64,000 nucleotides of DNA, taken from positions 1-64,000 of the forward strand of contig NZ_QLME01000002.1 of assembly GCF_003259895.1 (NCBI RefSeq). The letters are read 5' to 3'. Of this stretch, positions 1 through 64,000 are shown one piece after another. The first letter of the stretch is position 1. Each line of letters opens with the position of its first letter. The notes beneath the pieces were generated by a model. That model was not told where the DNA came from, did no database searches, and saw nothing but the letters and a program-made list of their open reading frames with translations. A program made the position numbers and the translations under genes. This DNA comes from Halanaerobium saccharolyticum (GTDB lineage: Bacteria; Bacillota; Halanaerobiia; Halanaerobiales; Halanaerobiaceae).

Positions 1-855
1 ATGGCTTTAAGTAATTATCCCTGGGCTGATTTTAGATCAACAAAAGCAGGAATTAAAATACATACTCTCATCATTTATGATGGAGATATTATGCCTGATA
101 AAGTTGAGATCACTCCCGCTAAAGGTGCAGATAAAACTAAAATGGATAACTTAATTGTTCAGGATAAAAACACTCTCCATGTCTTTGACAGGGCCTATGT
201 TGACTATCAGAGTTTTGACAATTACTGTGATGCCGGTATTCTCTTTTTATCAAGGCTCAAAAGTAATGCTAAAATTGAGGTTCTAAAATCTAAAACTGTA
301 ATTGTTGATGGCCAGGAAGTTAAAGATTCGATTGTTCTTTTAGGTGACAAAAAACAGGACAAACAGATGGAGAATATCTTGAGAATCTTAGAAATACCTG
401 ACAGAGAAAACCATGGCAGTACAATTAGATTAATTACAAACGACTTTGAACATTCTGCAGCATTAATCAGCAGATACTACAGAGATCGCTGGCAGATAGA
501 GATTTTCTTTAAGTGGATCAAACAGCATCTACATGTTAAAGTCTTTTATGGACACAGTGAGAATGCTGTTAAATCACAGATATTTACTGCTTTAATCAGC
601 TTTGTATTACTTACTCTCTTAAAAAGAGAAGCCAATACAGATAAGAGTTTATTTAAGGTGCTTAAATATTTTAAAGCCTGTAAGTTTGAGAGTCTAAAAG
701 CTTTTATCAGAAAGATAAATCGACCACCATCACGCACTTCTAAAGGTCGCAGGGTGATAGATTACGAAAAAATCTATCAGTTAACCGAAAGGCAGGTGAT
801 GGCAGGAGATACAGAACTTTTATATTCAACAGAATTCAATCCAGTAATTCTGTAA
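1..855 (+). CDS. IS4-family DDE transposase, C-terminal part (5' end outside window)
   Basis: This is the distal part of a cut-and-paste transposase. The frame is open at base 1, so the first ATG is probably internal. The IS4 signature Y-(2)-R-(3)-E-(6)-K is complete: Y160, R163, E167 and K174 in the segment RYYRDRWQIEIFFKWIK. D63 in VFDRAY is the likely second catalytic Asp; the first catalytic Asp should lie upstream, outside the window. The C-terminus is basic. No clear terminal inverted repeat could be recognised downstream of the stop, so the element boundary is unknown. It lies 340 bases upstream of a PTS gene and beside a locus full of relics, which fits insertion-driven rearrangement. 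Confidence 0.85.
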   Translation: MALSNYPWADFRSTKAGIKIHTLIIYDGDIMPDKVEITPAKGADKTKMDNLIVQDKNTLHVFDRAYVDYQSFDNYCDAGILFLSRLKSNAKIEVLKSKTVIVDGQEVKDSIVLLGDKKQDKQMENILRILEIPDRENHGSTIRLITNDFEHSAALISRYYRDRWQIEIFFKWIKQHLHVKVFYGHSENAVKSQIFTALISFVLLTLLKREANTDKSLFKVLKYFKACKFESLKAFIRKINRPPSRTSKGRRVIDYEKIYQLTERQVMAGDTELLYSTEFNPVIL

Positions 856-1192
856 CAAGAACAAATATATTATGGTAAAATGTGGATAAAGGCTATCTCT
901 TAATACTCCATTATCTCTTTTTCAAAAAAAAGGATAGGGTAGTGACTGAATATTCTGTAGATAGTATACTTTACCAATAACTCAAATTTGACAATGCTTA
1001 AATATTTTTATGCAATGCTAGTGAAATTTTTTCTTAAAGAACAAAGTCAACAAGAGAATGAAAAAACAAATATATTGATAGGGCAAAACTTAAAAGTGGA
1101 GTAAGTATAAACTATATCAAAAGACAAAATGGAGTATAAATTATTTGGTTTAATTAGTTTCTATAATTTAGAATAACACAAGGGGGATTAAG
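856..1192. other. Intergenic stretch between transposase and PTS gene
   Basis: A+T-rich DNA without a credible coding frame. It should contain the unseen right end of the IS element and the promoter of the PTS gene. The only site clear enough to name is the AGGGGGAT Shine-Dalgarno just before base 1193. No convincing antiterminator-type stem-loop of the LicT/BglG kind was found by eye. Confidence 0.4.
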
Positions 1193-2590
1193 ATGAATTA
1201 TAAAGATACAGGAAAAAGAATTATTAAAGCAATTGGTGGAACAAAAAATGTGAAATCTATAAGTTATTGTGCGACCAGATTACGCTTTAAATTATATGAT
1301 AACAGTAAAGTTGATATACAATCTCTGGAAGAAGATGATTCAGTTTTAGGAATACGTGAAACAAAAGAAACTTTACAGATTGTAATAGGTACAGAAGTAG
1401 GCGAAGTGTATCAGGGAATTGTTGATGAAACCGAACTATTTGGTGAGGGCAGTCTTGAAGATGATAAAGAGATAGATGATGCTGATAAAATGGGCAGTAA
1501 AAGTGAGAAGTCTTTATTTGACAAATTTCTAGCAACTATTTCGGCTATATTTACTCCCTATATTCCCGTGCTGGCGACTGCAGGAATTATCAAGGGTTTA
1601 ATTGCAATTGCAAATAACATAGGGATTTTATCGGCAGAAAGTTCAACTTATGCTATTTTATCTGCTGCTGGAAATTCTTTGATTTATTTTTTTCCAATTT
1701 TACTAGCATTTACTGCTGCCAAGGAATTTGAAGCTAACCCCTATACTGGTGCTGTTATAGCAGCTGCTTTAATGGAACCAAATATTACAGGAATTGTAGA
1801 GACTGGTAAAGAGATAACATTTTTGGGTATTCCTTTTACTGCAATGAGCTTTGCTTCAACAGTTATACCGGTTATTTTAGCAATGTATGGTTATGCTTAT
1901 CTGGAAAATTTTTTAAAAAAACATTTACCTAAATCGATGAAGTTTATATTTATTCCTTTAATTTCGTTGTTAGTTATGGTTCCTCTGACATTAATGGTAA
2001 TTGGTCCAATTGGAGGTGTATTGGCAAACGGGGTTGCTTTTGTTTATAAATATTTAATTGAAACTAACTTAGTGTTAACAGGAGTTATTTTTGGAGCATT
2101 TTTCATATTTGTAATCATGACAGGTATGCACTGGGTAGTACTTCCATTAGAACTTCAATATTTAGCAGAACATGGTTATGAATATACCTTAGCCACAGGC
2201 GGTTTAGGAAACTATGCTCTGCTGGGTATATGTTTTGCTGTCTGGTTAACAACTGAAAATAATAAGTTGAAGAGTGTAGCGGGCTCGGCTGCTTTTGTTA
2301 ACTTTCTATCTGGAGTTACTGAACCGGGAATTTATGGCGTGCTTTTTAAAAAGAAAAAATATTTTATTGCCTTAATTGCTGGTGGTGCTCTGGGAGGATT
2401 GGTAAGTGGTCTTCTGAATGTCTATGTGACAGCGTTTGCTTTTTCAGGATTATTCGGATTCCCTGCATTTATGGCAAGTCCAAAAATTGTCGGGTATGTG
2501 ATTAGTATAGTAGTTTCATTTTCAGTAGCTTTTGGTTTAACCTATTTCATGGATAGGAGAGAAAATAAAAAAGCAGAAAAAGAAGTTTAG
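1193..2590 (+). CDS. PTS beta-glucoside-type EIIBC permease
   Basis: Sugar-specific membrane component of a phosphotransferase system; it phosphorylates its sugar during import. Residues 1-80 form an EIIB domain of the glucose/glucoside superfamily with the phospho-cysteine C26 in SYCATRLRF. A charged linker follows (about 80-105), then an EIIC domain of about ten membrane segments with the family motifs GMHW and GVTEPGIYGV. At 465 residues it lacks a fused EIIA, so it needs an EIIA from elsewhere. A strong AGGGGGATTAAG site precedes the ATG. Downstream lie a GH1 pseudogene and another GH1 gene, which argues for an aryl- or alkyl-beta-glucoside or beta-linked disaccharide as substrate. Substrate identity is inference. 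Confidence 0.9.
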   Translation: MNYKDTGKRIIKAIGGTKNVKSISYCATRLRFKLYDNSKVDIQSLEEDDSVLGIRETKETLQIVIGTEVGEVYQGIVDETELFGEGSLEDDKEIDDADKMGSKSEKSLFDKFLATISAIFTPYIPVLATAGIIKGLIAIANNIGILSAESSTYAILSAAGNSLIYFFPILLAFTAAKEFEANPYTGAVIAAALMEPNITGIVETGKEITFLGIPFTAMSFASTVIPVILAMYGYAYLENFLKKHLPKSMKFIFIPLISLLVMVPLTLMVIGPIGGVLANGVAFVYKYLIETNLVLTGVIFGAFFIFVIMTGMHWVVLPLELQYLAEHGYEYTLATGGLGNYALLGICFAVWLTTENNKLKSVAGSAAFVNFLSGVTEPGIYGVLFKKKKYFIALIAGGALGGLVSGLLNVYVTAFAFSGLFGFPAFMASPKIVGYVISIVVSFSVAFGLTYFMDRRENKKAEKEV

Positions 2591-2620
2591 TTTACCTAAA
2601 TAGTAAGTGGCTAAACTAAG

Positions 2621-2634
2621 GATACCATGGTATC
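2621..2634. repeat. 14-bp perfect palindrome
   Basis: GATACCATGGTATC is its own reverse complement and sits 30 bases after the EIIBC stop. It can extend by two A-T pairs and one G-U pair. No T-run follows, so it is a poor terminator candidate; it could be a protein-binding site or a relic. Confidence 0.4.
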
Positions 2635-2711
2635 TTTAAGGCGTTTGCTTATTATGAAAATTGTTTAAATTGGAATATAATAGGAGGTTGTTTATGTTAG
2701 GTTATAAATAA

Positions 2712-2815
2712 TCACTTATCCGTTTTTCTTTTGACTTCTTCAGGATATTTAGTAGGCATGATATTTTCCTCCAATTTAATTTGGTATTATCTTATTATAT
2801 CATGTCCGAGAAAAA
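2712..2815 (-). mobile_element. Possible relic of an insertion-sequence 5' end
   Basis: On the minus strand a good Shine-Dalgarno (GGAGG) is followed by an ATG at 2759 and a 15-codon frame MPTKYPEEVKRKTDK, then a stop. The peptide resembles the first residues of IS3-type OrfA proteins, which often begin M-P-x-K-Y-x-E-E-x-K. The DNA upstream on that strand (CTCGGACATG region) might be the IS end. Only the start of the gene is present, so this would be a truncated relic. The family assignment is weak because so few residues remain. Confidence 0.3.
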
Positions 2816-2879
2816 ACTGTTTAATTAATTATACCCGATCCAAACACTGGAGCTATTTACTACAGCTGTACTAAAAATT

Positions 2880-3542
2880 AAGGAAGAAGAAAATAGAGAG
2901 CAAGTTATTTATCCGGTTGCACCTCATTAGTTTGTTGCCAGTACAAAAGCTAAAATTGGGACACAGTATTAATATTAATTACGATTTTAAGATAGAATTT
3001 GTGCTTTTGTATACTTCAACTTATCCTAATGCACTTGGCCTAAAGGATGTCCTGGCAGCTAAAAAGCAATGGTAACAGAGTATTTCTTTGCCGATGCACT
3101 GGTAAGGGGATACTATCCTGAATATCAAAAAAAATAAATTTAAAAGAAATTAATATTGACATAGAGCCAGATGATCTGAAGATAATTCAGAAAGACACAG
3201 TTTATTATATTGGATTTATTATATGAGTCTGGTAGTAATAGCAGAAAAAGATAAGGGAGAAAAAAGCCAAGGTGATACGCTAGAAGGTAAAAATATCTTT
3301 ATTTAGACTCTTCAGAATGAGGGTGGTAGATTAAATAAGAATATTTTTGTCAAATATATATGATAGATATTAAATACCTTTATTTTGTGTGGAAAATGGT
3401 CTTGGTGCTGTAGATAAAATATAAGAAGATTATTTGTGTTGATAAAGATAATGATGGTAATGGAACCTTAAATAGATACCGTAAAGATAGTTTTTACTGG
3501 TATAAAAATATTATTGCCAATAAGGAAGAAGATTTGAATTGA
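2880..3542 (+). pseudogene. Decayed GH1 6-phospho-beta-glucosidase
   Basis: Reading the three forward frames gives ordered pieces of a GH1 phospho-glucosidase: H*FVAST near 2925, VYTSTYPNALGLKDVLAAKK near 3008-3070, TEYFFADALVRGYYPEY near 3076-3126, DDLKIIQKDTVYYIGF near 3169-3220, IPLFCVENGLGA near 3375-3412 and DSFYWYKNIIANKEEDLN ending at the stop. The nucleophile motif ENG is still readable. Frames change repeatedly and several stops interrupt it, and the N-terminal third including the acid/base NE motif is missing. Its fragments look like a different GH1 subtype from the intact gene 2 kb downstream, so it is not a simple recent copy of that gene. Confidence 0.85.
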
Positions 3543-3563
3543 AAAGGAGAGTGAGATTTAATA

Positions 3564-5456
3564 ATGAAATACCCTAATTTATTTAAACCTATTAAAATAA
3601 ATGGGCTTATGCTTAAAAATAGAATTATTGCCACACCTACAGGTGCTTATAATAATGATGATAAAGCCTTGGGTGGGGCAGGACTGGTAATTACTGAAGG
3701 TGTTTTTGTAGAACCGGGTAAGTCGAGCTGGTCAAGTGCAGATGATCCCTATGCTTTCGCCAAGTATGAAGTGGAAGGCACCAGAGAAAAATTAATAACT
3801 GCCCGCCAAGCAGGTTCCAAAGCTTCACTGGAAATAGCTCATGCTGGACAATATGCCAGAGTTAAAGATTATGCTGTAGGACCGACAGGGTTTGTTCGTG
3901 ATGATGGTACTGAAGTGATTTCTATGGATGAAAGAATGATGGAAGAAACATTAGAATGGTATGGTAAAACAGCCTGGAATGCAAAGGATATAGGTTATGA
4001 TATGATTTTTATGCACTTTGGCCATGGCTGGCTGCCGGCACAATTTCTTTCACCACTGTTTAATAAAAGAAGTGATGAATATGGTGGTAGTCTGGAAAAC
4101 AGAGCCAGATTTCCCCGGAAAATACTTGAACGTGTCAGGGAGGTTGTTGGACCTGATTTTCCTATAGATATGCGAATTAGTGCTTATGAGTGGGTGGAAG
4201 GCTCTATTGAGTTTCAGGATGTAGTTGAATTTATCAAAATGGTAGAGCCTCTTATTGACACTGTACAAATTTCTGCAGGACTGGATATTAATCTTGAAGG
4301 CAATGTTCATGCATCAACAACAATCTTTGAACCACATATGCCTAATGTTGACTGGGCGTCTGAGGTAAAAGAAAATGTAAATATTCCAGTGTCAGTGGTA
4401 GGAGCAATTATGACACCTGAAGAAGCAGAAGAACTGTTAGCAGATGGGAAAGTAGATATGGTTGCACTTGGTAGACCGCTTATAGCTGACCCCGACTGGC
4501 CTCAAAAGGCAATGGAAGGAAGAGCCGAAGACATTGTGCCATGTATACGCTGCCTTCAGTGTTATCATATAGCATCAAATCGTAGAAATGTAGGTTGTTC
4601 AGTAAATCCACGTTATCGTAATAAAACTAGGATTCCGCAGAAAATTAAAGAAGCTGAAAAAAGCAAAAAAGTAGTAATAGTTGGCGCGGGACCTGGCGGT
4701 CTTAAAGCAGCTCAGATAGCAGCTAAAAGAGGACATGAGGTTATTCTTTTTGAAAAGGAAAAAAAGCTTGGCGGTCTTATACGAACTTCCCACTATGAAG
4801 AATATAAAATTGATTTAAAGAGATATCTCGACTATATAATACGCCAAGTTAAAGAGTCTGATGTTAATATAAGAACTGGCGTAGAAGTAACCCCCGAAAT
4901 GGTTAAGGATATTAATCCTGATTCGCTCATTATTGCTGTAGGCTCAGAGCCTGTTATTCCTTCTATTCCTGGTGTGAATAAAGAACATGTTATTACAGCT
5001 GTTAAAGCGATATATAATTCTGAACTGATAGGTAATAAAATTGTTATTATAGGAGGAGGGAGTATTGGCTGTGAACTAGGGCTTGAATATTCCTTGCTTA
5101 AAGAACATGATGTAAGTATTATTGAAATGACTTCAGAACTGGCTGCTGGTGGAAATGATCTATATCGAATAGGTCTGCGTCAGAAAATGGACAAAGCTGA
5201 TACCTTAACCCGTTTAACTGAAACAAAGTGCCAAGAAATAACAGAGGATGGTGTAATTGTTGAAGAAAAGGGTTCTAATGAACGATTTATTGAGGCTGAT
5301 ACGGTAATTTTAGCAGTAGGATTAAAACCTGATAAGAAAGCAGCTGAAGCCTTTTATGGTATTACACCTGACACGGCAATGATAGGTGACTGTGAGAGGG
5401 CTCGCACAGTTATGGAAGCTACACTTGAAGGTTGTTCAATTGCTCTAAATTTATGA
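3564..5456 (+). CDS. Old-yellow-enzyme/2,4-dienoyl-CoA reductase-type flavin oxidoreductase
   Basis: NAD(P)H-dependent FMN/FAD/iron-sulfur oxidoreductase of 630 residues, the usual length for the FadH/enoate-reductase family. Residues 1-320 are an FMN TIM barrel with the family signature HGWLPAQFLSP followed by NKRSDEYGGS and NRARF. C327, C330, C333 and C345 are placed to hold a [4Fe-4S] cluster. From about residue 368 a Rossmann domain begins (VVIVGAGPGG), with a second dinucleotide fold at VIIGGGSIG. Such enzymes reduce activated C=C bonds of enoates, enones or dienoyl-CoA; the substrate here cannot be told. Its place among beta-glucoside genes could mean it acts on an aglycone freed from a plant glucoside, which is inference. 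A GGAG site lies 15 bases before the ATG. Confidence 0.85.
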   Translation: MKYPNLFKPIKINGLMLKNRIIATPTGAYNNDDKALGGAGLVITEGVFVEPGKSSWSSADDPYAFAKYEVEGTREKLITARQAGSKASLEIAHAGQYARVKDYAVGPTGFVRDDGTEVISMDERMMEETLEWYGKTAWNAKDIGYDMIFMHFGHGWLPAQFLSPLFNKRSDEYGGSLENRARFPRKILERVREVVGPDFPIDMRISAYEWVEGSIEFQDVVEFIKMVEPLIDTVQISAGLDINLEGNVHASTTIFEPHMPNVDWASEVKENVNIPVSVVGAIMTPEEAEELLADGKVDMVALGRPLIADPDWPQKAMEGRAEDIVPCIRCLQCYHIASNRRNVGCSVNPRYRNKTRIPQKIKEAEKSKKVVIVGAGPGGLKAAQIAAKRGHEVILFEKEKKLGGLIRTSHYEEYKIDLKRYLDYIIRQVKESDVNIRTGVEVTPEMVKDINPDSLIIAVGSEPVIPSIPGVNKEHVITAVKAIYNSELIGNKIVIIGGGSIGCELGLEYSLLKEHDVSIIEMTSELAAGGNDLYRIGLRQKMDKADTLTRLTETKCQEITEDGVIVEEKGSNERFIEADTVILAVGLKPDKKAAEAFYGITPDTAMIGDCERARTVMEATLEGCSIALNL

Positions 5457-5511
5457 TTATGGAATATAAATAAGGAGTCTGGTTTTCAAACTTTTATTAG
5501 TATCCTATACA

Positions 5512-5661
5512 ATGAAAGGTTTTGTAAACATGATTAATGGAGTTATTGCACTTGTAATTTCACTTCTAGTTTCCTTTTCTTTAAGTTATGTCTTATTTAA
5601 ACCGTAGCAGAAAGGGGAACAGGTTAAAAAGCAGGAAGAAAAGTTAGCAGAGTCTGTATAA
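5512..5661 (+). pseudogene. C-terminal relic of a PTS EIIC gene
   Basis: The frame starting at 5512 reads a hydrophobic helix (VIALVISLLVSFSLSYVLF), a TAG stop at 5605, then a charged tail rich in K, E and Q ending at a TAA. A last membrane helix plus a short charged tail is the normal C-terminus of glucoside EIIBC proteins, and the intact EIIBC at 1193-2590 ends in the same way. It lies directly before the GH1 gene, where a permease gene would be expected. I read it as the remnant of a second permease. Confidence 0.55.
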
Positions 5662-7146
<1,485 letters not shown>

Positions 7147-7187
7147 ATAAAGATCATTAAATTAACTGCACAAAAAAGAATATAAAG

Positions 7188-7237
7188 GATGATTTCTCTT
7201 CGGTTTAATAATGGAGAGAGATCATCTAAACTTTTTA
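7188..7237 (+). terminator. Rho-independent terminator after GH1 copy 1
   Basis: The arms GATGATTTCTCTTC and GGAGAGAGATCATC pair with two G-U wobbles around an 11-base loop and are followed by CTTTTT. Confidence 0.6.
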
Positions 7238-7256
7238 AATATCACTTTATTTTGTT

Positions 7257-7285
7257 TTGATTATTCAAAATATTTGCTATATAAT
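7257..7285 (+). promoter_or_regulatory. Sigma-A-type promoter for the esterase/GH3 pair
   Basis: TTGATT and TATAAT are separated by exactly 17 bases. It lies about 160 bases upstream of the esterase start and just after the preceding terminator. Confidence 0.55.
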
Positions 7286-7444
7286 GTTAATTAAGAAAAG
7301 GAAAATATTCCTAATATAGATAATAATAATTTATACTAATAATATATTTAGATATTTATTATTTTCAAAAATGTTTAATTTGAAAGGGGGAGTATCTCTG
7401 CTGTTGTCGTGAACTATGACTAAAACTCAAAGGAGGAGAAGTAA

Positions 7445-8794
7445 ATGAAAAAATTAATTAGTTTTTTTATTGTTCTTGTCTTAATTTTTGGGGGGATGGC
7501 AGCTGTTCAGGCAGAAAGTCACAATTATTACAATCGAGTCGATAAGGTATTTGATTGGGGAACAAGTACAACTAAAGTAATAATTAATCTCGGAGAAACA
7601 ATAAATAATGAAATGGTTGATTGGAATACTTTTGAGGTTCATGTAAAAAGATCTGATCCGAGATTAGAAGATTCATTTTTAGAAGAGGGCCAGCGAAAAA
7701 TTGAAGCGGCTTATGTTTCAGATTCAAAAGGAGAAAAGTTGGATTCAGGAGAATTTCTAACTTTAGAATTAGAAGTTGGACCAGGATTAAGTCTGGATTC
7801 CGCTCTTAATTATATTTCTGATCAGGGTGGGAATAATTGGATTGATGTTAAATACACAATTTCTCAGCTAAAAGATATTGAAGCTGAAACCGGAACTTTA
7901 AGTGGAATTGAGATTACAGAGTTAAATAAGATTTTTAGACCTCAGATAGAAAAATTTGTTACTGGCTCTTCATTTTATAATGATTCAATTAATGGTGAGA
8001 TTGATTTAACCTATGCAGCTTATGAACCTGAAGTTAAAGATATGACTAAAAAGCCCTTGATAGTCTGGCTTCATGGTGGAGGTGAAGGAGGAACTGACTC
8101 AACGATTCCTCTAGCAGCAAATAAATCTGTTAATTTTGCTGCTGAAGAAATACAGGATATTTATGATGGTGCTTATGTACTTGTTCCACAAACACCAACC
8201 AGATGGATGCATCCAGGAGCTAAGGAAAGAGATTTTGAACATCTGCCTCCCGACTCAGATGAAAATGGTAGGCCGTATACCTCCAAGTATACTAAAGCGC
8301 TGATGGACCTAATTGAAAACTATGTAAAATCAAATATGGGGATTGATAGAGATAGAATCTATGTTGGTGGTTGTTCCAATGGTGGTTTTATTACAGTAAG
8401 ACTTGGTATTGATTATCCAGGTTATTTTGCAGCTCTATACCCCGTATGTCATGGAATGACTTATGAATACTTAACTGACGAAGATATTAATAAATTAGTA
8501 GATCAGAATATCTGGTTTGTTTCAGCTGCAACTGATAGTGTCCTTCCTGCTCCCAGTTTTACTATTCCACTCTATGACAGGTTAATAAAAGAAGGGGCTC
8601 AAAATGTTCATTTATCTTATCCCAAAAGAGTAATAGATACTTCCGGAAAACATCTAACTGAGAATGGTAAACCATATGAATATAATGGTCACTGGTCCTG
8701 GATTTATGTTTATAATAATGATCTGAGTAATGAAATCAATGGAAAAACTACCTATATTCAAAACTGGCTGGCTAACCAGGAATTAGAAGATTAA
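7445..8794 (+). CDS. Secreted alpha/beta-hydrolase esterase with N-terminal Ig-like domain
   Basis: Predicted exported carboxylesterase of 449 residues. Residues 1-24 are a signal peptide (basic MKK, hydrophobic core, AVQA cleavage-like end). Residues 30-170 form a beta-rich region resembling the Ig-like domain of the Thermotoga EstA-type esterases. The hydrolase domain starts near 175. The nucleophile is S311 in GGCSNGG, a G-x-S-x-G elbow. D in AATDSVLPA and H in NGHWSW are good candidates for the rest of the triad, and HGGG near residue 210 suits the oxyanion hole. It is followed after 33 bases by a secreted GH3 glucosidase, so the pair probably works on extracellular acylated or esterified glycans. 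That pairing is inference. Confidence 0.8.
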   Translation: MKKLISFFIVLVLIFGGMAAVQAESHNYYNRVDKVFDWGTSTTKVIINLGETINNEMVDWNTFEVHVKRSDPRLEDSFLEEGQRKIEAAYVSDSKGEKLDSGEFLTLELEVGPGLSLDSALNYISDQGGNNWIDVKYTISQLKDIEAETGTLSGIEITELNKIFRPQIEKFVTGSSFYNDSINGEIDLTYAAYEPEVKDMTKKPLIVWLHGGGEGGTDSTIPLAANKSVNFAAEEIQDIYDGAYVLVPQTPTRWMHPGAKERDFEHLPPDSDENGRPYTSKYTKALMDLIENYVKSNMGIDRDRIYVGGCSNGGFITVRLGIDYPGYFAALYPVCHGMTYEYLTDEDINKLVDQNIWFVSAATDSVLPAPSFTIPLYDRLIKEGAQNVHLSYPKRVIDTSGKHLTENGKPYEYNGHWSWIYVYNNDLSNEINGKTTYIQNWLANQELED

Positions 8795-8827
8795 AATCCT
8801 GAATCTTAAATAGAGGAGAGTGTCGTT

Positions 8828-11800
8828 ATGAGAACAAATAGTAAATTAATTTTGATATTTTTTATTTTAGCTGTACTGGTTTTTGTCTGGATGAATAACT
8901 CACTGGCTCAGGATTCTGAATACAAAATCACCTTTTATACATCTGGTCTGGAAATAGATAGTAAAATTGTTCAGAGAAATCAAACAATAGAATTACCGGA
9001 TCCACCCGAAAGAGAGGGTTATGTTTTTGCCGGTTGGTATACTTCCGAATCAGAAGAACAGTATAATGCTTTTGATCCGACTCAAGAAATAAATAGTGAT
9101 TTAAATCTTTATGCCCAGTGGATTGCAGAAGACCATGTAAATATAATAGAAAGTACTTCAGCAGACAAGACTGTTGAATTAGGATATTCTGATTCTTCAG
9201 GAATAGAGATTAGAAGCATGGATGATAATTCTATTGTGGAAGCAGAGGAGTTAGAAACCGGGACTCTGGACTATCCAGTTTATAAGGACCTAAATAAAAA
9301 TGGAAAACTTGATCCGTATGAGGACTGGCGGTTGAGTGTAGATGAACGTACTGCTGATTTAGCTTCGCAAATGAGCTATCAAGAAATTGCAGGATTAATG
9401 TTATACAGCAGCCATCAAACTAGCTGGGAAAACTCTATGCCGACTCAAGCTCAGGTGACTTTTCTGGCTAATGATGATCTCAGACATGTTTTAATGGCAG
9501 GAGAAGTACCGGCAGAAGTTGCAGCTCCCTGGAACAATAATATTCAGGCTATTTCTGAAAAATTGGGACTTGGAATTCCCGCAAATAATAGTTCTGATCC
9601 CCGCCACAGTGCAGCAGTTGGGGTTGAATATTATTCTGACAATACAGGAACTATTTCACTCTGGCCAAATTCTTTAGGTCTGGCAGCAACCTTTGATCCA
9701 GAATTAGTCAAAGAATTTGCTCAGATAGCATCAAAAGAGTATAGGGCACTCGGTATTTCAACTGCTTTATCACCTCAGATTGATATAGCAACAGAACCCC
9801 GCTGGAATCGTACAAATGGAACCTTTGGTGAAGATCCAAAACTCGCTGCAGATATGACTGAAGCTTATGTAAGTGGTTTTCAGGGTACATTTGCTGATGG
9901 CGAATTAACAGGCTGGGGATATGACAGTGTAAATGCAATGATGAAACACTGGCCTGGTGGAGGAGCTGGTGAAGGTGGACGTGATGCTCACAGTGATTTT
10001 GGTAAGTATTCTGTTTTCCCGGGCAATAATTTTGATGCCCATACCATTCCTTTTGTTGATGGAGGATTAGTCGGAGAAAATGGTGATACTACAATGGCCA
10101 CTGCAGTAATGCCTTATTACACCATTTCTTATAATGTCGATCCATCCGGTAAGGACTTATCCAACGCCTATTCTGAATATATAATTAGTGATTTATTAAG
10201 GGATAAGTATAATTTTGATGGAGTAATCTGTACTGACTGGGGTGTTGATGGTGGCCGGGGTTGGGGACCTGCGATAGAACCACTGGACACTGCCGCCAGA
10301 TCAAAATTGTTGATAGAAGCAGGAGTCAATCAGTTTGGTGGTCGAAACACTTCCCGCTATATTTTAGAAGCAGTAGAATTAGCTGAAGAAGAAGGAACCG
10401 AAGAGGAATTTAGAGATCATATGGAATTTGCAGCAGTTAGACTCTTAAAAAATATCTTTAGAACAGGTTTGTTTGAAAATCCATATCTTGATGAAAAAGA
10501 ATCTTCAGATTTAGTGGGTAATGAGGAATTTGTAGAAAAAGGCTATGAAGCTCAACTTAAATCAATTATAATGCTCAAAAATAAAAATGATTTACTACCT
10601 TTAGCAGAAGACACAGCAATATATATTCCGCAACATGAAGGGGAATATATTTTTAAAGGAGCAGAAAATGATTTTACTGTAGTTGACTCTTCTGAGGAAG
10701 CTGATCTTGCTGTAGTAACAATGAATAGTCCCCAGAGTCCAATTGAACCACCGATTGGCTGGGCAATGTTTGGCGGTGGCTGGTCACCGGGTGAAAAGGC
10801 TCCATATGATTTTGAAGAATACCCCTATGATCATGGATATTATCCTTTAACTTTACAGTACAGTGAATATACAGCTGTAGAAGCCCGAGATGTTTCAATA
10901 GCTGGAGATTACAGAAATATAACAGAAATTGAAGGAACAGCAAGCAGTAAATACTTAAATCGAAGTTATAAAAACAGAAAGATGACAGCCACTAACTTCG
11001 GCCAGTACCAGCAGCTCTTAGATACCAAAAAGGCTATGGGAGATAAACCTGTAATTACTGTGATTAATTTGGATAATCCAATGATATTTAAAGAAGTTGA
11101 TCCCCTGGCTGATGCTATTTTACTCCGCTTTACTGCCAGTGATAATGCTGTTTTAGACATTCTAAGTGGTAGAGAAGAACCATCTGGATTATTACCACTG
11201 CAGATGCCGGAAGATATGGCAGAGGTTGAAAACCAGGCTGAAGACTTACCAAGAGATATGGAAGTCTATCAGGATTCGGCAGGCAATTATTATGATTTTG
11301 CCTTTGGTCTGGATTGGGATGGAGTAATTGATGATCACCGGGTAGAAAAATATCGTCGCGAACCTCTGAAAAAACCTCAAACAGCTGAAAATAGCAACAC
11401 TACAGCTGATTATGTTACAGTAGAAACTAAGACTCTACCAATGGGACAGTTGGGTAGTGAGTATTCTGCTAAAATAAAAACTAAAGAGCCTGCAAATTTA
11501 GAATTGATTAGTGGTGATCTACCGGCTGGATTTGAATTTGAGAATGGAGTGCTTGCAGGAACTCCAGTTGAGAAAACTGATAAGTATGGTGAGCAGCTCA
11601 AGCTAAGGGCTGCAGCGGCTGGCAAATTGGATAGAGTATTTAGAATAACTCTGGTAGTTAACGAAACAGGTCCTGTTAATCTGGCTGATCCGAATCAGCT
11701 TTCTATCTTAATTAATCTTGCTCAGGCAGAAAATGCAGGCAACTACACAGATCAGGAATGGGAAGAATTAAATGAAGCTCTAAGAAATGCTAAAGCAGTT

Positions 11801-11875
11801 TATCAAAATGCAGCTGAATTAGAACAAGTTGATCTTGATAGAGCAGCTGAAAGGCTGGAAAGAATAATTAAATAG
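8828..11875 (+). CDS. Secreted multidomain GH3 beta-glucosidase
   Basis: Exported exo-acting glycosidase of 1015 residues. In order: signal peptide (1-28); a Listeria-Bacteroides (Flg_new) repeat at about 35-98 (EGYVFAGWYT, LNLYAQW); GH3 N-domain from about 150, with the nucleophile D470 in GVICTDWG; GH3 C-terminal alpha/beta sandwich at about 560-850; a small beta-sandwich of the putative-Ig type near 865-945 (ELISGDLPAGFEFENGVLAGTP); and a C-terminal helical FIVAR-like segment (LINLAQAENAGNYTDQEW). The repeat and FIVAR-type modules are typical of surface or secreted Firmicute proteins and suggest wall or glycan contact. GH3 enzymes cut beta-glucosides or beta-xylosides; which one cannot be decided here. 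It follows the esterase closely and ends at a strong terminator. Confidence 0.88.
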   Translation: MRTNSKLILIFFILAVLVFVWMNNSLAQDSEYKITFYTSGLEIDSKIVQRNQTIELPDPPEREGYVFAGWYTSESEEQYNAFDPTQEINSDLNLYAQWIAEDHVNIIESTSADKTVELGYSDSSGIEIRSMDDNSIVEAEELETGTLDYPVYKDLNKNGKLDPYEDWRLSVDERTADLASQMSYQEIAGLMLYSSHQTSWENSMPTQAQVTFLANDDLRHVLMAGEVPAEVAAPWNNNIQAISEKLGLGIPANNSSDPRHSAAVGVEYYSDNTGTISLWPNSLGLAATFDPELVKEFAQIASKEYRALGISTALSPQIDIATEPRWNRTNGTFGEDPKLAADMTEAYVSGFQGTFADGELTGWGYDSVNAMMKHWPGGGAGEGGRDAHSDFGKYSVFPGNNFDAHTIPFVDGGLVGENGDTTMATAVMPYYTISYNVDPSGKDLSNAYSEYIISDLLRDKYNFDGVICTDWGVDGGRGWGPAIEPLDTAARSKLLIEAGVNQFGGRNTSRYILEAVELAEEEGTEEEFRDHMEFAAVRLLKNIFRTGLFENPYLDEKESSDLVGNEEFVEKGYEAQLKSIIMLKNKNDLLPLAEDTAIYIPQHEGEYIFKGAENDFTVVDSSEEADLAVVTMNSPQSPIEPPIGWAMFGGGWSPGEKAPYDFEEYPYDHGYYPLTLQYSEYTAVEARDVSIAGDYRNITEIEGTASSKYLNRSYKNRKMTATNFGQYQQLLDTKKAMGDKPVITVINLDNPMIFKEVDPLADAILLRFTASDNAVLDILSGREEPSGLLPLQMPEDMAEVENQAEDLPRDMEVYQDSAGNYYDFAFGLDWDGVIDDHRVEKYRREPLKKPQTAENSNTTADYVTVETKTLPMGQLGSEYSAKIKTKEPANLELISGDLPAGFEFENGVLAGTPVEKTDKYGEQLKLRAAAAGKLDRVFRITLVVNETGPVNLADPNQLSILINLAQAENAGNYTDQEWEELNEALRNAKAVYQNAAELEQVDLDRAAERLERIIK

Positions 11876-11900
11876 AAATCAATAAAAATATAAAACATTT

Positions 11901-11941
11901 AAAAAGCTCCAATTACTCAGTTAAAGTAGTTGGAGCTTTTT
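11901..11941 (+). terminator. Rho-independent terminator after GH3 gene
   Basis: AAAAAGCTCCAA and TTGGAGCTTTTT pair perfectly, with a further short TACT/AGTA pairing inside, then end in a T-run. Confidence 0.85.
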
Positions 11942-12014
11942 AGAGTTAAAAAAACAATTAATAATATTGCTATAATTTACAAATAATGGTATAATATTTA
12001 TATTATCATTGAAC

Positions 12015-12043
12015 TTGATCGTTAAGTTATGGTAAAATATAAA
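12015..12043 (+). promoter_or_regulatory. Sigma-A-type promoter for the Rpn-like gene
   Basis: TTGATC and TATAAA are separated by 17 bases, ending 21 bases before the TTG start codon. Confidence 0.5.
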
Positions 12044-12064
12044 TAGAGAGATGGAGGAAATATA

Positions 12065-13039
12065 TTGGATGTTATAAAAAGTCCACATGATTCTCTTTTT
12101 AAAAGAACTCTTGGTGATAAAAAAGTAGCAGTAGATTTTCTAGAAAACTACCTATCAGATAATATTTTAAAAGAAATTGATTTAACAGATATTAAGATAG
12201 CTAAAGATAGTTTTATAGATAAAGATTTAGCAGAAAGTTTTTCTGATATTTTATATAATGTAAGTATCGATGGCAAAGACGGGTTTATTTATCTATTATT
12301 TGAACATAAAAGCTATTTTGATAAAATGACTCCAATCCAGATGCTGGGCTATATTACAGATATCTGGGAGCTTTATGATAATCAGACTAAAAATGAAAGA
12401 CTGCCACCTATTATACCGATTCTTATTTACCATGGAAAAAGAAAATGGAATTATGGCAGCAGATTATCTGGGTTAGTTGAAGAGACTTCAGAGGCTATTT
12501 CAGATTATATACCTGATCATAAGTACTTACTTTATGATTTTTCCAAATACTCTGATGCAGAGATAAAGGGTCAGATCAAGTTAAGATTATTTTTGAAATT
12601 AATATCGCATATTTTTGATGATAATTTTGATAATGGGCTGCGGGAAGTTCTGCCGTTATTAATTGAACTAAGAGAAAAAACAACTGGACTTGAATATATT
12701 GAAACCGTTGTGAATTATATTTTAAATACAGGAGAGGAAATTTCTTTAAATGAGTTGGAGCAAAAATCAAAAAACATTTCAACTGAAGGGAGTGCTGTAA
12801 TTATGACTATAGCAGAAAAGATTTATCATGATGGCAAAGAAGAAGGTAGAGAAGAAGGAAAAATCGAAAATATGCATGAGATGATTGAATTTGCACTTGA
12901 GTTGAAATTTGGACTGAAAAGCAAGGATATTATAGAGGATATAAAGGAGATAAATGATTACAATAAATTAGAAGAGATTAAGCATGCTATACGAAATCAT
13001 GATTCTTTAGAAGAATTTACTGCTAGTTTAAATTTTTAA
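12065..13039 (+). CDS. Rpn/PD-(D/E)XK nuclease-family protein (transposase_31 type)
   Basis: Member of the recombination-promoting nuclease family (RpnA-like, formerly called putative transposases). It opens with the family start SPHDSLFKRTLGD, has the core segment LLFEHKSYFDKMTPIQMLGYITDIWE, which supplies the E-x-K of a PD-(D/E)XK site, then PIIPILIYHG. The C-terminal third is charged and ends in the usual DGKEEGREEGK coiled tail. 324 residues. Start is TTG: GGAGG lies 8 bases upstream and no in-frame ATG occurs before residue 88. It stands alone between two terminators. Family members cut DNA and stimulate RecA-independent recombination; the role here is unknown. Confidence 0.8.
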   Translation: MDVIKSPHDSLFKRTLGDKKVAVDFLENYLSDNILKEIDLTDIKIAKDSFIDKDLAESFSDILYNVSIDGKDGFIYLLFEHKSYFDKMTPIQMLGYITDIWELYDNQTKNERLPPIIPILIYHGKRKWNYGSRLSGLVEETSEAISDYIPDHKYLLYDFSKYSDAEIKGQIKLRLFLKLISHIFDDNFDNGLREVLPLLIELREKTTGLEYIETVVNYILNTGEEISLNELEQKSKNISTEGSAVIMTIAEKIYHDGKEEGREEGKIENMHEMIEFALELKFGLKSKDIIEDIKEINDYNKLEEIKHAIRNHDSLEEFTASLNF

Positions 13040-13123
13040 TTTGATAGATTTAGAATTTGCTTTTATAAAATAAAAAACAACATAGTTGGAAAATTATTTA
13101 AAACAATAATAACTTCTATTATT

Positions 13124-13155
13124 AAAGGCGGTTGCTTAATGCAGCTGCTTTTTTC
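13124..13155 (+). terminator. Likely rho-independent terminator
   Basis: AAAG(G)CGGTTGC pairs with GCAGCTGCTTT, with one bulge and two wobbles, around a short loop, followed by TTTTTT. Confidence 0.55.
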
Positions 13156-13248
13156 ATTATTAAAATTAAGTTTTAAGAATTATTTGTAATCATCTTTCAG
13201 ATTAAATATAATAATAATAGAAAGTACACAATCCGGGAGGGATAAATA

Positions 13249-14241
13249 ATGGAATATAAAACTATTGGCAAAACAGGTGTAGAGGTTTCTCCACTCTGTT
13301 TTGGAACGATGTCCTTTGGTGGAATTGCTGATGAAAATATGTCGCGTAAGATGTTTAAGGAAGCACGTGATCGGGGTATTAATTTTTTTGATTCTGCGGA
13401 TGTATATAATGAAGGCCGCTCTGAAGAACTACTGGGTAAGTTTATGCAGGAACATAAATGTCGGGATCAGCTGGTTATTACTTCAAAGGTCTTTGGGAAA
13501 ACGGCGGAAGATGTTAATGCAAAAGGACTTTCTCGCCGTCATATTAAACTGGGAGTAGAAGCCAGTTTAAGAAGATTGAAGACTGACTGGATTGACTTCT
13601 ATTTTGTCCACAGCTTTGATTCGAAAACAGATATGCTGCAGACTTTAAAAGCAATGGATGATCTGGTTAAAGAAGGCAAGATTCTGTATCCGGCAGTCAG
13701 CAACTGGGCAGCCTGGCAGATAGAAATGGCGCTCGGTATTTCTCGTCAGGAGAGTCTGGCCCGTTTCGAGTTGATCCAGCCGATGTATAATCTGGTTAAA
13801 AGACAGGCAGAAGTTGAAATTTTACCGATGGCTGTAGCAGAAAACATGGGTGTTATTTCTTATAGTCCCCTTGGTGGTGGACTATTAACCGGTAAGTATG
13901 GAAAAGATAAGCGGCCTGATAAAGGTAGACTGGTAGAAAGAGAAGATTATGCAACCCGTTATGGTTTAAAACAGTATTATCAAATAGCAGAGGATTTTAG
14001 CAATCACGCTCGAGAAAGAGGTGTTGATCCGGCATCATTAGCAGTTGCCTGGGTAGAGTCCAATCCTGCGATCACTGCTCCAATTATCGGAGCCCGCAAC
14101 CTGGAACAGCTTAAGGGTTCTCTGGGAGCACTGGATATTGAGATGACTGAGGAATGGAGAAAAGAAATAACTGAACTCTCAATTACTCCGCCGCCGGCAA
14201 CAGATAGATTAGAAGAACAGAAGAATATAAATTATTTTTAA
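13249..14241 (+). CDS. Aldo-keto reductase
   Basis: NAD(P)H-dependent aldehyde/ketone oxidoreductase of 330 residues with an eight-stranded barrel fold. The AKR catalytic tetrad is visible: D48 and Y53 (FFDSADVY), K80 (ITSK) and H121 (YFVHSFD). The cofactor-binding end PIIGARNLEQLKGSLGAL is also present. Sequence style matches the YajO/perakine-reductase-like group rather than the sugar-specific AKRs. GGGAGGG lies 9 bases before the ATG. It is monocistronic, flanked by terminators, so context gives no substrate. Confidence 0.87.
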   Translation: MEYKTIGKTGVEVSPLCFGTMSFGGIADENMSRKMFKEARDRGINFFDSADVYNEGRSEELLGKFMQEHKCRDQLVITSKVFGKTAEDVNAKGLSRRHIKLGVEASLRRLKTDWIDFYFVHSFDSKTDMLQTLKAMDDLVKEGKILYPAVSNWAAWQIEMALGISRQESLARFELIQPMYNLVKRQAEVEILPMAVAENMGVISYSPLGGGLLTGKYGKDKRPDKGRLVEREDYATRYGLKQYYQIAEDFSNHARERGVDPASLAVAWVESNPAITAPIIGARNLEQLKGSLGALDIEMTEEWRKEITELSITPPPATDRLEEQKNINYF

Positions 14242-14251
14242 AGCAATTTAG

Positions 14252-14286
14252 AGGTCTGTCAGAAGCTTTTTTTCTGATAGGCCTTT
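14252..14286 (+). terminator. Rho-independent terminator after aldo-keto reductase
   Basis: AGGTCTGTCAGAA pairs with TTCTGATAGGCCT, including G-U pairs, around a T-rich loop and runs into TTTTC. Confidence 0.65.
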
Positions 14287-14325
14287 TCTAATTTTAATTT
14301 CACTGCAAATAGTGTTAAAATTAAG

Positions 14326-14361
14326 ATAGTATAAGAAATTTGTATATAGTATAAGAAATTT
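14326..14361. repeat. Tandem direct repeat upstream of the his promoter
   Basis: ATAGTATAAGAAATTT occurs at 14326-14341 and again at 14346-14361, a 20-base period (about two helical turns), ending 10 bases before the -35 box. This spacing suits side-by-side binding of a regulator on one DNA face. No regulator can be named. Confidence 0.6.
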
Positions 14362-14371
14362 CCAAAATAAC

Positions 14372-14400
14372 TTGACAGCTACGGATTATATAATTATAAT
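14372..14400 (+). promoter_or_regulatory. Consensus promoter of the histidine operon
   Basis: TTGACA, 17 bases, TATAAT: both hexamers match consensus exactly. The leader to the hisZ ATG is only about 55-60 bases, too short for a T-box, and no His-codon leader peptide is visible, so control is probably at initiation or by HisZ-HisG feedback. Confidence 0.85.
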
Positions 14401-14464
14401 AGATACAACGCTTTAATACTTTAACATGGTAAAGAACTAAAATAATAAGTGGGAGGCAAAATAA

Positions 14465-15730
14465 ATGAATGCATTTGTAGAAGGTGTCAGAGATATTTTA
14501 CCGGCAGAACTGCGGAAAAGAAGAGCTATCTATCAGACAATCAGGGAGGTTTTTGAAGCCAATGCCTATCGAGAGGTTATTACCCCAACTCTTGAGTCGT
14601 TAGAATTGTATGCAGGTATAGAAGGGCTGGTTGATAAAAGCGAGATGTTTAAAGTAGTTGATGACAAAGGTCAAATTTTAGTTTTAAGACCGGATCTGAC
14701 AATGCCGATCGCACGACTGGCAGCAAGTCGTTTTCAGGATAGTCCCCGACCACTTAAATTTTCCTATTTAAGTTCGGCTTTTCAGTCAAAAAATTCTCAG
14801 AGTTTAAGCCTCAAGGAAAAAACTCAGGCTGGAGTTGAATTGATCGGTTCAGATGGTTTAGAATCTGATTTAGAAATGATCCTGCTTTTAATTAAAACAA
14901 TGCAGAAAGTTGGAGTTGAAGAACCACTGGTAGATATCGGTCATGCTGATTTAATCAACGAAATTTTTGCGGATTTAAACATTGCGGAAACTGAAAAAAG
15001 CGAACTGCGCCAGCTGCTGGCAGCTAAAAATAAGGTTGGAATCAAAAACTATATTAAAGATATTGAACTGACAGAGGATGCAGCAGAGGTTTTATTAAGA
15101 CTGCCTTCACTCTTTGGTGCTCCCAAAAAAGTGGTTAAAGAATTGGAAAAAATGCCTTTATCAACGGAGACCAAAGATGCTTTAAAGACTTTAGAAAAGT
15201 TATTTAATAAACTGGAAGAATTTGAAGCTCTTAAATATATTACCTTTGATCCCATGCTGATTTCCCGTCACGGCTATTATACCGGCCTGATATTTAAAGG
15301 CTATGCTAAAGGATACAGCAACCTGCTGGCAAGTGGCGGACGCTATGATAATCTGACAGAAAAATTTGGTGTTGAAGAACCTGCCGTCGGCTTTGCTCTG
15401 GAAATAGAAAACCTGCTTGACTATTTAAATCGAACAGAAAATTTCAGTGAAGATCTGGAAAAAAGATTTTTGATTTCCTATCAGCAGGATAAGGACTTTA
15501 AACTTGCCTATGAACTGGCGGAAGATTTGCGGAATGCAGGTTTTGTGACAGAAGTATATAACGGTGCCGGCAGAGAATACCTGGATTTTCAGCAGATAGA
15601 TTTTGTGATTTCTCTGCAGGCTGATCAGCTGGAGTTAAAACAGTATGGCGGTTCCAGTGCAGAAATTGAAAGAAATCAGAAGGAAGCATTAGAGTACCTG
15701 ATTTTAAATAAAATAGAGGAGTGGGAATAA
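14465..15730 (+). CDS. hisZ: ATP phosphoribosyltransferase regulatory subunit
   Basis: Catalytically inactive paralog of histidyl-tRNA synthetase that pairs with the short form of HisG in the first step of histidine synthesis and mediates histidine feedback. 421 residues. The class-II synthetase-like features are seen (GVRDILPAE at the start, LRPDLTMPIAR for motif 2 region, GYYTGLIFKGY and ASGGRYDNL toward the C-terminus), while the following gene is a short HisG, which requires HisZ. GGGAGG is 11 bases before the ATG. It opens the nine-gene operon and overlaps hisG by one base (TAATG). Confidence 0.92.
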   Translation: MNAFVEGVRDILPAELRKRRAIYQTIREVFEANAYREVITPTLESLELYAGIEGLVDKSEMFKVVDDKGQILVLRPDLTMPIARLAASRFQDSPRPLKFSYLSSAFQSKNSQSLSLKEKTQAGVELIGSDGLESDLEMILLLIKTMQKVGVEEPLVDIGHADLINEIFADLNIAETEKSELRQLLAAKNKVGIKNYIKDIELTEDAAEVLLRLPSLFGAPKKVVKELEKMPLSTETKDALKTLEKLFNKLEEFEALKYITFDPMLISRHGYYTGLIFKGYAKGYSNLLASGGRYDNLTEKFGVEEPAVGFALEIENLLDYLNRTENFSEDLEKRFLISYQQDKDFKLAYELAEDLRNAGFVTEVYNGAGREYLDFQQIDFVISLQADQLELKQYGGSSAEIERNQKEALEYLILNKIEEWE

Positions 15731-16371
15731 TGGAGAATCTCTGTATTGCCATGGCCAAAGGAAGGCTGGCAAAAAAAGCAGTCAGGCTCTTCCGGAAGGC
15801 CGGATATGACTTACCCGAAAATATGCTTAAATCACGCAAATTGATTTTTGAAATAGAAAGCGAAAAATTTGAAATTATTTTAGTTAAGCCAGCAGACGTA
15901 CCGATTTATGTGGAATATGGGACTGCTGATCTGGGAATTGTGGGCAAGGATACCTTACTGGAAGAAAATCGTGATCTTTACGAAGTTCTAGATTTAGATT
16001 ACGGAGTCTGTGAGTTTGCTCTGGCTGGACTGCCTGATCGAAAAGATACATTACTGGAGCGTAAGGTAGCCACTAAATATCCTGATTTTACCCGCCGTTA
16101 TTTCCGCAAAAAGGGAGAACCGGTTGAGATTATTAAATTAAATGGTTCAATTGAGCTTGCCCCTCTGACCGGTCTGGCAGATACCATTCTGGATATTGTA
16201 GAAACCGGCAGAACATTAAAAGAAAATGGGCTGGTAGTCTATGAGAGTATTAGAGACCTGTCTGCGCGTCTGGTGGTTAACAAGGTAAGTATGAAAACCA
16301 GGCAGGAGGAGATTGCTTCTATTATTGAAGCTCTGGATCAAGTATTAAATGGAGATGATAATGATGCTTAA
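15730..16371 (+). CDS. hisG: ATP phosphoribosyltransferase, short catalytic form
   Basis: Joins ATP and PRPP to make phosphoribosyl-ATP, committing flux to histidine. 213 residues, so it lacks the C-terminal regulatory domain of long HisG, consistent with hisZ upstream. Motifs: AMAKGRLAKKA at the N-terminus, ADLGIVGKDTL, and the PRPP-binding stretch near ADTILDIVETGRTL. A GTG at 15721 is in frame, but the ATG at 15730 is placed well after AGGAG and gives the usual N-terminus MENLCIAMAKGR. Translationally coupled to hisZ. Confidence 0.93.
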   Translation: MENLCIAMAKGRLAKKAVRLFRKAGYDLPENMLKSRKLIFEIESEKFEIILVKPADVPIYVEYGTADLGIVGKDTLLEENRDLYEVLDLDYGVCEFALAGLPDRKDTLLERKVATKYPDFTRRYFRKKGEPVEIIKLNGSIELAPLTGLADTILDIVETGRTLKENGLVVYESIRDLSARLVVNKVSMKTRQEEIASIIEALDQVLNGDDNDA

Positions 16372-17665
16372 TATAAAAAGGATTAAAGATGGCCGAAAAA
16401 ATGTGGATCAGGTTAAAAAGATGCTGGATAGTCGTTCTGGTGATAATCTGGCTCAATATCGAGAAATAGCAGCAGGAATTTTAAAAAATGTTCAAAAAAA
16501 TGGTGACCTCGCAGTTTTAGAATATACTTCGCGTTTTGATGGAGTTAAATTTGAAGCTTCAGAACTGGAGGTAAGTGGAGAAGAAATTGAGGCTGCACTT
16601 AAAGAAGTGGATGAGGATTTTAAAGAAGCTCTAAAAAACGCAGCTGCTAATATAGAAGACTTTCATGCTGAGCAAAAGGACAGATCCTGGCAGAAGCAGA
16701 AAAAACCGGGGATTATCACCGGTCAGGTCTGCAGGCCGCTAAAAAGAGCAGGAGTTTATGTACCTGGAGGTAGAGCAGCTTATCCATCTTCAGTTTTAAT
16801 GACAGTTATCCCGGCCAAAGTGGCGGGAGTTGAAGAAATCATAATGCTGACCCCACCTGATAAGGAAGGAAAGGTGAGCCCTGTTATCCTGGCAGCAGCT
16901 GAGATTGCAGGTGTTGATCGAATCTTCAAGATTGGTGGGGCTCAGGCCGTAGCTGCAGCAGCCTATGGAACCGAAACTGTGCCGGGTGTTGATATTATTG
17001 TTGGTCCGGGTAATATTTATGTTTCAATGGCTAAAGAATTAGTTTTTGGCCAGGTAAAAATTGATATGATTGCTGGACCCAGTGAAATTTTAATTATGGC
17101 AGAAAAAGATTCCAATCCGGCCTATATTGCAGCTGATTTAATGAGTCAGGCTGAACATGATCCCCTGGCTTCTTCAATTTTAGTTACCGATGCCCCGGAG
17201 CTGATCGGGAAGGTAGAGAAAGAATTAGAAAAACAGATTGAAAAAATGAGCAAAAAAGAAATCATCAAGGAATCACTGGAAGAATTCGGACTGATGATTG
17301 AGGTTGAAGACCAGGAAGCAGCAGTGGAAATGATCAATCTGGTTGCTCCCGAACACCTGGAGCTGGCAGTTAAAAATCCATTTGAGCTGCTGCCGGCAGT
17401 AGAAAATGCAGGCTCCATTTTTTTAGGAGAATATACTCCGGAGCCAGTTGGAGATTATTATGCAGGTCCAAACCATGTCCTGCCTACAAATTCAACTGCC
17501 AGATTCTTTTCACCTTTATCAGTACGGGATTTCGTCAAATATTCTGGTTTTATCTACTACAGCAGAGAGGCACTTAAAGAAGCAAGTGATGATGTGATCT
17601 GTCTGGCAGAAGGTGAGGGTCTTGATGCCCACGCTAATTCAGTTAGAATTAGAAATGAAAACTAA
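16361..17665 (+). CDS. hisD: Histidinol dehydrogenase
   Basis: Zn- and NAD-dependent enzyme that oxidises L-histidinol to L-histidine in two steps. About 434 residues, normal length. Family motifs: PGGRAAYPSSVLMTVIPAKVAGV, KIGGAQAVAAAAYGTETVP, VGPGNIYV, DMIAGPSEILIMA, DLMSQAEHDP (Zn ligand region), VAPEHLEL and GPNHVLPT. Four in-frame ATGs are clustered at 16349-16364. The ATG at 16361 lies 6 bases after GGAG and is chosen; 16364 is nearly as good. Overlaps the end of hisG by 11 bases. Confidence 0.94.
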   Translation: MMLNIKRIKDGRKNVDQVKKMLDSRSGDNLAQYREIAAGILKNVQKNGDLAVLEYTSRFDGVKFEASELEVSGEEIEAALKEVDEDFKEALKNAAANIEDFHAEQKDRSWQKQKKPGIITGQVCRPLKRAGVYVPGGRAAYPSSVLMTVIPAKVAGVEEIIMLTPPDKEGKVSPVILAAAEIAGVDRIFKIGGAQAVAAAAYGTETVPGVDIIVGPGNIYVSMAKELVFGQVKIDMIAGPSEILIMAEKDSNPAYIAADLMSQAEHDPLASSILVTDAPELIGKVEKELEKQIEKMSKKEIIKESLEEFGLMIEVEDQEAAVEMINLVAPEHLELAVKNPFELLPAVENAGSIFLGEYTPEPVGDYYAGPNHVLPTNSTARFFSPLSVRDFVKYSGFIYYSREALKEASDDVICLAEGEGLDAHANSVRIRNEN

Positions 17666-17717
17666 AGTAGTTTAAAGCTAAATGTAGATTTAGTATTTTA
17701 AGCTGAAGGAGGAAAAA

Positions 17718-18824
17718 ATGAGCAGTAATAATTTAAATAACAAAGAGCAAATCTTAAAAGAACAGCTGCGGCCCGAAGTTAGAGCGATTTCTCCCTACCA
17801 TGGGGAAGAAGATGACTTCGAGGTAAAAATCAACCTTTCAGGAAATGAATCCCCCTTTGATCTGCCGCAGGAGATTAAGGATAAATTTAAAAAAGAATTT
17901 GATCAACATGATATCAACCGCTATCCGGAAATTTATTCGGAACGCTTACATCAGACCCTGGCTGATTATTTAAGCAGAGAGCTGAATAAGGAAGTCAGGA
18001 ATGAAGAAGTATTAGTCGGCAACGGCTCAGATGAAATACTGGATATTTTAATTCGATGTTTTGTTGAACCAGGAGATGTTGTGCTTTCCCAGACCCCTAC
18101 TTTTTCGATGTATAAATATTTTACTGAGTTAAGTGGTGGTAGTTACGAGGAGCTGCCGCTGACTGAAGACTTTGATTATCAGAATATCAAGAATAAAATT
18201 GATGAATTAGATCCCAAAATTATCTTTTTCTGTTCTCCCAATAATCCAACCGGTGAGGTGCTGGAGAGGGAAATGATTTTAAAAGTGGCTGAATATTTTA
18301 CTGGCCCGGTGCTGGTGGATGAGGCTTATGCAGATTTTAATGAGCTTGATTTAATGCCTGATGTCAGTGATTATCCCAATCTAGCAGTGACCCGGACTTT
18401 CTCCAAGGCCTTTGGACTGGCAGGAATCCGTTTTGGTTATTTATATGGGAATCAGATACTGGTTGAGGAATTGAAAAAAGTATTGAAGCCATACAATTTA
18501 AACTCCTTAACAGATATTCTGGCCTGTTTAATTCTGGATAATGATGATATTATAAAAGAAAGAATTAAATTTATTAAAAAAGAACGGCAGAAGCTTTATC
18601 AGAAATTGAATCAGTATCAAAAATGGCAGCTTTATCCTTCGATGGCTAATTTTCTTTACATAGAGGGCGAAAAAACTGTGGAGTTTAAAAATATTTTAAA
18701 TCAGCGGGGGATTAAGATCAGGTCCTTTAATAGTGAACCGCCAGCAATTAGAATTACTGTTGGTAGTGAAGAAGAAAATGAAGCAGTTTTAGAGGCTTTT
18801 GCAGAATTTAAAGAGAAAAATTAG
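17718..18824 (+). CDS. hisC: Histidinol-phosphate aminotransferase
   Basis: PLP enzyme converting imidazole-acetol phosphate to histidinol phosphate with glutamate. 368 residues, fold-type I. The PLP lysine is K230 in TRTFSKAFGLAGIRFGY; SPNNPTG and DEAYADF are the usual cofactor-contact motifs, and R in PAIRITVG binds the substrate carboxylate. The N-terminus INLSGNESPFDLP fits HisC. It begins 52 bases after hisD, the widest gap in the operon, with AAGGAGG before the ATG. Confidence 0.93.
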   Translation: MSSNNLNNKEQILKEQLRPEVRAISPYHGEEDDFEVKINLSGNESPFDLPQEIKDKFKKEFDQHDINRYPEIYSERLHQTLADYLSRELNKEVRNEEVLVGNGSDEILDILIRCFVEPGDVVLSQTPTFSMYKYFTELSGGSYEELPLTEDFDYQNIKNKIDELDPKIIFFCSPNNPTGEVLEREMILKVAEYFTGPVLVDEAYADFNELDLMPDVSDYPNLAVTRTFSKAFGLAGIRFGYLYGNQILVEELKKVLKPYNLNSLTDILACLILDNDDIIKERIKFIKKERQKLYQKLNQYQKWQLYPSMANFLYIEGEKTVEFKNILNQRGIKIRSFNSEPPAIRITVGSEEENEAVLEAFAEFKEKN

Positions 18825-18836
18825 GAGTGATTTATA

Positions 18837-19424
18837 ATGAGTAAAGATCGGGTAGCAGTTGAGCAGCGAAAAACCAATGAAACTGAAATTATTGCCAGTG
18901 TAAATCTGGATGGAAAAGGCAGAAGTGAGATCACAACAGGGATTGGGTTTTTCAATCATATGCTGGATCAAATTTCCCGTCACGGCAGCATTGATCTTGA
19001 GCTTTCTGTTAAAGGAGATCTCCAAATTGATCAGCACCATACAGTAGAAGACACCGGGATTGCTCTGGGTAAGGCTTTTGCCAGAGCTCTGGGAGATAAA
19101 AAAGGAATTAGCCGTTTCAGCAGTGCCCTGGTTCCTCTGGATGAAACTTTAGTCAGAGCAGTTGTTGATATCAGCGGCCGCCCCTATCTATACACTGACT
19201 TACCCTTTACAAGAGAAATGGTTGGAGACTTCCCGGCGGAGATGGTAGTTGAGTTTATGCGGGCCTTTGCCTTTAATGCAGGGATTACCCTTCATTTAGA
19301 AATTTTACATGGTGAAAACTGTCACCATCAGATTGAGGCAGTTTTTAAAGCTCTGGCCAGAGCTCTAAAAGATGCAGTAAAAATCGAGTCAGATCAAATT
19401 CCTTCCACAAAGGGTGTGCTGTAA
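18837..19424 (+). CDS. hisB: Imidazoleglycerol-phosphate dehydratase
   Basis: Mn-dependent dehydratase of the sixth step of histidine synthesis. 195 residues, the monofunctional form without a phosphatase domain. Metal-binding motifs are clear: FFNHMLDQISRHG, DQHHTVEDTGIALG, and HHQIEAVFKALARAL near the C-terminus. Twelve bases separate it from hisC with AGGAGTGAT as ribosome site, and its TAA touches the ATG of hisH. Confidence 0.95.
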   Translation: MSKDRVAVEQRKTNETEIIASVNLDGKGRSEITTGIGFFNHMLDQISRHGSIDLELSVKGDLQIDQHHTVEDTGIALGKAFARALGDKKGISRFSSALVPLDETLVRAVVDISGRPYLYTDLPFTREMVGDFPAEMVVEFMRAFAFNAGITLHLEILHGENCHHQIEAVFKALARALKDAVKIESDQIPSTKGVL

Positions 19425-20030
19425 ATGATCGCGATAATAGATTATGGAGCAGGAAATTTAAACAGTATTCAGAAGGCACTGGAGTTTGTGGGGGAAGAGA
19501 CAGTTATTTTAGAAAAAGCTGAGCAAAAAGATTTAGATAAATATTCAGGTCTGGTTTTACCGGGAGTAGGCGCTTTTCCGGGGGCAATGAAGAGGTTGAA
19601 GCAGGGAAATTTCGTTAATTTTATTGAAAAATTTGTAGCTACAGGCAAACCTTTTTTAGGAGTCTGTCTGGGGATGCAGCTCTTATTTGAGTGGGGATTT
19701 GAGGATCAAAAGACTGCAGGTCTGGGTCTGCTCAAAGGTAATATTGTCAGGATGGAGACAGAATACAAGATTCCTCATATGGGGTGGAACCAGCTGCAGA
19801 TAATTAAAAATGATCCTTTATTTAATGGTCTGCCGGAAAATTCTCATTTTTATTTTGTTCATTCCTATCTGTTAGGTGAGCTGACCGATGATGTACTGGC
19901 CACAGTTGGTTATGGAACTACAGTACCAGCAGTGGTCAGAAAAGATAATGTAATTGGATTTCAGTTTCATCCCGAAAAAAGTGGAGATAATGGGATTAAA
20001 CTTTTAGAGAATTTTAGGGAGCTGTTATAG
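19425..20030 (+). CDS. hisH: Imidazole glycerol phosphate synthase, glutaminase subunit
   Basis: Class-I glutamine amidotransferase that feeds ammonia to HisF. 201 residues. The nucleophile C81 is in GVCLGMQLLF, and the His/Glu pair of the triad is in FQFHPEKSG near the C-terminus. DYGAGNLNSI at the start and PGVGAFPGAM are typical. Its ATG follows the hisB stop directly (TAAATG) and its TAG is followed directly by the hisA ATG, so expression is coupled. Confidence 0.95.
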   Translation: MIAIIDYGAGNLNSIQKALEFVGEETVILEKAEQKDLDKYSGLVLPGVGAFPGAMKRLKQGNFVNFIEKFVATGKPFLGVCLGMQLLFEWGFEDQKTAGLGLLKGNIVRMETEYKIPHMGWNQLQIIKNDPLFNGLPENSHFYFVHSYLLGELTDDVLATVGYGTTVPAVVRKDNVIGFQFHPEKSGDNGIKLLENFRELL

Positions 20031-20759
20031 ATGATAGTATTACCGGCAATCGATTTAAAAGCAGGTGAGGTAGTCCGGCTCAAGCAGGGAGATTTTGAAC
20101 GCAAAACTGTTTACAGCCAGAATCCTTTAGAAACTGCAGAAGACTTTGCAGCTAAAGGAGCAGAATGGCTGCATTTAGTTGATCTCGATGGTGCTTCTGC
20201 AGGTGAAAGTAAAAACTTTAACGTAATTAAAAAAATTGCAGCCGAGACTGAGCTTAAAATACAGACTGGAGGCGGAATTCGCAAAAAAGAAGATGTAAAA
20301 CGCCTGCTGGAGCTGGGAGTTAAGCGGGCAATCATTGGGACTCTGGCAGTTAAAGATCCGGAAACCCTGTCAGAAATACTCAAAGAATTTGGAGCCGAAA
20401 GTATTTTAGTCAGCATTGATGCCCGGGATGGTAAAGTGGCCACTTCAGGCTGGCTGGAAGCAAGCGAAAGAGATATGCTTGATTTTGCTAAAGAAATGGA
20501 AGCTCTGGGGGTCAAGTATATTTTATATACAGATATCGGTCGGGACGGGATGCTCAGCGGTCCTGATCTGGAAGGATTACAGAAATTAAAATCTGAGACT
20601 GAGCTTAATATCATTGCCTCCGGGGGGATCAGCTCCAATCAGGATTTATATGATCTGGCAGCTAAAGATTTTTACGGAGCAATCACCGGTCAGGCAATTT
20701 ATCAGGATAAGGTTGATTTAGAAGAAGTATTAAAAAAGCTGGGTGAAGATAATGCTTAA
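20031..20759 (+). CDS. hisA: ProFAR isomerase
   Basis: Isomerises ProFAR to PRFAR by an Amadori rearrangement. 242 residues, a TIM barrel with two phosphate-binding sites: [10 protein letters not shown] and [12 protein letters not shown]. The catalytic aspartates are D8 ([12 protein letters not shown]) and the one in [13 protein letters not shown]. The product goes to HisF-HisH encoded on either side. No gap to hisH. Confidence 0.95.
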
Positions 20760-21528
20760 AAAAAGAATTATTCCCTGCCTGGATATTAAAGATGGTAGAG
20801 TAGTTAAAGGAGTAAATTTTGTTGGTTTAAGAGATGCCGGGGATCCGGTAGAATCTGCCAAGGAATATAATGATCTGGGGGCAGATGAACTTGTCTTTCT
20901 AGATATAACTGCCACCACAGAAAAACGTAAAACTTTAGCTCAGCTGGTGGAAAAAGTTGCTGCTCAAGTCTTTATTCCGCTGACAGTTGGTGGTGGAATC
21001 AGAACAGTAAAGGATATGCAGTTTATTTTAAGAGCAGGAGCTGATAAGGTTTCTGTAAATTCAGCCGCGGTCAAAAATCCGAAACTGGTACATCAAGGAG
21101 CACTTAAGTTTGGCTCCCAGTGTATTGTCGGAGCAGTTGATGCAGCCAAAAGAGAATCAGGAGCAGGCTGGGAAATCTTTATTCATGGAGGCAGTAAAGA
21201 GACTGGAATTGACCTGATCGAATGGGTTAAAGAACTGGAAGAACTGGGAGCAGGAGAGATTCTTTTGACCAGTATTAATTCTGATGGTACCAAAGATGGC
21301 TTTGATCTGGAGATGTTAAAAGCTGTGACAGCTGCAGTTAATATTCCGGTTATTGCCTCAGGTGGTGCCGGCAGCATCCAGCACTTTGTAGATGTTTTTA
21401 AAGAAACCGGAGCCGATGCGGCACTGGCGGCCTCGATTTTTCACTTTGGAGAAATTGCAATTAGAGATGTCAAAACTGAACTGGAAAAAGCAGAGATACC
21501 GGTCAGAATTGAAGATAAGAAAGGATAG
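20752..21528 (+). CDS. hisF: Imidazole glycerol phosphate synthase, cyclase subunit
   Basis: Closes the imidazole ring using ammonia from HisH, releasing IGP and AICAR. About 258 residues, TIM barrel paralogous to HisA. Motifs: [15 protein letters not shown] with the catalytic Asp, [12 protein letters not shown], and [16 protein letters not shown] with the second catalytic Asp, then [10 protein letters not shown]. An in-frame GTG at 20743 exists, but ATG 20752 gives the standard N-terminus and overlaps hisA by 8 bases. Confidence 0.95.
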
Positions 21529-21537
21529 GGTGATCTA

Positions 21538-22230
21538 GTGCTCAAAATTATAGATAAATTAGATGAGATTAATTTTAAATATAATGAACAGGGTTTAATG
21601 CCTGCGGTTGTTCAGGATTTTCAGAGCAGAGAGGTTCTGATGGTGGCCTATGTAAATGAAGAGTCACTTAATTTGAGTCTGGAAAAGAGAGAAACAGTAT
21701 TTTACAGCCGTTCTCGCCAGGAATTATGGCATAAGGGAGAAACTTCTGGTAACACTCAGGAGATTAAAGAAATTTATTATGACTGTGATCAGGATACAAT
21801 ATTATTTATGGTTGATCCTGCTGGACCGGCCTGTCATACAGGTGAAAATTCCTGTTTTTATCGTAAAATTGCAGAGGATACTGATTTAAAAGCCGAAAAG
21901 ATGATGAAAATGGAGCAGGAGGCTCAGCAGATAGAAACCGAATTTGAAACAGAAAAAGTTGTAGATTTTCTATATGATTTAATTTTAAGCCGGAAGCAAG
22001 AAATGCCCGAAGGCTCATATACCACCTATCTTTTTGAAGAGGGTATAGATAAGATTTTAAAGAAAGTGGGAGAAGAATCAGCCGAGGTGATTATTGCCTC
22101 CAAAAACGAGCCAGAAGAAGAGTTAGTTTATGAAACAGCAGATCTGGTTTATCACATGCTGGTTTTGCTGGTCGAAAGAGGAATTAATCCCGACCAGATA
22201 AGAAAAGAGTTGAAAAAGAGACATAAATAG
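21538..22230 (+). CDS. hisIE: Bifunctional phosphoribosyl-AMP cyclohydrolase / phosphoribosyl-ATP pyrophosphatase
   Basis: Performs the second and third steps of the pathway. 230 residues in two domains. HisI (about 1-115) shows [18 protein letters not shown] and the Zn/Mg ligands YDCDQDT and [14 protein letters not shown]. HisE (about 135-230) shows [20 protein letters not shown] and [10 protein letters not shown]. Start is GTG with GGGTGAT upstream; no ATG is available at a sensible place. It ends the operon. No histidinol-phosphate phosphatase gene is present in the cluster. Confidence 0.94.
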
Positions 22231-22240
22231 ATAGATTACC

Positions 22241-22288
22241 TTAGGTACCAGGTATCTAAATCGGTTTTTTGTACCTGGCACCTAAAAA
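22241..22288. repeat. TACC-rich hairpin element, copy A
   Basis: TTAGGTACCAGGTA and TACCTGGCACCTAA pair with a single mismatch around a 17-base loop. Arms, loop start and trailing CCTAAAAA all resemble the second copy at 60291-60331. It follows the his operon and may act as a transcript end, but no T-run follows on the + strand. Confidence 0.7.
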
Positions 22289-22401
22289 TATATCTAAATA
22301 TCAAAGGCGGTTCTGGTTCTCAGGGCTGTCTTTTTTCTGTCTCTATGGTATAATATAGGAAAATACTATCGTTAACAGTTGTTCTCAGGGGGGTCAGACA
22401 G

Positions 22402-23901
22402 ATGGAAAAGATGTTTAATAAATTTAAGTATATAATAATAATTTTATTGGCTTTGATCATGATTTATATTTTTTCAGGGCAATATTCAAACGTCAAAGAA
22501 GTAGTGGAAGATAAATATAACAGTCGGCAGCAGTTAGTAGAGAAAAATATTTTGCAGACTGTAAATTATATTAATAATGCCTACAAAATTGTAGAGCAGC
22601 AGTTAAATCAGGAGATGAGAGATTACTCAGAGCAGATGGTGGAAAAATACAGAGAAGAACCAGATGTTATGAACTGGAATTTAGCTGAACTACAGCAGCA
22701 GTTTCCTGGTTATGATATTTATATCATTGATCAGAGTTTAAAAATTATTAAAACTACATATCAAGAAGATCTGGGACTTGATTTTTCTAGATTCAGCAGT
22801 TTTGCTTCTGTCTTAAGAAATCGAATGAATGGAAATGAATTTGAAGTTGATCGAATTGATCTATCGACTCAGGCTGGAGAAATAAAAAAATACAGTTATA
22901 TGCCCAGCCCTGATCATCAATATTTATTTGAATTAAGTGTCAGTATTGAAGATCAATATCCCTCTTTTCAGAGTTTAAATTTATTTAAAGATGCGACTGC
23001 TTTAACTTCGGAATATGAGATGGTAGAAGATATTTCTTTTTACAGTGTGGAACCTCTAAATTATGATGTTGCCAAAATTAGAAATAGCAAAAAGCCCTAT
23101 ATAAACCCGGATGTACCAGAATTTGAAGAAGAATTAGCCCGGCAGACCGTTATTAATAATTCCAGACAGGAGGATACAGCTAAGATAGAGGGAACGCAGT
23201 ACCGATATCGGTTTTTTCCTGCTTTGGTAAGTGATGCAGAAAATGAGCAGGGCTGGAATTCTTATGTGGTAGGGATTGTTTATAATGAGCAGATAATGAG
23301 AGATGAAATCAGCAGTCACCGCCGCTTATTTGCAGTTAATATTGTCTTACTGGCAGCATTGTTTGCCAGCTTTATCGCAGTTGTGGTTTACTTATTAAGA
23401 AAATTTGAACACCAGGCCTATCATGATAAATTAACCGGTCTGGCAAATAGAAAATATTTTGTAGAAGAGTTCAAGAAGCTTAAGGAAGCAGCTGATTCTT
23501 CTGGTAATAATATTGGAGTCGTTTTTATAGATATTGATAAATTTAAAGAAATTAATGATAATTATGGTCATGATATAGGAGATAGAGTTTTAGAAAATAT
23601 TGCCTCCAGAATGGAAAACAATTTGAAGGAAACAGATATTACTGCCAGAATGGGTGGAGATGAATTTGTAGTTGCTCTGGCTGATTTGAATTCTAAAACT
23701 AAGATAATCAAAGTAGTAAAGAGACTAATAAAAGAGCTAAAAAAGCCACTTATTATTGATGGAGAAGAGATTGTTATTGGGGTCAGTGCAGGTCTAAGTT
23801 TTTATCCCGATGATAGTAAAGAACTAGAAAAACTTATCAAAAATGCTGATGCAGCAATGTATAAGGCAAAAAGAAAAGATACTGATATAGAAAGTAATTA
23901 A
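22402..23901 (+). CDS. Membrane-bound diguanylate cyclase
   Basis: Synthesises c-di-GMP in response to an extracytoplasmic signal. 499 residues: TM helix at about 9-24, an extracytoplasmic sensor region at about 30-305 (Cache-like by position and length, not proven), second TM at about 310-333, then a GGDEF domain with FIDIDKFKEINDNYGHDIGD and the active site GGDEF at 418-422. The inhibitory I-site position reads KETD instead of R-x-x-D, so product inhibition is probably weak. GGGGGG-rich ribosome site before ATG. A TATAAT lies near 22347 but no clear -35 box. Monocistronic with a terminator. Confidence 0.88.
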   Translation: MEKMFNKFKYIIIILLALIMIYIFSGQYSNVKEVVEDKYNSRQQLVEKNILQTVNYINNAYKIVEQQLNQEMRDYSEQMVEKYREEPDVMNWNLAELQQQFPGYDIYIIDQSLKIIKTTYQEDLGLDFSRFSSFASVLRNRMNGNEFEVDRIDLSTQAGEIKKYSYMPSPDHQYLFELSVSIEDQYPSFQSLNLFKDATALTSEYEMVEDISFYSVEPLNYDVAKIRNSKKPYINPDVPEFEEELARQTVINNSRQEDTAKIEGTQYRYRFFPALVSDAENEQGWNSYVVGIVYNEQIMRDEISSHRRLFAVNIVLLAALFASFIAVVVYLLRKFEHQAYHDKLTGLANRKYFVEEFKKLKEAADSSGNNIGVVFIDIDKFKEINDNYGHDIGDRVLENIASRMENNLKETDITARMGGDEFVVALADLNSKTKIIKVVKRLIKELKKPLIIDGEEIVIGVSAGLSFYPDDSKELEKLIKNADAAMYKAKRKDTDIESN

Positions 23902-23920
23902 AATTTATTATTAAAATTCT

Positions 23921-23969
23921 ATGGCGCAGGGAGTACAAAATATTCTATACTCTCTGTCCATATTTTTTT
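23921..23969 (+). terminator. Rho-independent terminator after diguanylate cyclase
   Basis: ATGG..CAGGGAGTA pairs with TACTCTCTG..CCAT (one wobble, one internal mismatch) and is followed by ATTTTTTT. Confidence 0.75.
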
Positions 23970-24044
23970 ACCCTACTATTTAAGAATATAATAAACTAAA
24001 TAATTAAATACTAATTTAGATTAATCAAAAGGGGAGGGAAAGAA

Positions 24045-24530
24045 ATGGAGATAACATATAAAGCAATAGGAAAAATTAGGTCACCATTTAAGGGCCCTGA
24101 AGGAACTCCTATTCAGCCAACAGCCGCAGGGTCTGCTGCGGGGAAGATAGAATTATTACCTGAATATCAGGAAGGACTCAAAGATCTGGAAGGCTTTTCT
24201 CATTTAATATTATTGTATCACTGTCATCAGGCCGGAAAAGCTGCTTTAACAGCAAAACCATTTATGGAAGATAAAAAGCATGGGATTTTTTCTATTAGAG
24301 CACCCAGCCGTCCCAATTCAATCGGACTTTCGATTGTTCGTCTGGAAAAAATTGAAAATAACATTTTACATATCAAGGATCTTGATATTCTGGATAAAAC
24401 TCCACTACTTGATATTAAGCCCTATGTACCAGAATTTGATAGAAGAAAAGATGTTAAAATTGGCTGGATGGAAACAAATATCAATAAACTTTCTTCTCTC
24501 AAAGATGATGGTAGATTTGCTGATAAGTAA
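24045..24530 (+). CDS. trmO: tRNA (t6A37) N6-methyltransferase, TrmO/TsaA family
   Basis: SAM-dependent enzyme of the UPF0066/TrmO fold that methylates t6A37 in tRNA-Thr in characterised members. 161 residues, the usual size without the C-terminal extension. Motifs: AIGKIRSPFK at the start, LKDLEGFSHLILLYHCH, and the strongly conserved RAPSRPNSIGLSIVRLEKI. GGGGAGGG precedes the ATG. It lies upstream of the UbiD cluster; a functional link is not evident. Confidence 0.85.
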   Translation: MEITYKAIGKIRSPFKGPEGTPIQPTAAGSAAGKIELLPEYQEGLKDLEGFSHLILLYHCHQAGKAALTAKPFMEDKKHGIFSIRAPSRPNSIGLSIVRLEKIENNILHIKDLDILDKTPLLDIKPYVPEFDRRKDVKIGWMETNINKLSSLKDDGRFADK

Positions 24531-24581
24531 GATTTGATTTTATCTAAATATATTCTGGCGGTTATAGGAAGAGGGAAATAG

Positions 24582-24677
24582 ATGGAGGAAAAGCAAATTT
24601 TGTATAGAAGTAAATATATAAGTGAAAAAAATATCATAAAGAATGTTTTATCAAATAATTTTAAAAATAAGGAGTAA
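24582..24677 (+). CDS. Possible 31-residue peptide between trmO and ubiD-like gene
   Basis: ATG is preceded by GAGGG at 6 bases. The product is basic and polar with no membrane segment and no recognisable family. Its stop overlaps the ribosome site of the next gene (AAGGAGTAA), so it might act as a coupling leader. It may equally be chance, as A+T-rich DNA gives such frames often. Confidence 0.3.
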   Translation: MEEKQILYRSKYISEKNIIKNVLSNNFKNKE

Positions 24678-24682
24678 TCAAT

Positions 24683-26125
24683 ATGAGTTATGAAAGTCTG
24701 AGGGAATTTATTGAAGTGCTTGCTGAAAATGATGAATTAATTAGAATCACAGCTGAAGTTGATTCTGATCTAGAAATAACTGAAATAGTTGATAGGGTGG
24801 TAAAAAATGATGGTCCGGCACTGCTATTTGAAAATGTTAAGGATTCCGAGATGCCGGTTTTAATTAATGCTTTTGGTTCCTACAAAAGAATGGAGCTGGC
24901 CCTGGGTGTAGATAATTTAAATCAAATTGGCAGTAGAATAGAAGCTTATCTGAATACTCCGGTCCCCGAAAATTTTATTGATAAACTAAAGACACTGCCT
25001 CTTTTAAAAGAACTTAGTGATTTTTTTCCTGTGACAGTAAAAAGTGCTCCCTGCCAGGAAGTAGTAAAAAAAGATGTTGATTTATCAGAGCTTCCAGTTT
25101 TAAAGTGCTGGCCAGAAGACGGGGGAAAGTTTTTTACTCTGCCCCTTGTTTTTACTAAAAATATAATAAGCGGTCAGCAGAATATGGGAATGTATAGAAT
25201 GCAGGTTTATGATAAAAGCACTACGGGAATGCACTGGCATATTCATAAAGATGGTGCAGCTAATTATAGAGATTATTTAAATGAAAACAAAAAAATGGAA
25301 GTTGCTGTTGCTATTGGAGCTGACCCGGCAACTATCTATTCTTCAACAGCACCACTTCCATCCCAGATTGATGAGATGTTATTTTCAGGATTTTTAAGAA
25401 AAAAACCTGTTGAAATGGTAAAATGTAAAACAGTTGATTTAAAAGTTCCTGCAAATGCTGAAATTATTCTTGAAGGTTATGTTGACCCAGAAGAATTAAG
25501 AAAAGAGGGTCCTTTTGGAGACCATACGGGATACTATTCTTTAGCAGATGACTATCCTGTTTTTCATGTTGAAACAATTACCCACCGCAGAGATCCAGTT
25601 TATAATGCAACAATTGTTGGTAAACCACCTATGGAAGACTGTTTTATTGCAAAGGCAACAGAACGTATTTTCCTTCCTCTTCTAAAGATGACTCTGCCGG
25701 AAGTTGTGGACATGAATTTACCTCTGGAAGGTGTTTTTCATAATTGTGCTATTATATCTATTAATAAAAGTTATCCCGGGCAGGCAAAAAAAGTAATGCA
25801 TGCTCTCTGGGGAATGGGGCAGATGATGTATACTAAGATGATCATTATAGTGGATAAAGATGTTGATGTTCAGGATTTATCAACAGTTGCCTGGAAAGTA
25901 TTTAATAATATTGATGCTGGCAGAGATGTTGTAATAGTAGAAGGTCCGCTTGATGCGCTGGATCACGCTTCTCCTAGAGCTAAAATTGGCAATAAAATGG
26001 GGATTGATGCCACAAAATCCTGGGCAGAAGAAGGCCACAGCAGAGAATGGCCGCCAGAAATTGAAATGAGTGAAAAGATTAAAGATCTGGTTGATCAGAG
26101 GTGGAATGAGTATGGGATCAACTAA
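24683..26125 (+). CDS. UbiD-family prenylated-FMN decarboxylase
   Basis: Reversible (de)carboxylase of aromatic or unsaturated acids that uses prenylated FMN. 480 residues, standard UbiD length. The region GYVDPEELRKEGPFGDHTGYYS carries the conserved Glu/Asp-rich active site, and IGADPATIYSSTAPLPS and TITHRRDPVYNATIVGKPPMED are typical family segments. A UbiX-type flavin prenyltransferase gene two places downstream supplies the cofactor. The UbiA-type prenyltransferase in between suggests a quinone route, as in the UbiD-like MqnL with MqnP. No other menaquinone gene is present, so the substrate is open. The last bases overlap the start of the UbiA gene. Confidence 0.9.
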   Translation: MSYESLREFIEVLAENDELIRITAEVDSDLEITEIVDRVVKNDGPALLFENVKDSEMPVLINAFGSYKRMELALGVDNLNQIGSRIEAYLNTPVPENFIDKLKTLPLLKELSDFFPVTVKSAPCQEVVKKDVDLSELPVLKCWPEDGGKFFTLPLVFTKNIISGQQNMGMYRMQVYDKSTTGMHWHIHKDGAANYRDYLNENKKMEVAVAIGADPATIYSSTAPLPSQIDEMLFSGFLRKKPVEMVKCKTVDLKVPANAEIILEGYVDPEELRKEGPFGDHTGYYSLADDYPVFHVETITHRRDPVYNATIVGKPPMEDCFIAKATERIFLPLLKMTLPEVVDMNLPLEGVFHNCAIISINKSYPGQAKKVMHALWGMGQMMYTKMIIIVDKDVDVQDLSTVAWKVFNNIDAGRDVVIVEGPLDALDHASPRAKIGNKMGIDATKSWAEEGHSREWPPEIEMSEKIKDLVDQRWNEYGIN

Positions 26126-26975
26126 AAAAAAGATTAAAAACTATTCTTCACTTGTCATGTTTGAGCATACTATTTTTGCGCTTCCCTTTGCTTATTTTTC
26201 TTTATTTCTGGCTTCAGGAGGATTGCCAACTTTCCATAATTTTTTCTGGATAACGATTGCTATGATTGGAGCCCGAAATGGTGCTAATTCCTGGAATAGA
26301 GTTGCAGATTATAAAATTGATAAATCAAATCCGCGCACAAAAAACAGAGAAATTCCTGCCGGAAAAGTAAAGAAAAAAGAAGCAGTGCTCTTAACAATTT
26401 TTTGCTTTATTTTGCTCTTAACTGCTGCACTTAATTTAGATCCTTTAGCAATTAAGTTAATGCCGCTGGCGGTTATCTTTATCTGTTTTTATTCTTATAC
26501 TAAACGCTTTACATGGACCTGTCATTTGATCCTGGGGGCATCAGTTGCTCTGGCACCTCTGGGAACCTGGATTGCAGTGCGGGGTGATCTAACTGCAGGG
26601 GCAGTAATGCTGGCTTCGATTCATGCTTTATGGGTAGCAGGATTTGATATTATATATGCCACTCAGGATTATGATTTTGACAGAGATAATGATATCAACT
26701 CTATTCCTGCTAAATTTGGCATTAAAAAGGGCCTTGAAATTGCCAGAGGATTACACTTTTTGGCTGTTATTATAATGTTTTCTCTGCCATATTTTTTTCC
26801 AGTCCTAGCTTTGATTTATTTGTCAGGTGTTTTTTTAGTAACCCTGCTTTTAATATATGAACATCAGATTGTAAATCCTAACGACCTGAGCCAGGTAACG
26901 ATTGCTTCCTACAGCATTAATCAGATAATAAGTCCGCTTCTATTTCTGGCAGGAGCAGCAGATATTTTAATTTAA
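26112..26975 (+). CDS. UbiA-family prenyltransferase (MqnP/4-hydroxybenzoate type)
   Basis: Integral membrane enzyme that prenylates an aromatic acid. About 287 residues with eight or nine helices. Both Asp-rich motifs are seen: NRVADYKIDKSNPRTKNR (N-x3-D-x3-D) and ATQDYDFDRDNDINSIP. The ATG at 26112 lies 8 bases after GAGGTG and is preferred to 26106, which is too close. Overlaps the ubiD-like gene by 14 bases, so the two are coupled. With UbiD and UbiX genes beside it the cluster looks like a small isoprenoid-quinone or prenyl-aromatic module. Confidence 0.88.
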   Translation: MGSTKKKIKNYSSLVMFEHTIFALPFAYFSLFLASGGLPTFHNFFWITIAMIGARNGANSWNRVADYKIDKSNPRTKNREIPAGKVKKKEAVLLTIFCFILLLTAALNLDPLAIKLMPLAVIFICFYSYTKRFTWTCHLILGASVALAPLGTWIAVRGDLTAGAVMLASIHALWVAGFDIIYATQDYDFDRDNDINSIPAKFGIKKGLEIARGLHFLAVIIMFSLPYFFPVLALIYLSGVFLVTLLLIYEHQIVNPNDLSQVTIASYSINQIISPLLFLAGAADILI

Positions 26976-27006
26976 ACTCGCAAAAAGTATTGAGGAGGAA
27001 AATTCT

Positions 27007-27615
27007 ATGGAAAAAATACTGACAGTTATTACTGGAGCCAGTGGTGCCCTTTATGCTAAAAAATTTATCGAGATAATAAATAAGTTGGATAAAAAACAGA
27101 CAATAATCATCAGCAATCCGGGCAAAGAGGTTTTAAAACATGAGCTTAACGATAAATTTCCTCGGGGAAATGAAGAAATATTAAGCTTTATCAAAGCAGA
27201 GTGGGATCTGCCCCGGCCTAATCTTTTAGAAATAGCTGCTGTAGACAGTTTTAATTCACCGGTGGCAAGTGGTTCAAATGCAGCTGATTTTATGGTTGTA
27301 ATACCATGTACTATGGGAAGTGCTGCCCGTTTTGCTCAGGGTATATCGACAAATCTAATTGAGAGAACTTTCGATGTAATGTTAAAAGAAAAAAAGAAGA
27401 TTATAATTGTTCCCAGAGAATGTCCTTTAAATCAGATTCATCTGGAAAATTTATTAAAATTGAGTCAGCTGGGTGTAGACATTATTCCAGCAATGCCGGC
27501 CTTTTACCAAAAGCCTGAGTCTATTTCTGATTTGGGAGATTTTTTAGTAGGAAGAGTCCTGGATCATCTTGGCATTAAACATTCTCTTTATAAAAAGTGG
27601 AATGGATCTAAATAG
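27007..27615 (+). CDS. ubiX: UbiX-family flavin prenyltransferase
   Basis: Makes prenylated FMN from FMN and dimethylallyl phosphate, the cofactor of UbiD enzymes. 202 residues, flavoprotein (Pad1/UbiX) fold. Conserved signatures: VITGASGALYAKKF at the N-terminus, FNSPVASGSNAADFMVVIPCTMGSAA, and VPRECPLNQIHLENLLKLSQLGVDIIPAMPAFY. Starts 31 bases after the UbiA gene with GAGGAGG. The pairing with the UbiD gene is the strongest functional link in this cluster. Confidence 0.92.
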   Translation: MEKILTVITGASGALYAKKFIEIINKLDKKQTIIISNPGKEVLKHELNDKFPRGNEEILSFIKAEWDLPRPNLLEIAAVDSFNSPVASGSNAADFMVVIPCTMGSAARFAQGISTNLIERTFDVMLKEKKKIIIVPRECPLNQIHLENLLKLSQLGVDIIPAMPAFYQKPESISDLGDFLVGRVLDHLGIKHSLYKKWNGSK

Positions 27616-27654
27616 ATTTTAGTCGTATAAATAAATACTAGGAGGAATAAAAAA

Positions 27655-28569
27655 ATGAAAAAAAGTTTAAAAGTTAGTCTTGTTATTCTTGTTTTGTTAA
27701 TTGTGTGTACTTTTCCGGCAGCTGCAGCTTTAAAAGTGGGGATTCTCCCTGATGCAGATTCAATACCACTTATAGTAGCCGAAGAAGAGGGGCTTTTTGC
27801 TGAAAGTGGTTTAGAAATAGAGATTGTTAGTTTTAATAATCCTATTGAGAGAGATAGTGCCATACAGGCAAATGCAATAGATGGAGCAATTTCTGATGTT
27901 CTGTCGATTTTATTTTTTGTTGATAATGGGCAAAATGTCAAAATAACTTCTCTGACAAATGGAAGATATGTTCTACTATCTGGAAAAAATACTGAGATAA
28001 GAGATTACGAAGATTTGAAAAATGTTGAAATAGCAATTTCTTCAAATACAATTATTGAGTACATAACTGATAGGCTGGTAAAAACAAATGGTTTAGAAGA
28101 TGAAGAAATTGCAAAGGTTGCTATCCCTAAAATTCCGGTAAGACTTCAGATGCTGGAGGCCGGAAAAGTTAAAGCAGCCTGTTTACCTGAACCCCTGGCA
28201 AGTGTTTTAATTAAAAATGGAGCAAATAAGATTGGAGAAAGTACTGAACTGGGTGAGGCTCCAGGGATAATGCTGTTTAAAGAGCAGGCAATAGAAAAGA
28301 AAGAAAAGGAAATAGAAGCTTTTTATACTGCCTATTTAAAAGCGGTAGAGCTGCTAAATGAAGATTCCGATCAGTATCGTGACTTACTGATTGAAAAAGC
28401 TGGATTTCCGGAAAAAATAAAAGAAAGTTTTGTATATCCCGAATATGATAAACCTCATTTACCACAAAAAAACACTGTTGATCTGGTTATAGACTGGATG
28501 GAAAGAAAAGATTTAGTCGAAGGGGAATATAAATTTCAGGATATTATTGAAAGTAGATTTGTAGAATAA
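27655..28569 (+). CDS. ABC transporter substrate-binding protein (SsuA/THI5-like)
   Basis: Exported solute-binding protein of 304 residues. Signal peptide 1-24 (basic MKKSLK, hydrophobic core, AAA end). No lipobox cysteine follows it, so in a diderm it may be periplasmic. The mature part shows the NMT1/SsuA pattern: KVGILPDADSIPLIVAEEEGLF, then DGAISDVLSILFF and VKAACLPEPLASVLI. Family ligands include sulfonates, thiamine precursors, riboflavin and aromatic acids. Being next to UbiX/UbiD suggests import of a flavin or an aromatic precursor, which is inference. Its permease gene follows, but no ATPase gene does. Confidence 0.82.
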   Translation: MKKSLKVSLVILVLLIVCTFPAAAALKVGILPDADSIPLIVAEEEGLFAESGLEIEIVSFNNPIERDSAIQANAIDGAISDVLSILFFVDNGQNVKITSLTNGRYVLLSGKNTEIRDYEDLKNVEIAISSNTIIEYITDRLVKTNGLEDEEIAKVAIPKIPVRLQMLEAGKVKAACLPEPLASVLIKNGANKIGESTELGEAPGIMLFKEQAIEKKEKEIEAFYTAYLKAVELLNEDSDQYRDLLIEKAGFPEKIKESFVYPEYDKPHLPQKNTVDLVIDWMERKDLVEGEYKFQDIIESRFVE

Positions 28570-28598
28570 TTTTCTTTATTTAAAGTGGAAGTAATAAA

Positions 28599-28718
28599 TT
28601 GACTAAAATTATTAAAAGAATTGATTTGGCGAATAAAGCTGGTGATAGAATGAAAGTCTGCTCGCAAACTTCGTGGGCTTGTCCCGAGGAGGGTCAAAAT
28701 TATCAAAACATCAATTAA
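28599..28718 (+). other. Short frame between binding protein and permease; possible gene relic
   Basis: A TTG-started frame of 39 codons with GTGGAAG upstream occupies the place where an ABC ATPase gene would normally lie. It shows no Walker motif and no family likeness. It may be a relic, a coupling peptide, or chance. Confidence 0.2.
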
Positions 28719-29472
28719 ATATATATTATCAATACTTATAATAATATTTTTCTGGCTTTTAGCTGCTTTAGTAACTAAGACCCAGATTATACCTCTACCT
28801 GCTTCAGTATTTAAATCATTAATAAAATTAAGAGTAGAGTTATCCATTCATATGCTGGCCAGCCTGCGAAGAATTGTTTTTGGGGTAGGCAGTGCTTTTA
28901 TTGTTGCAGTTCCCGCCGGGTTGATGATTGGTAGATTTAAAGTTCTAGACAGCTATCTTGCTCCTTTTATTTATCTGGCTTATCCAATCCCCAAGATTGC
29001 CTTTCTGCCAATAGTTCTATTGTTTTTTGGACTTGGGGATCTGGCCAAAGTTTTTTTGATAGCTCTGATAGTCTTTTTTCAGATCCTGGTTCATACGCGT
29101 GATGCAGCCAAATCTATAGATCAAAAACTAATATTATCTGTTAAATCATTAGGGGTCTCAAAGGTACAGCTGTTCTGGCACCTTATTTTACCTGCCTCAC
29201 TGCCTAGAATATTTACAGCTATCCGGATAAGTTTAGGCACTGCTGTAGCCGTTTTATTTTTCACGGAAACTTTTGCTACTTCTGAGGGTCTTGGCTTTTT
29301 TATAATGGATGCCTGGACAAGAGTTAATTATAGTGAAATGTTTGCAGGAATTATGGCATTAAGTTTTTTAGGCCTTATTTTATTTCTGATAATTGATTTT
29401 ATCGAGAGGCTTGTCTGTCCCTGGATCTTTCTGGAAGAGAAAAAGAATAAGGAATTAACTAAGAAGAAATGA
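28699..29472 (+). CDS. ABC transporter permease (SsuC/TauC-like), start uncertain
   Basis: Membrane subunit of an importer, about 257 residues if full length, with five or six helices. The EAA loop that docks the ATPase is visible (DAAKSIDQKLILSVKSLGVS). The first ATG at 28852 would remove the first helix (YILSILIIIFFWLLAAL) and the periplasmic segment, both clearly coding. Upstream the frame has no ATG, GTG or TTG before a stop at 28651. A GAGGAGG at 28687 points to ATT 28699 or ATC 28702 as a rare start, or the true start has been lost. Partner to the upstream binding protein. Confidence 0.7.
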   Translation: MIKTSIKYILSILIIIFFWLLAALVTKTQIIPLPASVFKSLIKLRVELSIHMLASLRRIVFGVGSAFIVAVPAGLMIGRFKVLDSYLAPFIYLAYPIPKIAFLPIVLLFFGLGDLAKVFLIALIVFFQILVHTRDAAKSIDQKLILSVKSLGVSKVQLFWHLILPASLPRIFTAIRISLGTAVAVLFFTETFATSEGLGFFIMDAWTRVNYSEMFAGIMALSFLGLILFLIIDFIERLVCPWIFLEEKKNKELTKKK

Positions 29473-29521
29473 TACCTGTCCCTGCGGCAGTGGTAAGAAA
29501 TATAAAAAGTGCTGTTTATAA
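29468..29521 (+). pseudogene. Stray SEC-C zinc-binding tail
   Basis: In the frame that contains neither the permease nor its stop, bases 29468-29521 encode NDTCPCGSGKKYKKCCL and a stop. This is a complete SEC-C motif (C-x-C-x8-C-C), as at the end of SecA and of the maturase encoded at 44049-45290 in this window (NDPCPCGSGKKYKKCCL). It overlaps the permease stop by five bases. There is no start for it, so it looks like the 3' end of a lost gene, or a tail separated from the permease frame by a frameshift. Confidence 0.75.
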
Positions 29522-29644
29522 AATTATTTTAAATATTTAGCTTAAAATTGTAGTTTGTTTACTTTCTTTATTAATTTAATCCTCTATAATGTAGTTACAA
29601 ATACATCTAATAATTTTATAAGACAATAAGAAAGGATGATATTT

Positions 29645-29737
29645 ATGAAGAAAGTAACAAAAAGAGTAGCTGGAGCTGGTGCAGCGGTGGGAACTGCTGT
29701 GGCCTATGGATCATTGTTAGTTAACACCTGGTCCTAG
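29645..29737 (+). CDS. Small cationic hydrophobic peptide, 30 residues
   Basis: AAAGGATGAT stands before an ATG; the product begins MKKVTKRVAGAGAAVGTAV and ends YGSLLVNTWS. A basic head followed by a small-residue hydrophobic helix is the pattern of a membrane-seeking mini-protein, bacteriocin-like or toxin-like peptide. A TATAAT occurs about 55 bases upstream, and a strong terminator follows 20 bases after the stop, so it forms a complete small transcription unit. No family is recognised. Confidence 0.55.
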   Translation: MKKVTKRVAGAGAAVGTAVAYGSLLVNTWS

Positions 29738-29756
29738 AATATTGTTATTTAAATAA

Positions 29757-29800
29757 AAACTTAGCTCGAGAAAAATTGCCCGGGCTAAGTTTATTTTTTT
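29757..29800. terminator. Strong hairpin terminator
   Basis: AAACTTAGCTCG-type arm pairs with CGGGCTAAGTTT across a short loop, then TATTTTTTT. It ends the small-peptide unit and lies at the 3' side of the convergent larE-like gene. Confidence 0.85.
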
Positions 29801-29856
29801 GCAAAAAAGTTTATAAAAGCTAGAAATGTTTAAACCACAGCTGTCTAGAGTAAGCT

Positions 29857-30672
29857 TTATTGATCCAGAACTTCATTCATACTGCCGCTTCTGTAGCCCT
29901 CTAAATCAAGAGTGATATAAGTATAACCAATTTCTTTAAATTTAGAGACAATCTTTTCTTTTTTACTTAGCATCAGAGGCAGGTCCCCGGGCAGCACTTC
30001 AATTCTGGCTGTGTTTTGATCATGATGTCTGACTCTGAATTGACTGATTTCCTGATTGCGCATAAATCTTTCCGCCTGATCTACCATTTCTAATTTCTCA
30101 ACAGTAATTTGATCACCATAAGGAAAACGAGAGGAAAGACAGGCAAAAGCTGGCTTATTCCAGGTCGGTAAATCATATTCCTTAGATAAAGCTCTAATGT
30201 CATCTTTTGTCATTTCAGATTCTTTAAGAGGACTTTTCACTTCCATTTCTCTGGCTGCCTGCATACCCGGGCGGTAATCATGAAGATGATCATCATAGTT
30301 TGAGCCATCTAAGACATAATTATATCCCTTTTGTTCAGCTACCTTTATAACTTCTGAAAAAAGCTCTTTTTTGCAGTAATAACATCTTTTTTGATCATTT
30401 TTGACGAAATTTTCATTATCTAATTCAGTAGTATGTATTAAATGATGCCGGGCTCCGATCTCAAGCGCAAGTTTTTTTGCTTCCTCTTCTTCTTCAGAAG
30501 GATAGGTTTCTGCACAGGATGTTACAGCAAGTACATTTTCCTTCCCCAGAACTTCTACAGCTGCTTTTAGTAAGAAAGTACTGTCCACGCCTCCAGAAAA
30601 GGCGATAGCAGCAGATCCCATTTCTTTTAATATTTCTTTTAGTTTTGAAAATTTATTTTTCAGTTCTTCCAA
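29857..30672 (-). CDS. larE: LarE-family PP-loop ATP-dependent sulfur-transfer protein
   Basis: Member of the adenine-nucleotide alpha-hydrolase group whose prototype LarE adenylates and sacrifices a cysteine sulfur to make the nickel-pincer cofactor of lactate racemase. 271 residues. The PP-loop SGGVDST is at 26-32; RCYYCKKELF near 96-105 and PAFACLSSRFPYG near 175-187 carry conserved cysteines, the latter matching the sulfur-donor position of LarE. No larA, larB or larC lies nearby, so the partner is unknown; related proteins serve other thiolation reactions. Transcribed alone on the minus strand, with AGGTCATTT before its ATG. Confidence 0.85.
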   Translation of the reverse strand: MEELKNKFSKLKEILKEMGSAAIAFSGGVDSTFLLKAAVEVLGKENVLAVTSCAETYPSEEEEEAKKLALEIGARHHLIHTTELDNENFVKNDQKRCYYCKKELFSEVIKVAEQKGYNYVLDGSNYDDHLHDYRPGMQAAREMEVKSPLKESEMTKDDIRALSKEYDLPTWNKPAFACLSSRFPYGDQITVEKLEMVDQAERFMRNQEISQFRVRHHDQNTARIEVLPGDLPLMLSKKEKIVSKFKEIGYTYITLDLEGYRSGSMNEVLDQ

Positions 30673-30935
30673 TTTAAATGACCTCCATAAAGTACTTTTT
30701 TAATAACTCTGATTTAATAATTATGATGACCAGTCCCAAATAAAACCGAATAAATCTATAAAGATTAAACTAAAGATATCATATTTAAACTGATTTTGTC
30801 AAAGTACTGTTTGCTTTGGTCAGACACAGATTAATAAATTCAGCAGCTGAATCCTGCAGAAGCTAAAGCAGGAATCTTAATTTTTACCTTTAATTATAAA
30901 TTAGCAGCACAAAAATTGAGGGAGGGATAAAATTC

Positions 30936-31895
30936 ATGAAAACTGTAGTTATTGGTGGTAGTGGTCATATTGGTTCATATTTAGTACCAGAATTAGTTAA
31001 GGCCGGACATCAGGTTGTAAATATTTCTCGAGGTCAGAGCCAGCCTTATCTTGATGATAGTGCCTGGAATAGGGTTGAACAGGTTAATCTGGATCGGGAT
31101 CAGGAAGCTGATTTTGAAGCAGAAATTGCAGCGATGAATGCTGACATTATTGTTGATTTAATTAATTTCAAGCCCGAGGATACTAAGAGAATGGTTGATG
31201 CTTTAAAGGGCACAAAGTTATCACATTATTTATTTTGCTCATCTATCTGGGCTCACGGTAGGACTGAGCTGCTTGCAGCTGATCCAAATACGATTAAAAA
31301 AGAAGCTCTGGATGATTATGGCTTAAATAAGTTTCAGAGTGAACAGTATTTAAAAGAAGAGTATCGGAGAAATGATTTTCCGGCAACAATAATTATGCCG
31401 GGACAGATTTCAGGTCCAGGCTGGTTGATTATCAGTCCCTTTGGCAATATAGACCCGGAAGTATTTGAAAAGATTGCTCGAGGAGAAAAGATTTATCTGC
31501 CCAACTTTGGCATGGAAACTCTGCATCATGTCCATGCTGCTGATGTTGCTCAGATGTTTTTTAAAGCTATTAACCACAGAAATCAGGCATTAGGTGAAAG
31601 CTTCCATGCTGTTGCTGAAGATTCTTTTACCTTATATGGTTATGCAAAGGCAATGTACGGATTCTTTGATCAAAAAGCAGATATTGAATTCTTGGACTGG
31701 GGAAAGTGGTGTGATTATATAGATGATGAAGAACAGACTGAACAGAGTTATTATCATCTTGCCAGAAGTGGTTTTTTCTCCATTGAAAATGCTAAAAAGT
31801 TAATCGATTATCAGCCCCAGTATTCGACAAGGAAGACCGTTGAAATAAGTATTGAAAGCTATCTTGATCGAGGTGTTATTGATATTGAAAAATAG
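30936..31895 (+). CDS. NAD-dependent epimerase/dehydratase (extended SDR)
   Basis: Rossmann-fold sugar-nucleotide-type or reductase-type SDR of 319 residues. NAD-binding VIGGSGHIGSYL is at the N-terminus, the YxxxK pair is in DDYGLNKFQSEQ, and the preceding Ser is in FCSSIWAHG. HHVHAADVAQMFFKAI fits the C-terminal substrate lobe of extended SDRs. GGGAGGG lies before the ATG. It stands alone between a divergent larE-like gene and the LevR-type regulator, so the substrate cannot be told. Confidence 0.82.
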   Translation: MKTVVIGGSGHIGSYLVPELVKAGHQVVNISRGQSQPYLDDSAWNRVEQVNLDRDQEADFEAEIAAMNADIIVDLINFKPEDTKRMVDALKGTKLSHYLFCSSIWAHGRTELLAADPNTIKKEALDDYGLNKFQSEQYLKEEYRRNDFPATIIMPGQISGPGWLIISPFGNIDPEVFEKIARGEKIYLPNFGMETLHHVHAADVAQMFFKAINHRNQALGESFHAVAEDSFTLYGYAKAMYGFFDQKADIEFLDWGKWCDYIDDEEQTEQSYYHLARSGFFSIENAKKLIDYQPQYSTRKTVEISIESYLDRGVIDIEK

Positions 31896-32051
31896 TTTAT
31901 AATCAATTATCCATATTTAATGTTCTTAAATTTCTTGTGTAATCCTAGTGATTATTTATATAAAAAGAGAATTATTTAAGCTTTTTTGAATTCAAATTCT
32001 TGTTTATTATAATTATTTTATAAAATTTTAATTACAGGATGTGATAGATTA

Positions 32052-34784
32052 ATGAATAAGAAAGAAGAGATTTTTGAAATTTCTATGAAATTAGCAGATA
32101 GTAATCAAGATAAAGGTTTAACTGCTAGGGTAATTGCTAAAGAAGCAAATATTTCACGTTCTAATGCAAGTCGTTACTTAAATGAGCTTGTTAAAGACGG
32201 TAAAATGAGAAAAATTAAAGGGAGACCAGTTAAATATCAGATAATAAAAAGTAATAATGATAATGTAAAGAAAATTGATAAAATTATCGGAGCGGAAAGC
32301 AGTTTGAGGATTTCTGTTCAGCAGGCTAAAGCAGCAATATTATATCCTCCGGATGGACTGCATACACTTTTACTCGGGGAAACTGGAGTTGGCAAGTCAT
32401 TTTTTGCAAAATTAATGTATAATTTTGCTGTTGAAGAATCAGTGCTGAAATCAGGTGCTCCTTTTGTCCAATTTAATTGTGCGGATTATGCGGATAATCC
32501 GCAGCTTTTAATGGGACAGCTTTTTGGAGTAAAAAAAGGAGCATATACCGGGGCCAATAAAGATTCAAACGGATTATTAAAAAATGCAGATGGAGGAATG
32601 TTATTCTTAGATGAAGTACATCGATTACCTCCACAGGGCCAGGAAATGTTATTTACCTTTATAGATAACGGATTTTTTAGGATGTTAGGAGATACTGATA
32701 AAACTATCGAAGCAGATGTAAAGATTGTTGCTGCTACCACAGAGTCTCCCGGGTCGTATTTATTAAAGACTTTTCAAAGAAGAATACCTATGGTTATAGA
32801 ATTACCTGCACTATCAGAAAGAACTCTGGAAGAAAGATATAAATTAATCGAGAGTTTTATTAAAAATGAAGAAAAAAGAGTTGGTCAGGAAATTTTAATG
32901 TATAAAAATGCTTTAAAATCATTTTTATTATATGACTGCAAAAATAATATTGGGCAATTAAAAAGTGATATTCAGCTGGCCTGCGCAAAGTCGTTTTTAA
33001 ATTATAAATCAAAAAACAATCAGAAAATTGACCTACTTAAAATTGGTCAGGAAGAATTACCACACCATGTCAAAAAAGGAATTATGAACTTGCCAGATAA
33101 AAGAAAAGAATTAGATGATATTATTAAAAATAAAAGCAATCTAATATCTTTTAGTAATGATATTAATATTAATAATAATCAGGCAAGAAAACCTGCGAAA
33201 ATAGCAGATAAAAATTATATGTTTTATGATGTAATAGAAGAAAAGATTTCTGTTTTAGAAGAAAATGGATTAAATAAAAATGAAATAAGTGAGATTTTAA
33301 ATATTGATATAGAAAAACATTTTAAAAATTATATTGGCGACTTGCCAAAAAATTTCAAAAAGAGTAAGATAGATAAGATAGTTGGGGAAGAAATAGTAAG
33401 TTTGGTTGAAGAAATATTTAAATTGGCTGAAAATAGACTAAATAGAAGTTATGATGAAAAAATATATTATGGACTTGCTCTTCATTTAAAAAGGAGTATT
33501 GCAAGAATAAAAAACGGGGAAAAGATTTATCATCCAAATTTAGATGAAATAAGATCAGATCACTCCCAGGAATTTATTACTGCAATGGAAATTGCTTCAA
33601 TGATTGATGAGAAATTTTCTTTAAAAACACCACTTGATGAAATTGGTTATTTAAGTATGTTTCTTACTGAAAAGCCCTATAACTATGGTAAAAATGATTT
33701 AAAAAAAGTTGGCATTTTAGTAATAATGCATGGTAGAGCTGCTGCAACAAGCATGACAGAAGTAGTTAATAATTTAATTGGAGAGCAGCATGCTGAAGCT
33801 ATTGATATGCCGCTGGCAATGAATCCTCAAGAGGCATATCAGCAGGCAAAGGATAAAGTAGTAGATTTAAATAATGGTGGCGGGGTCTTAATAATGGTTG
33901 ATATGGGTTCTTTAAGCAGTTTTGGAGAAATGATTGAAGAAGAAACCGGAGTAAAGACAAAAACGATTACAATGAGCAGTACGCCTACTATTTTAGAAGC
34001 TTCAAGAAAAGCAGTTTTGGGTGATGAACTAGAAGATATAATATATTCAGTTGAAGAAATTGGAAAAGAAAGTTATCAGCAAAAATTTGAAAAGTCTCTG
34101 AGTTTTGGAGAAAAAGAAAAAATAATAGATAAAAAACATAAAAAGAGATTAGCTGTTGTTACTGCCTGTTTTACAGGAGATGGAGCAGCAGTGAAGTTAA
34201 AAGATTTACTGGAAGAAGAATTAGAACTTGATAGAAATTTTAGTTTGATAACTTTACAATTAATGAATAAAGATGATTTAAAAAAAGAGATAAAAGAGCT
34301 TAAAAGCAAATACAAAGTATTAGCTGTTGTTGGTACAATAAATTTTGATATAAAAGATATTCAATACTTTTCAGCTGCAGATATTTTTACAGGTGATGCG
34401 ATTAATAAATTAAAGAAATTAATTGATAGAGAAGAAATGTATCAGGAGATGAAAAAATCATTAATTGATCAATTTAAATATCTTGATAGTTTTAAGATTG
34501 TAGAAGAATTAAGAGACATAATTAGTAGAATTGAAAATAAATTAAATAAAGATATTGATTCTGGAATTGAACTTGGAATTTTACTGCATATGGCATATAT
34601 GATCGAAAATGTTTTAGCAGGTGGAGAAAATAATAAATTTAAAAACATAGAGGAATATAGTAAAAAAAATAGAGTTAATCTGGAATTATTAAAAGGAATA
34701 GTAAATGATATTGAAGTGACATATAATATTGAGATAGATAAAAATGAACTTGCTTATATATTAGAAATGTTTCAAAATAATTAA
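32052..34784 (+). CDS. LevR/ManR-type sigma-54 activator with PRD and EIIA domains
   Basis: PTS-controlled transcription activator of 910 residues. Order: N-terminal winged HTH (about 1-65); AAA+ sigma-54 domain (about 80-320) with Walker A GETGVGKS at 109-116, a GAYTGA loop at 163-168 for contact with sigma-54, and Walker B LFLDEVH at 184-190; PRD1 around H478; an EIIA-Man-like domain with the phosphorylatable H560 in VIMHGRAAATS; an EIIB-like segment; and PRD2 near the C-terminus (LLHMAYMIENVL). GAYTGA differs from the common GAFTGA by one aromatic swap also used in working activators. It lies directly upstream of a PTS operon preceded by a -24/-12 promoter, its evident target. Confidence 0.93.
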   Translation: MNKKEEIFEISMKLADSNQDKGLTARVIAKEANISRSNASRYLNELVKDGKMRKIKGRPVKYQIIKSNNDNVKKIDKIIGAESSLRISVQQAKAAILYPPDGLHTLLLGETGVGKSFFAKLMYNFAVEESVLKSGAPFVQFNCADYADNPQLLMGQLFGVKKGAYTGANKDSNGLLKNADGGMLFLDEVHRLPPQGQEMLFTFIDNGFFRMLGDTDKTIEADVKIVAATTESPGSYLLKTFQRRIPMVIELPALSERTLEERYKLIESFIKNEEKRVGQEILMYKNALKSFLLYDCKNNIGQLKSDIQLACAKSFLNYKSKNNQKIDLLKIGQEELPHHVKKGIMNLPDKRKELDDIIKNKSNLISFSNDININNNQARKPAKIADKNYMFYDVIEEKISVLEENGLNKNEISEILNIDIEKHFKNYIGDLPKNFKKSKIDKIVGEEIVSLVEEIFKLAENRLNRSYDEKIYYGLALHLKRSIARIKNGEKIYHPNLDEIRSDHSQEFITAMEIASMIDEKFSLKTPLDEIGYLSMFLTEKPYNYGKNDLKKVGILVIMHGRAAATSMTEVVNNLIGEQHAEAIDMPLAMNPQEAYQQAKDKVVDLNNGGGVLIMVDMGSLSSFGEMIEEETGVKTKTITMSSTPTILEASRKAVLGDELEDIIYSVEEIGKESYQQKFEKSLSFGEKEKIIDKKHKKRLAVVTACFTGDGAAVKLKDLLEEELELDRNFSLITLQLMNKDDLKKEIKELKSKYKVLAVVGTINFDIKDIQYFSAADIFTGDAINKLKKLIDREEMYQEMKKSLIDQFKYLDSFKIVEELRDIISRIENKLNKDIDSGIELGILLHMAYMIENVLAGGENNKFKNIEEYSKKNRVNLELLKGIVNDIEVTYNIEIDKNELAYILEMFQNN

Positions 34785-34801
34785 AAATAAAGCTTTCGAT
34801 A

Positions 34802-34834
34802 AGTGTGCAATTATAATTGCACACTATTTTTTTT
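34802..34834. terminator. 24-bp perfect palindrome with T-run: terminator and possible activator site
   Basis: AGTGTGCAATTA is followed at once by its exact reverse complement, then ATTTTTTTT. As RNA this ends the levR-like transcript. As DNA, a perfect palindrome 130-155 bases upstream of the -24 element is also where LevR-type activators bind, so a second role is possible. Confidence 0.75.
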
Positions 34835-34952
34835 GTGCTATTTTAGAATTTGAATAAAAAACTTAAAAAAATATTTATTTTTAGATTCCTATTGTGACAG
34901 TCTTTATAAAATAAATATAAAAAAATAAAGAAAAAATATAAAAAAAGGATGT

Positions 34953-34971
34953 TCTGGCATAGATAATGCAT
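34953..34971 (+). promoter_or_regulatory. Sigma-54 (-24/-12) promoter of the PTS-sulfatase operon
   Basis: TGGCAT, five bases, ATGCA: the invariant GG (34956-34957) and GC (34968-34969) are exactly 10 bases apart as sigma-54 requires. It lies 105 bases upstream of the EIIB gene and downstream of the LevR-type activator gene. Confidence 0.8.
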
Positions 34972-35075
34972 TTATATATAAGTGAGTCAAAAAAATGAAG
35001 GGAGGTTTAAACAAGAGTTTTTGTTCATTTAGAATAAAATGATAATCGATATTAAAAAAATTAAGGGGGATAATT

Positions 35076-35384
35076 ATGAATATTTTATTAGTATGTGCTG
35101 CAGGAATGTCAACAAGTCTGGTTGTTAATAAGATGAAAAAAGCGTTAACTGAAGAAGAAAAAAACTGGACAATTGAGGCTCAGCCAGTTGATTCTCTAGA
35201 AGAAGTGATTGATGATTATGATGTTATTCTATTAGGACCTCAAATTAAGTATAAAGCAGATGAAATCAATAAAATTGGAGATGAATACAATACACCTGTT
35301 GGAGTTGTTGATTCTAAAGATTATGGTATGGGTAAGGGAAGAAATATTCTTAATCAAGCAATTAAATTAAAAGAAAACTATTAA
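35076..35384 (+). CDS. PTS EIIB, lactose/cellobiose family
   Basis: Phosphate-transfer subunit of 102 residues. The phospho-cysteine is C7 in LLVCAAGMSTS, the standard P-loop of this family, and the fold continues with VILLGPQIKYK. It passes phosphate from the separate EIIA (38307-38633) to the sugar bound by EIIC. AAGGGGGAT lies before the ATG. First gene after the sigma-54 promoter, 22 bases from the EIIC gene. Confidence 0.93.
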   Translation: MNILLVCAAGMSTSLVVNKMKKALTEEEKNWTIEAQPVDSLEEVIDDYDVILLGPQIKYKADEINKIGDEYNTPVGVVDSKDYGMGKGRNILNQAIKLKENY

Positions 35385-35406
35385 AAACAAAAGGGGGATT
35401 ATTATA

Positions 35407-36735
35407 ATGGGTTTTTTTGAAAAAATGCAGGGATTTGTAGAAAATAAATTTGCTCCAATAGCTAATAAAGTTAGTAATCAAAGGCATGTTACGGCAATAA
35501 AAAAAGGTCTTATTACTACGTTGCCATTAACAATAATTGGTGGTGTTGCTTTAATCTTGGCAGTTCCTCCAGTTGATACAGAAATAATTCAACCAACTAA
35601 TTTCTTTAATAGATTTTTACTTATGTGGAAAAGTTGGGCCACTGCTAATAATTCTATGTTAATGACACCATATAATTTATCTTTAGGTTTATTGGGGCTT
35701 TTTGTAGTAATAGGAGTTTCATATTTTTTATCAGAAAAATATGAGATAAACAAAATATCTGGCGTTATTACTTCGCTATTCACATTTTTGGTAGTTGCTG
35801 CTCCAACTCAAGCTGATAATCCAGCTGGTTTTATCTCAAGCAATTATTTAGATGCAAAAGGTATGTTTTCAGGAATAATCATTGCCATTATTACTGTGGA
35901 AATAACAAAATTTCTGCTAGAAAAAAATATAAAAATTAAAATGCCTGATGAAGTTCCTCCTATGGTAGCAGCTCCATTTGAAGCATTAATTCCAATAATA
36001 GTAAACGTTGTAGTGTTTATGTCATTAAATAGTCTGGTATTGTCATTATTAAATATGTCTATTCCAGAAATTTCTTTGAAAATTTTTGAACCTATTGTGA
36101 TAGCATCTAATACTTTACCTGGTGTTTTATTAGTAATAATAGTTATAAATTTTCTCTGGTTCTTTGGTATACATGGAGGAGCGGTAGCTAATAGTGTGAT
36201 TGTTCCAATTATTACAGCAAATGTTGCAGCGAATGCAGAAGCAGTTGCTCAAGGAGCAGCAATGCCCTATATTTTTTCAGGTAGATTTGTAAATCTTTTT
36301 GCAAATCTTGGTGGTTCAGGTGCTGCTTTGTCATTAGCGTTAGCAATGATTATTGTAGCTAAATCAAGCCATCTCAAGTCAGTTTCAAAAGTAGGTTTAG
36401 TACCCGCATTTTTTGGAATTAGTGAACCATTAGTTTTTTCAACTCCAATGATTATGAATCCCATGATCTTTTTTCCGATGGTTTTTGTTCCCATAATAAA
36501 TGCCTCAATTACTTATTTTACTATGTCTACAGGTTTAGTTGGAAAAATATATGTTAATGTCCCATTTACGACTCCAGGTCCTTTTGGTTCATTTTTATCA
36601 ACTATGGATTGGAGAGCGGCAGTTTTATGGTTTGTTTTAATAACAATTGATGTGATTATTTATATGCCTTTTGTTAAAGGGTATGATAAACAAATGTTAG
36701 AAGAAGAACAAGTTAGTGAGGTAGAAGCAGCTTAA
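35407..36735 (+). CDS. PTS EIIC, cellobiose/lactose family permease
   Basis: Membrane channel and sugar-binding unit, 442 residues, about ten helices. Typical family segments: amphipathic start MGFFEKMQGFVENKFAPIANKVSNQRH, LWFFGIHGG, GGSGAALSLALAMI and FFGISEPLVFSTPMIMNP. EIIA, EIIB and EIIC are all separate genes here, the cellobiose/chitobiose layout. Family substrates are beta-linked disaccharides and glucosides. The sulfatase gene starts 20 bases downstream, so a sulfated beta-glycoside is a reasonable guess for the substrate. Confidence 0.93.
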   Translation: MGFFEKMQGFVENKFAPIANKVSNQRHVTAIKKGLITTLPLTIIGGVALILAVPPVDTEIIQPTNFFNRFLLMWKSWATANNSMLMTPYNLSLGLLGLFVVIGVSYFLSEKYEINKISGVITSLFTFLVVAAPTQADNPAGFISSNYLDAKGMFSGIIIAIITVEITKFLLEKNIKIKMPDEVPPMVAAPFEALIPIIVNVVVFMSLNSLVLSLLNMSIPEISLKIFEPIVIASNTLPGVLLVIIVINFLWFFGIHGGAVANSVIVPIITANVAANAEAVAQGAAMPYIFSGRFVNLFANLGGSGAALSLALAMIIVAKSSHLKSVSKVGLVPAFFGISEPLVFSTPMIMNPMIFFPMVFVPIINASITYFTMSTGLVGKIYVNVPFTTPGPFGSFLSTMDWRAAVLWFVLITIDVIIYMPFVKGYDKQMLEEEQVSEVEAA

Positions 36736-36755
36736 TAAAGAGGGGAGTCACAAAA

Positions 36756-38216
36756 ATGAGTAAACCAAATTTAGTAATATTTATTGCTGATCAGATGAGA
36801 GCAGATTCTTTATCTCATTTGGGTAATAAGGCTTCTAAAACACCAAATTTAGATAAAATAGTTCAGGAAGATGGAGTTTCATTTAAAAACAATTATTGTC
36901 AGAATACTGTTTGTGTTCCCAGTCGTTCAAGTTTTCTAACTGGTTGGTATCCACATACTAAAGGTCATCGAACAATGCACTATTTATTAGAAGAAGATGA
37001 TCCCATGCTTTTAAAAACACTAAAAAATAATGGATATAATGTTCAGTGGATTGGCAGAAACGATGTAATTCCTGCTGATAAAAGTTTAGATGATTATTGC
37101 AACTCATATTATAGTGGGTATGATAAAGTTAGTGAGGAAGAAAGGAAAAAATCTAGCAAGTGGAAAGAAAAATATCGGGGAGAAAACGACAGTGAAAGTT
37201 TTTATTCGTTTTTAGCTGGTAAAAGTGATAAAAATATTCCTTTTGTTCAGTATGATTGGAATTGTATAAATCGAGCTTTAAATTTTATAGATAATTATAA
37301 TGATGAGCAGCCATTCTGTATATATATATCTTTGATTTTCCCCCATCCACCTTATGGTGCAGAAGAACCCTGGTATAGTTTAATTGACAGAAATAAAGTG
37401 AGATCTCCGAGACCAGTACCAGAGGATTGGGATCAAAAAGCCTCAATGTTAAAAGGTATATATGACCGTCAAAATCTGAAAAACTGGAATGAAGATAGAT
37501 TTAAAGAATTAAGAGCTGTATATCTTGGTATGGTAGCACGAGTAGATCACCATTTTGGGATGCTTGTTAATAAGCTTAAAGAAAAAGAGTTATATAATAA
37601 TACCTCTATGATATTTTTTGCTGATCATGGTGATTACACTGGGGATTATGGTATAGTAGAGAAAAGTCAAAACACATTTGAAGATCCTGTTAGTAATGTA
37701 CCATTAATTATCAAACCACATAAAGGAATTAAGGTGAAACCGAGGGTTACAAAATCTTTAAGTGAACTAGTTGATTTATCTGCAACTGTTGCTGATTTAA
37801 CAAATATTGAATTAGAACATATACAATTTGGTGAATCTGTAGTGCCTGTACTCGAAGGAGAAGAAAAGCATAAAGATGCTGTTTTTGCTGAAGGTGGCAG
37901 AATACATGGAGAAACTCAGGCTATGGAAAAAGGACATGGTCCTGAATCAGAATATTGGCCACGCTTAAATACTCAGGAACAAGAAGGTCCTGAGCATACA
38001 AAAGCTGTTATGATAAGAATGGGTAAATTAAAATATATAGAAAGACTTTATGAAAAAAATGAACTATATAATTTAGAAAGTGATCCAGATGAATTAAATA
38101 ACTTAATATGTAGTGAAGATTATCAAGATCAAATTATTAAATTCAAAGCAAGATTATTGAAGTTTTATATGGAAACAGCTGACTATGTACCAGATAGAAA
38201 AGACAAAAGATATTAA
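36756..38216 (+). CDS. Cytoplasmic type-I sulfatase (formylglycine type)
   Basis: Hydrolyses a sulfate ester with a formylglycine nucleophile. 486 residues. C53-V-P55-S-R57 in NTVCVPSRSSFLTG is the C-x-P-x-R maturation motif, so C53 should become formylglycine. Metal ligands are seen at D12/Q13 (FIADQMRAD) and in FFADHGDYTGDYG. No signal peptide or membrane helix is present, so it acts in the cytoplasm, unlike most polysaccharide sulfatases. Lying inside a PTS operon, its likely substrate is the phosphorylated sulfated sugar after import. Its activating enzyme is probably the radical-SAM maturase at 44049-45290. Confidence 0.92.
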   Translation: MSKPNLVIFIADQMRADSLSHLGNKASKTPNLDKIVQEDGVSFKNNYCQNTVCVPSRSSFLTGWYPHTKGHRTMHYLLEEDDPMLLKTLKNNGYNVQWIGRNDVIPADKSLDDYCNSYYSGYDKVSEEERKKSSKWKEKYRGENDSESFYSFLAGKSDKNIPFVQYDWNCINRALNFIDNYNDEQPFCIYISLIFPHPPYGAEEPWYSLIDRNKVRSPRPVPEDWDQKASMLKGIYDRQNLKNWNEDRFKELRAVYLGMVARVDHHFGMLVNKLKEKELYNNTSMIFFADHGDYTGDYGIVEKSQNTFEDPVSNVPLIIKPHKGIKVKPRVTKSLSELVDLSATVADLTNIELEHIQFGESVVPVLEGEEKHKDAVFAEGGRIHGETQAMEKGHGPESEYWPRLNTQEQEGPEHTKAVMIRMGKLKYIERLYEKNELYNLESDPDELNNLICSEDYQDQIIKFKARLLKFYMETADYVPDRKDKRY

Positions 38217-38223
38217 TATAAAT

Positions 38224-38274
38224 GTTATACTGTAGTAATAAGATTATTATTATTTATAAGGGCTACAGTATAAC
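38224..38274 (+). repeat. 12-bp perfect inverted repeat within the PTS-sulfatase operon
   Basis: GTTATACTGTAG at 38224-38235 and CTACAGTATAAC at 38263-38274 are exact reverse complements with a 27-base loop. No T-run follows. It sits between the sulfatase stop and the EIIA start, where it may tune mRNA stability or read-through. Confidence 0.75.
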
Positions 38275-38306
38275 TATAATCATTCTAAAATTTAGGAGAG
38301 ATTAAG

Positions 38307-38633
38307 ATGACAAATGAAGAAATTATATTTAAAATAATAACGGAAGCGGGAGACGCTAAATCCTTGGCATTTGAGGCGCTCAAAGAAGCTAGAAAAGGTG
38401 ACTTTAAAAAAGCGAGAAAAAAATTAAAAAAAGCAAATAAAAACTTTAATAATGCACATGATGTTCAAACTGATTTAATATCTAAAGAGGCAAATGGGCA
38501 AAAGAATGAAGTTAGTATCCTTATGGTTCATGCTCAAGATCATCTTACTAGTGCAACCCTTGCTAAAGATTTAATAAAAGAAATGGTAAAAATGCAGGAA
38601 GAAATATTTAACTTAAAGGAAAACAAACAATAA
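38307..38633 (+). CDS. PTS EIIA, lactose/cellobiose family
   Basis: Takes phosphate from HPr and passes it to EIIB. 108 residues, all-helical trimer-forming family. The active histidine is H75 with D78 in MVHAQDHL, as in the lactose EIIA active site. A lysine-rich helix (KKARKKLKKANK) covers residues 34-45. AGGAGAG is before the ATG. Placement after the sulfatase rather than beside EIIB/EIIC shows that the sulfatase is embedded within the PTS operon. Confidence 0.92.
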   Translation: MTNEEIIFKIITEAGDAKSLAFEALKEARKGDFKKARKKLKKANKNFNNAHDVQTDLISKEANGQKNEVSILMVHAQDHLTSATLAKDLIKEMVKMQEEIFNLKENKQ

Positions 38634-38656
38634 TTTAAGTGAGATTGGTAAAGTAT

Positions 38657-38932
38657 ATGTAAAAAAAGAAAAAAGTAATGATTGAAAATAGAACAGGTCT
38701 TCACGCAAGACCGGCCTCTCAGTTCGTACAGAAAGTAGGAAAGTTTAGTTCAGAAATTAAAGTCATTTTTAAAGACAAAGAAGTAAACGCAAAAAGTATT
38801 ATGGGATTAATGAGTCTCGGAATAGGAAAAGGAAATGAAATAACTGTTAAAGCAGAGGGTAGTGATGCTGATGAAGCAGTAGAAGAACTTATTGATTTTA
38901 TAGAAGTTGAACTATTAAAAGAAGATAAGTAA
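38657..38932 (+). pseudogene. HPr-family phosphocarrier with a stop at codon 2
   Basis: HPr relays phosphate from enzyme I to EIIA. From ATG 38678 the frame gives 84 residues with the active histidine (TGLHARPAS, H9) and the HPr-kinase serine in AKSIMGLMSL (S40). HPr normally has that His near position 15 and starts with a short strand. Here six such codons lie upstream, preceded by ATG TAA at 38657-38662: the natural start is followed at once by a stop. Translation may restart at 38678, which has only a weak ribosome site and lacks the first strand. The gene is thus damaged or poorly expressed unless the base call is wrong. Confidence 0.75.
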
Positions 38933-40423
<1,491 letters not shown>

Positions 40424-40449
40424 TTTGATTTAAAAAATATTAGATTTGA

Positions 40450-41892
<1,443 letters not shown>

Positions 41893-42112
41893 ATTAGAAA
41901 TCTGGAGATTGGACTAAATATGCTAAGTTATATAAAATATATTTAAGGAAATCTCCTGCTTGAAAAATTGAGTGATAGTGTATTTAAAGATGATAAATCA
42001 AAGGTGGAAAATTTTTATCAGGTAGCTTTAATGAAAAAGGTGGGCTTTCTATTGAAGCAGTAATTATTGTAAATTTTTTTATTTCCCAAAAAAAAGATAA
42101 ATTAAATACTAA

Positions 42113-42301
42113 AAAATAGCAAAAGCTATTGTAGATAAACAAAAATATTTTTTTGATAAAGGTCTAAAACATATTTATATTATGACTATGAAGGAAATAC
42201 CTCAAAAGCTCGGAATGCACGAATCCACCGTTAGTAGGGCAACCACAGCTAAATATAAAAAAAAGATTGGTCTCAATAATTCTAGAAATAGAAAAGCATA
42301 A
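42113..42301 (+). pseudogene. rpoN: C-terminal relic of sigma-54 gene rpoN
   Basis: The frame reads KIAKAIVDKQKYFFDKGLKH, then MTMKEIPQKLGMHESTVSRA, matching the HTH region of sigma-54 (FF-x-KG, LTLKE-x-A-x-x-LGMHESTVSRA). It is followed by an altered tail and a stop. A stop precedes the segment at 42110 and the RpoN box (ARRTVAKYRE) is not found. Bases 41893-42112 hold no readable sigma-54 core or intact gene, only A+T-rich DNA with short frames. The copy is dead, so a working rpoN must exist elsewhere for the -24/-12 promoter to function. Confidence 0.8.
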
Positions 42302-42337
42302 AATTTATAATTCAGAATATAAGGGAGCATAAATGCT

Positions 42338-43993
42338 TTGATTTTAAAAAATATATTTAATAATTATAAAAATGATATGATAAGCGGGCTGACAACTGCT
42401 ACAATTGCTCTACCCCAAAACATGGCCTATGCTTTGATCCTTGGCATAAATCCAATTTATGGAATTTATGCCTCCATTTTTTCGATGCTTACTGCCTCTA
42501 TTTTTAATTTCTCATCATATGTGATTGTCGGACCAACGAATATGATGGCCGTTGCTCTGTTTAGTAGTTTAAGTAATTTCCAGGGTGAAAATTATCTGCA
42601 GACTATATTTTTAACTACATTTTTAATCGGACTCTTTCAATTTTTACTCGTCAGTTTTAATTTAAGCGAATTAATCAAATATGTATCCCATCCAGTAATT
42701 GTTGCTCTTTCCCATGGAGCTGCTGTTTTAATTCTTTTTTCCCAGATCGAAAATTTTACCGGAGTCAACGTTTCAGGCTCAAATGTCATCACCAAAGGCT
42801 GGCGGTTTATTAAAAATTTAGAACAGATTAATTTTATTAATCTCGGAGTTGGATTTTTAACTCTAATTTTAATCTACCTAATTCCACAAATCAAAAAAGA
42901 GCTGCCTGAATATCTGCTGACAGTTATTATTATGACAATCTTTACGGCAGTAAGTGGGCTTAACAGTTCAATTTCTTTAGTTGGAGAAATTCCAAAAAGA
43001 ATTATTGATTTTAATTTAATTAACTTTGACTGGCATCTAGTCGGTCAGCTTTATAGCAAGGCTTTTTCAATAGCTCTTTTAGGACTGATCCAGACAATGG
43101 CTGTCCTCCAGGCAATTTCTTTAAAAACTGATGAGGAACCTGATTTTGACCGAGAATTTAGAAGCCAGGGAATCAGCAATATGGTTATTTCATTTTTTAG
43201 TGCCTTTGCTATTTCAGCTTCTTTTTCCAACACCTTTGCTAACTTAAGCGCTGGCGCCAGACACAGAATCTCTCAGTTTTTCTGTGCCCTTTCGATTATA
43301 ATTTTTATTTTGTTTTTTAGACCACTTTTAGCCTACATTCCAGTAGCTGTGCTGGCTGGTCTGGTTATCGCTGCTGCAGCGGGAATTGCGGATTTTAAAG
43401 AAGTTATTAAAAATATGAAAACCACCAAAGGAGATGCTTTAATTTTCTGGTCAACTTTTACCGCCACAATTGTACTGCCCAACCTTGACCAGGCAATCTA
43501 TTTTGGAGTTATGGTCTCACTGGTTGTTGTTTTACAGATTTCTAAAAAAGCAGATATCGAAATGCTCTATTATGATAAAAAAGAAGGAGATCAGGGATAT
43601 CATCTCCACCATGCTCATCATGAGGAAGCAGATGAATCTGAGATTTCTGCTAAACAGGCAAGAGTAGTCGACCTCAAAGGAGCTGTTCATTTTAGTGCTG
43701 CTGATGATTTAAAAGATCAGCTGGAAGAATTTTTTGCTAAAGACACAGATTTTATTATTCGTTTTCGCAATGTAAGGAGAATTGACATCACAATCATTGG
43801 AGTTTTAGAAGAATTTATTGATCAGGTTCAGGCCAGTGGTGGTGAGGTAATGCTTACCGGAGTCAATGAAAAGATTCTTAAGATGTTTAGGAAGATTGGT
43901 CTGGCTGATAAAGTTGGCGAAAATAATATTTATTTGCCAGAGACTGAATATTTTGCAGCCACCAATAAAGCTTTAAATTATTCTAATAATTAA
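42338..43993 (+). CDS. SulP-family anion (sulfate) transporter with STAS domain
   Basis: Secondary transporter of 551 residues: about 12-14 helices to residue 410, then a STAS domain at about 435-545 (VDLKGAVHFSAADDL, RIDITIIGVLEEF). The N-terminal signature GLTTATIALPQNMAYALILGINPIYGIYA is typical for SulP. Start is TTG with AAGGGAG upstream; an ATG at 42377 would cut 13 residues. SulP proteins carry sulfate, bicarbonate or dicarboxylates. Lying between a sulfatase operon and its maturase, sulfate is the natural guess; whether it exports freed sulfate or imports it cannot be told. Confidence 0.88.
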   Translation: MILKNIFNNYKNDMISGLTTATIALPQNMAYALILGINPIYGIYASIFSMLTASIFNFSSYVIVGPTNMMAVALFSSLSNFQGENYLQTIFLTTFLIGLFQFLLVSFNLSELIKYVSHPVIVALSHGAAVLILFSQIENFTGVNVSGSNVITKGWRFIKNLEQINFINLGVGFLTLILIYLIPQIKKELPEYLLTVIIMTIFTAVSGLNSSISLVGEIPKRIIDFNLINFDWHLVGQLYSKAFSIALLGLIQTMAVLQAISLKTDEEPDFDREFRSQGISNMVISFFSAFAISASFSNTFANLSAGARHRISQFFCALSIIIFILFFRPLLAYIPVAVLAGLVIAAAAGIADFKEVIKNMKTTKGDALIFWSTFTATIVLPNLDQAIYFGVMVSLVVVLQISKKADIEMLYYDKKEGDQGYHLHHAHHEEADESEISAKQARVVDLKGAVHFSAADDLKDQLEEFFAKDTDFIIRFRNVRRIDITIIGVLEEFIDQVQASGGEVMLTGVNEKILKMFRKIGLADKVGENNIYLPETEYFAATNKALNYSNN

Positions 43994-44048
43994 AAGAATA
44001 AATATATGTAGTTAAATAATGAAAGACAATTATGGGAGTTTGATTTTT

Positions 44049-45290
44049 ATGAAAGTGAAAAAACAACATTTCAATCTAATGGCTTTTCCAGCAGGTCCGG
44101 TCTGCAACTTAGACTGTGAATACTGCTATTACCTAAAAAAGACAGAACTTTATCCGGAAAAAAGCGATTTTCAGATGTCAGAAGGAACTTTGGAGGAATA
44201 TATCAAACAATATATAGAAGCTCAGGCCGGTCCGGTAGTTAATTTTGGTTGGCAGGGAGGAGAACCTACCTTAAGAGGGCTAGATTTCTTCAAAAAAGCA
44301 GTTGAGTTACAAAAGAAATATGCTCCAGATAGTTGGAAAATAGAAAACTCAATCCAGACCAATGCAGTTTTAATAGATGACCAGTGGGCTGAGTTTTTAA
44401 AAGAGAACAACTTTTTAGTTGGAGTAAGTCTTGATGGCCCAGCAGAGCTGCATAATAGATACAGAAAAGATAAAGAGAGTAAGGGCACTCATCAAAAAGT
44501 AATGGCAGGAATTGAAAAGCTGAAAGAATATGAAGTGGTATATAATATTTTAGCAGTAGTAAATGATCTGAACACTAAAAACCCGAAAGAAGTTTATCAA
44601 TTTTTTAAAGAAATTGGAACTGATTTTATTCAGTTTATCCCTATTGTTGAGCAGGATCAGGATGGAAATATAATATCTCGTTCGGTGGGCTCAAAAGAAT
44701 ATGGTAAATTTTTAATAGGAGTTTTCAATGAATGGATTGATGATCTGGGAGATATTTATGTCCAGATATTTGAAGAAGCTTTATCAGCCTGGGCTGGTTT
44801 TGGAGCTAACTTATGTGTTTTTAGTGAGGAATGTGGCAAAGGACCAGTAATGGAGTATAATGGAGATCTATATGCCTGTGATCATTTTGTTGAGTCAGAA
44901 TTCAAACTTGGTAATATTAATGATAAAAGTATTTTAGAGATGATGAATTCTGAACAACAAAAGCAATTTGGAAAAGCAAAAAAGAAAAAGTTAAATAAAA
45001 AGTGCTTGGAATGTGAGTACTTATTTTTCTGTAATGGAGGTTGTCCTAAAAACAGAATAGTTGATACAGGTGATGATTATAAGCTGAATTATCTCTGTGA
45101 GGGTTATAAGTTGTTTTTTAACTATGTTAATCCTTTTATGAAAAAGTTAGCTCAGATGGTCAAGCAGAGAAAATCACCATCAGTAATGAAAAAAGAAATG
45201 CAGAATCTATATCAGGAAAAATGGAATGCAGGCAGAAATGATCCCTGTCCCTGTGGAAGTGGGAAGAAGTATAAGAAGTGCTGTTTGTAA
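44049..45290 (+). CDS. Anaerobic sulfatase-maturating enzyme (radical SAM, SPASM) with SEC-C tail
   Basis: Converts the active-site Cys or Ser of sulfatases to formylglycine without oxygen. 413 residues from ATG 44049, which has GGGAG upstream; the earlier ATG at 44019 has no ribosome site. The radical-SAM motif is C19-NLD-C23-EY-C26; GWQGGEPTLRG and VSLDGPAELHNRYR are family segments. The SPASM cluster cysteines lie in CVFSEECGKG, YACDHF and CLECEYLFFCNGGCPKNR. The last residues form a SEC-C zinc motif, CPCGSGKKYKKCC. Its client is most likely the C-x-P-x-R sulfatase at 36756-38216. Confidence 0.92.
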   Translation: MKVKKQHFNLMAFPAGPVCNLDCEYCYYLKKTELYPEKSDFQMSEGTLEEYIKQYIEAQAGPVVNFGWQGGEPTLRGLDFFKKAVELQKKYAPDSWKIENSIQTNAVLIDDQWAEFLKENNFLVGVSLDGPAELHNRYRKDKESKGTHQKVMAGIEKLKEYEVVYNILAVVNDLNTKNPKEVYQFFKEIGTDFIQFIPIVEQDQDGNIISRSVGSKEYGKFLIGVFNEWIDDLGDIYVQIFEEALSAWAGFGANLCVFSEECGKGPVMEYNGDLYACDHFVESEFKLGNINDKSILEMMNSEQQKQFGKAKKKKLNKKCLECEYLFFCNGGCPKNRIVDTGDDYKLNYLCEGYKLFFNYVNPFMKKLAQMVKQRKSPSVMKKEMQNLYQEKWNAGRNDPCPCGSGKKYKKCCL

Positions 45291-45334
45291 AGAAATGATG
45301 CAAATAACAAAAAATCTGAATAATCACTTGACAA

Positions 45335-46280
45335 ATGGAAAAAAAGTGGTGGCATGACAAAATGATTTATCAGGTTTATCTTAAAAGCTTTAATGACAGC
45401 AATAGAGATGGAATCGGTGATGTTCCTGGTATAATAGAAAAGTTTGATTATTTAAATAAGCTGGGAATTGATATTATCTGGCTCAGTCCGGTATACAGTT
45501 CCCCCATGAAGGATAACGGCTATGATATAGATGATTATTATTCAATTGGTGATGAGTTTGGAACAACGGCTGAGATGGAAAAATTAATCGCTGAAGCAAA
45601 AAAGAGAGACTGGTATATCTGGAAAGATCCGAAAGAAAATAGTAATCCCCCAACAAACTGGCGCTCTGTTTTTGGCGGCTCTGCCGGGAGCTATGATCAG
45701 CAGACTGGTCAGTATTATCTTCATACTTTTGCTGAAGAACAGCCGGATTTAAACTGGGAGAATAAAGAGCTAAGACAGGAATTACACAAAATGGTTAACT
45801 GGTGGCTGGATAGAGGTCTGGCAGGCTTTAGAGTCGATGCAATTAGTTTTATTAAAAAGAATGAGTACAAAGATTTAAAGCCTGATGAAGATGATGGTCT
45901 GGCTTAAAGTTAATCCCAATTATAAAGAAGTTAATGTCGAAAAAGTACTGGCTGATCCTGATTCGTTATTTTATTTTTATCAGAAGTTGATCAAACTGCG
46001 CCAGGAAAGCATTTATGCAGAAACTCTAATAGATGGAAGCTATCAGCAACTGCTAGAGGAAAATCAGGATTCAATGGCCTATTTTAGAATCGGATCTGAG
46101 AAAAAAGTACTGGTTATTGCCAATTTTAGAAGTGAAAAAATTAATTTAGAACTGAATTATCAAATAAGAAAGTTAATTTTAAGCAATTATACTGACGGCG
46201 AAGGAAGGTTAAAAGCAGCTCAAGGTAAGATTAATTATATATTTAGACCTTTTGAGACCCTGGTTCTGGAAGTTGAATAA
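45335..46280 (+). pseudogene. Collapsed GH13 alpha-glucosidase/oligo-1,6-glucosidase
   Basis: The first part reads a normal GH13 N-terminus (WWHDKMIYQVYLKSFNDSNRDGIGD, WLSPVYSSP, NGYDIDDY) up to AEAKKRD, then jumps to WYIWKDPKE: the segment with MDLVVNHTSDEH between is gone. The nucleophile region GFRVDAISF remains. After DEDDG the frame stops at 45907; in another frame from 45885 the C-terminal part continues (VWLKVNPNYKEVNVEK to the stop at 46280). The middle of the barrel, with the acid/base Glu and transition-state Asp, is lost. At least two deletions have made it non-functional. Confidence 0.88.
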
Positions 46281-46399
46281 AGTTAAGTACTCTTTTTATC
46301 TTAAAATATTGGTCAAAAGTCATTTTTCTTTTAACTTTCATTTACCCTGGCGATAATATATAATAAAAGTAAGCAAAAAGAAAAAGGAGGCTGCTTAAT

Positions 46400-48100
46400 A
46401 TGGCCAGGATACCATATGGAGTCAGTAGTTTTTCGCGTCTGCAAAAAGATAATTATATCTATATTGATAAAACAAAATATATTGAGACATTAGAAAGTTA
46501 TGGTGAACCATATATATTTTTCTTAAGACCGAGAAGATTTGGCAAGACACTTTTTCTATCAACCCTGGAGAATTACTATGATATTCAGGAAAAAGAAAAT
46601 TTTGATCGGCTTTTTGGAGACTTATATATTGGCCAGAACACGACCGAGCTTGCCAATAACTATTATATACTTAAATTTGATTTTTCTGGTGTTACTACCA
46701 ATTCAAAGTCTGAGATGAAGAGACTATTTGCTCAAAAAGTTAAAAAAGGCATTAAATCATTTGTTGATAAATATGATTTTGATATAAATATTTCCGAGTC
46801 TGAAGAAGCAGCCGGCATAATTCATGATTTTAATATGGAAATTGCTAACAAAATTAGGCATCAGGAAAGAAAAATTTATTTATTAATAGATGAGTATGAT
46901 CATTTTGCCAATGATATTTTAGGAAAAGATCCAGATGAGTTCCAGGAAATTGTTGGTCAAACGGGATCTATTAGAATATTTTTTGAAGCTATAAAAGAAG
47001 CAACAGCCGATGGTATTATATCCCGAATTTTTGTTACCGGTGTCAGTCCAATTACTTTAGATAGTATGACCAGTGGTTTTAACATAGCTAAAAATAAGAC
47101 TATGGACAGCAATTTAAATACAATGATGGGCTTTACTGAAAAAGAAGCTCGCTATTTAATAAAAGAAACTATGCCTGGCTATGATTTTGATTCAATGCTT
47201 CAGAGATTAAAAGAATACTATGATGGCTATTTATTTACACATCGAGCTAATGAGCGAGTTTTTAATACAGATATGCTTTTATATTATGTCAGTGAATATT
47301 TAATTGACAATACTGAGCCTTCAGAGCTGATTGACAGCAATATTTCCAGTGATTATTCCAAACTGCAGAATCTTTTCAGTCTTAAAGATAGAAAACAGAA
47401 TTATGAAATCTTAGAAGACATTCTGGCCGGGAATGATCAGAGGGGTAAGGTAACAGTAGAATTTAATCTGCAGCGGAGATTTAGCAAAAAGGATTTTTTG
47501 TCTTTATTATTTTACCTTGGATTTTTAACCATTGCTCGGGAAGAAGACGGCTTTATCTATTTTAGAGTTCCCAATTATGCGGTTAAGGAAATCTATTTTG
47601 ATTATTTCAATTCCATAATCAGCGAAGAAACTTTATTTGATTCCCTGGAAATTGAGGCGTCAGTCGTAGAAATCCTAAAAAATGGAGATATCAAGCCGTT
47701 TATTGAGAAAGTCGAAGCTACTCTGGCTGCACTTTCTAACAGGGATTATATTAAATTTGATGAAAAATATATTAAGATTTTAATTTTTTCTTATCTAAAT
47801 CTGACCCAACTTTCGATAGTCAAAAGTGAGTATGAGGTAGAAGAAGGATATCTGGATTTAGCTTTGTTGAGAAGAAATAAGAAAAAAGGTAATTTTGATG
47901 CCCTAATAGAGCTTAAATATATCAAAGCTGCTGATTACAGAGAAAAAGGAGAAGCTTTAGTTGAACAAAAATTAAACGAGGCTTCGGAACAGTTGGAACG
48001 TTACGGCAGAGCAGCAGAATTTAAAGATAGAAAAGATCTAAAAAAATGGGCGCTGGTCTTTACCGGTACGGATGCAGCTGCAGTAAAAGTAATTAAATAA
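46400..48100 (+). CDS. AAA-ATPase-like / PD-(D/E)XK nuclease-like protein
   Basis: A 566-residue protein of the AAA-ATPase_like plus DUF1703 (PDDEXK_9) architecture. It opens with the family hallmark IPYGVSSFSRLQKDNYIYIDKTKYIE and has RPRRFGKTLFLSTLENYYD as P-loop, then IYLLIDEYDHFAND as Walker B. The C-terminal part has FDALIELKYIKA, a D-x(n)-E-x-K nuclease-like site. Such proteins are multi-copy in Bacteroidetes and some anaerobic Firmicutes; their function is not established, with defence or mobile-element links suspected. AAGGAGG precedes the ATG. Confidence 0.83.
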   Translation: MARIPYGVSSFSRLQKDNYIYIDKTKYIETLESYGEPYIFFLRPRRFGKTLFLSTLENYYDIQEKENFDRLFGDLYIGQNTTELANNYYILKFDFSGVTTNSKSEMKRLFAQKVKKGIKSFVDKYDFDINISESEEAAGIIHDFNMEIANKIRHQERKIYLLIDEYDHFANDILGKDPDEFQEIVGQTGSIRIFFEAIKEATADGIISRIFVTGVSPITLDSMTSGFNIAKNKTMDSNLNTMMGFTEKEARYLIKETMPGYDFDSMLQRLKEYYDGYLFTHRANERVFNTDMLLYYVSEYLIDNTEPSELIDSNISSDYSKLQNLFSLKDRKQNYEILEDILAGNDQRGKVTVEFNLQRRFSKKDFLSLLFYLGFLTIAREEDGFIYFRVPNYAVKEIYFDYFNSIISEETLFDSLEIEASVVEILKNGDIKPFIEKVEATLAALSNRDYIKFDEKYIKILIFSYLNLTQLSIVKSEYEVEEGYLDLALLRRNKKKGNFDALIELKYIKAADYREKGEALVEQKLNEASEQLERYGRAAEFKDRKDLKKWALVFTGTDAAAVKVIK

Positions 48101-48105
48101 AATTT

Positions 48106-48146
48106 AAGCCTTCTTAACTTATTTTAAAGTTAAAGAAGGCTTTTTA
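48106..48146. terminator. Bidirectional hairpin terminator
   Basis: AAGCCTTCTTAACTT pairs with AAGTTAAAGAAGGCTT and is flanked by an A-rich left side and TTTTTATT on the right, so it can serve both convergent genes. Confidence 0.85.
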
Positions 48147-48151
48147 TTATC

Positions 48152-49288
48152 TTAAAGCACATTATTCGCAAAATATTCAACTGCCTGAATCACAGCCATT
48201 TTCTTAACTTTATCATTTTTAATTTTTTCTGATTTATAAAGTCCCAGTGCACAGTAGAGGCCGGTATAGTAATGTGGATTCCAGTGTGGATTATAATATT
48301 CAGCAAACAGTTGATGCAGATGACTGACAGTTTCTTTATAATTCTCAGCAAGATTATAGAAGAGAAAATCCAGTTCCTTCTGATAACTTTTCAGAGAAAA
48401 ATTATCTTTAAACTGCTGATAATTTTCTGCGATTTGAGTTTTTTCTTGATTGTTTTCAGCAAGTTCCAGTCGTTTTTGCTCAATTTTTTTACTGCCAAAG
48501 TAATTTTCTAGAATACTGTAGGGTGGAAGCTGCTGATAAAATGAGCTGTCTTCCAGCATAAAGAAGGTATAATTGGTTATCATATGGTGCAGATTAACTA
48601 TGCCGCTGCCGGAGGTGGCTTTTAGCCCTAATTCCTCTAACTCTTCCTGAGAAGGTTTTTGGCGTTTTTGCTGATCAGAATTATATTTACCCTGGTAGCT
48701 GTAGCGGCAGAGATACATTATATAACTTAAAACACCGGTTGCTGAAACATCTTTGTGATGATTAACTAAATCTCTCATAACTGGGAAAAAACAGCTTACA
48801 CTGTGGCCCAGACTATCCGGAATTCTTTCCATACCAAGGTTTATAAGATATTCTTTTAGCTGCTCAGGTTGATGTTCCAGAATTCCAAGCGCATAATAAA
48901 ATGCATTATGGGAGTTTCCATTATTTATTTCCTCGCCCAGTTTACTATAAGTCCTCTGGTTAACTTCTTTTTCCTTATAACCGTTGCTGTCTGCTTCAAG
49001 ATTAATAAAATGTCTTTCGGATAATCCAAGTAGCACAACCCTGGCAATCTCCAGTTCTGCTTCTCTGGAAAAATATTTCTTCTGTGAAAGTTCCCTCAGA
49101 AAAAGACTCATTTTAACAAAATGAAAAGATCCATAACGCAGGCTGCATTCCATCAGCATTAACGGCAATAAATCTTCAATCAGTGAGGCCAGAAAAAAAC
49201 TGTTATCAGTTTCTAACTCTTTGAGATATTTTTCAAATTCTTCCTGTTGATGATTAACTACTGCTTTTTTGAGTTGAGACTTCATCAT
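48152..49288 (-). CDS. Hypothetical protein, no recognised family
   Basis: A 378-residue predicted cytoplasmic, mostly helical protein, with no signal peptide or membrane helix. It is rich in Glu, Gln, Tyr and His. Notable His/Cys clusters are GHSVSCFF, LVNHHKD, LHHMITNYTF and NPHWNPHYYTGLYCALG, which might bind a metal, though no known motif is met. AAGGGGGAAT stands before two adjacent ATGs. Codon and base composition match the neighbours. The ordered helix-rich layout could suggest a repeat scaffold, but that is speculative. It is transcribed alone against its neighbours. Confidence 0.75.
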   Translation of the reverse strand: MMKSQLKKAVVNHQQEEFEKYLKELETDNSFFLASLIEDLLPLMLMECSLRYGSFHFVKMSLFLRELSQKKYFSREAELEIARVVLLGLSERHFINLEADSNGYKEKEVNQRTYSKLGEEINNGNSHNAFYYALGILEHQPEQLKEYLINLGMERIPDSLGHSVSCFFPVMRDLVNHHKDVSATGVLSYIMYLCRYSYQGKYNSDQQKRQKPSQEELEELGLKATSGSGIVNLHHMITNYTFFMLEDSSFYQQLPPYSILENYFGSKKIEQKRLELAENNQEKTQIAENYQQFKDNFSLKSYQKELDFLFYNLAENYKETVSHLHQLFAEYYNPHWNPHYYTGLYCALGLYKSEKIKNDKVKKMAVIQAVEYFANNVL

Positions 49289-49653
49289 TTATTCCCCCTT
49301 AAAATCATTTCCTCTTTTTTAATTTTATCACATTTCAGATCAAGATTAAATTCTAACTAATTTTTACAGTCTAAAACCACTCCTATTGTGTTATTCTAGA
49401 TTTTAAAACTAGCTGCCTTCATATTTTCTTCTAACCACCCGATTAATCAGTTAAGAAAATTATTTATGAAAGCTAATAATTTTACATTTAATTAATCTTT
49501 TTGTAACTTAAGCTTCATAATTATAGTTTATAATACAGATGAGAAGTGAAAAGTTAAGCATTCAGCTGTGAGTAATTCCTCTTTTAGTAAAAAAAGACTT
49601 TAAAAAGTCATTACATATATCTGCAATAAAATATTAAGGAGGAGATTAATTAA
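49289..49653. other. Divergent intergenic region
   Basis: Between the unrecognised minus-strand gene and the phosphatase pseudogene. A+T-rich, with no credible frame. It should hold both promoters: a TATAAT lies near 49528 on the + strand, without a clear -35 partner, and AAGGAGGAG lies before 49654. No pho-box-like repeat was recognised. Confidence 0.4.
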
Positions 49654-51085
49654 ATGAAGTTTACAAAAAGATTAGTTTTATTTACTTCGGTGTTGATGAT
49701 CGGACTAATTTTATCTACGGCTGTTATTGCTTTTGCAGATGATGGGGCAAAATACGTATTTATGTTTATTGGTGATGGAATGGCTAACTCTCAAATTAGT
49801 GCTGCTGAGGCTTTTATGTCTGCCAGGAAAGGTGAAATTGGACAGAACAGACTTAATTTCACCACTTTTCCGGCTCAGGGAATGCAGACAACCTATGCAG
49901 CAGATAGATTTTGCGGCTGCAGCGACATCGATGTCTTCAGGAATTAAGACAAATATTGGATATGTGGGAGTAAATTCAGAAAGTAAAGCTGTTAAGACTA
50001 TTGCGGAATTGGCTAAAGAAAATGGGAAAAAGGTAGGAATAGTTTCTTCTGTTACTATTGATCATGCTACCCCGGCCTCTTATTATGCCCATATTCCAGA
50101 TCGAGGCGAATATTATAAAATTGGTCAGCAGATGGCAGATTCTGGTTTTGATTATATAGCCGGTGGTAAACCTAGAGTTGATAAAACTCCAGAGGGACAA
50201 TTAACTATTCCGGAGCTGATGATGGAAAAAGGTTGGCTAACTATCAATGCAGATAAAGATCCAGCTCAATTCTTAAGTTTAAAAAAAGGAGAATCAAAGC
50301 CAGTTTTTGCATATCAAGCCGGTTTTGCGAGTGGAGCTTTTGAATATGAGATAGATCGCCAGGAAGATGATTTAGACTTAGCGGACTTTACCCGTAAAGG
50401 TATTGAAGTTCTGGATAATGCCAATGGATTTTTTATGATGGTAGAAGGTGGGAAAATTGATTGGGCTGGTCATGCTAATGATGCTGTGACTAATATATAT
50501 GATACGATAGCTTTTGATAAAGCAATTTTGGAGGCAGTTAAATTTTATAATCAGCATCCAGATGAGACTTTAATTGTTGTAACTGGAGACCACGAGTGTG
50601 GTGGACTTACTTTAGGCTGGTCGGGAACAGGTTATGATTCGGCATTTGAAATATTTTCAGGCCAAACTGTATCCTTTGAGTGGTTTGATCATAATGTACT
50701 TAAGCCTTATAAAAATACAGTAGACCAGGCAACAGCAGATATTGCTGATCTTGAAACTGAAATAGAAAAGTATTTTGGCTTGTCTAACTTTAGTGAACGA
50801 GAACAGGAACTATTAGAAAGAGCATTTGTCAGAACTATAGAAGAGGAAAAAGAAAGATCAGACGACGAAGAATCATATATTCTTTATGGCGGTTATGAGC
50901 CATTGACTGTTACTTTAACCCATATTTTAAATAATCGAGCAGGATTAAGCTGGACAAGTTATAGTCATACAGGTGTTCCGGCACCAATCTATGCTCAGGG
51001 CAAAAACCATGAACTTTTTAATGGTTATTATGATAATATTGATATTTATCATAAATTAGTTCAGGCAGCCAATCTAATAAATTAA
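49654..51085 (+). pseudogene. Secreted alkaline phosphatase with deleted active-site motif
   Basis: The first frame gives a signal peptide (1-28), the metal motif VFMFIGDGMANSQ and TTFPAQGMQTTYAADRF, then shifts out and stops at 49947. The alkaline phosphatase sequence resumes in the next frame with AAAATSMSSGIKTN and runs to 51085 with all later motifs (VSSVTIDHATPASYYAH, GGKIDWAGHANDA, VTGDHECGG, SHTGVPAPIYAQG). The family reads TDSAAAAT at the junction; here the catalytic Ser and its neighbours are missing. A deletion of 11 bases near 49905-49913 would explain both the frameshift and the loss. The protein cannot be an active phosphatase as it stands. Confidence 0.88.
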
Positions 51086-51123
51086 TTAAATTAGAGAAAA
51101 AATATAATTTAGAATGTTTTTTT

Positions 51124-51163
51124 AGTATCCCGTATTTTATTAATACGGGATACTTATTATTTT
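51124..51163 (+). terminator. Rho-independent terminator
   Basis: AGTATCCCGTATT and AATACGGGATACT pair perfectly (13 bp) over a 5-base loop, followed by a T-rich stretch. Confidence 0.88.
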
Positions 51164-51184
51164 AATCAGAATGGGGGAATTGTT

Positions 51185-52381
51185 ATGAAATTTAGTTGGA
51201 ATGATTTTAAAAAATCACATTATCTAGAAACTGGCGATTTAATATTAGTACTTTTGGTTATAATATCAATAGTTTTATTACTTTTTCTGCCCCTAAAACA
51301 ATTAATATTAGGAGCTTCAGCTGACACCCCTAAAATAGCAGCTGCCGATAATACTGTACGGGTAAAAGCAAGTGTTATAGCTGTGGATAATTCTAATTTA
51401 CATCAATCTGGAATTGTTAAGACAGGAGAACAATATTTTAAAGCAAAAATCGAAACAGGATCTTATGAAGGAGAAAATATAAAGGTTGTAAATTATCTAT
51501 CTGGTGCAATGCAGTTGGACACTGTTTTTGAGAGTGGAGATCAAGCTTTAATAACACTTAGAAAAGATGAAAATGATAGAATTTCTAGTGCTACAGCGGT
51601 TGATCATTATCGAATAGAAATAGAATTAATACTGCTTTTAATTTTTGCCTTATTACTAATTATATTTGCTGGACTTACCGGTTTAAAAGCTGCACTTTCT
51701 TTTGTTTTTACAGGTGTTGTGGTCTGGAGAGTTTTACTGCCTGCATTTTTAGGTGGCTGGAATCCTGTAATAATTGCTTTTATTATAGTAAGTGTGATAA
51801 CTTTTGTGATCATATTTTTAATTGGAGGAATATCGCTAAGAGGAATAGTTGCTTATCTGGGTTCAATGTCAGGAGTAGCGTTAACTGCTTTTTTTGCTCT
51901 TTATTTTGGTAAATTAATGAAAATTGAAGGAAGTGTTAAAGAATTTTCTGAAACCTTACTCTATTCAGGTTATGAACATCTGGAACTGACTTCAATATTT
52001 CTAGCAGGTATTTTTATTGCCAGTTCTGGAGCAGTAATGGATATTGCAATGGATATAGCTGCTTCAATGGCTGAGATTAAGTTGAATAGACCAACAATAA
52101 AAATCTGGCCGCATATCAAATCAGGTTTTAATATCGGTAGAGCTGTAATTGGAACTATGACTACTACTCTGTTACTTGCGTACTCTGGAAGCTATACAAC
52201 ACTTTTGTTGGTATTAATGGCTCAGGGGACACCAACTATGAATATAATGAACTTAAGATATGTCTCAGCTGAATTTTTAAATACTGTAGTTGGAAGTTTT
52301 GGTTTAGTACTTGTTGCACCAATAACAGCAGTAATTGGAGGTTTAATATATTCAAACTGGCATCCACCTGAACATAAATAA
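51185..52381 (+). CDS. YibE/F-family membrane protein
   Basis: A 398-residue polytopic membrane protein of the YibE/F family, whose function is unknown. One TM helix near 20-42 is followed by a soluble segment of about 100 residues (beta-rich, probably external), then about seven helices from residue 145 on. The segments GVALTAFFALYFGKLMKI, SSGAVMDIAMDIAASMAEI and SGSYTTLLLVLMAQGTP are the recognisable core of this family. GGGGGAAT precedes the ATG. Monocistronic, convergent with the following gene. Confidence 0.85.
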   Translation: MKFSWNDFKKSHYLETGDLILVLLVIISIVLLLFLPLKQLILGASADTPKIAAADNTVRVKASVIAVDNSNLHQSGIVKTGEQYFKAKIETGSYEGENIKVVNYLSGAMQLDTVFESGDQALITLRKDENDRISSATAVDHYRIEIELILLLIFALLLIIFAGLTGLKAALSFVFTGVVVWRVLLPAFLGGWNPVIIAFIIVSVITFVIIFLIGGISLRGIVAYLGSMSGVALTAFFALYFGKLMKIEGSVKEFSETLLYSGYEHLELTSIFLAGIFIASSGAVMDIAMDIAASMAEIKLNRPTIKIWPHIKSGFNIGRAVIGTMTTTLLLAYSGSYTTLLLVLMAQGTPTMNIMNLRYVSAEFLNTVVGSFGLVLVAPITAVIGGLIYSNWHPPEHK

Positions 52382-52394
52382 TTCTCTGAATTTT

Positions 52395-53540
52395 TTATTC
52401 TATCTTAAATCTCAAAATCTTATCATCATTCTCGCGTGGACGACCTCTGCCATCTCGATTATTAGTTAGAAAGTAAAGATAACCATCCGGGCCAACCACA
52501 GCAGTTCTAATCCTGCCGTAAATAGAACCATTGGCATCACGGAATAGATGTTCTATTTTATCAACTTCAAAATTATCATTATCTCTGCTAATTCCAATTC
52601 TAACTAGAGACTCACTGCCTAAAGTTCCGACATATAAATCTCCGTGATAAAAAGTCATTCCAGAAGGTGGCACAGTGTTTTCCCACATAATGAGTGGATT
52701 GGCATATTCTCCATCTTCAAAATAACCAATTTTGTCCGGCCAGCCAAAATTGCTTCCTGCTTCAACAACTTTGATTCGATCCTTTGCTCTTAAACCTTCT
52801 TCACCGGAAGGGCCATGGTCAGAAATAAAGAGATCTTCTGTTTCTGAATGCCAGTCAATTCCCTGGGGATTGCGGTGACCCAAACTGTAGACAGGGGAGT
52901 TTCCAAATGGATTATCATCCGGAATATTTCCTGCAGCTGTCAGGCGCAGAATTTTTCCTCCCAGATTGTCTAAATCCTGAGCGATTTCACGGGTAAAGGT
53001 TTCTCCAGTTGTAATATAGAGCATTTCATCGGGTCCAAAAGCAATGCGGCCTCCATTATGGTTGTTTCCTGCTGGAATCTGATCGATGATAATTTCTTCT
53101 TCAACTGCCTGATCACCCTGATCAGTAAATCTGGAAACTCTGTTATATAGTTCACCGTTACTGCTGGTGTAGGTATACATCAGATAAATATATGGGGTTT
53201 CCGGAAAATCGGGGTGATGTGCCATTCCCATTAAACCGCCCTCTCCCCGAGAATCAATGTCTAAGTCCAGGTAACTTTGATCCTGCAGTGAGCCGTCTTC
53301 AACCAGCAGAACTCTGCCATCTCTTTCGGTAATTAAGGCTCGATTACTTTCCGGCAGAAAAACTAGTTCCCAGGGAACATCAAGATTTTCCAGCCAGCTT
53401 TCAACTTTAATAGCTTCTGGTTGCCGAACGAATTCCGTTTCTACATTTTGTGGAAATTCTCCAACTCTAATTTGAGCCTGTACTGACACTGATAAAGTGA
53501 GAATTAGAATTATGATTATAAAAAACACTTTCTTTTTCAT
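52395..53540 (-). CDS. Secreted PQQ-type glucose/sorbosone dehydrogenase-like protein
   Basis: Six-bladed propeller of the GSDH family (soluble aldose dehydrogenase type), 381 residues with a signal peptide (MKKKVFFIIIILILTLSVSVQAQ). Family segments: LDVPWELVFLPESNRALITERDGRV, GLMGMAHHPDFPETPYIYLMYT, GNNHNGGRIAFGPDEMLYITTGE, GHRNPQGIDWH and DHGPSGEEGL, which include the PQQ/Ca-site positions. An upstream in-frame ATG at 53573 exists, but GGAGGT is placed before ATG 53540. An oxidative sugar dehydrogenase is unexpected in a strict anaerobe; an alternative is a non-redox sugar-binding or lactonase-like propeller. Confidence 0.83.
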   Translation of the reverse strand: MKKKVFFIIIILILTLSVSVQAQIRVGEFPQNVETEFVRQPEAIKVESWLENLDVPWELVFLPESNRALITERDGRVLLVEDGSLQDQSYLDLDIDSRGEGGLMGMAHHPDFPETPYIYLMYTYTSSNGELYNRVSRFTDQGDQAVEEEIIIDQIPAGNNHNGGRIAFGPDEMLYITTGETFTREIAQDLDNLGGKILRLTAAGNIPDDNPFGNSPVYSLGHRNPQGIDWHSETEDLFISDHGPSGEEGLRAKDRIKVVEAGSNFGWPDKIGYFEDGEYANPLIMWENTVPPSGMTFYHGDLYVGTLGSESLVRIGISRDNDNFEVDKIEHLFRDANGSIYGRIRTAVVGPDGYLYFLTNNRDGRGRPRENDDKILRFKIE

Positions 53541-53737
53541 ATCTATTACCTCCAGGTTTTTGTGATTTATCAATACAAAATTTCTTCTACTTATAATTAT
53601 ATTGTTTATAGGAGTTAATTTCTAAAAAGCGTTTAACATTTTCAGGAGATTATTTACAGACTGTTAATTTCTAATTTACACTATCGTAATAATAGGGTGA
53701 TATGATTTATTTAAGAAAATATAAGGAGGTGAGATAA

Positions 53738-54730
53738 ATGAAACCAGTTAAAATTGGGGATATTTGTAGAGAAAATAGAGGAGTGACAGTGCCAATTTCA
53801 GTCCGAACTAAAAATCTGGTGGATATTTTTAATCTGAAAAATATTCAAAGTATAGTAGTTCTAGAGGCTGAAAAGGCAGCCGGTCTGGTTATGAGAGATA
53901 AGCTTTTTTATCGCCTGGGCAGCAGATTTGGCTATAATCTTTATATGCAGAAAAATGTAAAAGCAGTTATGGATAGTAAGCCGCTGATTATAGATTTTGA
54001 TGAGTCAGTTCTTAAAGTGTCAAAAATAGCGATGAGGCGTTCACAGGAAAAAATTTATGATTCAATTATAATTACTAAAAACAATAAATACTACGGCATT
54101 ATGTCGATTAAAGACTTATTAATAGAAGTTTCAGAATTAAAGATTAAAACTGCCAGAAATGCTAATCCTTTAACTGGTTTGCCGGGTAACTTAACCATTG
54201 AGTCCGAAATTAAAGAAAAGATAAAAATTGGAGAAAAGTTTTCTGTTCTTTATCTGGATCTTGATAATTTTAAAGCCTATAATGACAGCTATGGTTATCA
54301 TAAAGGAGATGAGGTTATTAATTACACTGCGGAAGTACTTAATAACTGTGCTCAAAAAATGATGACAGATACATTTGTTGGACATATTGGCGGAGATGAT
54401 TTTGTAATTATCACTGCTGCTGTAGATGATGAATATCTGGCAGAGTTGATTATAGAGAAATTTGACAGAGGAATTATTAATTTTTTTAAAAACAAGGATT
54501 TACTAAGGGGATATATAGTTTGTCTTGATCGGCAGCATCAGATAGTTAATACTCCTCTGACTTCAATTTCAATTGCGATAGTTTCGAATAGTGATGGAAA
54601 GTTAGAAAATCATCTAGAAATTAGTGACCGGGCTGCAGAATTAAAGAAAAAAGCAAAAGAAATGTCGGGGAGTAATTTTATTAAAGACAGGAGGATGGAA
54701 AAGACAAATGGAGAGTTTGAGTTATGCTAA
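53738..54730 (+). CDS. CBS-domain diguanylate cyclase
   Basis: Cytoplasmic c-di-GMP synthase of 330 residues. Residues 1-135 resemble a CBS-domain pair (IVVLEAEKAAGLVMRDKL and YDSIIITKNNKYYGIMSIKDLL), which may sense adenine nucleotides. A GGDEF domain follows from about 150 (NPLTGLPGN, LYLDLDNFKAYNDSYGYHKGD) with GGDDF at 218-222, an accepted active variant. No membrane segment. AAGGAGGTGAG is the ribosome site. Its end overlaps the start of an HD-GYP gene by 23 bases, so cyclase and probable phosphodiesterase are made together. Confidence 0.86.
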   Translation: MKPVKIGDICRENRGVTVPISVRTKNLVDIFNLKNIQSIVVLEAEKAAGLVMRDKLFYRLGSRFGYNLYMQKNVKAVMDSKPLIIDFDESVLKVSKIAMRRSQEKIYDSIIITKNNKYYGIMSIKDLLIEVSELKIKTARNANPLTGLPGNLTIESEIKEKIKIGEKFSVLYLDLDNFKAYNDSYGYHKGDEVINYTAEVLNNCAQKMMTDTFVGHIGGDDFVIITAAVDDEYLAELIIEKFDRGIINFFKNKDLLRGYIVCLDRQHQIVNTPLTSISIAIVSNSDGKLENHLEISDRAAELKKKAKEMSGSNFIKDRRMEKTNGEFELC

Positions 54731-55292
54731 AAACATAAATTTTGATTACAGTTATTCCAGTCTCTTGAAAAAGATGATTAAGGAAGCTGATTATAATACA
54801 TATTTGCACAGCCAGCGTTTAAAAATACCCGCTTTGTTACTGGGAGAAGAACTAGAGCTTGAAAAAGACGAGCTGGAGGATCTGATGCTGCTGGCTGAGC
54901 TTCATGACCTGGGAAAAATAGTTATTTCTAATGATATTTTATTCAATGATGGTCCTTTAAATGAAAGTGAGTGGCAGCAGATCAAAGAACATCCGGTCAC
55001 AGGTTTTCAAATTGCCTACACTTCTTTAGATATGGTCGATATAGCGGAAGGAATACTAACTCATCATGAGTGGTGGGATGGGAGTGGTTATCCTCTGGCT
55101 TTAAAAGGAGAAGATATACCTCTGGCAGCCAGGATAATTGCCGTGGTTGACGCCTATGATGTAATGAAATATGGACGAAGTTACAAAAAGGCAATGAGTG
55201 ATCAGGAAATTATCGAAGAGTTAACAGTAAGTTCCGGGATTCAGTTTGATCCACTTTTAGTAAAAATATTTATTGACATAAATTTCAGCTGA
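54708..55292 (+). CDS. HD-GYP domain phosphodiesterase, minimal form
   Basis: Predicted cyclic-di-GMP hydrolase of 194 residues, with nothing but the HD-GYP domain. Metal and signature residues: H66-D67 in LHDLGK, H119-H120 in LTHHEWWDGSGYPLALKGEDIPLAARI, and VVDAYDVM. The GYP loop is exact. AGGAGG lies 13 bases upstream, inside the previous gene. It opposes the overlapping diguanylate cyclase; a complex or a sensory split of a once fused protein is plausible. Confidence 0.88.
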   Translation: MESLSYAKNINFDYSYSSLLKKMIKEADYNTYLHSQRLKIPALLLGEELELEKDELEDLMLLAELHDLGKIVISNDILFNDGPLNESEWQQIKEHPVTGFQIAYTSLDMVDIAEGILTHHEWWDGSGYPLALKGEDIPLAARIIAVVDAYDVMKYGRSYKKAMSDQEIIEELTVSSGIQFDPLLVKIFIDINFS

Positions 55293-55335
55293 TTAGGTTT
55301 TAAATGCAGTACATAGCAGTTATTTTAAATCAAGT

Positions 55336-55369
55336 GGCAGTTTCTTTTTTTGTGAGACTGTCTTTTTTT
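55336..55369 (+). terminator. Rho-independent terminator after HD-GYP gene
   Basis: GGCAGTTTC pairs with GAGACTGTC (two wobbles) over a T-rich loop, followed by TTTTTTTA, one base before the next promoter's -35 box. Confidence 0.75.
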
Positions 55370-55370
55370 A

Positions 55371-55399
55371 TTGACAAACTAACAATCGTTAGTTATAAT
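55371..55399 (+). promoter_or_regulatory. Promoter with embedded TetR-type operator
   Basis: TTGACA, 17 bases, TATAAT. The spacer is filled by the inverted repeat AACTAAC-AATC-GTTAGTT (55377-55394), which reaches into the -10 box. A dimeric TetR repressor bound there would block RNA polymerase directly, so the downstream tetR gene is probably autoregulated along with its export genes. Confidence 0.88.
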
Positions 55400-55464
55400 T
55401 AAAGTATGATAGATGATAGGTATAAATTAATAATTAGCTAAGATTTTAAACTGGAGGTGAAGAA

Positions 55465-56055
55465 GTGGTTTCTACTAGAGAAAAAATATTAAATGAGGCA
55501 TTAGAATTATTTGCAGAAAATGGCTACCATGGAACTTCAATGCGGGAGATAGCTAAAGCAGTTGGAATTAAGGGCAGCTCAATTTATAATCATTTCAGCG
55601 GCAAAGAGGAAATTTTTTCAGACCTCTTTAATTATCTAGCACCCCTGAATTTGGAATCAGCAGAATTTCAGGCTAAATTTATGGCAGCAGATGTTGATCC
55701 ACTTGGACTCCTCAATTATTTTGGCAGCATTGTAATTAAAGAGATGCAGAATCAAAAGAAGGTCAAACTTTTAAAGATGATGCTTAAAGAAAATAATAAT
55801 CCAATAGTTAAAAAAAGACTGCAGAGTAGAATGGAGACAAACATTAAGAGAATCTCTGCTTTTTTTGTCCACCTGCAGGAAGAAGGAAAAATTAAAAGCT
55901 ATTTAGACCCAGAATTTACAGCGGAAGAATTTGTCGGGAATTTAATTTATTACAGATTGCGCTTTCTACTTTTTGAACTGGATAGTTTTGAGGAGTTAAA
56001 AACTGCTACCCAAAGGCATATCAGCTTTTTCTGGGAAAATATTAAGGCCAATTAA
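55465..56055 (+). CDS. TetR-family transcription regulator
   Basis: Repressor of 196 residues. The N-terminal HTH is typical: TREKILNEALELFAENGYHGTSMREIAKAVGIKGSSIYNHFSGKEEIF spans residues 4-51. The remaining helical part is the ligand and dimer domain. Start is GTG with GGAGGTG upstream; no better ATG exists. It is the first gene of a unit with LolA-like, beta-barrel and RND genes, the usual layout in which a TetR protein controls an exporter in response to lipid, drug or envelope signals. Confidence 0.9.
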   Translation: MVSTREKILNEALELFAENGYHGTSMREIAKAVGIKGSSIYNHFSGKEEIFSDLFNYLAPLNLESAEFQAKFMAADVDPLGLLNYFGSIVIKEMQNQKKVKLLKMMLKENNNPIVKKRLQSRMETNIKRISAFFVHLQEEGKIKSYLDPEFTAEEFVGNLIYYRLRFLLFELDSFEELKTATQRHISFFWENIKAN

Positions 56056-56071
56056 GAAGGAGGCAAAAAAA

Positions 56072-56842
56072 ATGCTTAAAAAAATTACTATTTTCTTATT
56101 TATATTATTCTTTTTAATATCACAATTCAGTCTGGCTCAGGAATTAGATGGAGATCAGGTTTTAGAAAAGGTAGAAGCTTCCAGGCAGGCTAACAGTCAT
56201 CAGATGAAGATGGAAATGGAATTATACAGCAGTTCTGGTGATATGAGAAGCAGAGAACTTAATAATTATCGACTTGAAGGAGAAGTTGAGAGATCTCTAA
56301 TGCAGTTTACTGAACCTGCTGATATCAGCGGCACCGCCTTTTTGCTTCTGGATGATCAGTCTAATAATCAGGAAGATATGTATCTATATTTACCGGCACT
56401 GGGTTCAGTCCGGAAAATTTCGGGAAGCCAGAAAAATGGTGATTTTGTGGGCTCAGATTTAACTTATAATGATCTCAGCATTTTTAGTGGAGCTAATTTT
56501 AGAGATAATTATCAGGCAGAAATCACATCAGAAACTGAAGAAACAATTGAACTGCATCTGGAAATTACTGATCCGGATATTGACTACAGCTATGGTAAAA
56601 TGTGGGTCAGAAAAGATCTCTGGCTGGCAGAGAAAATAGATTATTATGATCAGCAGGAAGAGTTATTAAAGATTATTACTCTAAGCAGCTTTGATGAAAT
56701 TGATGGTAACCGTCTGGCCCGCCGAATAGAGGTAGAAAATGTTCAAAGGGGAAGCAGAACAATTCTAAAACTTTTAGAAGTAGATTTTGATCCAGACCTC
56801 GACCCTAATATTTTTACAACTCGTTATCTCCAGCGCCAGTAA
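56072..56842 (+). CDS. LolA-like outer membrane lipoprotein-sorting protein
   Basis: Exported protein of 256 residues. Signal peptide 1-23 ending SLAQ. The mature part has the fold markers of the LolA-like family that accompanies RND/MMPL exporters: MKMEMELYSSSGDMRSREL, LMQFTEPADISGTAFLLLDD, DMYLYLPALGSVRKISGSQ and FVGSDLTYNDL. Probably carries a lipid or lipoprotein across the periplasm. It implies a cell with an outer membrane. 16 bases after tetR, with AAGGAGG. Confidence 0.88.
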   Translation: MLKKITIFLFILFFLISQFSLAQELDGDQVLEKVEASRQANSHQMKMEMELYSSSGDMRSRELNNYRLEGEVERSLMQFTEPADISGTAFLLLDDQSNNQEDMYLYLPALGSVRKISGSQKNGDFVGSDLTYNDLSIFSGANFRDNYQAEITSETEETIELHLEITDPDIDYSYGKMWVRKDLWLAEKIDYYDQQEELLKIITLSSFDEIDGNRLARRIEVENVQRGSRTILKLLEVDFDPDLDPNIFTTRYLQRQ

Positions 56843-56880
56843 GTTAATTAGTCTGTAGAATTTAGAGGAGGTAAGCAATA

Positions 56881-57975
56881 ATGAAAAATATTATTCCAAA
56901 AAACAAACTAAATAATTTGCTTTCTATTCCAGTTTTGACTTTAATTTTAAGCCTTATCCTTACATTTAATCTGAGTGCAGCTTCCTCCAGCGGAGAATTG
57001 AGCACTTCTGTAATTTATGAACAGGAAGCGGAACGGTGGCAGGATCAGAGCCTGCTGGAATTGGACTTTCAGCAGGATTTGAGTGCGAATTTAAACTATT
57101 ATTTAGAAGGCGCTTTAACTTTAGAAAGCTATTATCAGCAGGACCAAAAAGAAAGGGAAATTGATTTTGAATTTAAAGAAGCCTATTTAAATTATTATAC
57201 AGACAGGGTTGACTGGAGGCTGGGAAGACAGAACTTTAGCTGGGGAAGTTCCTATAATATTAATCCACTTAATTATTTTAATCCAATTGATCAGGGTGCA
57301 ATTGACCCTTTTGAAAGCAGGGAGTCAGTTGATGGGATCAGAGCCGACTATTATCCTAATTTTAATTGGCAGCTGACAGGAGTTTTAACTCAGCATGCAG
57401 AAATTGATGAGCTCCAATCTGCAGTCCAGCTGATCCGCAGACGTTGGCAGGGTTATGATTTTGCTGCTTCTGTTTTCAGCGGCAATAGTCTGCAGTCGGT
57501 TCCAGCGGGAAGAAATTTTTATCCGGAAGTTAATAAAATTGGATTTGATTTTAAGGGAGATTTCAGCAGTAAAAATATAGGGCTTTTTTCCGAGGTTGTC
57601 TACAGTGATTATCAGGATTCCAGGCTGGAAAATACAAATGAAATAATCATCGGTCTGGATTATAAATTTGAGAATAATCTTTATCTTCTGGGTCAGTATT
57701 ATTATCAGCAGCTGCCTCCTGTCCAGGCGAAAGCAAATCAGCTGCTAATTTTGAGGGCCGAAAAACCTTTTGGATATTTTCATAACTGGGAGCTTAATTT
57801 GATCTCTGACCTCAAAAAAGGAATGTCTGTAGTCAGACCCAGCCTTATCTTTTCTTTAAATGAAGGCCTTGATTTAGAAACTGGAGCGGTTCTTAAGCTT
57901 AACCAGAAAAAGGAAAGCAGTTTAAATCAGTTAAGTCAGGAACTTCTTTATCTTTCTTTAAGTAAATACTTTTAG
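56881..57975 (+). CDS. Outer-membrane beta-barrel protein of the RND export set
   Basis: A 364-residue exported protein: signal-like helix at 12-34 ending SAA, then alternating polar/aromatic strands throughout (YLEGALTLESYY, EAYLNYYTDRVDWRLGRQNFSWG, ENNLYLLGQYYYQQ) and a C-terminal aromatic residue (LSKYF), the usual sign for barrel insertion. It resembles the DUF1302/TonB-less barrels found beside MMPL exporters. The position between LolA-like and RND genes supports a role as the outer-membrane part. AGGAGGT precedes the ATG. Confidence 0.8.
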   Translation: MKNIIPKNKLNNLLSIPVLTLILSLILTFNLSAASSSGELSTSVIYEQEAERWQDQSLLELDFQQDLSANLNYYLEGALTLESYYQQDQKEREIDFEFKEAYLNYYTDRVDWRLGRQNFSWGSSYNINPLNYFNPIDQGAIDPFESRESVDGIRADYYPNFNWQLTGVLTQHAEIDELQSAVQLIRRRWQGYDFAASVFSGNSLQSVPAGRNFYPEVNKIGFDFKGDFSSKNIGLFSEVVYSDYQDSRLENTNEIIIGLDYKFENNLYLLGQYYYQQLPPVQAKANQLLILRAEKPFGYFHNWELNLISDLKKGMSVVRPSLIFSLNEGLDLETGAVLKLNQKKESSLNQLSQELLYLSLSKYF

Positions 57976-57992
57976 CACAGGAGCTGATCTGA

Positions 57993-60284
57993 ATGCTGCA
58001 AAAAACAATAGAAAAAATTTCTTCTCTGGCAGTTAAACATCCGCTTCCAGTAATTTTGATTTTTATTGTAATTACACTTTTTTCACTATATAATTTACAG
58101 GTGATAGAGGTAGATACAGCAATTAAAAGTCAGATTCCGGAGTCGATGCCTTCTAGAACTAAAATAGAAGAGATTGAAAATATTTTTGGTGGTACAGAAA
58201 TGGTTATGCTGACAGTAGAGGCAGAAGATGTGCTGGAGGCTGAACTGCTGAGAAAATTACGCTTTATTTCTGACGAGTTAGAAAAACTGGCCGAAGTTGA
58301 TAAGGTAAACAGTCCCTTTACAGTAAATATTATTGAGGGTAGAGAAGATGAACTGCTGATAGAAAGTGCTGTCAACACTATTCCCGCAGATGAAACTGAA
58401 AAAGAAAGTTTGCGGGAGCGGCTTGCAGAAAGTGAACTGGTAATGGGGTCGGTTTTTTCCCGAAACTTTAAGGCGGTCAATATTGCTGTGATTCTGGCTG
58501 AAGACTTTGATGATGCAGAAATTAAGCAAAAAATCAATGCTATTCTGGCAGAGGCAGACGAAGAGTTTTCAGCTGAAGAAAGTATATTAAAGTCTGGTCT
58601 GCCAATCATAAGAGCCTTAAATGCAGAAATTATGCAGCACGATATGAGGCTTTTAATGCCGCTGGGATTAGTTATTATGTTAATTTTTCTTTTTTTCTGT
58701 TTCAAACAGCTGCGCGGTGTTATTTTACCATTTACAGTTGTTGTAATGTCAATAATTTTTTCTTTATCTCTGCTTCCTCTCCTGGGCTGGAAGTTTCAGC
58801 TGATGACGGTTATTTTACCGGTAATTTTAATTGCTGTGACCAATGATTATGGAATCCATATCATTGCAGCTTATCAGGAGCTGGCAGTTGAGCAGAAAAA
58901 TTCAGTTCAGCTGAGCAGAAATTCTGTTTTAAAGCTGGGAGCTCCTGTAATTGCTGCAGGAATTACAACTGTTGTTGGTCTGCTCTCCCTTTCCAGTCAT
59001 ATTATTGTCCCGGCTCGAGAACTGGGAGTGCTGGCAGGTGCCGGAATTACTTTTGCGCTTTTAGCCAGTCTTTTATTTATTCCCGCGATTTTATCTCTGC
59101 TGAAAGTTAAGACTCCCCTGAAAAAATATAAGTCCGGTGCTGAAAATAATCAAGGAATTAGCAGAAAAGGAATTATAGACCGGATATTGTTTAAAATCGC
59201 AGATCTAGTTGGTAGAAAAGCTAAAACGATTCTGATTTTTAGTGGTTTAATTATTCTGGCACTTGCTGCTGGAATGCTGAGGCTGCAGGTTGACACTAAT
59301 CCAATTAACTTTTATGAAGAAGAATCTGAGATTGTGCGGGCAACAGAGATAGTTAATCAGAATTTTGGTGGAGCAAATACTATTTCTGTAGTTGCCAGAG
59401 GTAATATTACTCAGTCTAAAATGATGCAGAAAATCAGTGATTTTGAGCTGGCAATTGAAGAATTTGAGAATGTAGGAGAAGTAAATGCAGTTTCCACAAT
59501 TATCAGGACTATGAATAGAGAACTCCATAACGGCCAGCAAGAATTTGAAAGAATTCCAGAAGCCGACTCTGCTTTATCTCAGTATTTACTTCTTTTTTCG
59601 ATGTCAGGTGACCTTGATAAAATAATTGATTTTAGGGAAGAAAACGCTCTGATAACAGTCCGCATAAAAACTAACAGCACTGATCAAATCAGGGGAGTGT
59701 TAGATAAAATTGAAAATGAAGCCCAAAATTACGAAAAGAATACCTTTCCTCTGATAGGTGGATTTGGGGATCTGCTGTCTGAACTGGTGAATGCTGTTGT
59801 CCGGGGTCAGGTGGTCAGTCTTTTTCTTTCAATAATTCTGGTTGCAGCTGTAGTTATGCTGTTATTTAAATCTTTTACAGCTGGTTTTTATGCTGCAGTT
59901 CCGCTGGTAACAGCTTTAGTTTCATTGTTTTCGCTGATGGGCTTTTTAAATATTAAACTCGATATGATTACCACTATGCTTTCTTCGATAATGATCGGGG
60001 TCGGAGTTGATTATACAATTCACTTTCTCTGGCGCTACCGGGAGGAAAGAAGAAATCTAGATCAAGAAGAAGCACTTCTCGAAACTCTTACAACTTCAGG
60101 CCGGGGAATCACTTTTAACGCTCTTTCGGTAATAGTTGGATTTTCGGTACTTTTTGTTTCTGGATTTTTACCGGTTAAATTCTTTGCTTTTCTAGTAACA
60201 GTATCTATTGCTACCTGTTTAATTGGGGCTTTGCTGATACTTCCAGCTTTAGTTCTAGTTTTTGAGCCTGAATTTTTGGAATAA
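57993..60284 (+). CDS. MMPL/RND-family exporter
   Basis: Proton-driven exporter of 763 residues with the duplicated RND plan: TM1 near 18-38, external loop 1 to about 210, TM2-6 to about 370, a cytoplasmic link, TM7 near 412-430, loop 2 to about 600, then TM8-12. The sterol-sensing/MMPL repeats show VILIAVTNDYGIHIIAAYQE and MIGVGVDYTIHFLWRYREE, both with the conserved Asp-Tyr of the proton path. Size and neighbours match hopanoid/lipid exporters of the HpnN kind. The substrate is probably a lipid or amphiphile. Confidence 0.9.
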   Translation: MLQKTIEKISSLAVKHPLPVILIFIVITLFSLYNLQVIEVDTAIKSQIPESMPSRTKIEEIENIFGGTEMVMLTVEAEDVLEAELLRKLRFISDELEKLAEVDKVNSPFTVNIIEGREDELLIESAVNTIPADETEKESLRERLAESELVMGSVFSRNFKAVNIAVILAEDFDDAEIKQKINAILAEADEEFSAEESILKSGLPIIRALNAEIMQHDMRLLMPLGLVIMLIFLFFCFKQLRGVILPFTVVVMSIIFSLSLLPLLGWKFQLMTVILPVILIAVTNDYGIHIIAAYQELAVEQKNSVQLSRNSVLKLGAPVIAAGITTVVGLLSLSSHIIVPARELGVLAGAGITFALLASLLFIPAILSLLKVKTPLKKYKSGAENNQGISRKGIIDRILFKIADLVGRKAKTILIFSGLIILALAAGMLRLQVDTNPINFYEEESEIVRATEIVNQNFGGANTISVVARGNITQSKMMQKISDFELAIEEFENVGEVNAVSTIIRTMNRELHNGQQEFERIPEADSALSQYLLLFSMSGDLDKIIDFREENALITVRIKTNSTDQIRGVLDKIENEAQNYEKNTFPLIGGFGDLLSELVNAVVRGQVVSLFLSIILVAAVVMLLFKSFTAGFYAAVPLVTALVSLFSLMGFLNIKLDMITTMLSSIMIGVGVDYTIHFLWRYREERRNLDQEEALLETLTTSGRGITFNALSVIVGFSVLFVSGFLPVKFFAFLVTVSIATCLIGALLILPALVLVFEPEFLE

Positions 60285-60290
60285 ATTCAC

Positions 60291-60331
60291 AGGTACCAGG
60301 TACCTAAAACGATTTCTGGTACCTGGTACCT
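60291..60331. repeat. TACC-rich hairpin element, copy B
   Basis: AGGTACCAGGTACC at 60291-60304 and its exact reverse complement at 60318-60331 flank a 13-base loop. Each arm itself contains the direct repeat GGTACC-A-GGTACC. Resembles copy A at 22241-22288 in arms, loop and flanking CCTAAAAA. Confidence 0.8.
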
Positions 60332-60355
60332 AAAAACAAAAAAAGGAATGATAAA

Positions 60356-61246
60356 ATGAAAATAGAGAGAATTAAAATTTTTATAACTTTAGTTGATTTG
60401 GAAAGTTACTCACTAACAGCCGAAAAGTTTGAATTGAGCCAACCAGCAGTAAGTATGCAGATTAAGTCCCTTGAAGAATTTTTTGACACAGAATTATTTT
60501 ATAAGGAAAATAGTCAGATAAAACTTAGTCCTGCTGGGAAAATTGTATATCAGGAAGGCAAAAAGATTGTTAAAAGATGGGAGTATTTAAAACAGAGGGT
60601 TGAAGGCAAAAAAAATATACAGACAAAGAATCTAAAAATAGCTTCCAGCACTATTCCTTCTGTATATTTATTACCAGATATAATTTCAGCCTTAAATAAT
60701 AATATTGAAGTTTTAAAAACAGAAGTTTCAGTTGGTGACAGCAGATCGATGATTAATTTATTGGAAAATAGTGAGGTTGATTTGATAGTAGTTGGATATA
60801 AACCTCAAAATAATAAATTTAAATCAGTTGAGCTTTGTAGTGACAATTTGAGTTTGATAGCACCATTAAATCATTCTTTAAATAATAAAGAAAAAATATT
60901 TTTAGCTGATCTTCAAAATCAAAACTTTTTGCTAAGGGAGGAAGGATCTGGAACTAGAAAGGCTACCATTTCAGCATTTAAAGAAGCTGATTTAAAATTA
61001 GATGATTTTAATGTTATAAGTCAGCTGGGAAGTACCGAGGCAATAATTTCTGGTGTTGAATCCGGACTGGGAATTTCTTTTATTTCAGAAATAGCAGCTA
61101 AAAAAGCTGCTATTTGTAGAGGAGTTACTGAAATAAAAGTTGCAGACGCTGCATATGAGCGTAAATTTTATTTATCCTATAATAAAAACCGTCATGATGA
61201 TTTTTTAATAAATTCTTTTATTGAAGCTGCTAAAAATATTTTATAA
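60356..61246 (+). CDS. LysR-family transcription regulator
   Basis: Regulator of 296 residues. N-terminal HTH: IKIFITLVDLESYSLTAEKFELSQPAVSMQIKSLEEFFDTELF, the classical LysR start. The C-terminal part is a two-lobed effector domain (LKIASSTIPSVYLLPDII, REEGSGTRKATISAF, SGVESGLGISFIS), like CysL/YwfK-type members that respond to sulfur or nitrogen compounds. AAAAGGAATG precedes the ATG. Convergent with the NifS-like gene and overlapping its end by 6 bases, it probably controls that gene and the ECF/desulfidase genes. Confidence 0.9.
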   Translation: MKIERIKIFITLVDLESYSLTAEKFELSQPAVSMQIKSLEEFFDTELFYKENSQIKLSPAGKIVYQEGKKIVKRWEYLKQRVEGKKNIQTKNLKIASSTIPSVYLLPDIISALNNNIEVLKTEVSVGDSRSMINLLENSEVDLIVVGYKPQNNKFKSVELCSDNLSLIAPLNHSLNNKEKIFLADLQNQNFLLREEGSGTRKATISAFKEADLKLDDFNVISQLGSTEAIISGVESGLGISFISEIAAKKAAICRGVTEIKVADAAYERKFYLSYNKNRHDDFLINSFIEAAKNIL

Positions 61247-62389
61247 AATATTTTTTAGAACATCTAAAGTAAATTCTATTTCCGGAAGAGTATTAAAATA
61301 GCCAATGCTGAAGCGCAGACTTCCTTCTGGATAGGTACCTAATGTTTTATGAGCAAAAGGTGCACAGTGTAGCCCGGATCTTGTCATAATATTATATTTA
61401 TCATCTAATTCAAAACTTAATTGACCTAAATCTTTTGCGCCGCCTGTTATAGAAAATGTTGGTATTTGTTCTCTAAGGTTACCAGGGCCAATTATTTTTA
61501 TTTCAGCTATTTTATTTAGACCTTCTAAAAAGACTTTCCCTAACTGATGTTCATGTTCTCTTATTTTTTTAATACCTATTTTTTTAATAAACTCTATGCC
61601 TGCTTTTAGACCGCTTATTCCCATAGTATTCATTGTTCCACTTTCAAATTTATCTGGTAGAAAGTCTGGCTGTTCTTCTTGATCAGACTTGCTGCCAGTT
61701 CCCCCTTCAATTAAGGGTTCCATCTCTGCAGCCATTTTTTTGCTCACTGCAAAACCACCAGTGCCGGTAGGTCCCATTAGTGCCTTATGACCCGTAAATG
61801 CCAGAAAATCTACTTTTAATCTTTTAAAGTTAATATCATAAATTCCGGCAGTCTGGGCAGTGTCGATCATAAAATAAATATTATTTTTACTTGCAACTTC
61901 TCCGACTTCCTTAACAGGCATAAGGGCACCGCTTACATTTGAAGCATGTGTTAAGATGATTAGTTTAGTATTTTTATTAATAGCTGCTTCAACTTTTTCT
62001 GGATCTAACCTTCCTTTTTCATCACATTTTATGTAATCAACATTAATAATTCCTTTTTTTTCAAGGCTATTTAAAGGTCTTAAAACAGAATTATGTTCCA
62101 TAGTTGAAGTTATGACATGATCTCTTTTTTTTAAAATACCTTTAATTCCAATATTTAAGGCATAGGTTATATTGTGTGTAAAGATAATTTGTTTTAAATC
62201 ATCAATATTAAAAAGGTCAGCTATTGTCTTTCGTGCTTCAATAATCAACCGTCCTGCTTGAAGAGAGTCCTCATAACCACCGCGCCCAGGGCTGCAGCCA
62301 ATATTTTCATAATAGTTTAGTATTGCTTTTTTAACTGTCTCCGGTTTATTTCTGCTTGTAGCTGCATTATCAAGATATATTTTTCCCAT
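61241..62389 (-). CDS. NifS/CsdB-like cysteine desulfurase (class-V aminotransferase fold)
   Basis: PLP enzyme of 382 residues that would remove sulfur or selenium from cysteine or a related substrate. YLDNAATSRNKPE opens it; the PLP lysine is K202 in FTGHKALMGPTG, D176/Q179 are in IDTAQTAG, and C342 in RSGLHCAPFAH is the persulfide cysteine position. The frame extends upstream to 62575, but AGGAGGGAAC stands before the ATG at 62389, giving the correct N-terminus. No iscU/sufU gene is near. Placement beside a TudS-related gene suggests sulfur recycling rather than Fe-S assembly. Confidence 0.88.
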   Translation of the reverse strand: MGKIYLDNAATSRNKPETVKKAILNYYENIGCSPGRGGYEDSLQAGRLIIEARKTIADLFNIDDLKQIIFTHNITYALNIGIKGILKKRDHVITSTMEHNSVLRPLNSLEKKGIINVDYIKCDEKGRLDPEKVEAAINKNTKLIILTHASNVSGALMPVKEVGEVASKNNIYFMIDTAQTAGIYDINFKRLKVDFLAFTGHKALMGPTGTGGFAVSKKMAAEMEPLIEGGTGSKSDQEEQPDFLPDKFESGTMNTMGISGLKAGIEFIKKIGIKKIREHEHQLGKVFLEGLNKIAEIKIIGPGNLREQIPTFSITGGAKDLGQLSFELDDKYNIMTRSGLHCAPFAHKTLGTYPEGSLRFSIGYFNTLPEIEFTLDVLKNIL

Positions 62390-62738
62390 AAATATGTTCC
62401 CTCCTTTTGTTATATTAGCTTCAAATTTAAATTGTGATACGAAATTTATTGATTTCATTATAGACTTAATTAAATGATTAATCAAGAAATATAATAAAAA
62501 ATTATAAATATTATAAAAATGCTTTATATATAAAATAATTTGTGCTATAATAATTGTGAAATAAAGAATAATCATGATTATATTTTGACTCAGACTATAA
62601 TGATCTATATTAATAGATTGGATATTTAATTAGTTTCTGGGTGAATTTAAATTATAATCAAAAATATTTAAGTAAAATAGATTTAAATTTTATAAATTGA
62701 AATGATTATAATATTAGAATTGAAATTTGGAGGTAAAA
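62390..62738. other. Divergent control region of the sulfur-scavenging genes
   Basis: About 350 bases of very A+T-rich DNA between the minus-strand NifS-like gene and the ECF gene. Several TATAAT-like boxes occur on both strands (for example near 62550 and 62707). No riboswitch-like fold could be recognised by eye. The usual LysR site T-N11-A occurs too often in such DNA to be meaningful. Confidence 0.4.
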
Positions 62739-63320
62739 ATGAATAATAAATCGTTAGCACTTACTATGGCCGCTTTAGGAATTGTAGTTAATCTTGTTTT
62801 AGGTACAACAGTAGCAATGCTCAAAATCCCTTTGCTTTTTCTTGATACAGTAGGAACTATTTTTGTAGCAGCAGTACTGGGACCTGTTTATGGAGCAATG
62901 GCCGGAGGATTAACTAATTTGATTCAGGGCATGATCACAAATCCAGCTAATATCCCCTTTGCTCTAGTTAATATTGTAATTGGAATTGTAGTTGGACTTA
63001 TTGCTAGACGTTATGGTTTTGATTATTGGATTGCCTTGCTAACTGGATTGATCCTGGCTATTGTAGCACCCTTAATTGGAACTCCAATTGTAGTCTGGTT
63101 ATTTGGGGGAGTAACCGGAGGTGGAATTGACTTTGTTTTTGCCTGGTTGTTGAATTCTACTCAGAATATTTTTGAAGCTGCTTTTATTTCCCGAATCACC
63201 GGGAATCTGGTAGATAAAGTTGCCAGTTGTTTATTTGTAGCTTTTGTAATCAGGCGTTTATCAGCTAAGATTAGGAGCCGTTTCGGGGCTCCAAAAAAAG
63301 TTTATGCGGGTGACAATTAA
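62739..63320 (+). CDS. ECF transporter S component, CD3073-like
   Basis: Substrate-binding membrane subunit of an energy-coupling-factor importer, about 193 residues with six helices. The pattern LDTVGTIFVAAVLGPVYGAMAGGLTNLIQG is typical of ECF S proteins. It and the next gene appear to match the pair known from Clostridioides difficile as CD3073 (putative S component) and CD3072 (TudS-related); that comparison is from memory. No EcfA/EcfT genes are here, so it must use the shared module. A TTG at 62727 is in frame, but GGAGGT precedes ATG 62739. The stop overlaps the next ATG. Confidence 0.83.
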   Translation: MNNKSLALTMAALGIVVNLVLGTTVAMLKIPLLFLDTVGTIFVAAVLGPVYGAMAGGLTNLIQGMITNPANIPFALVNIVIGIVVGLIARRYGFDYWIALLTGLILAIVAPLIGTPIVVWLFGGVTGGGIDFVFAWLLNSTQNIFEAAFISRITGNLVDKVASCLFVAFVIRRLSAKIRSRFGAPKKVYAGDN

Positions 63321-63859
63321 TGGAAAGAAGCAAAAAACTTGTTTTGGTTGCACATTGTCTTCTAAACAGCAATTCTAAAGTAGCTGGTCTTGTTAAAAAA
63401 CAGGAAGAAATCCAGAAAATATTATCTTTATTGTTAGAGAAAAAATTCGGAATTATTCAGCTCCCCTGTCCTGAATTGACTTTATATGGAATTAAGCGTT
63501 GGGGACATGTAAAAGAACAGTTTGATACCCCCTATTATAGGAGACACTGTCGAGAAATTTTTCAGCCATATTTAGATCAGATAATTGATTATCGGGCAGT
63601 TGGTTATGAAATTAAAGCTTTAATTGGTATTGACGGCAGTCCGAGCTGTGGGGTTAATAAAACCTGCTCTGCCTGCTGGCAAGGTGAGGTAGCTGATCTT
63701 AAACCGGATGAACTGATGAGTTTGAAAATAATTAATGAAGCTGGGATATTTATTGAAGTAATAAAAAAAATCTTGAAAGCAAAAGAGATTGAAATTCCAT
63801 TAATTGCAGTTGATGAAGAAAATCCGTTTTTAGCCAGAGAAAAAATTGAACAGTTGTAA
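63320..63859 (+). CDS. TudS-related putative desulfidase (DUF523-like, CD3072 family)
   Basis: Predicted [4Fe-4S] protein of 179 residues. TudS removes sulfur from thiouracil using a cluster held by three cysteines. Here C13 (VAHCLLNSNSK), C50 (QLPCPELTLYG) and C110 (GIDGSPSCGVNKTC) fit these ligands, with additional C116 and C119. YGIKRWGHVKEQFDTPYYRRHCREI is a long conserved-looking insert. Its ATG overlaps the previous stop (TAATG), so it is co-translated with the ECF S gene, suggesting that the imported compound is the thio-substrate. Confidence 0.82.
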   Translation: MERSKKLVLVAHCLLNSNSKVAGLVKKQEEIQKILSLLLEKKFGIIQLPCPELTLYGIKRWGHVKEQFDTPYYRRHCREIFQPYLDQIIDYRAVGYEIKALIGIDGSPSCGVNKTCSACWQGEVADLKPDELMSLKIINEAGIFIEVIKKILKAKEIEIPLIAVDEENPFLAREKIEQL

Positions 63860-63950
63860 TGAAGGATAAGGAAAAATAGAAATTTAAGATTATGTTTATA
63901 AACAAAAATTATTTTAAATAAACAATTTAAATATTAAGGAGAGATTATTA

Positions 63951-64000
63951 ATGAATAACAAACAACAGGAATTAGTTAATGAGGCAAGAGAACGGGCTGA
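63951..64000 (+). CDS. Start of a further gene, cut by the window end
   Basis: AAGGAGAG lies 9 bases before an ATG; only MNNKQQELVNEARERA can be read. It follows the desulfidase by 91 bases and is probably in the same unit. No function can be assigned from 16 residues. Confidence 0.6.
   Translation, partial: MNNKQQELVNEARERA

Follow-up and report, generated by a model that had tools for sequence, protein, structure and literature searches.

A sigma-54-controlled PTS operon of Halanaerobium saccharolyticum with a predicted cytoplasmic S1-type sulfatase and a putative role in the uptake of sulfated beta-glycosides

Bacterial use of sulfated glycans usually relies on desulfation outside the cytoplasm and, less often, on import by ABC transporters. 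Adjoining PTS and sulfatase genes were found in our literature search, within the accessible text and without proof of absence elsewhere, only for Streptococcus pneumoniae, where the island SPH1922-SPH1930, published in 2012, combines a Lac-type PTS with a sulfatase, a maturase, TauE and a ROK regulator (PMC3283741, PMC3302838). The accessible parts of one of these reports state that sugars of the host can carry sulfate and leave cooperation between PTS and sulfatase undecided; assays with 4-methylumbelliferyl sulfate detected no sulfatase activity there, the media tried revealed no growth defect, and fitness in mice was affected (PMC3283741). Deletion of the island's ROK gene is described as elevating the PTS and sulfatase transcripts. 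Intact import of a sulfated disaccharide, followed by a sulfatase predicted to be cytoplasmic, has been described for the GAG cluster of Streptobacillus moniliformis, as we propose below, however with an ABC transporter and GH88 rather than PTS and GH1 (PMC5430744). In the accessible text its authors argue that C6-sulfated disaccharides are unsuited to the PTS, which restricts where the sulfate can sit in a substrate of the present locus. For an island of V. vulnificus with sulfatases and a sulfate permease, the accessible text names no adjoining PTS gene (PMC3091676), and among titles on Halanaerobium and sulfatases none concerned such an enzyme.

Here we describe a locus in a 64,000-nucleotide stretch of Halanaerobium saccharolyticum, a probable halophile (contig NZ_QLME01000002.1, positions 1 to 64,000; hereafter the window). 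As in the pneumococcal island, which has two Lac-family EIICs, genes for EIIC, EIIA and EIIB adjoin those of a sulfatase, a sulfatase-modifying enzyme and an anion transporter or exporter. Thus, a sulfatase within a Lac-PTS cluster is not unprecedented, and the arrangement is partly described for S. pneumoniae (PMC3283741, PMC3302838). The window shares the island's core of Lac EIIs, sulfatase and maturase, without ROK and TauE; it has a LevR-type sigma-54 activator where the island has a ROK regulator, and GH1 and SulP genes where the accessible text on the island reports a ComA-like gene and TauE and mentions no GH1 (PMC3283741, PMC3302838). The qPCR primers published for the island encode DQMRADAL and VPARAALL, as translated by eye, against DQMRADSL and VPSRSSFL in the window, hinting at another S1 subfamily in the pneumococcus (PMC3283741).

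Table 1. Features of the PTS-sulfatase locus, in window coordinates
Feature	Position	Strand	Evidence
LevR-type sigma-54 activator, 910 aa: HTH, AAA+, two PRDs, EIIA-man domain	32052..34784	+	Pfam PF00158, PF00874 (two stretches), PF03610
Terminator-like hairpin 3' of activator gene	34802..34825	+	10-pair stem and T-run
Sigma-54 (-24/-12) promoter-like site TGGCAT-N5-ATGCA, between activator hairpin and EIIB	34955..34970	+	Motif match
PTS EIIB, lactose/cellobiose family	35076..35384	+	PF02302
PTS EIIC, lactose/cellobiose family, sulfatase-adjacent clade	35407..36735	+	TIGR00410, 341 bits vs cut-off 236; PF02378
S1-type sulfatase (by sequence) without signal peptide, CVPSR formylglycine motif	36756..38216	+	PF00884, 141 bits vs cut-off 25
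Intergenic hairpin, sulfatase/EIIA gap	38217..38306	+	RNA fold -22.3 kcal/mol, z -4.2
PTS EIIA, lactose family	38307..38633	+	PF02255
HPr phosphocarrier; GLHARPA and KSIMGLM sites read by eye	38678..38932	+	PF00381, TIGR01003 above cut-off
GH1a, BglA-like 6-phospho-beta-glucosidase	38963..40423	+	NF007154, 646.9 vs cut-off 624
GH1b, putative 6-phospho-beta-glycosidase near putative 6-phospho-beta-galactobiosidases	40480..41892	+	PF00232
Degenerate rpoN (sigma-54 DNA-binding domain) fragment	42092..42259	+	PF04552, 52.6 bits, two stops
SulP-family anion transporter with STAS domain	42338..43993	+	PF00916, PF01740; under TIGR00815 cut-off
Anaerobic sulfatase-maturating enzyme (radical SAM/SPASM)	44019..45290	+	TIGR03942, 486.7 vs cut-off 349.45

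All ten genes named in an earlier sequence-only reading are present where it placed them, and domain profile searches of the window return matching families; the activator, EIIB, EIIC, EIIA, HPr (a putative paralog), sulfatase, SulP and maturase hence stand as named (Table 1). The EII set is of the Lac type, with EIIC over TIGR00410 and PF02255, PF02302 and PF02378 over their cut-offs; EIIA falls under the NCBIfam cut-off of TIGR00823 and EIIB under that of TIGR00853. From EIIB to GH1b the gaps are 22 (EIIB-EIIC), 20 (EIIC-sulfatase), 90 (sulfatase-EIIA), 44 (EIIA-HPr), 30 (HPr-GH1a) and 56 bases (GH1a-GH1b), as expected for a single operon. SulP and maturase do follow the GH1 genes, as had been read, but they are set off by 445 bases that contain the rpoN fragment, so that they are not evidently co-transcribed with the PTS genes. 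An intact-looking rpoN copy is found at G000:C12:80588-81046. The region is a mosaic in other respects as well, with a split GH13 gene and no GH4 gene where congeners carry one.

The activator has the sigma-54 interaction domain, PRDs and EIIA-man domain of the LevR type; its best NCBIfam match, the equivalog DagR, scores far under the cut-off (522.7 against 1400). Over the matched part it is 57-65% identical to the activators of equivalent operons in four congeners. The window has a single copy of the promoter-like motif, and since 27 of 100 shuffles also yield at least one match it is weak by itself; position and relatives lend it weight. Indeed, the same motif lies directly upstream of the orthologous operons in G010 and G006, and three times in a genome of another class, G347, each time directly upstream of a gene of the cluster discussed below, a count reached in none of 200 shuffles. 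No copy was seen ahead of the G005 operon, and the G011 operon has deviating upstream forms only (TGGAAT-N5-ATGCA), leaving it absent or deviating in two of the four congeners. The -24/-12 promoter proposed earlier is thereby upheld as putative.

The sulfatase was also correctly read as lacking a signal peptide, because its metal-binding Asp is residue 12 and no room for one is left. Based on its sequence we assign the protein to the S1 type, and hydrolysis of a sulfate ester is predicted. D12, Q13, D290 and H291, which we take to be metal ligands, and H197 and K303, presumably catalytic, are kept in all 49 aligned rows, window included, except for Q13 (48 of 49, with Glu in G347); C53, P55 and R57 of the C-x-P-S-R motif are likewise invariant. 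The K-x-H pair, assumed to contact the sulfate in S1 sulfatases, is however altered, the window having R101-N-D103 against K-T-H in the aligned sulfatase 4upi. Asp occupies the His position in 47 of 49 rows. Moreover, comparison of the fold of an AlphaFold2 model (pLDDT 93.8) gives a tie between sulfatases, dimeric ones included (Z 40.0 for one sulfatase), and phosphonate monoester hydrolases (Z 39.6 to 35.6). Together, the Asp103 replacement and this tie mean that sulfate ester activity is not assured, and the gene could instead encode a formylglycine phosphodiesterase or phosphonate monoester hydrolase. We consider this decidedly unlikely, considering the intact motif, metal ligands and catalytic residues and the retention of Arg (28 rows) or Lys (21 rows) at the K position. 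The genome holds one S1-type sulfatase, besides two LtaS-sized proteins (frames of 633 and 634 aa), and the maturase is its sole TIGR03942 match above cut-off.

The prediction that the linkage would be conserved in relatives holds once, and far off. In G347 the order is EIIA-EIIB-EIIC-sulfatase-maturase-ROK-ChrA-ChrA, then GH1b, with EIIC directly followed by sulfatase and maturase, and both the sulfatase (67-68% identical) and EIIC (55%) are the closest relatives found of the window's proteins. A LevR-type activator, 38% identical to the window's, and another EIIA lie further upstream; SulP has no match in this cluster, which carries two ChrA-type transporters. Another sulfatase gene, distinct from the first and interrupted by an in-frame stop, lies 633 bases after a second EIIC of G347. 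With two EIICs, ROK and maturase, G347 is closer than the window to the pneumococcal island, as far as the accessible text on the latter describes it. In a tree of 29 EIIC rows, the window EIIC and the two of G347 that adjoin a sulfatase gene fall into a single clade (support 100/99), and all three have Phe where 25 of the 26 others have Trp, aligned with W382 of 3qnq. For these 26, including two more from G347, no sulfatase was detectable in the flank examined, mostly 1.5 kb. This linkage and the clade together support a functional EIIC-sulfatase pair.

The linkage is nevertheless rare: of the 398 genomes sampled from the phylum, two have a close sulfatase, the window's own counted, and 11 congeners searched gave no ortholog, the sole match (25%) being in G006. 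The Lac PTS operons of four congeners, of cellobiose/galactobiose type, resemble the window in having a LevR-type activator, HPr, EIIB, EIIC, EIIA and a GH1b 79-88% identical to the window's, but their EIICs are merely 35-43% identical, and they carry a GH4 gene and no sulfatase, the opposite of the window. The trees are incongruent. While the window sulfatase pairs with that of G347 (99/91), EIIA groups with the EIIA of congeners (96/94), where the operon lacks a sulfatase, and GH1b with their GH1b (98/98). From this sequence-based incongruence, EIIC and sulfatase were probably transferred jointly into a resident cellobiose-type operon. Chance insertion of the sulfatase gene by recombination, with no functional tie to the PTS, would suit the mosaic region and the missing sulfatase in congeners; however, the identical EIIC-sulfatase order in G347, where both genes are the closest relatives found, and the sulfatase gene after its second EIIC render this very improbable.

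More distant relatives are found in other contexts. A 51% identical sulfatase of G032, from the window's order, has no PTS genes nearby, and none of the 59 named loci that encode sulfatase relatives has Lac-type EII genes, in a scan by two short peptide patterns that under-samples near relatives, as the G347 sequence fits neither. ABC permease or ATPase genes are present in 23 of the 59. In 35 of the 46 cluster members whose motif can be read, the metal-binding Asp is residue 20 of the frame or earlier, and eight more have a Met 11-13 residues ahead of it. Judged from these sequences the relatives are mostly signal-less, and import preceding desulfation looks like a habit of the subfamily. In the rest of G347's class (26 genomes) and in the class of G308 (13 genomes), no more EIIC-sulfatase pairs appeared among the loci returned by three sulfatase queries and one profile, which other kinds of sulfatase could escape. 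Plasmids yielded 15 records of sulfatase relatives at 1e-30 and no EIIC at 1e-60. The best of the former (45%, Niallia taxi) adjoins two MFS-like sugar transporters, one tested by Pfam; about 3 kb downstream lie a GH1 gene (56% to GH1a) and a PTS gene of Glc rather than Lac type. Viral contigs contained no relatives and no match to the one published pneumococcal primer searched.

The two GH1 enzymes had been read as phospho-glycosidases. Both are GH1, and GH1a exceeds a second curated phospho-glucosidase cut-off (NF007356, 623.7 against 623); GH1b scores under every curated cut-off and is a putative phospho-glycosidase, its best solved relatives being 8b80 and 4ze4 and the top four all named phospho-enzymes. 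Its G347 ortholog (70% identical) has its own sigma-54-like site. The closest solved structure to GH1a is E. coli BglA (2xhy), and BglA-like enzymes cleave aryl-beta-glucoside phosphates. It is therefore conceivable, if unlikely, that GH1 acts first and frees a sulfated aglycone or second sugar, for instance from a sulfated phenolic beta-glucoside, with the sulfatase acting on that product rather than on the PTS/GH1 part. The co-travel of EIIC and sulfatase implies that the imported molecule is sulfated, nothing beyond that, and the sulfatase model is no more similar to sugar sulfatases than to choline and dimeric ones. On the other hand, sugar-type ABC importers and GH3 or GH43 genes are present at some loci of the wider subfamily, pointing to glycans.

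On balance we favor, with somewhat better than even confidence, a PTS operon under sigma-54/LevR control that serves a sulfated beta-glycoside, derived from a resident cellobiose-type operon (with a GH4 gene in the congeners' version) that the EIIC-sulfatase pair would have entered. EIIC, with EIIB, EIIA and HPr, would import and phosphorylate the substrate, by analogy at the C6 hydroxyl, which should leave a different position or the second residue for the sulfate. The maturase would activate the sulfatase in the cytoplasm, where the sulfate would be removed, and GH1b and/or GH1a would then split the phosphorylated beta-glycoside into sugar phosphates. Freed sulfate may exit via SulP or another anion transporter, the role of SulP being a guess. 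Transport of a sulfated substrate, the order of reactions and the substrate identity are what we infer; the earlier proposal of sulfated-sugar import and internal desulfation is thus partly supported, through the G347 linkage and the EIIC clade, while the rarity of the linkage counts against it, as does the result for the pneumococcal island, the one similar system assayed, where sulfatase activity was not detected (PMC3283741). Sulfotrehalose and haloarchaeal sulfoglycolipids, considered as substrates, were dropped, as their linkages are poorly suited to GH1.

More tentatively, and with less than even confidence, the EIIC clade may be specialized for sulfated glycosides and form, together with S1 sulfatases, a mobile two-gene cassette by which ordinary cellobiose-type PTS operons are re-targeted; the sulfatase would then act on sugars bearing both sulfate and phosphate, its sulfate pocket remodeled with Asp in place of His, and separate lineages would add unrelated anion transporters for sulfate disposal (SulP here, ChrA in G347, TauE in the pneumococcus). 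No description of such desulfation with an Asp-for-His pocket was present in the literature searched. If true, PTS uptake of sulfated sugars would represent a further, PEP-energised route, and the small EIIC clade, in which a conserved Trp is replaced, offers a directly testable molecular handle. Such uptake might also help to explain the S. pneumoniae island, for which the accessible text reports an effect on fitness in mice (PMC3283741).

All ten genes between 32052 and 45290, from the LevR-type activator to the maturase, gave profile matches at the coordinates and to the families proposed in the sequence-only reading. The activator (32052-34784) joins a sigma-54 interaction domain to two PRDs and an EIIA-man domain, and a long-frame rpoN is present elsewhere in the genome. 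As the -24/-12 type motif is matched once in the window with 0.32 matches expected by chance, its position and its occurrence in relatives weigh more than the match itself. It also lies 5' of the orthologous operons of two congeners (G010 and G006), and in G347, a genome of another class, it appears three times, each just 5' of a cluster gene (EIIA, EIIB and GH1b, the last thus having its own sigma-54-like site), a number reached in 0 of 200 shuffles. At the equivalent upstream place of the operon in the congener G005 the motif was not found, and upstream of that in G011, a further congener, deviating forms only were seen.

Positions of regulatory features and of a gene remnant in the window
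Feature	Position	Description
Terminator-like hairpin	34802-34825	Directly 3' of the activator gene
-24/-12 type site	34955-34970	105 bases 5' of EIIB
Decayed rpoN fragment	42092-42259	Between GH1b and SulP; sigma-54 DNA-binding domain, two stops

From EIIB to GH1b, the genes are separated by gaps of 20-90 bases. The gap between GH1b and SulP measures 445 bases and contains the decayed rpoN fragment, and thus SulP and the maturase probably form a unit of their own, apart from the PTS genes. A weak, below-cut-off and stop-ridden match to an rpoN fragment was also seen in G011, at another place than in the window (C26:19855-20037). Between the sulfatase and EIIA genes, a strong hairpin without a T-run (38217-38306, z -4.2) could be a processing site or an insertion scar. 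At 45335-46280, an alpha-amylase-family gene is present as two ORFs with a large part of the profile absent between them, probably a decayed GH13, and at 49654-51085 an alkaline-phosphatase-like frame, read by eye, is apparently split into two ORFs in different frames.

Conservation of the EIIC-sulfatase linkage was only partly borne out: the pair recurs in G347, but among 398 genomes sampled from the phylum a close sulfatase (E <= 1e-70) was recovered in two, the window's own and G347. The latter lies outside the window's class, in a class represented by 26 genomes. Its locus opens with the genes of a LevR-type activator and an EIIA, then a transposase-like frame (identified by eye) and EIIC2, followed after 633 bases by the gene of a second-type sulfatase, interrupted by an in-frame stop, and then by a transposase gene. 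Next come EIIA, EIIB, EIIC (55% identical to the window protein), a sulfatase (68%) 92 bases further on, a maturase, ROK, two ChrA-type transporters and GH1b (70%). Two EIIC genes thus have a sulfatase gene behind them, and these two sulfatases belong to different subfamilies; two further EIICs of G347 (L144 and L145) have no sulfatase in their flanks. In a closer set of 61 genomes, G032, from the window's order, encodes a 51% identical sulfatase with no PTS genes nearby.

No ortholog of the sulfatase was detected in 11 congeners, the sole match being one of 25% identity in G006. The equivalent operon of four of them (G005, G006, G010 and G011) comprises HPr, EIIB, EIIC, EIIA and GH1b and lacks a sulfatase. 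In G011, Pfam places a GH4 gene between EIIA and GH1b; the same was read from a closely similar frame for G006 and G010, and the corresponding gap in G005 is of matching length. The congener GH1b proteins are 79-88% identical to that of the window, the EIICs 35-43%. In G011, a maturase (L089 3674-4936, 67%, above cut-off) adjoins the PTS operon, although the only PF00884 matches of this genome are one LtaS-sized protein and one weak 412-aa frame; the maturase appears to be left over from a sulfatase since lost. Separately, G006 encodes a different signal-less sulfatase (L093 4832-6337), adjoined by sodium-solute-symporter-like and ROK-like genes (both by eye); a homologue of SulP lies at a distance of about 3 kb.

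The trees of EIIC and the sulfatase disagreed with those of EIIA and GH1b. In a tree of 29 EIICs, the three that precede sulfatase genes form one clade (support 100/99), the inner order of which is not settled, with one member on a long branch; the flanks of the other 26, mostly of 1.5 kb, showed no detectable sulfatase. Because the EIICs were picked for their similarity to the window or G347 proteins, a closer sulfatase-free EIIC may lie outside this sample. The window and G347 sulfatases pair (99/91), the window EIIA and GH1b group with the congeners (96/94 and 98/98, respectively), and EIIB gave no resolved grouping. The simplest account is that EIIC and sulfatase entered a resident operon together as a pair. 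Position 387 of the window EIIC, which corresponds to W382 in the solved structure of the cellobiose EIIC 3qnq, is Phe in all three clade members and Trp in 25 of the 26 others. Ser at position 339, adjoining the invariant E340 (E334 of 3qnq), is shared by the window and the first EIIC of G347, with Asn in the second and in 25 of the 26 others. In line with work on 3qnq, these positions probably face the sugar. Since the clade is monophyletic, these changes are single events and not a repeated correlation.

The structural model of the sulfatase is of high confidence (pLDDT 93.8), and its fold aligns with those of dimeric sulfatases, phosphonate monoester hydrolases, carrageenan sulfatases, BT1918 (S1_46) and choline sulfatases, the Z-scores being mostly 37-40 and tied or nearly tied. 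The formylglycine motif, H197, K303 and the ligands D12, D290 and H291 do not vary in any of the 49 rows of the alignment, of which the window's sulfatase is one. The His of the K-x-H site contacts sulfate in typical sulfatases; here, R/K-N-D aligns with K-T-H of the solved sulfatase 4upi, and Asp replaces His in 47 of the 49 rows. This replacement is a real caveat on the sulfatase label of the window enzyme; it perhaps hints at an unusual substrate and is a possible marker of distinct sulfatase chemistry. Apart from two proteins the size of LtaS, the genome encodes a single S1-type sulfatase, and a single anaerobic sulfatase maturase scores above the curated cut-off; sulfatase and maturase therefore probably belong together as a pair. 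A maturase gene also lies near the sulfatase in G347 and in three relatives (L020, L035 and L066), which argues for conversion of the sulfatase Cys.

This kind of arrangement is already known from the S. pneumoniae island SPH1922-1930, which holds two Lac-type EIICs, EIIA, EIIB, a ComA-like gene, a sulfatase, a sulfatase-modifying enzyme, a TauE exporter and a ROK-type regulator (PMC3302838, PMC3283741). According to PMC3283741, deletion of the island lowered fitness in mice and loss of the ROK protein raised PTS and sulfatase transcripts, neither 4-MU-sulfatase activity nor a growth defect was detected, and the joint action of PTS and sulfatase was left undecided by the authors. The pneumococcal locus has a ROK-type regulator, whereas that of the window has sigma-54/LevR control and phospho-glycosidases; new are this form, its G347 counterpart and the probable joint movement of EIIC with the sulfatase. 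The anion transporters differ by locus, being SulP in the window, ChrA in G347 and TauE in pneumococcus, and these three cases are suggestive of sulfate disposal. C6-sulfated sugars have been argued to be unfit for the PTS (PMC5430744), which would limit the possible substrate.

Relatives of the sulfatase (38-54% identical) were recovered from Bacillota, Planctomycetota, Lentisphaerota and Spirochaetota. Where the N-terminal motif was readable (46 of 68 cluster members), the metal-binding Asp lies at or before frame residue 20 in 35 and a Met 11-13 residues ahead of it in 8, with neither in three (L041, L067 and L069). ABC permease or ATPase genes are present in 23 of 59 loci, with clusters named after their representatives; that of cluster 10 has no Pfam match at 1e-10, but the count is unchanged because cluster 3 contains the same five loci. 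Lac-type EII genes were found in none of the 59, many of them shortened by contig ends. The second sulfatase type, interrupted in G347, was present in 10 of 62 loci compared, including Niallia, G032 and G347 (G032 and L023 represent one contig region, which thus counts twice).

The sequence-only reading had a sulfated disaccharide taken up whole by the PTS, desulfated inside and cleaved by GH1, with the sulfate handled via SulP. This interpretation is partly supported: its functional pairing of EIIC and sulfatase now has evolutionary evidence, and we infer the substrate, the sulfatase activity and the role of SulP. The PTS would import a sulfated beta-glycoside and the sulfatase would desulfate it in the cytoplasm, a route towards which we lean. 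Together, the N-terminal Asp positions and the ABC genes point to an import-first habit: uptake before cytoplasmic desulfation seems common to the sulfatase subfamily, with the PTS as a swapped importer.

Follow-up and report, generated by a model that had tools for sequence, protein, structure and literature searches.

A remnant of a second sigma-54 gene beside a LevR/PTS locus of Halanaerobium saccharolyticum

Positions 41995-42301 of the DNA stretch that we analyzed, the 64,000 nucleotides of C2:1-64000 from Halanaerobium saccharolyticum (hereafter the window), were confirmed to be a dead remnant of the sigma-54 gene rpoN. Sigma-54 binds core RNA polymerase and reads –24/–12 promoters; it is switched on by AAA+ activators, LevR among them. 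We consider it probable (about 0.82) that the remnant records the decay of a redundant second sigma-54 gene (rpoN2), and that the intact rpoN of the same genome now supplies sigma-54 in trans to the LevR-type activator of the adjacent locus. By itself this is a modest pseudogene finding; it presents a case of a second sigma-54 gene being lost with the resident copy present, and it suggests that sigma-54 in Halanaerobium falls into two lineages.

Remnant blocks in the window

The earlier note on this DNA had read a fragment here as a dead rpoN gene, and this reading held. The Pfam profile Sigma54_DBD (PF04552), the DNA-binding domain with the HTH, matched C2:42092-42259 across two in-frame TAA codons (52.6 bits, E = 8.5e-14, profile positions 20-75). 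Local alignment with the rpoN2 pseudogene of a congener (G003) gave three collinear blocks, each scoring above all 500 dinucleotide shuffles:

41995..42085, + strand: rpoN2 remnant block 1, core-binding domain shred GKFLSGSFNEKGGLSIE (alignment score 68 versus a shuffle maximum of 41; tblastn E = 3e-4)
42089..42257, + strand: rpoN2 remnant block 2, HTH region FFDKGL...MHESTVSRATTAKY, behind in-frame stops (PF04552, 52.6 bits; alignment score 119 versus a shuffle maximum of 40)
42241..42301, + strand: rpoN2 remnant block 3, TAKYKKKIGLNNSRNRKA plus stop codon, from the C-terminal RpoN-box half through the tail (alignment)

The aligned part of block 3 (42241-42295) scored 50 against a shuffle maximum of 31, and the terminal stop codon lies at 42299-42301. 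The HTH had been described as readable, which is correct, and the core and the RpoN box as missing, which is not: a core-binding shred of ~28 residues persists at 41997-42080, and of the RpoN box (ARRTVAKYR) the C-terminal half, TAKYKKK, alone is left after a 204-bp deletion. No recognizable trace of region I or of the first box half is left; the loss of region I is what one expects of a deleted remnant and is no argument against an rpoN origin. A region I in 41893-41994 looked plausible to the eye and was ruled out by the shuffles, 243 of 500 of which reached the score of this segment against G003 rpoN2; the recognizable remnant thus begins near 41995. Because of stops in all frames and deletions, the remnant has no uninterrupted full-length frame; in translation, one frame of the region reads FFDKGLKHIYIMTMKEIPQKLGMHESTVSRATTAKYKKKIGLNNSRNRKA, with stop codons ahead of this sequence. 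No RNA family of Rfam was detected in 41700-42500 at E values up to 1.

The LevR/PTS locus and the gene order around rpoN2

The features that surround the remnant are as follows:

32052..34784, + strand: LevR-type sigma-54 activator, intact (AAA+, two PRD stretches, EIIA-man; Pfam)
34955..34970, + strand: –24/–12 promoter-like site TGGCATAGATAATGCA ahead of the PTS operon (motif match)
35076..41892, + strand: PTS EIIB, EIIC, sulfatase, PTS EIIA, HPr and two GH1 genes (Pfam)
42338..43993, + strand: SulP gene of the sulfate permease family (protein 94% identical to those of G007 and G010)
44019..45290, + strand: anSME, anaerobic sulfatase-maturase type radical SAM gene (Pfam Radical_SAM and SPASM)

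The LevR-type activator that had been recognized in this locus is indeed present and intact, with its AAA+, PRD and EIIA domains, beside PTS genes of the lactose/cellobiose type. The motif TGGNATN5ATGCA has its sole match in the window at 34955 and, followed by a TATATAAG-like sequence, precedes the first operon gene both here and in four congeners (G001, G002, G004 and G009). A consensus search for –24/–12 sites in the window alone did not exceed chance; the recurrence of the motif in the four congeners makes it likely that the locus is sigma-54 dependent. The –12 element begins with either A or T; that this difference follows the rpoN lineage was rejected, since more than one rpoN type goes with the A form.

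Control of PTS by LevR/CelR-like activators is general in sigma-54-bearing Firmicutes (PMC3162934). The window operon resembles these systems in its PRD/EIIA-man LevR-type activator, lactose/cellobiose-type PTS, GH1 and –24/–12 site, whereas it differs in that it includes a sulfatase, adjoins the maturase and SulP genes and once had rpoN nearby. The sulfatase (36756-38216) contains a CxPSR motif and, on reading, no obvious signal peptide; its place inside a PTS operon suggests that the removal of sulfate from sulfated sugars is intracellular. No close relative of this sulfatase was found in a contig scan with it.

We sampled 12 genomes of the genus and 59 of the wider class. One other congener, G003, carries an extra rpoN in addition to its main one, a fuller pseudogene with two frameshifts and two stops that ends 20 bp upstream of the orthologue (79%) of the window's anSME gene, its direct neighbour. 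The G003 locus also holds orthologues of the UbiD-UbiA-UbiX-SsuA-SsuC block and the NAD-epimerase of the window; DNA identities, the maturase included, are 79–85%, the Ubi–Ssu block near rpoN2 being at 79%. A relative with rpoN at this place had been called for, and G003 provides it beside the same anSME, although no genome had an intact copy between GH1 and SulP. Only two of the 12 genus genomes thus carry rpoN2, both copies being dead, and no functional rpoN2 was seen at the maturase site in any of them. In G008, the sister of the present genome by rpoB, the maturase occupies the same chromosomal region, but rpoN2 is absent from it.

The gene order varies around this site: the operon of G009 ends GH1-anSME with nothing between, rpoN2 abuts anSME in G003, and the window has the remnant and SulP between GH1 and anSME. 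The SulP coding DNA is 92% identical to the G007 copy, and the similarity ends at the gene edges, the flanks not being shared. Because the SulP protein is closer to those of G007 and G010 than to the second SulP of its own genome (83%, on C11), and because the flanks are not shared, SulP probably inserted later, separating the rpoN2 remnant from anSME. The interval between GH1 and SulP, where the earlier note had proposed to look for an intact copy in relatives, would then not be the ancestral place of rpoN2. In G002 (L115, C1:88000-107999), the maturase has another SulP paralogue (38% identity) as its immediate neighbour, and the pairing of SulP with the maturase may have arisen more than once. 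On the far side of anSME, at 45335-46280, an alpha-amylase family gene is reduced to a pair of short, overlapping frames, of which the second matches only profile positions 403-440; apparently this is another decayed gene beside the locus.

The arrangement bears on a broader proposal, namely that LevR, PTS, glycosidases, sulfatase and maturase formed a mobile module that passed whole from one species to another with its own sigma-54, the rpoN then being lost in a host that already bore one. A carbohydrate/sulfate-ester PTS locus would thereby have travelled with a dedicated pair of sigma-54 and LevR, and sigma-54 would be an accessory gene of the genus that comes in two lineages, can be exchanged and has been lost repeatedly. 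The earlier note's idea is of this kind: a locus that once had a sigma factor of its own and may have moved as a unit. We regard this as possible but rather unlikely. LevR, PTS, GH1, the remnant and anSME are contiguous in the window apart from SulP; rpoN2 and anSME stand together in G003, where an insertion sequence encoding a transposase of the Mutator family ends ~40 bp upstream of the rpoN2 start; related copies of this insertion sequence flank the anSME-SulP region of G002; and linkage of rpoN with LevR recurs in the class (G003, G007 and G008 at one place, G052 separately). However, LevR/PTS/GH1 with an intact rpoN2 was present in no genome examined. The closest LevR loci (G001, G002 and G004; 62–66% identity) and the LevR...GH1-anSME locus of G009 lack rpoN, rpoN2 and the maturase of G003 have no LevR/PTS beside them, and SulP seems to be a separate arrival. 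None of the LevR, rpoN and anSME loci that were inspected across the class had the whole module including an intact rpoN. Rearrangement at the locus is evident, and the insertion sequence of G003 fits local reshuffling and is no proof of a mobile module.

Two rpoN lineages in Halanaerobium

A search for an intact rpoN, proposed earlier as a check, found exactly one in the 99.97% complete genome, on contig C12 (L003 5956-7059, 367 aa), adjoining deoD and hlyIII; it contains activator-interacting, partial core-binding and DNA-binding domains (Pfam). A third rpoN copy was not found in this genome. Among congeners (rpoN loci G000-G009), rpoN varies strongly, with about 49–84% identity to the C12 protein, and lies in several different neighbourhoods; deoD (79–98% identical) is near several of them.

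The rpoN2 protein of G003 shows 74% identity to the product of the single G005 rpoN, compared with about 48% to that of the main G003 gene. In the tree, G003 rpoN2 and G005 rpoN cluster with a support of 100/100, and AU tests reject the placement of G003 rpoN2 with the main rpoN of G003 (p = 7e-38) as well as inside the main-rpoN clade (p = 1e-4). This grouping and these rejections indicate two rpoN lineages in the genus; rpoN2 belongs to the second of them and did not arise by duplication of the resident gene. The G005 gene, its closest relative, differs in that it is intact, is the only rpoN of its genome and lies beside glutamyl-tRNA reductase and genes unrelated to the window locus. The two lineages may stem from an old duplication with differential loss or from transfer, and the rpoB tree, which leaves G003, G005 and others unresolved, favours neither. 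A conflict between the rpoN and rpoB trees was considered as proof of gene replacement and rejected, because an rpoB-type grouping is compatible with the rpoN data (p = 0.087).

At its short length, the remnant cannot be placed firmly in the tree (end branch 1.6). Its tie to rpoN2 comes instead from the DNA blocks, from the neighbour gene and from diagnostic residues, namely the remnant-specific matches FFDKGL, GSFNEKG and the tail NNSRNRK. It is very improbable that the fragment is a duplicate or partial copy of the main rpoN of its own genome. The remnant has 73% DNA identity to the C12 gene over 133 bases, but its match to G003 rpoN2 is longer and stronger and extends over three blocks (E = 5.6e-22, 5.6e-8 and 1.5e-5), the tail and core residues are common to these two, and rpoN2 stands firmly outside the main clade.

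Several rpoN copies were reported in about 5% of organisms surveyed (PMC12316311). Multi-rpoN bacteria such as Rhodobacter/Cereibacter, Ralstonia, Xanthomonas and Bradyrhizobium likewise have a second sigma-54 gene beside the resident one, whereas both second copies found in Halanaerobium are pseudogenes. Our literature search for Halanaerobium together with rpoN yielded nothing but an unrelated genome paper on Planctomyces.

In the wider class, G034, a genome of another genus (77% complete), contains two full matches to the rpoN DNA-binding domain (G034:C233:215-676 and G034:C115:912-1376) in frames open over 450 and 445 aa, on small contigs and near contig ends in both cases; a second rpoN or contamination is possible. 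Weak PF04552 matches elsewhere in the class (about 20–27 bits, mostly short HTH stretches) were rejected as rpoN copies. Matches in L014, L015 and G025:C1:1354358-1354510 are weak, cover the C-terminal part of the sigma-54 DNA-binding profile (102-158) and lie in frames of 974–989 aa that also match LevR.

Decay of rpoN2

Compared with the remnant, G003 rpoN2 has a core-to-HTH distance that is ~280 bp longer and an HTH-to-RpoN-box distance that is 204 bp longer, and AAATATA occurs at both edges of the latter. Successive internal deletions, one of them between the short AAATATA repeats, would fit this spacing. In the HTH block, the remnant and G003 rpoN2 differ at 14/3/21 sites of codon positions 1/2/3, compared with 5/3/23 for two intact main rpoN genes, and the pattern suggests relaxed constraint on the remnant/G003 rpoN2 pair.

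It is most improbable that the cell still produces the 62-residue open stretch, in which the HTH runs into the RpoN-box half, as a small protein that binds DNA as a decoy: the HTH-to-tail deletion is in frame and the HTH-tail frame is open to 42301, but the frame is preserved automatically, because the KY codons form the repeat, which counts against a decoy, as do a frame that starts after stops and in which the first ATG leaves about 39 residues, the lack on reading of a ribosome-binding site at normal spacing, and the excess of first-position changes in the HTH.

Decay of a redundant rpoN2 would proceed as follows. The gene, presumably an ordinary sigma-54 of the genus type when intact, would once have sat just upstream of anSME, downstream of or near the LevR-controlled PTS/glycosidase operon. 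We infer that it was functional, served this locus and was lost through redundancy. Stop codons and two or more internal deletions, among them the one between AAATATA repeats, broke the gene. The promoter at 34955 is now presumably served in trans by the sigma-54 encoded on C12.

The shortened core-binding domain common to the intact sigma-54 genes of the genus may merit more attention. The genus proteins (L003:5956-7059 and those of G001-G009) have open frames of 366–386 aa where complete, and Pfam matches only parts of their core-binding domain. The same block of ~75 core-binding residues, including the motif DPxGIGARxLQESL, is missing from all of them; in other class members, sigma-54 has 431–489 aa and includes this block.
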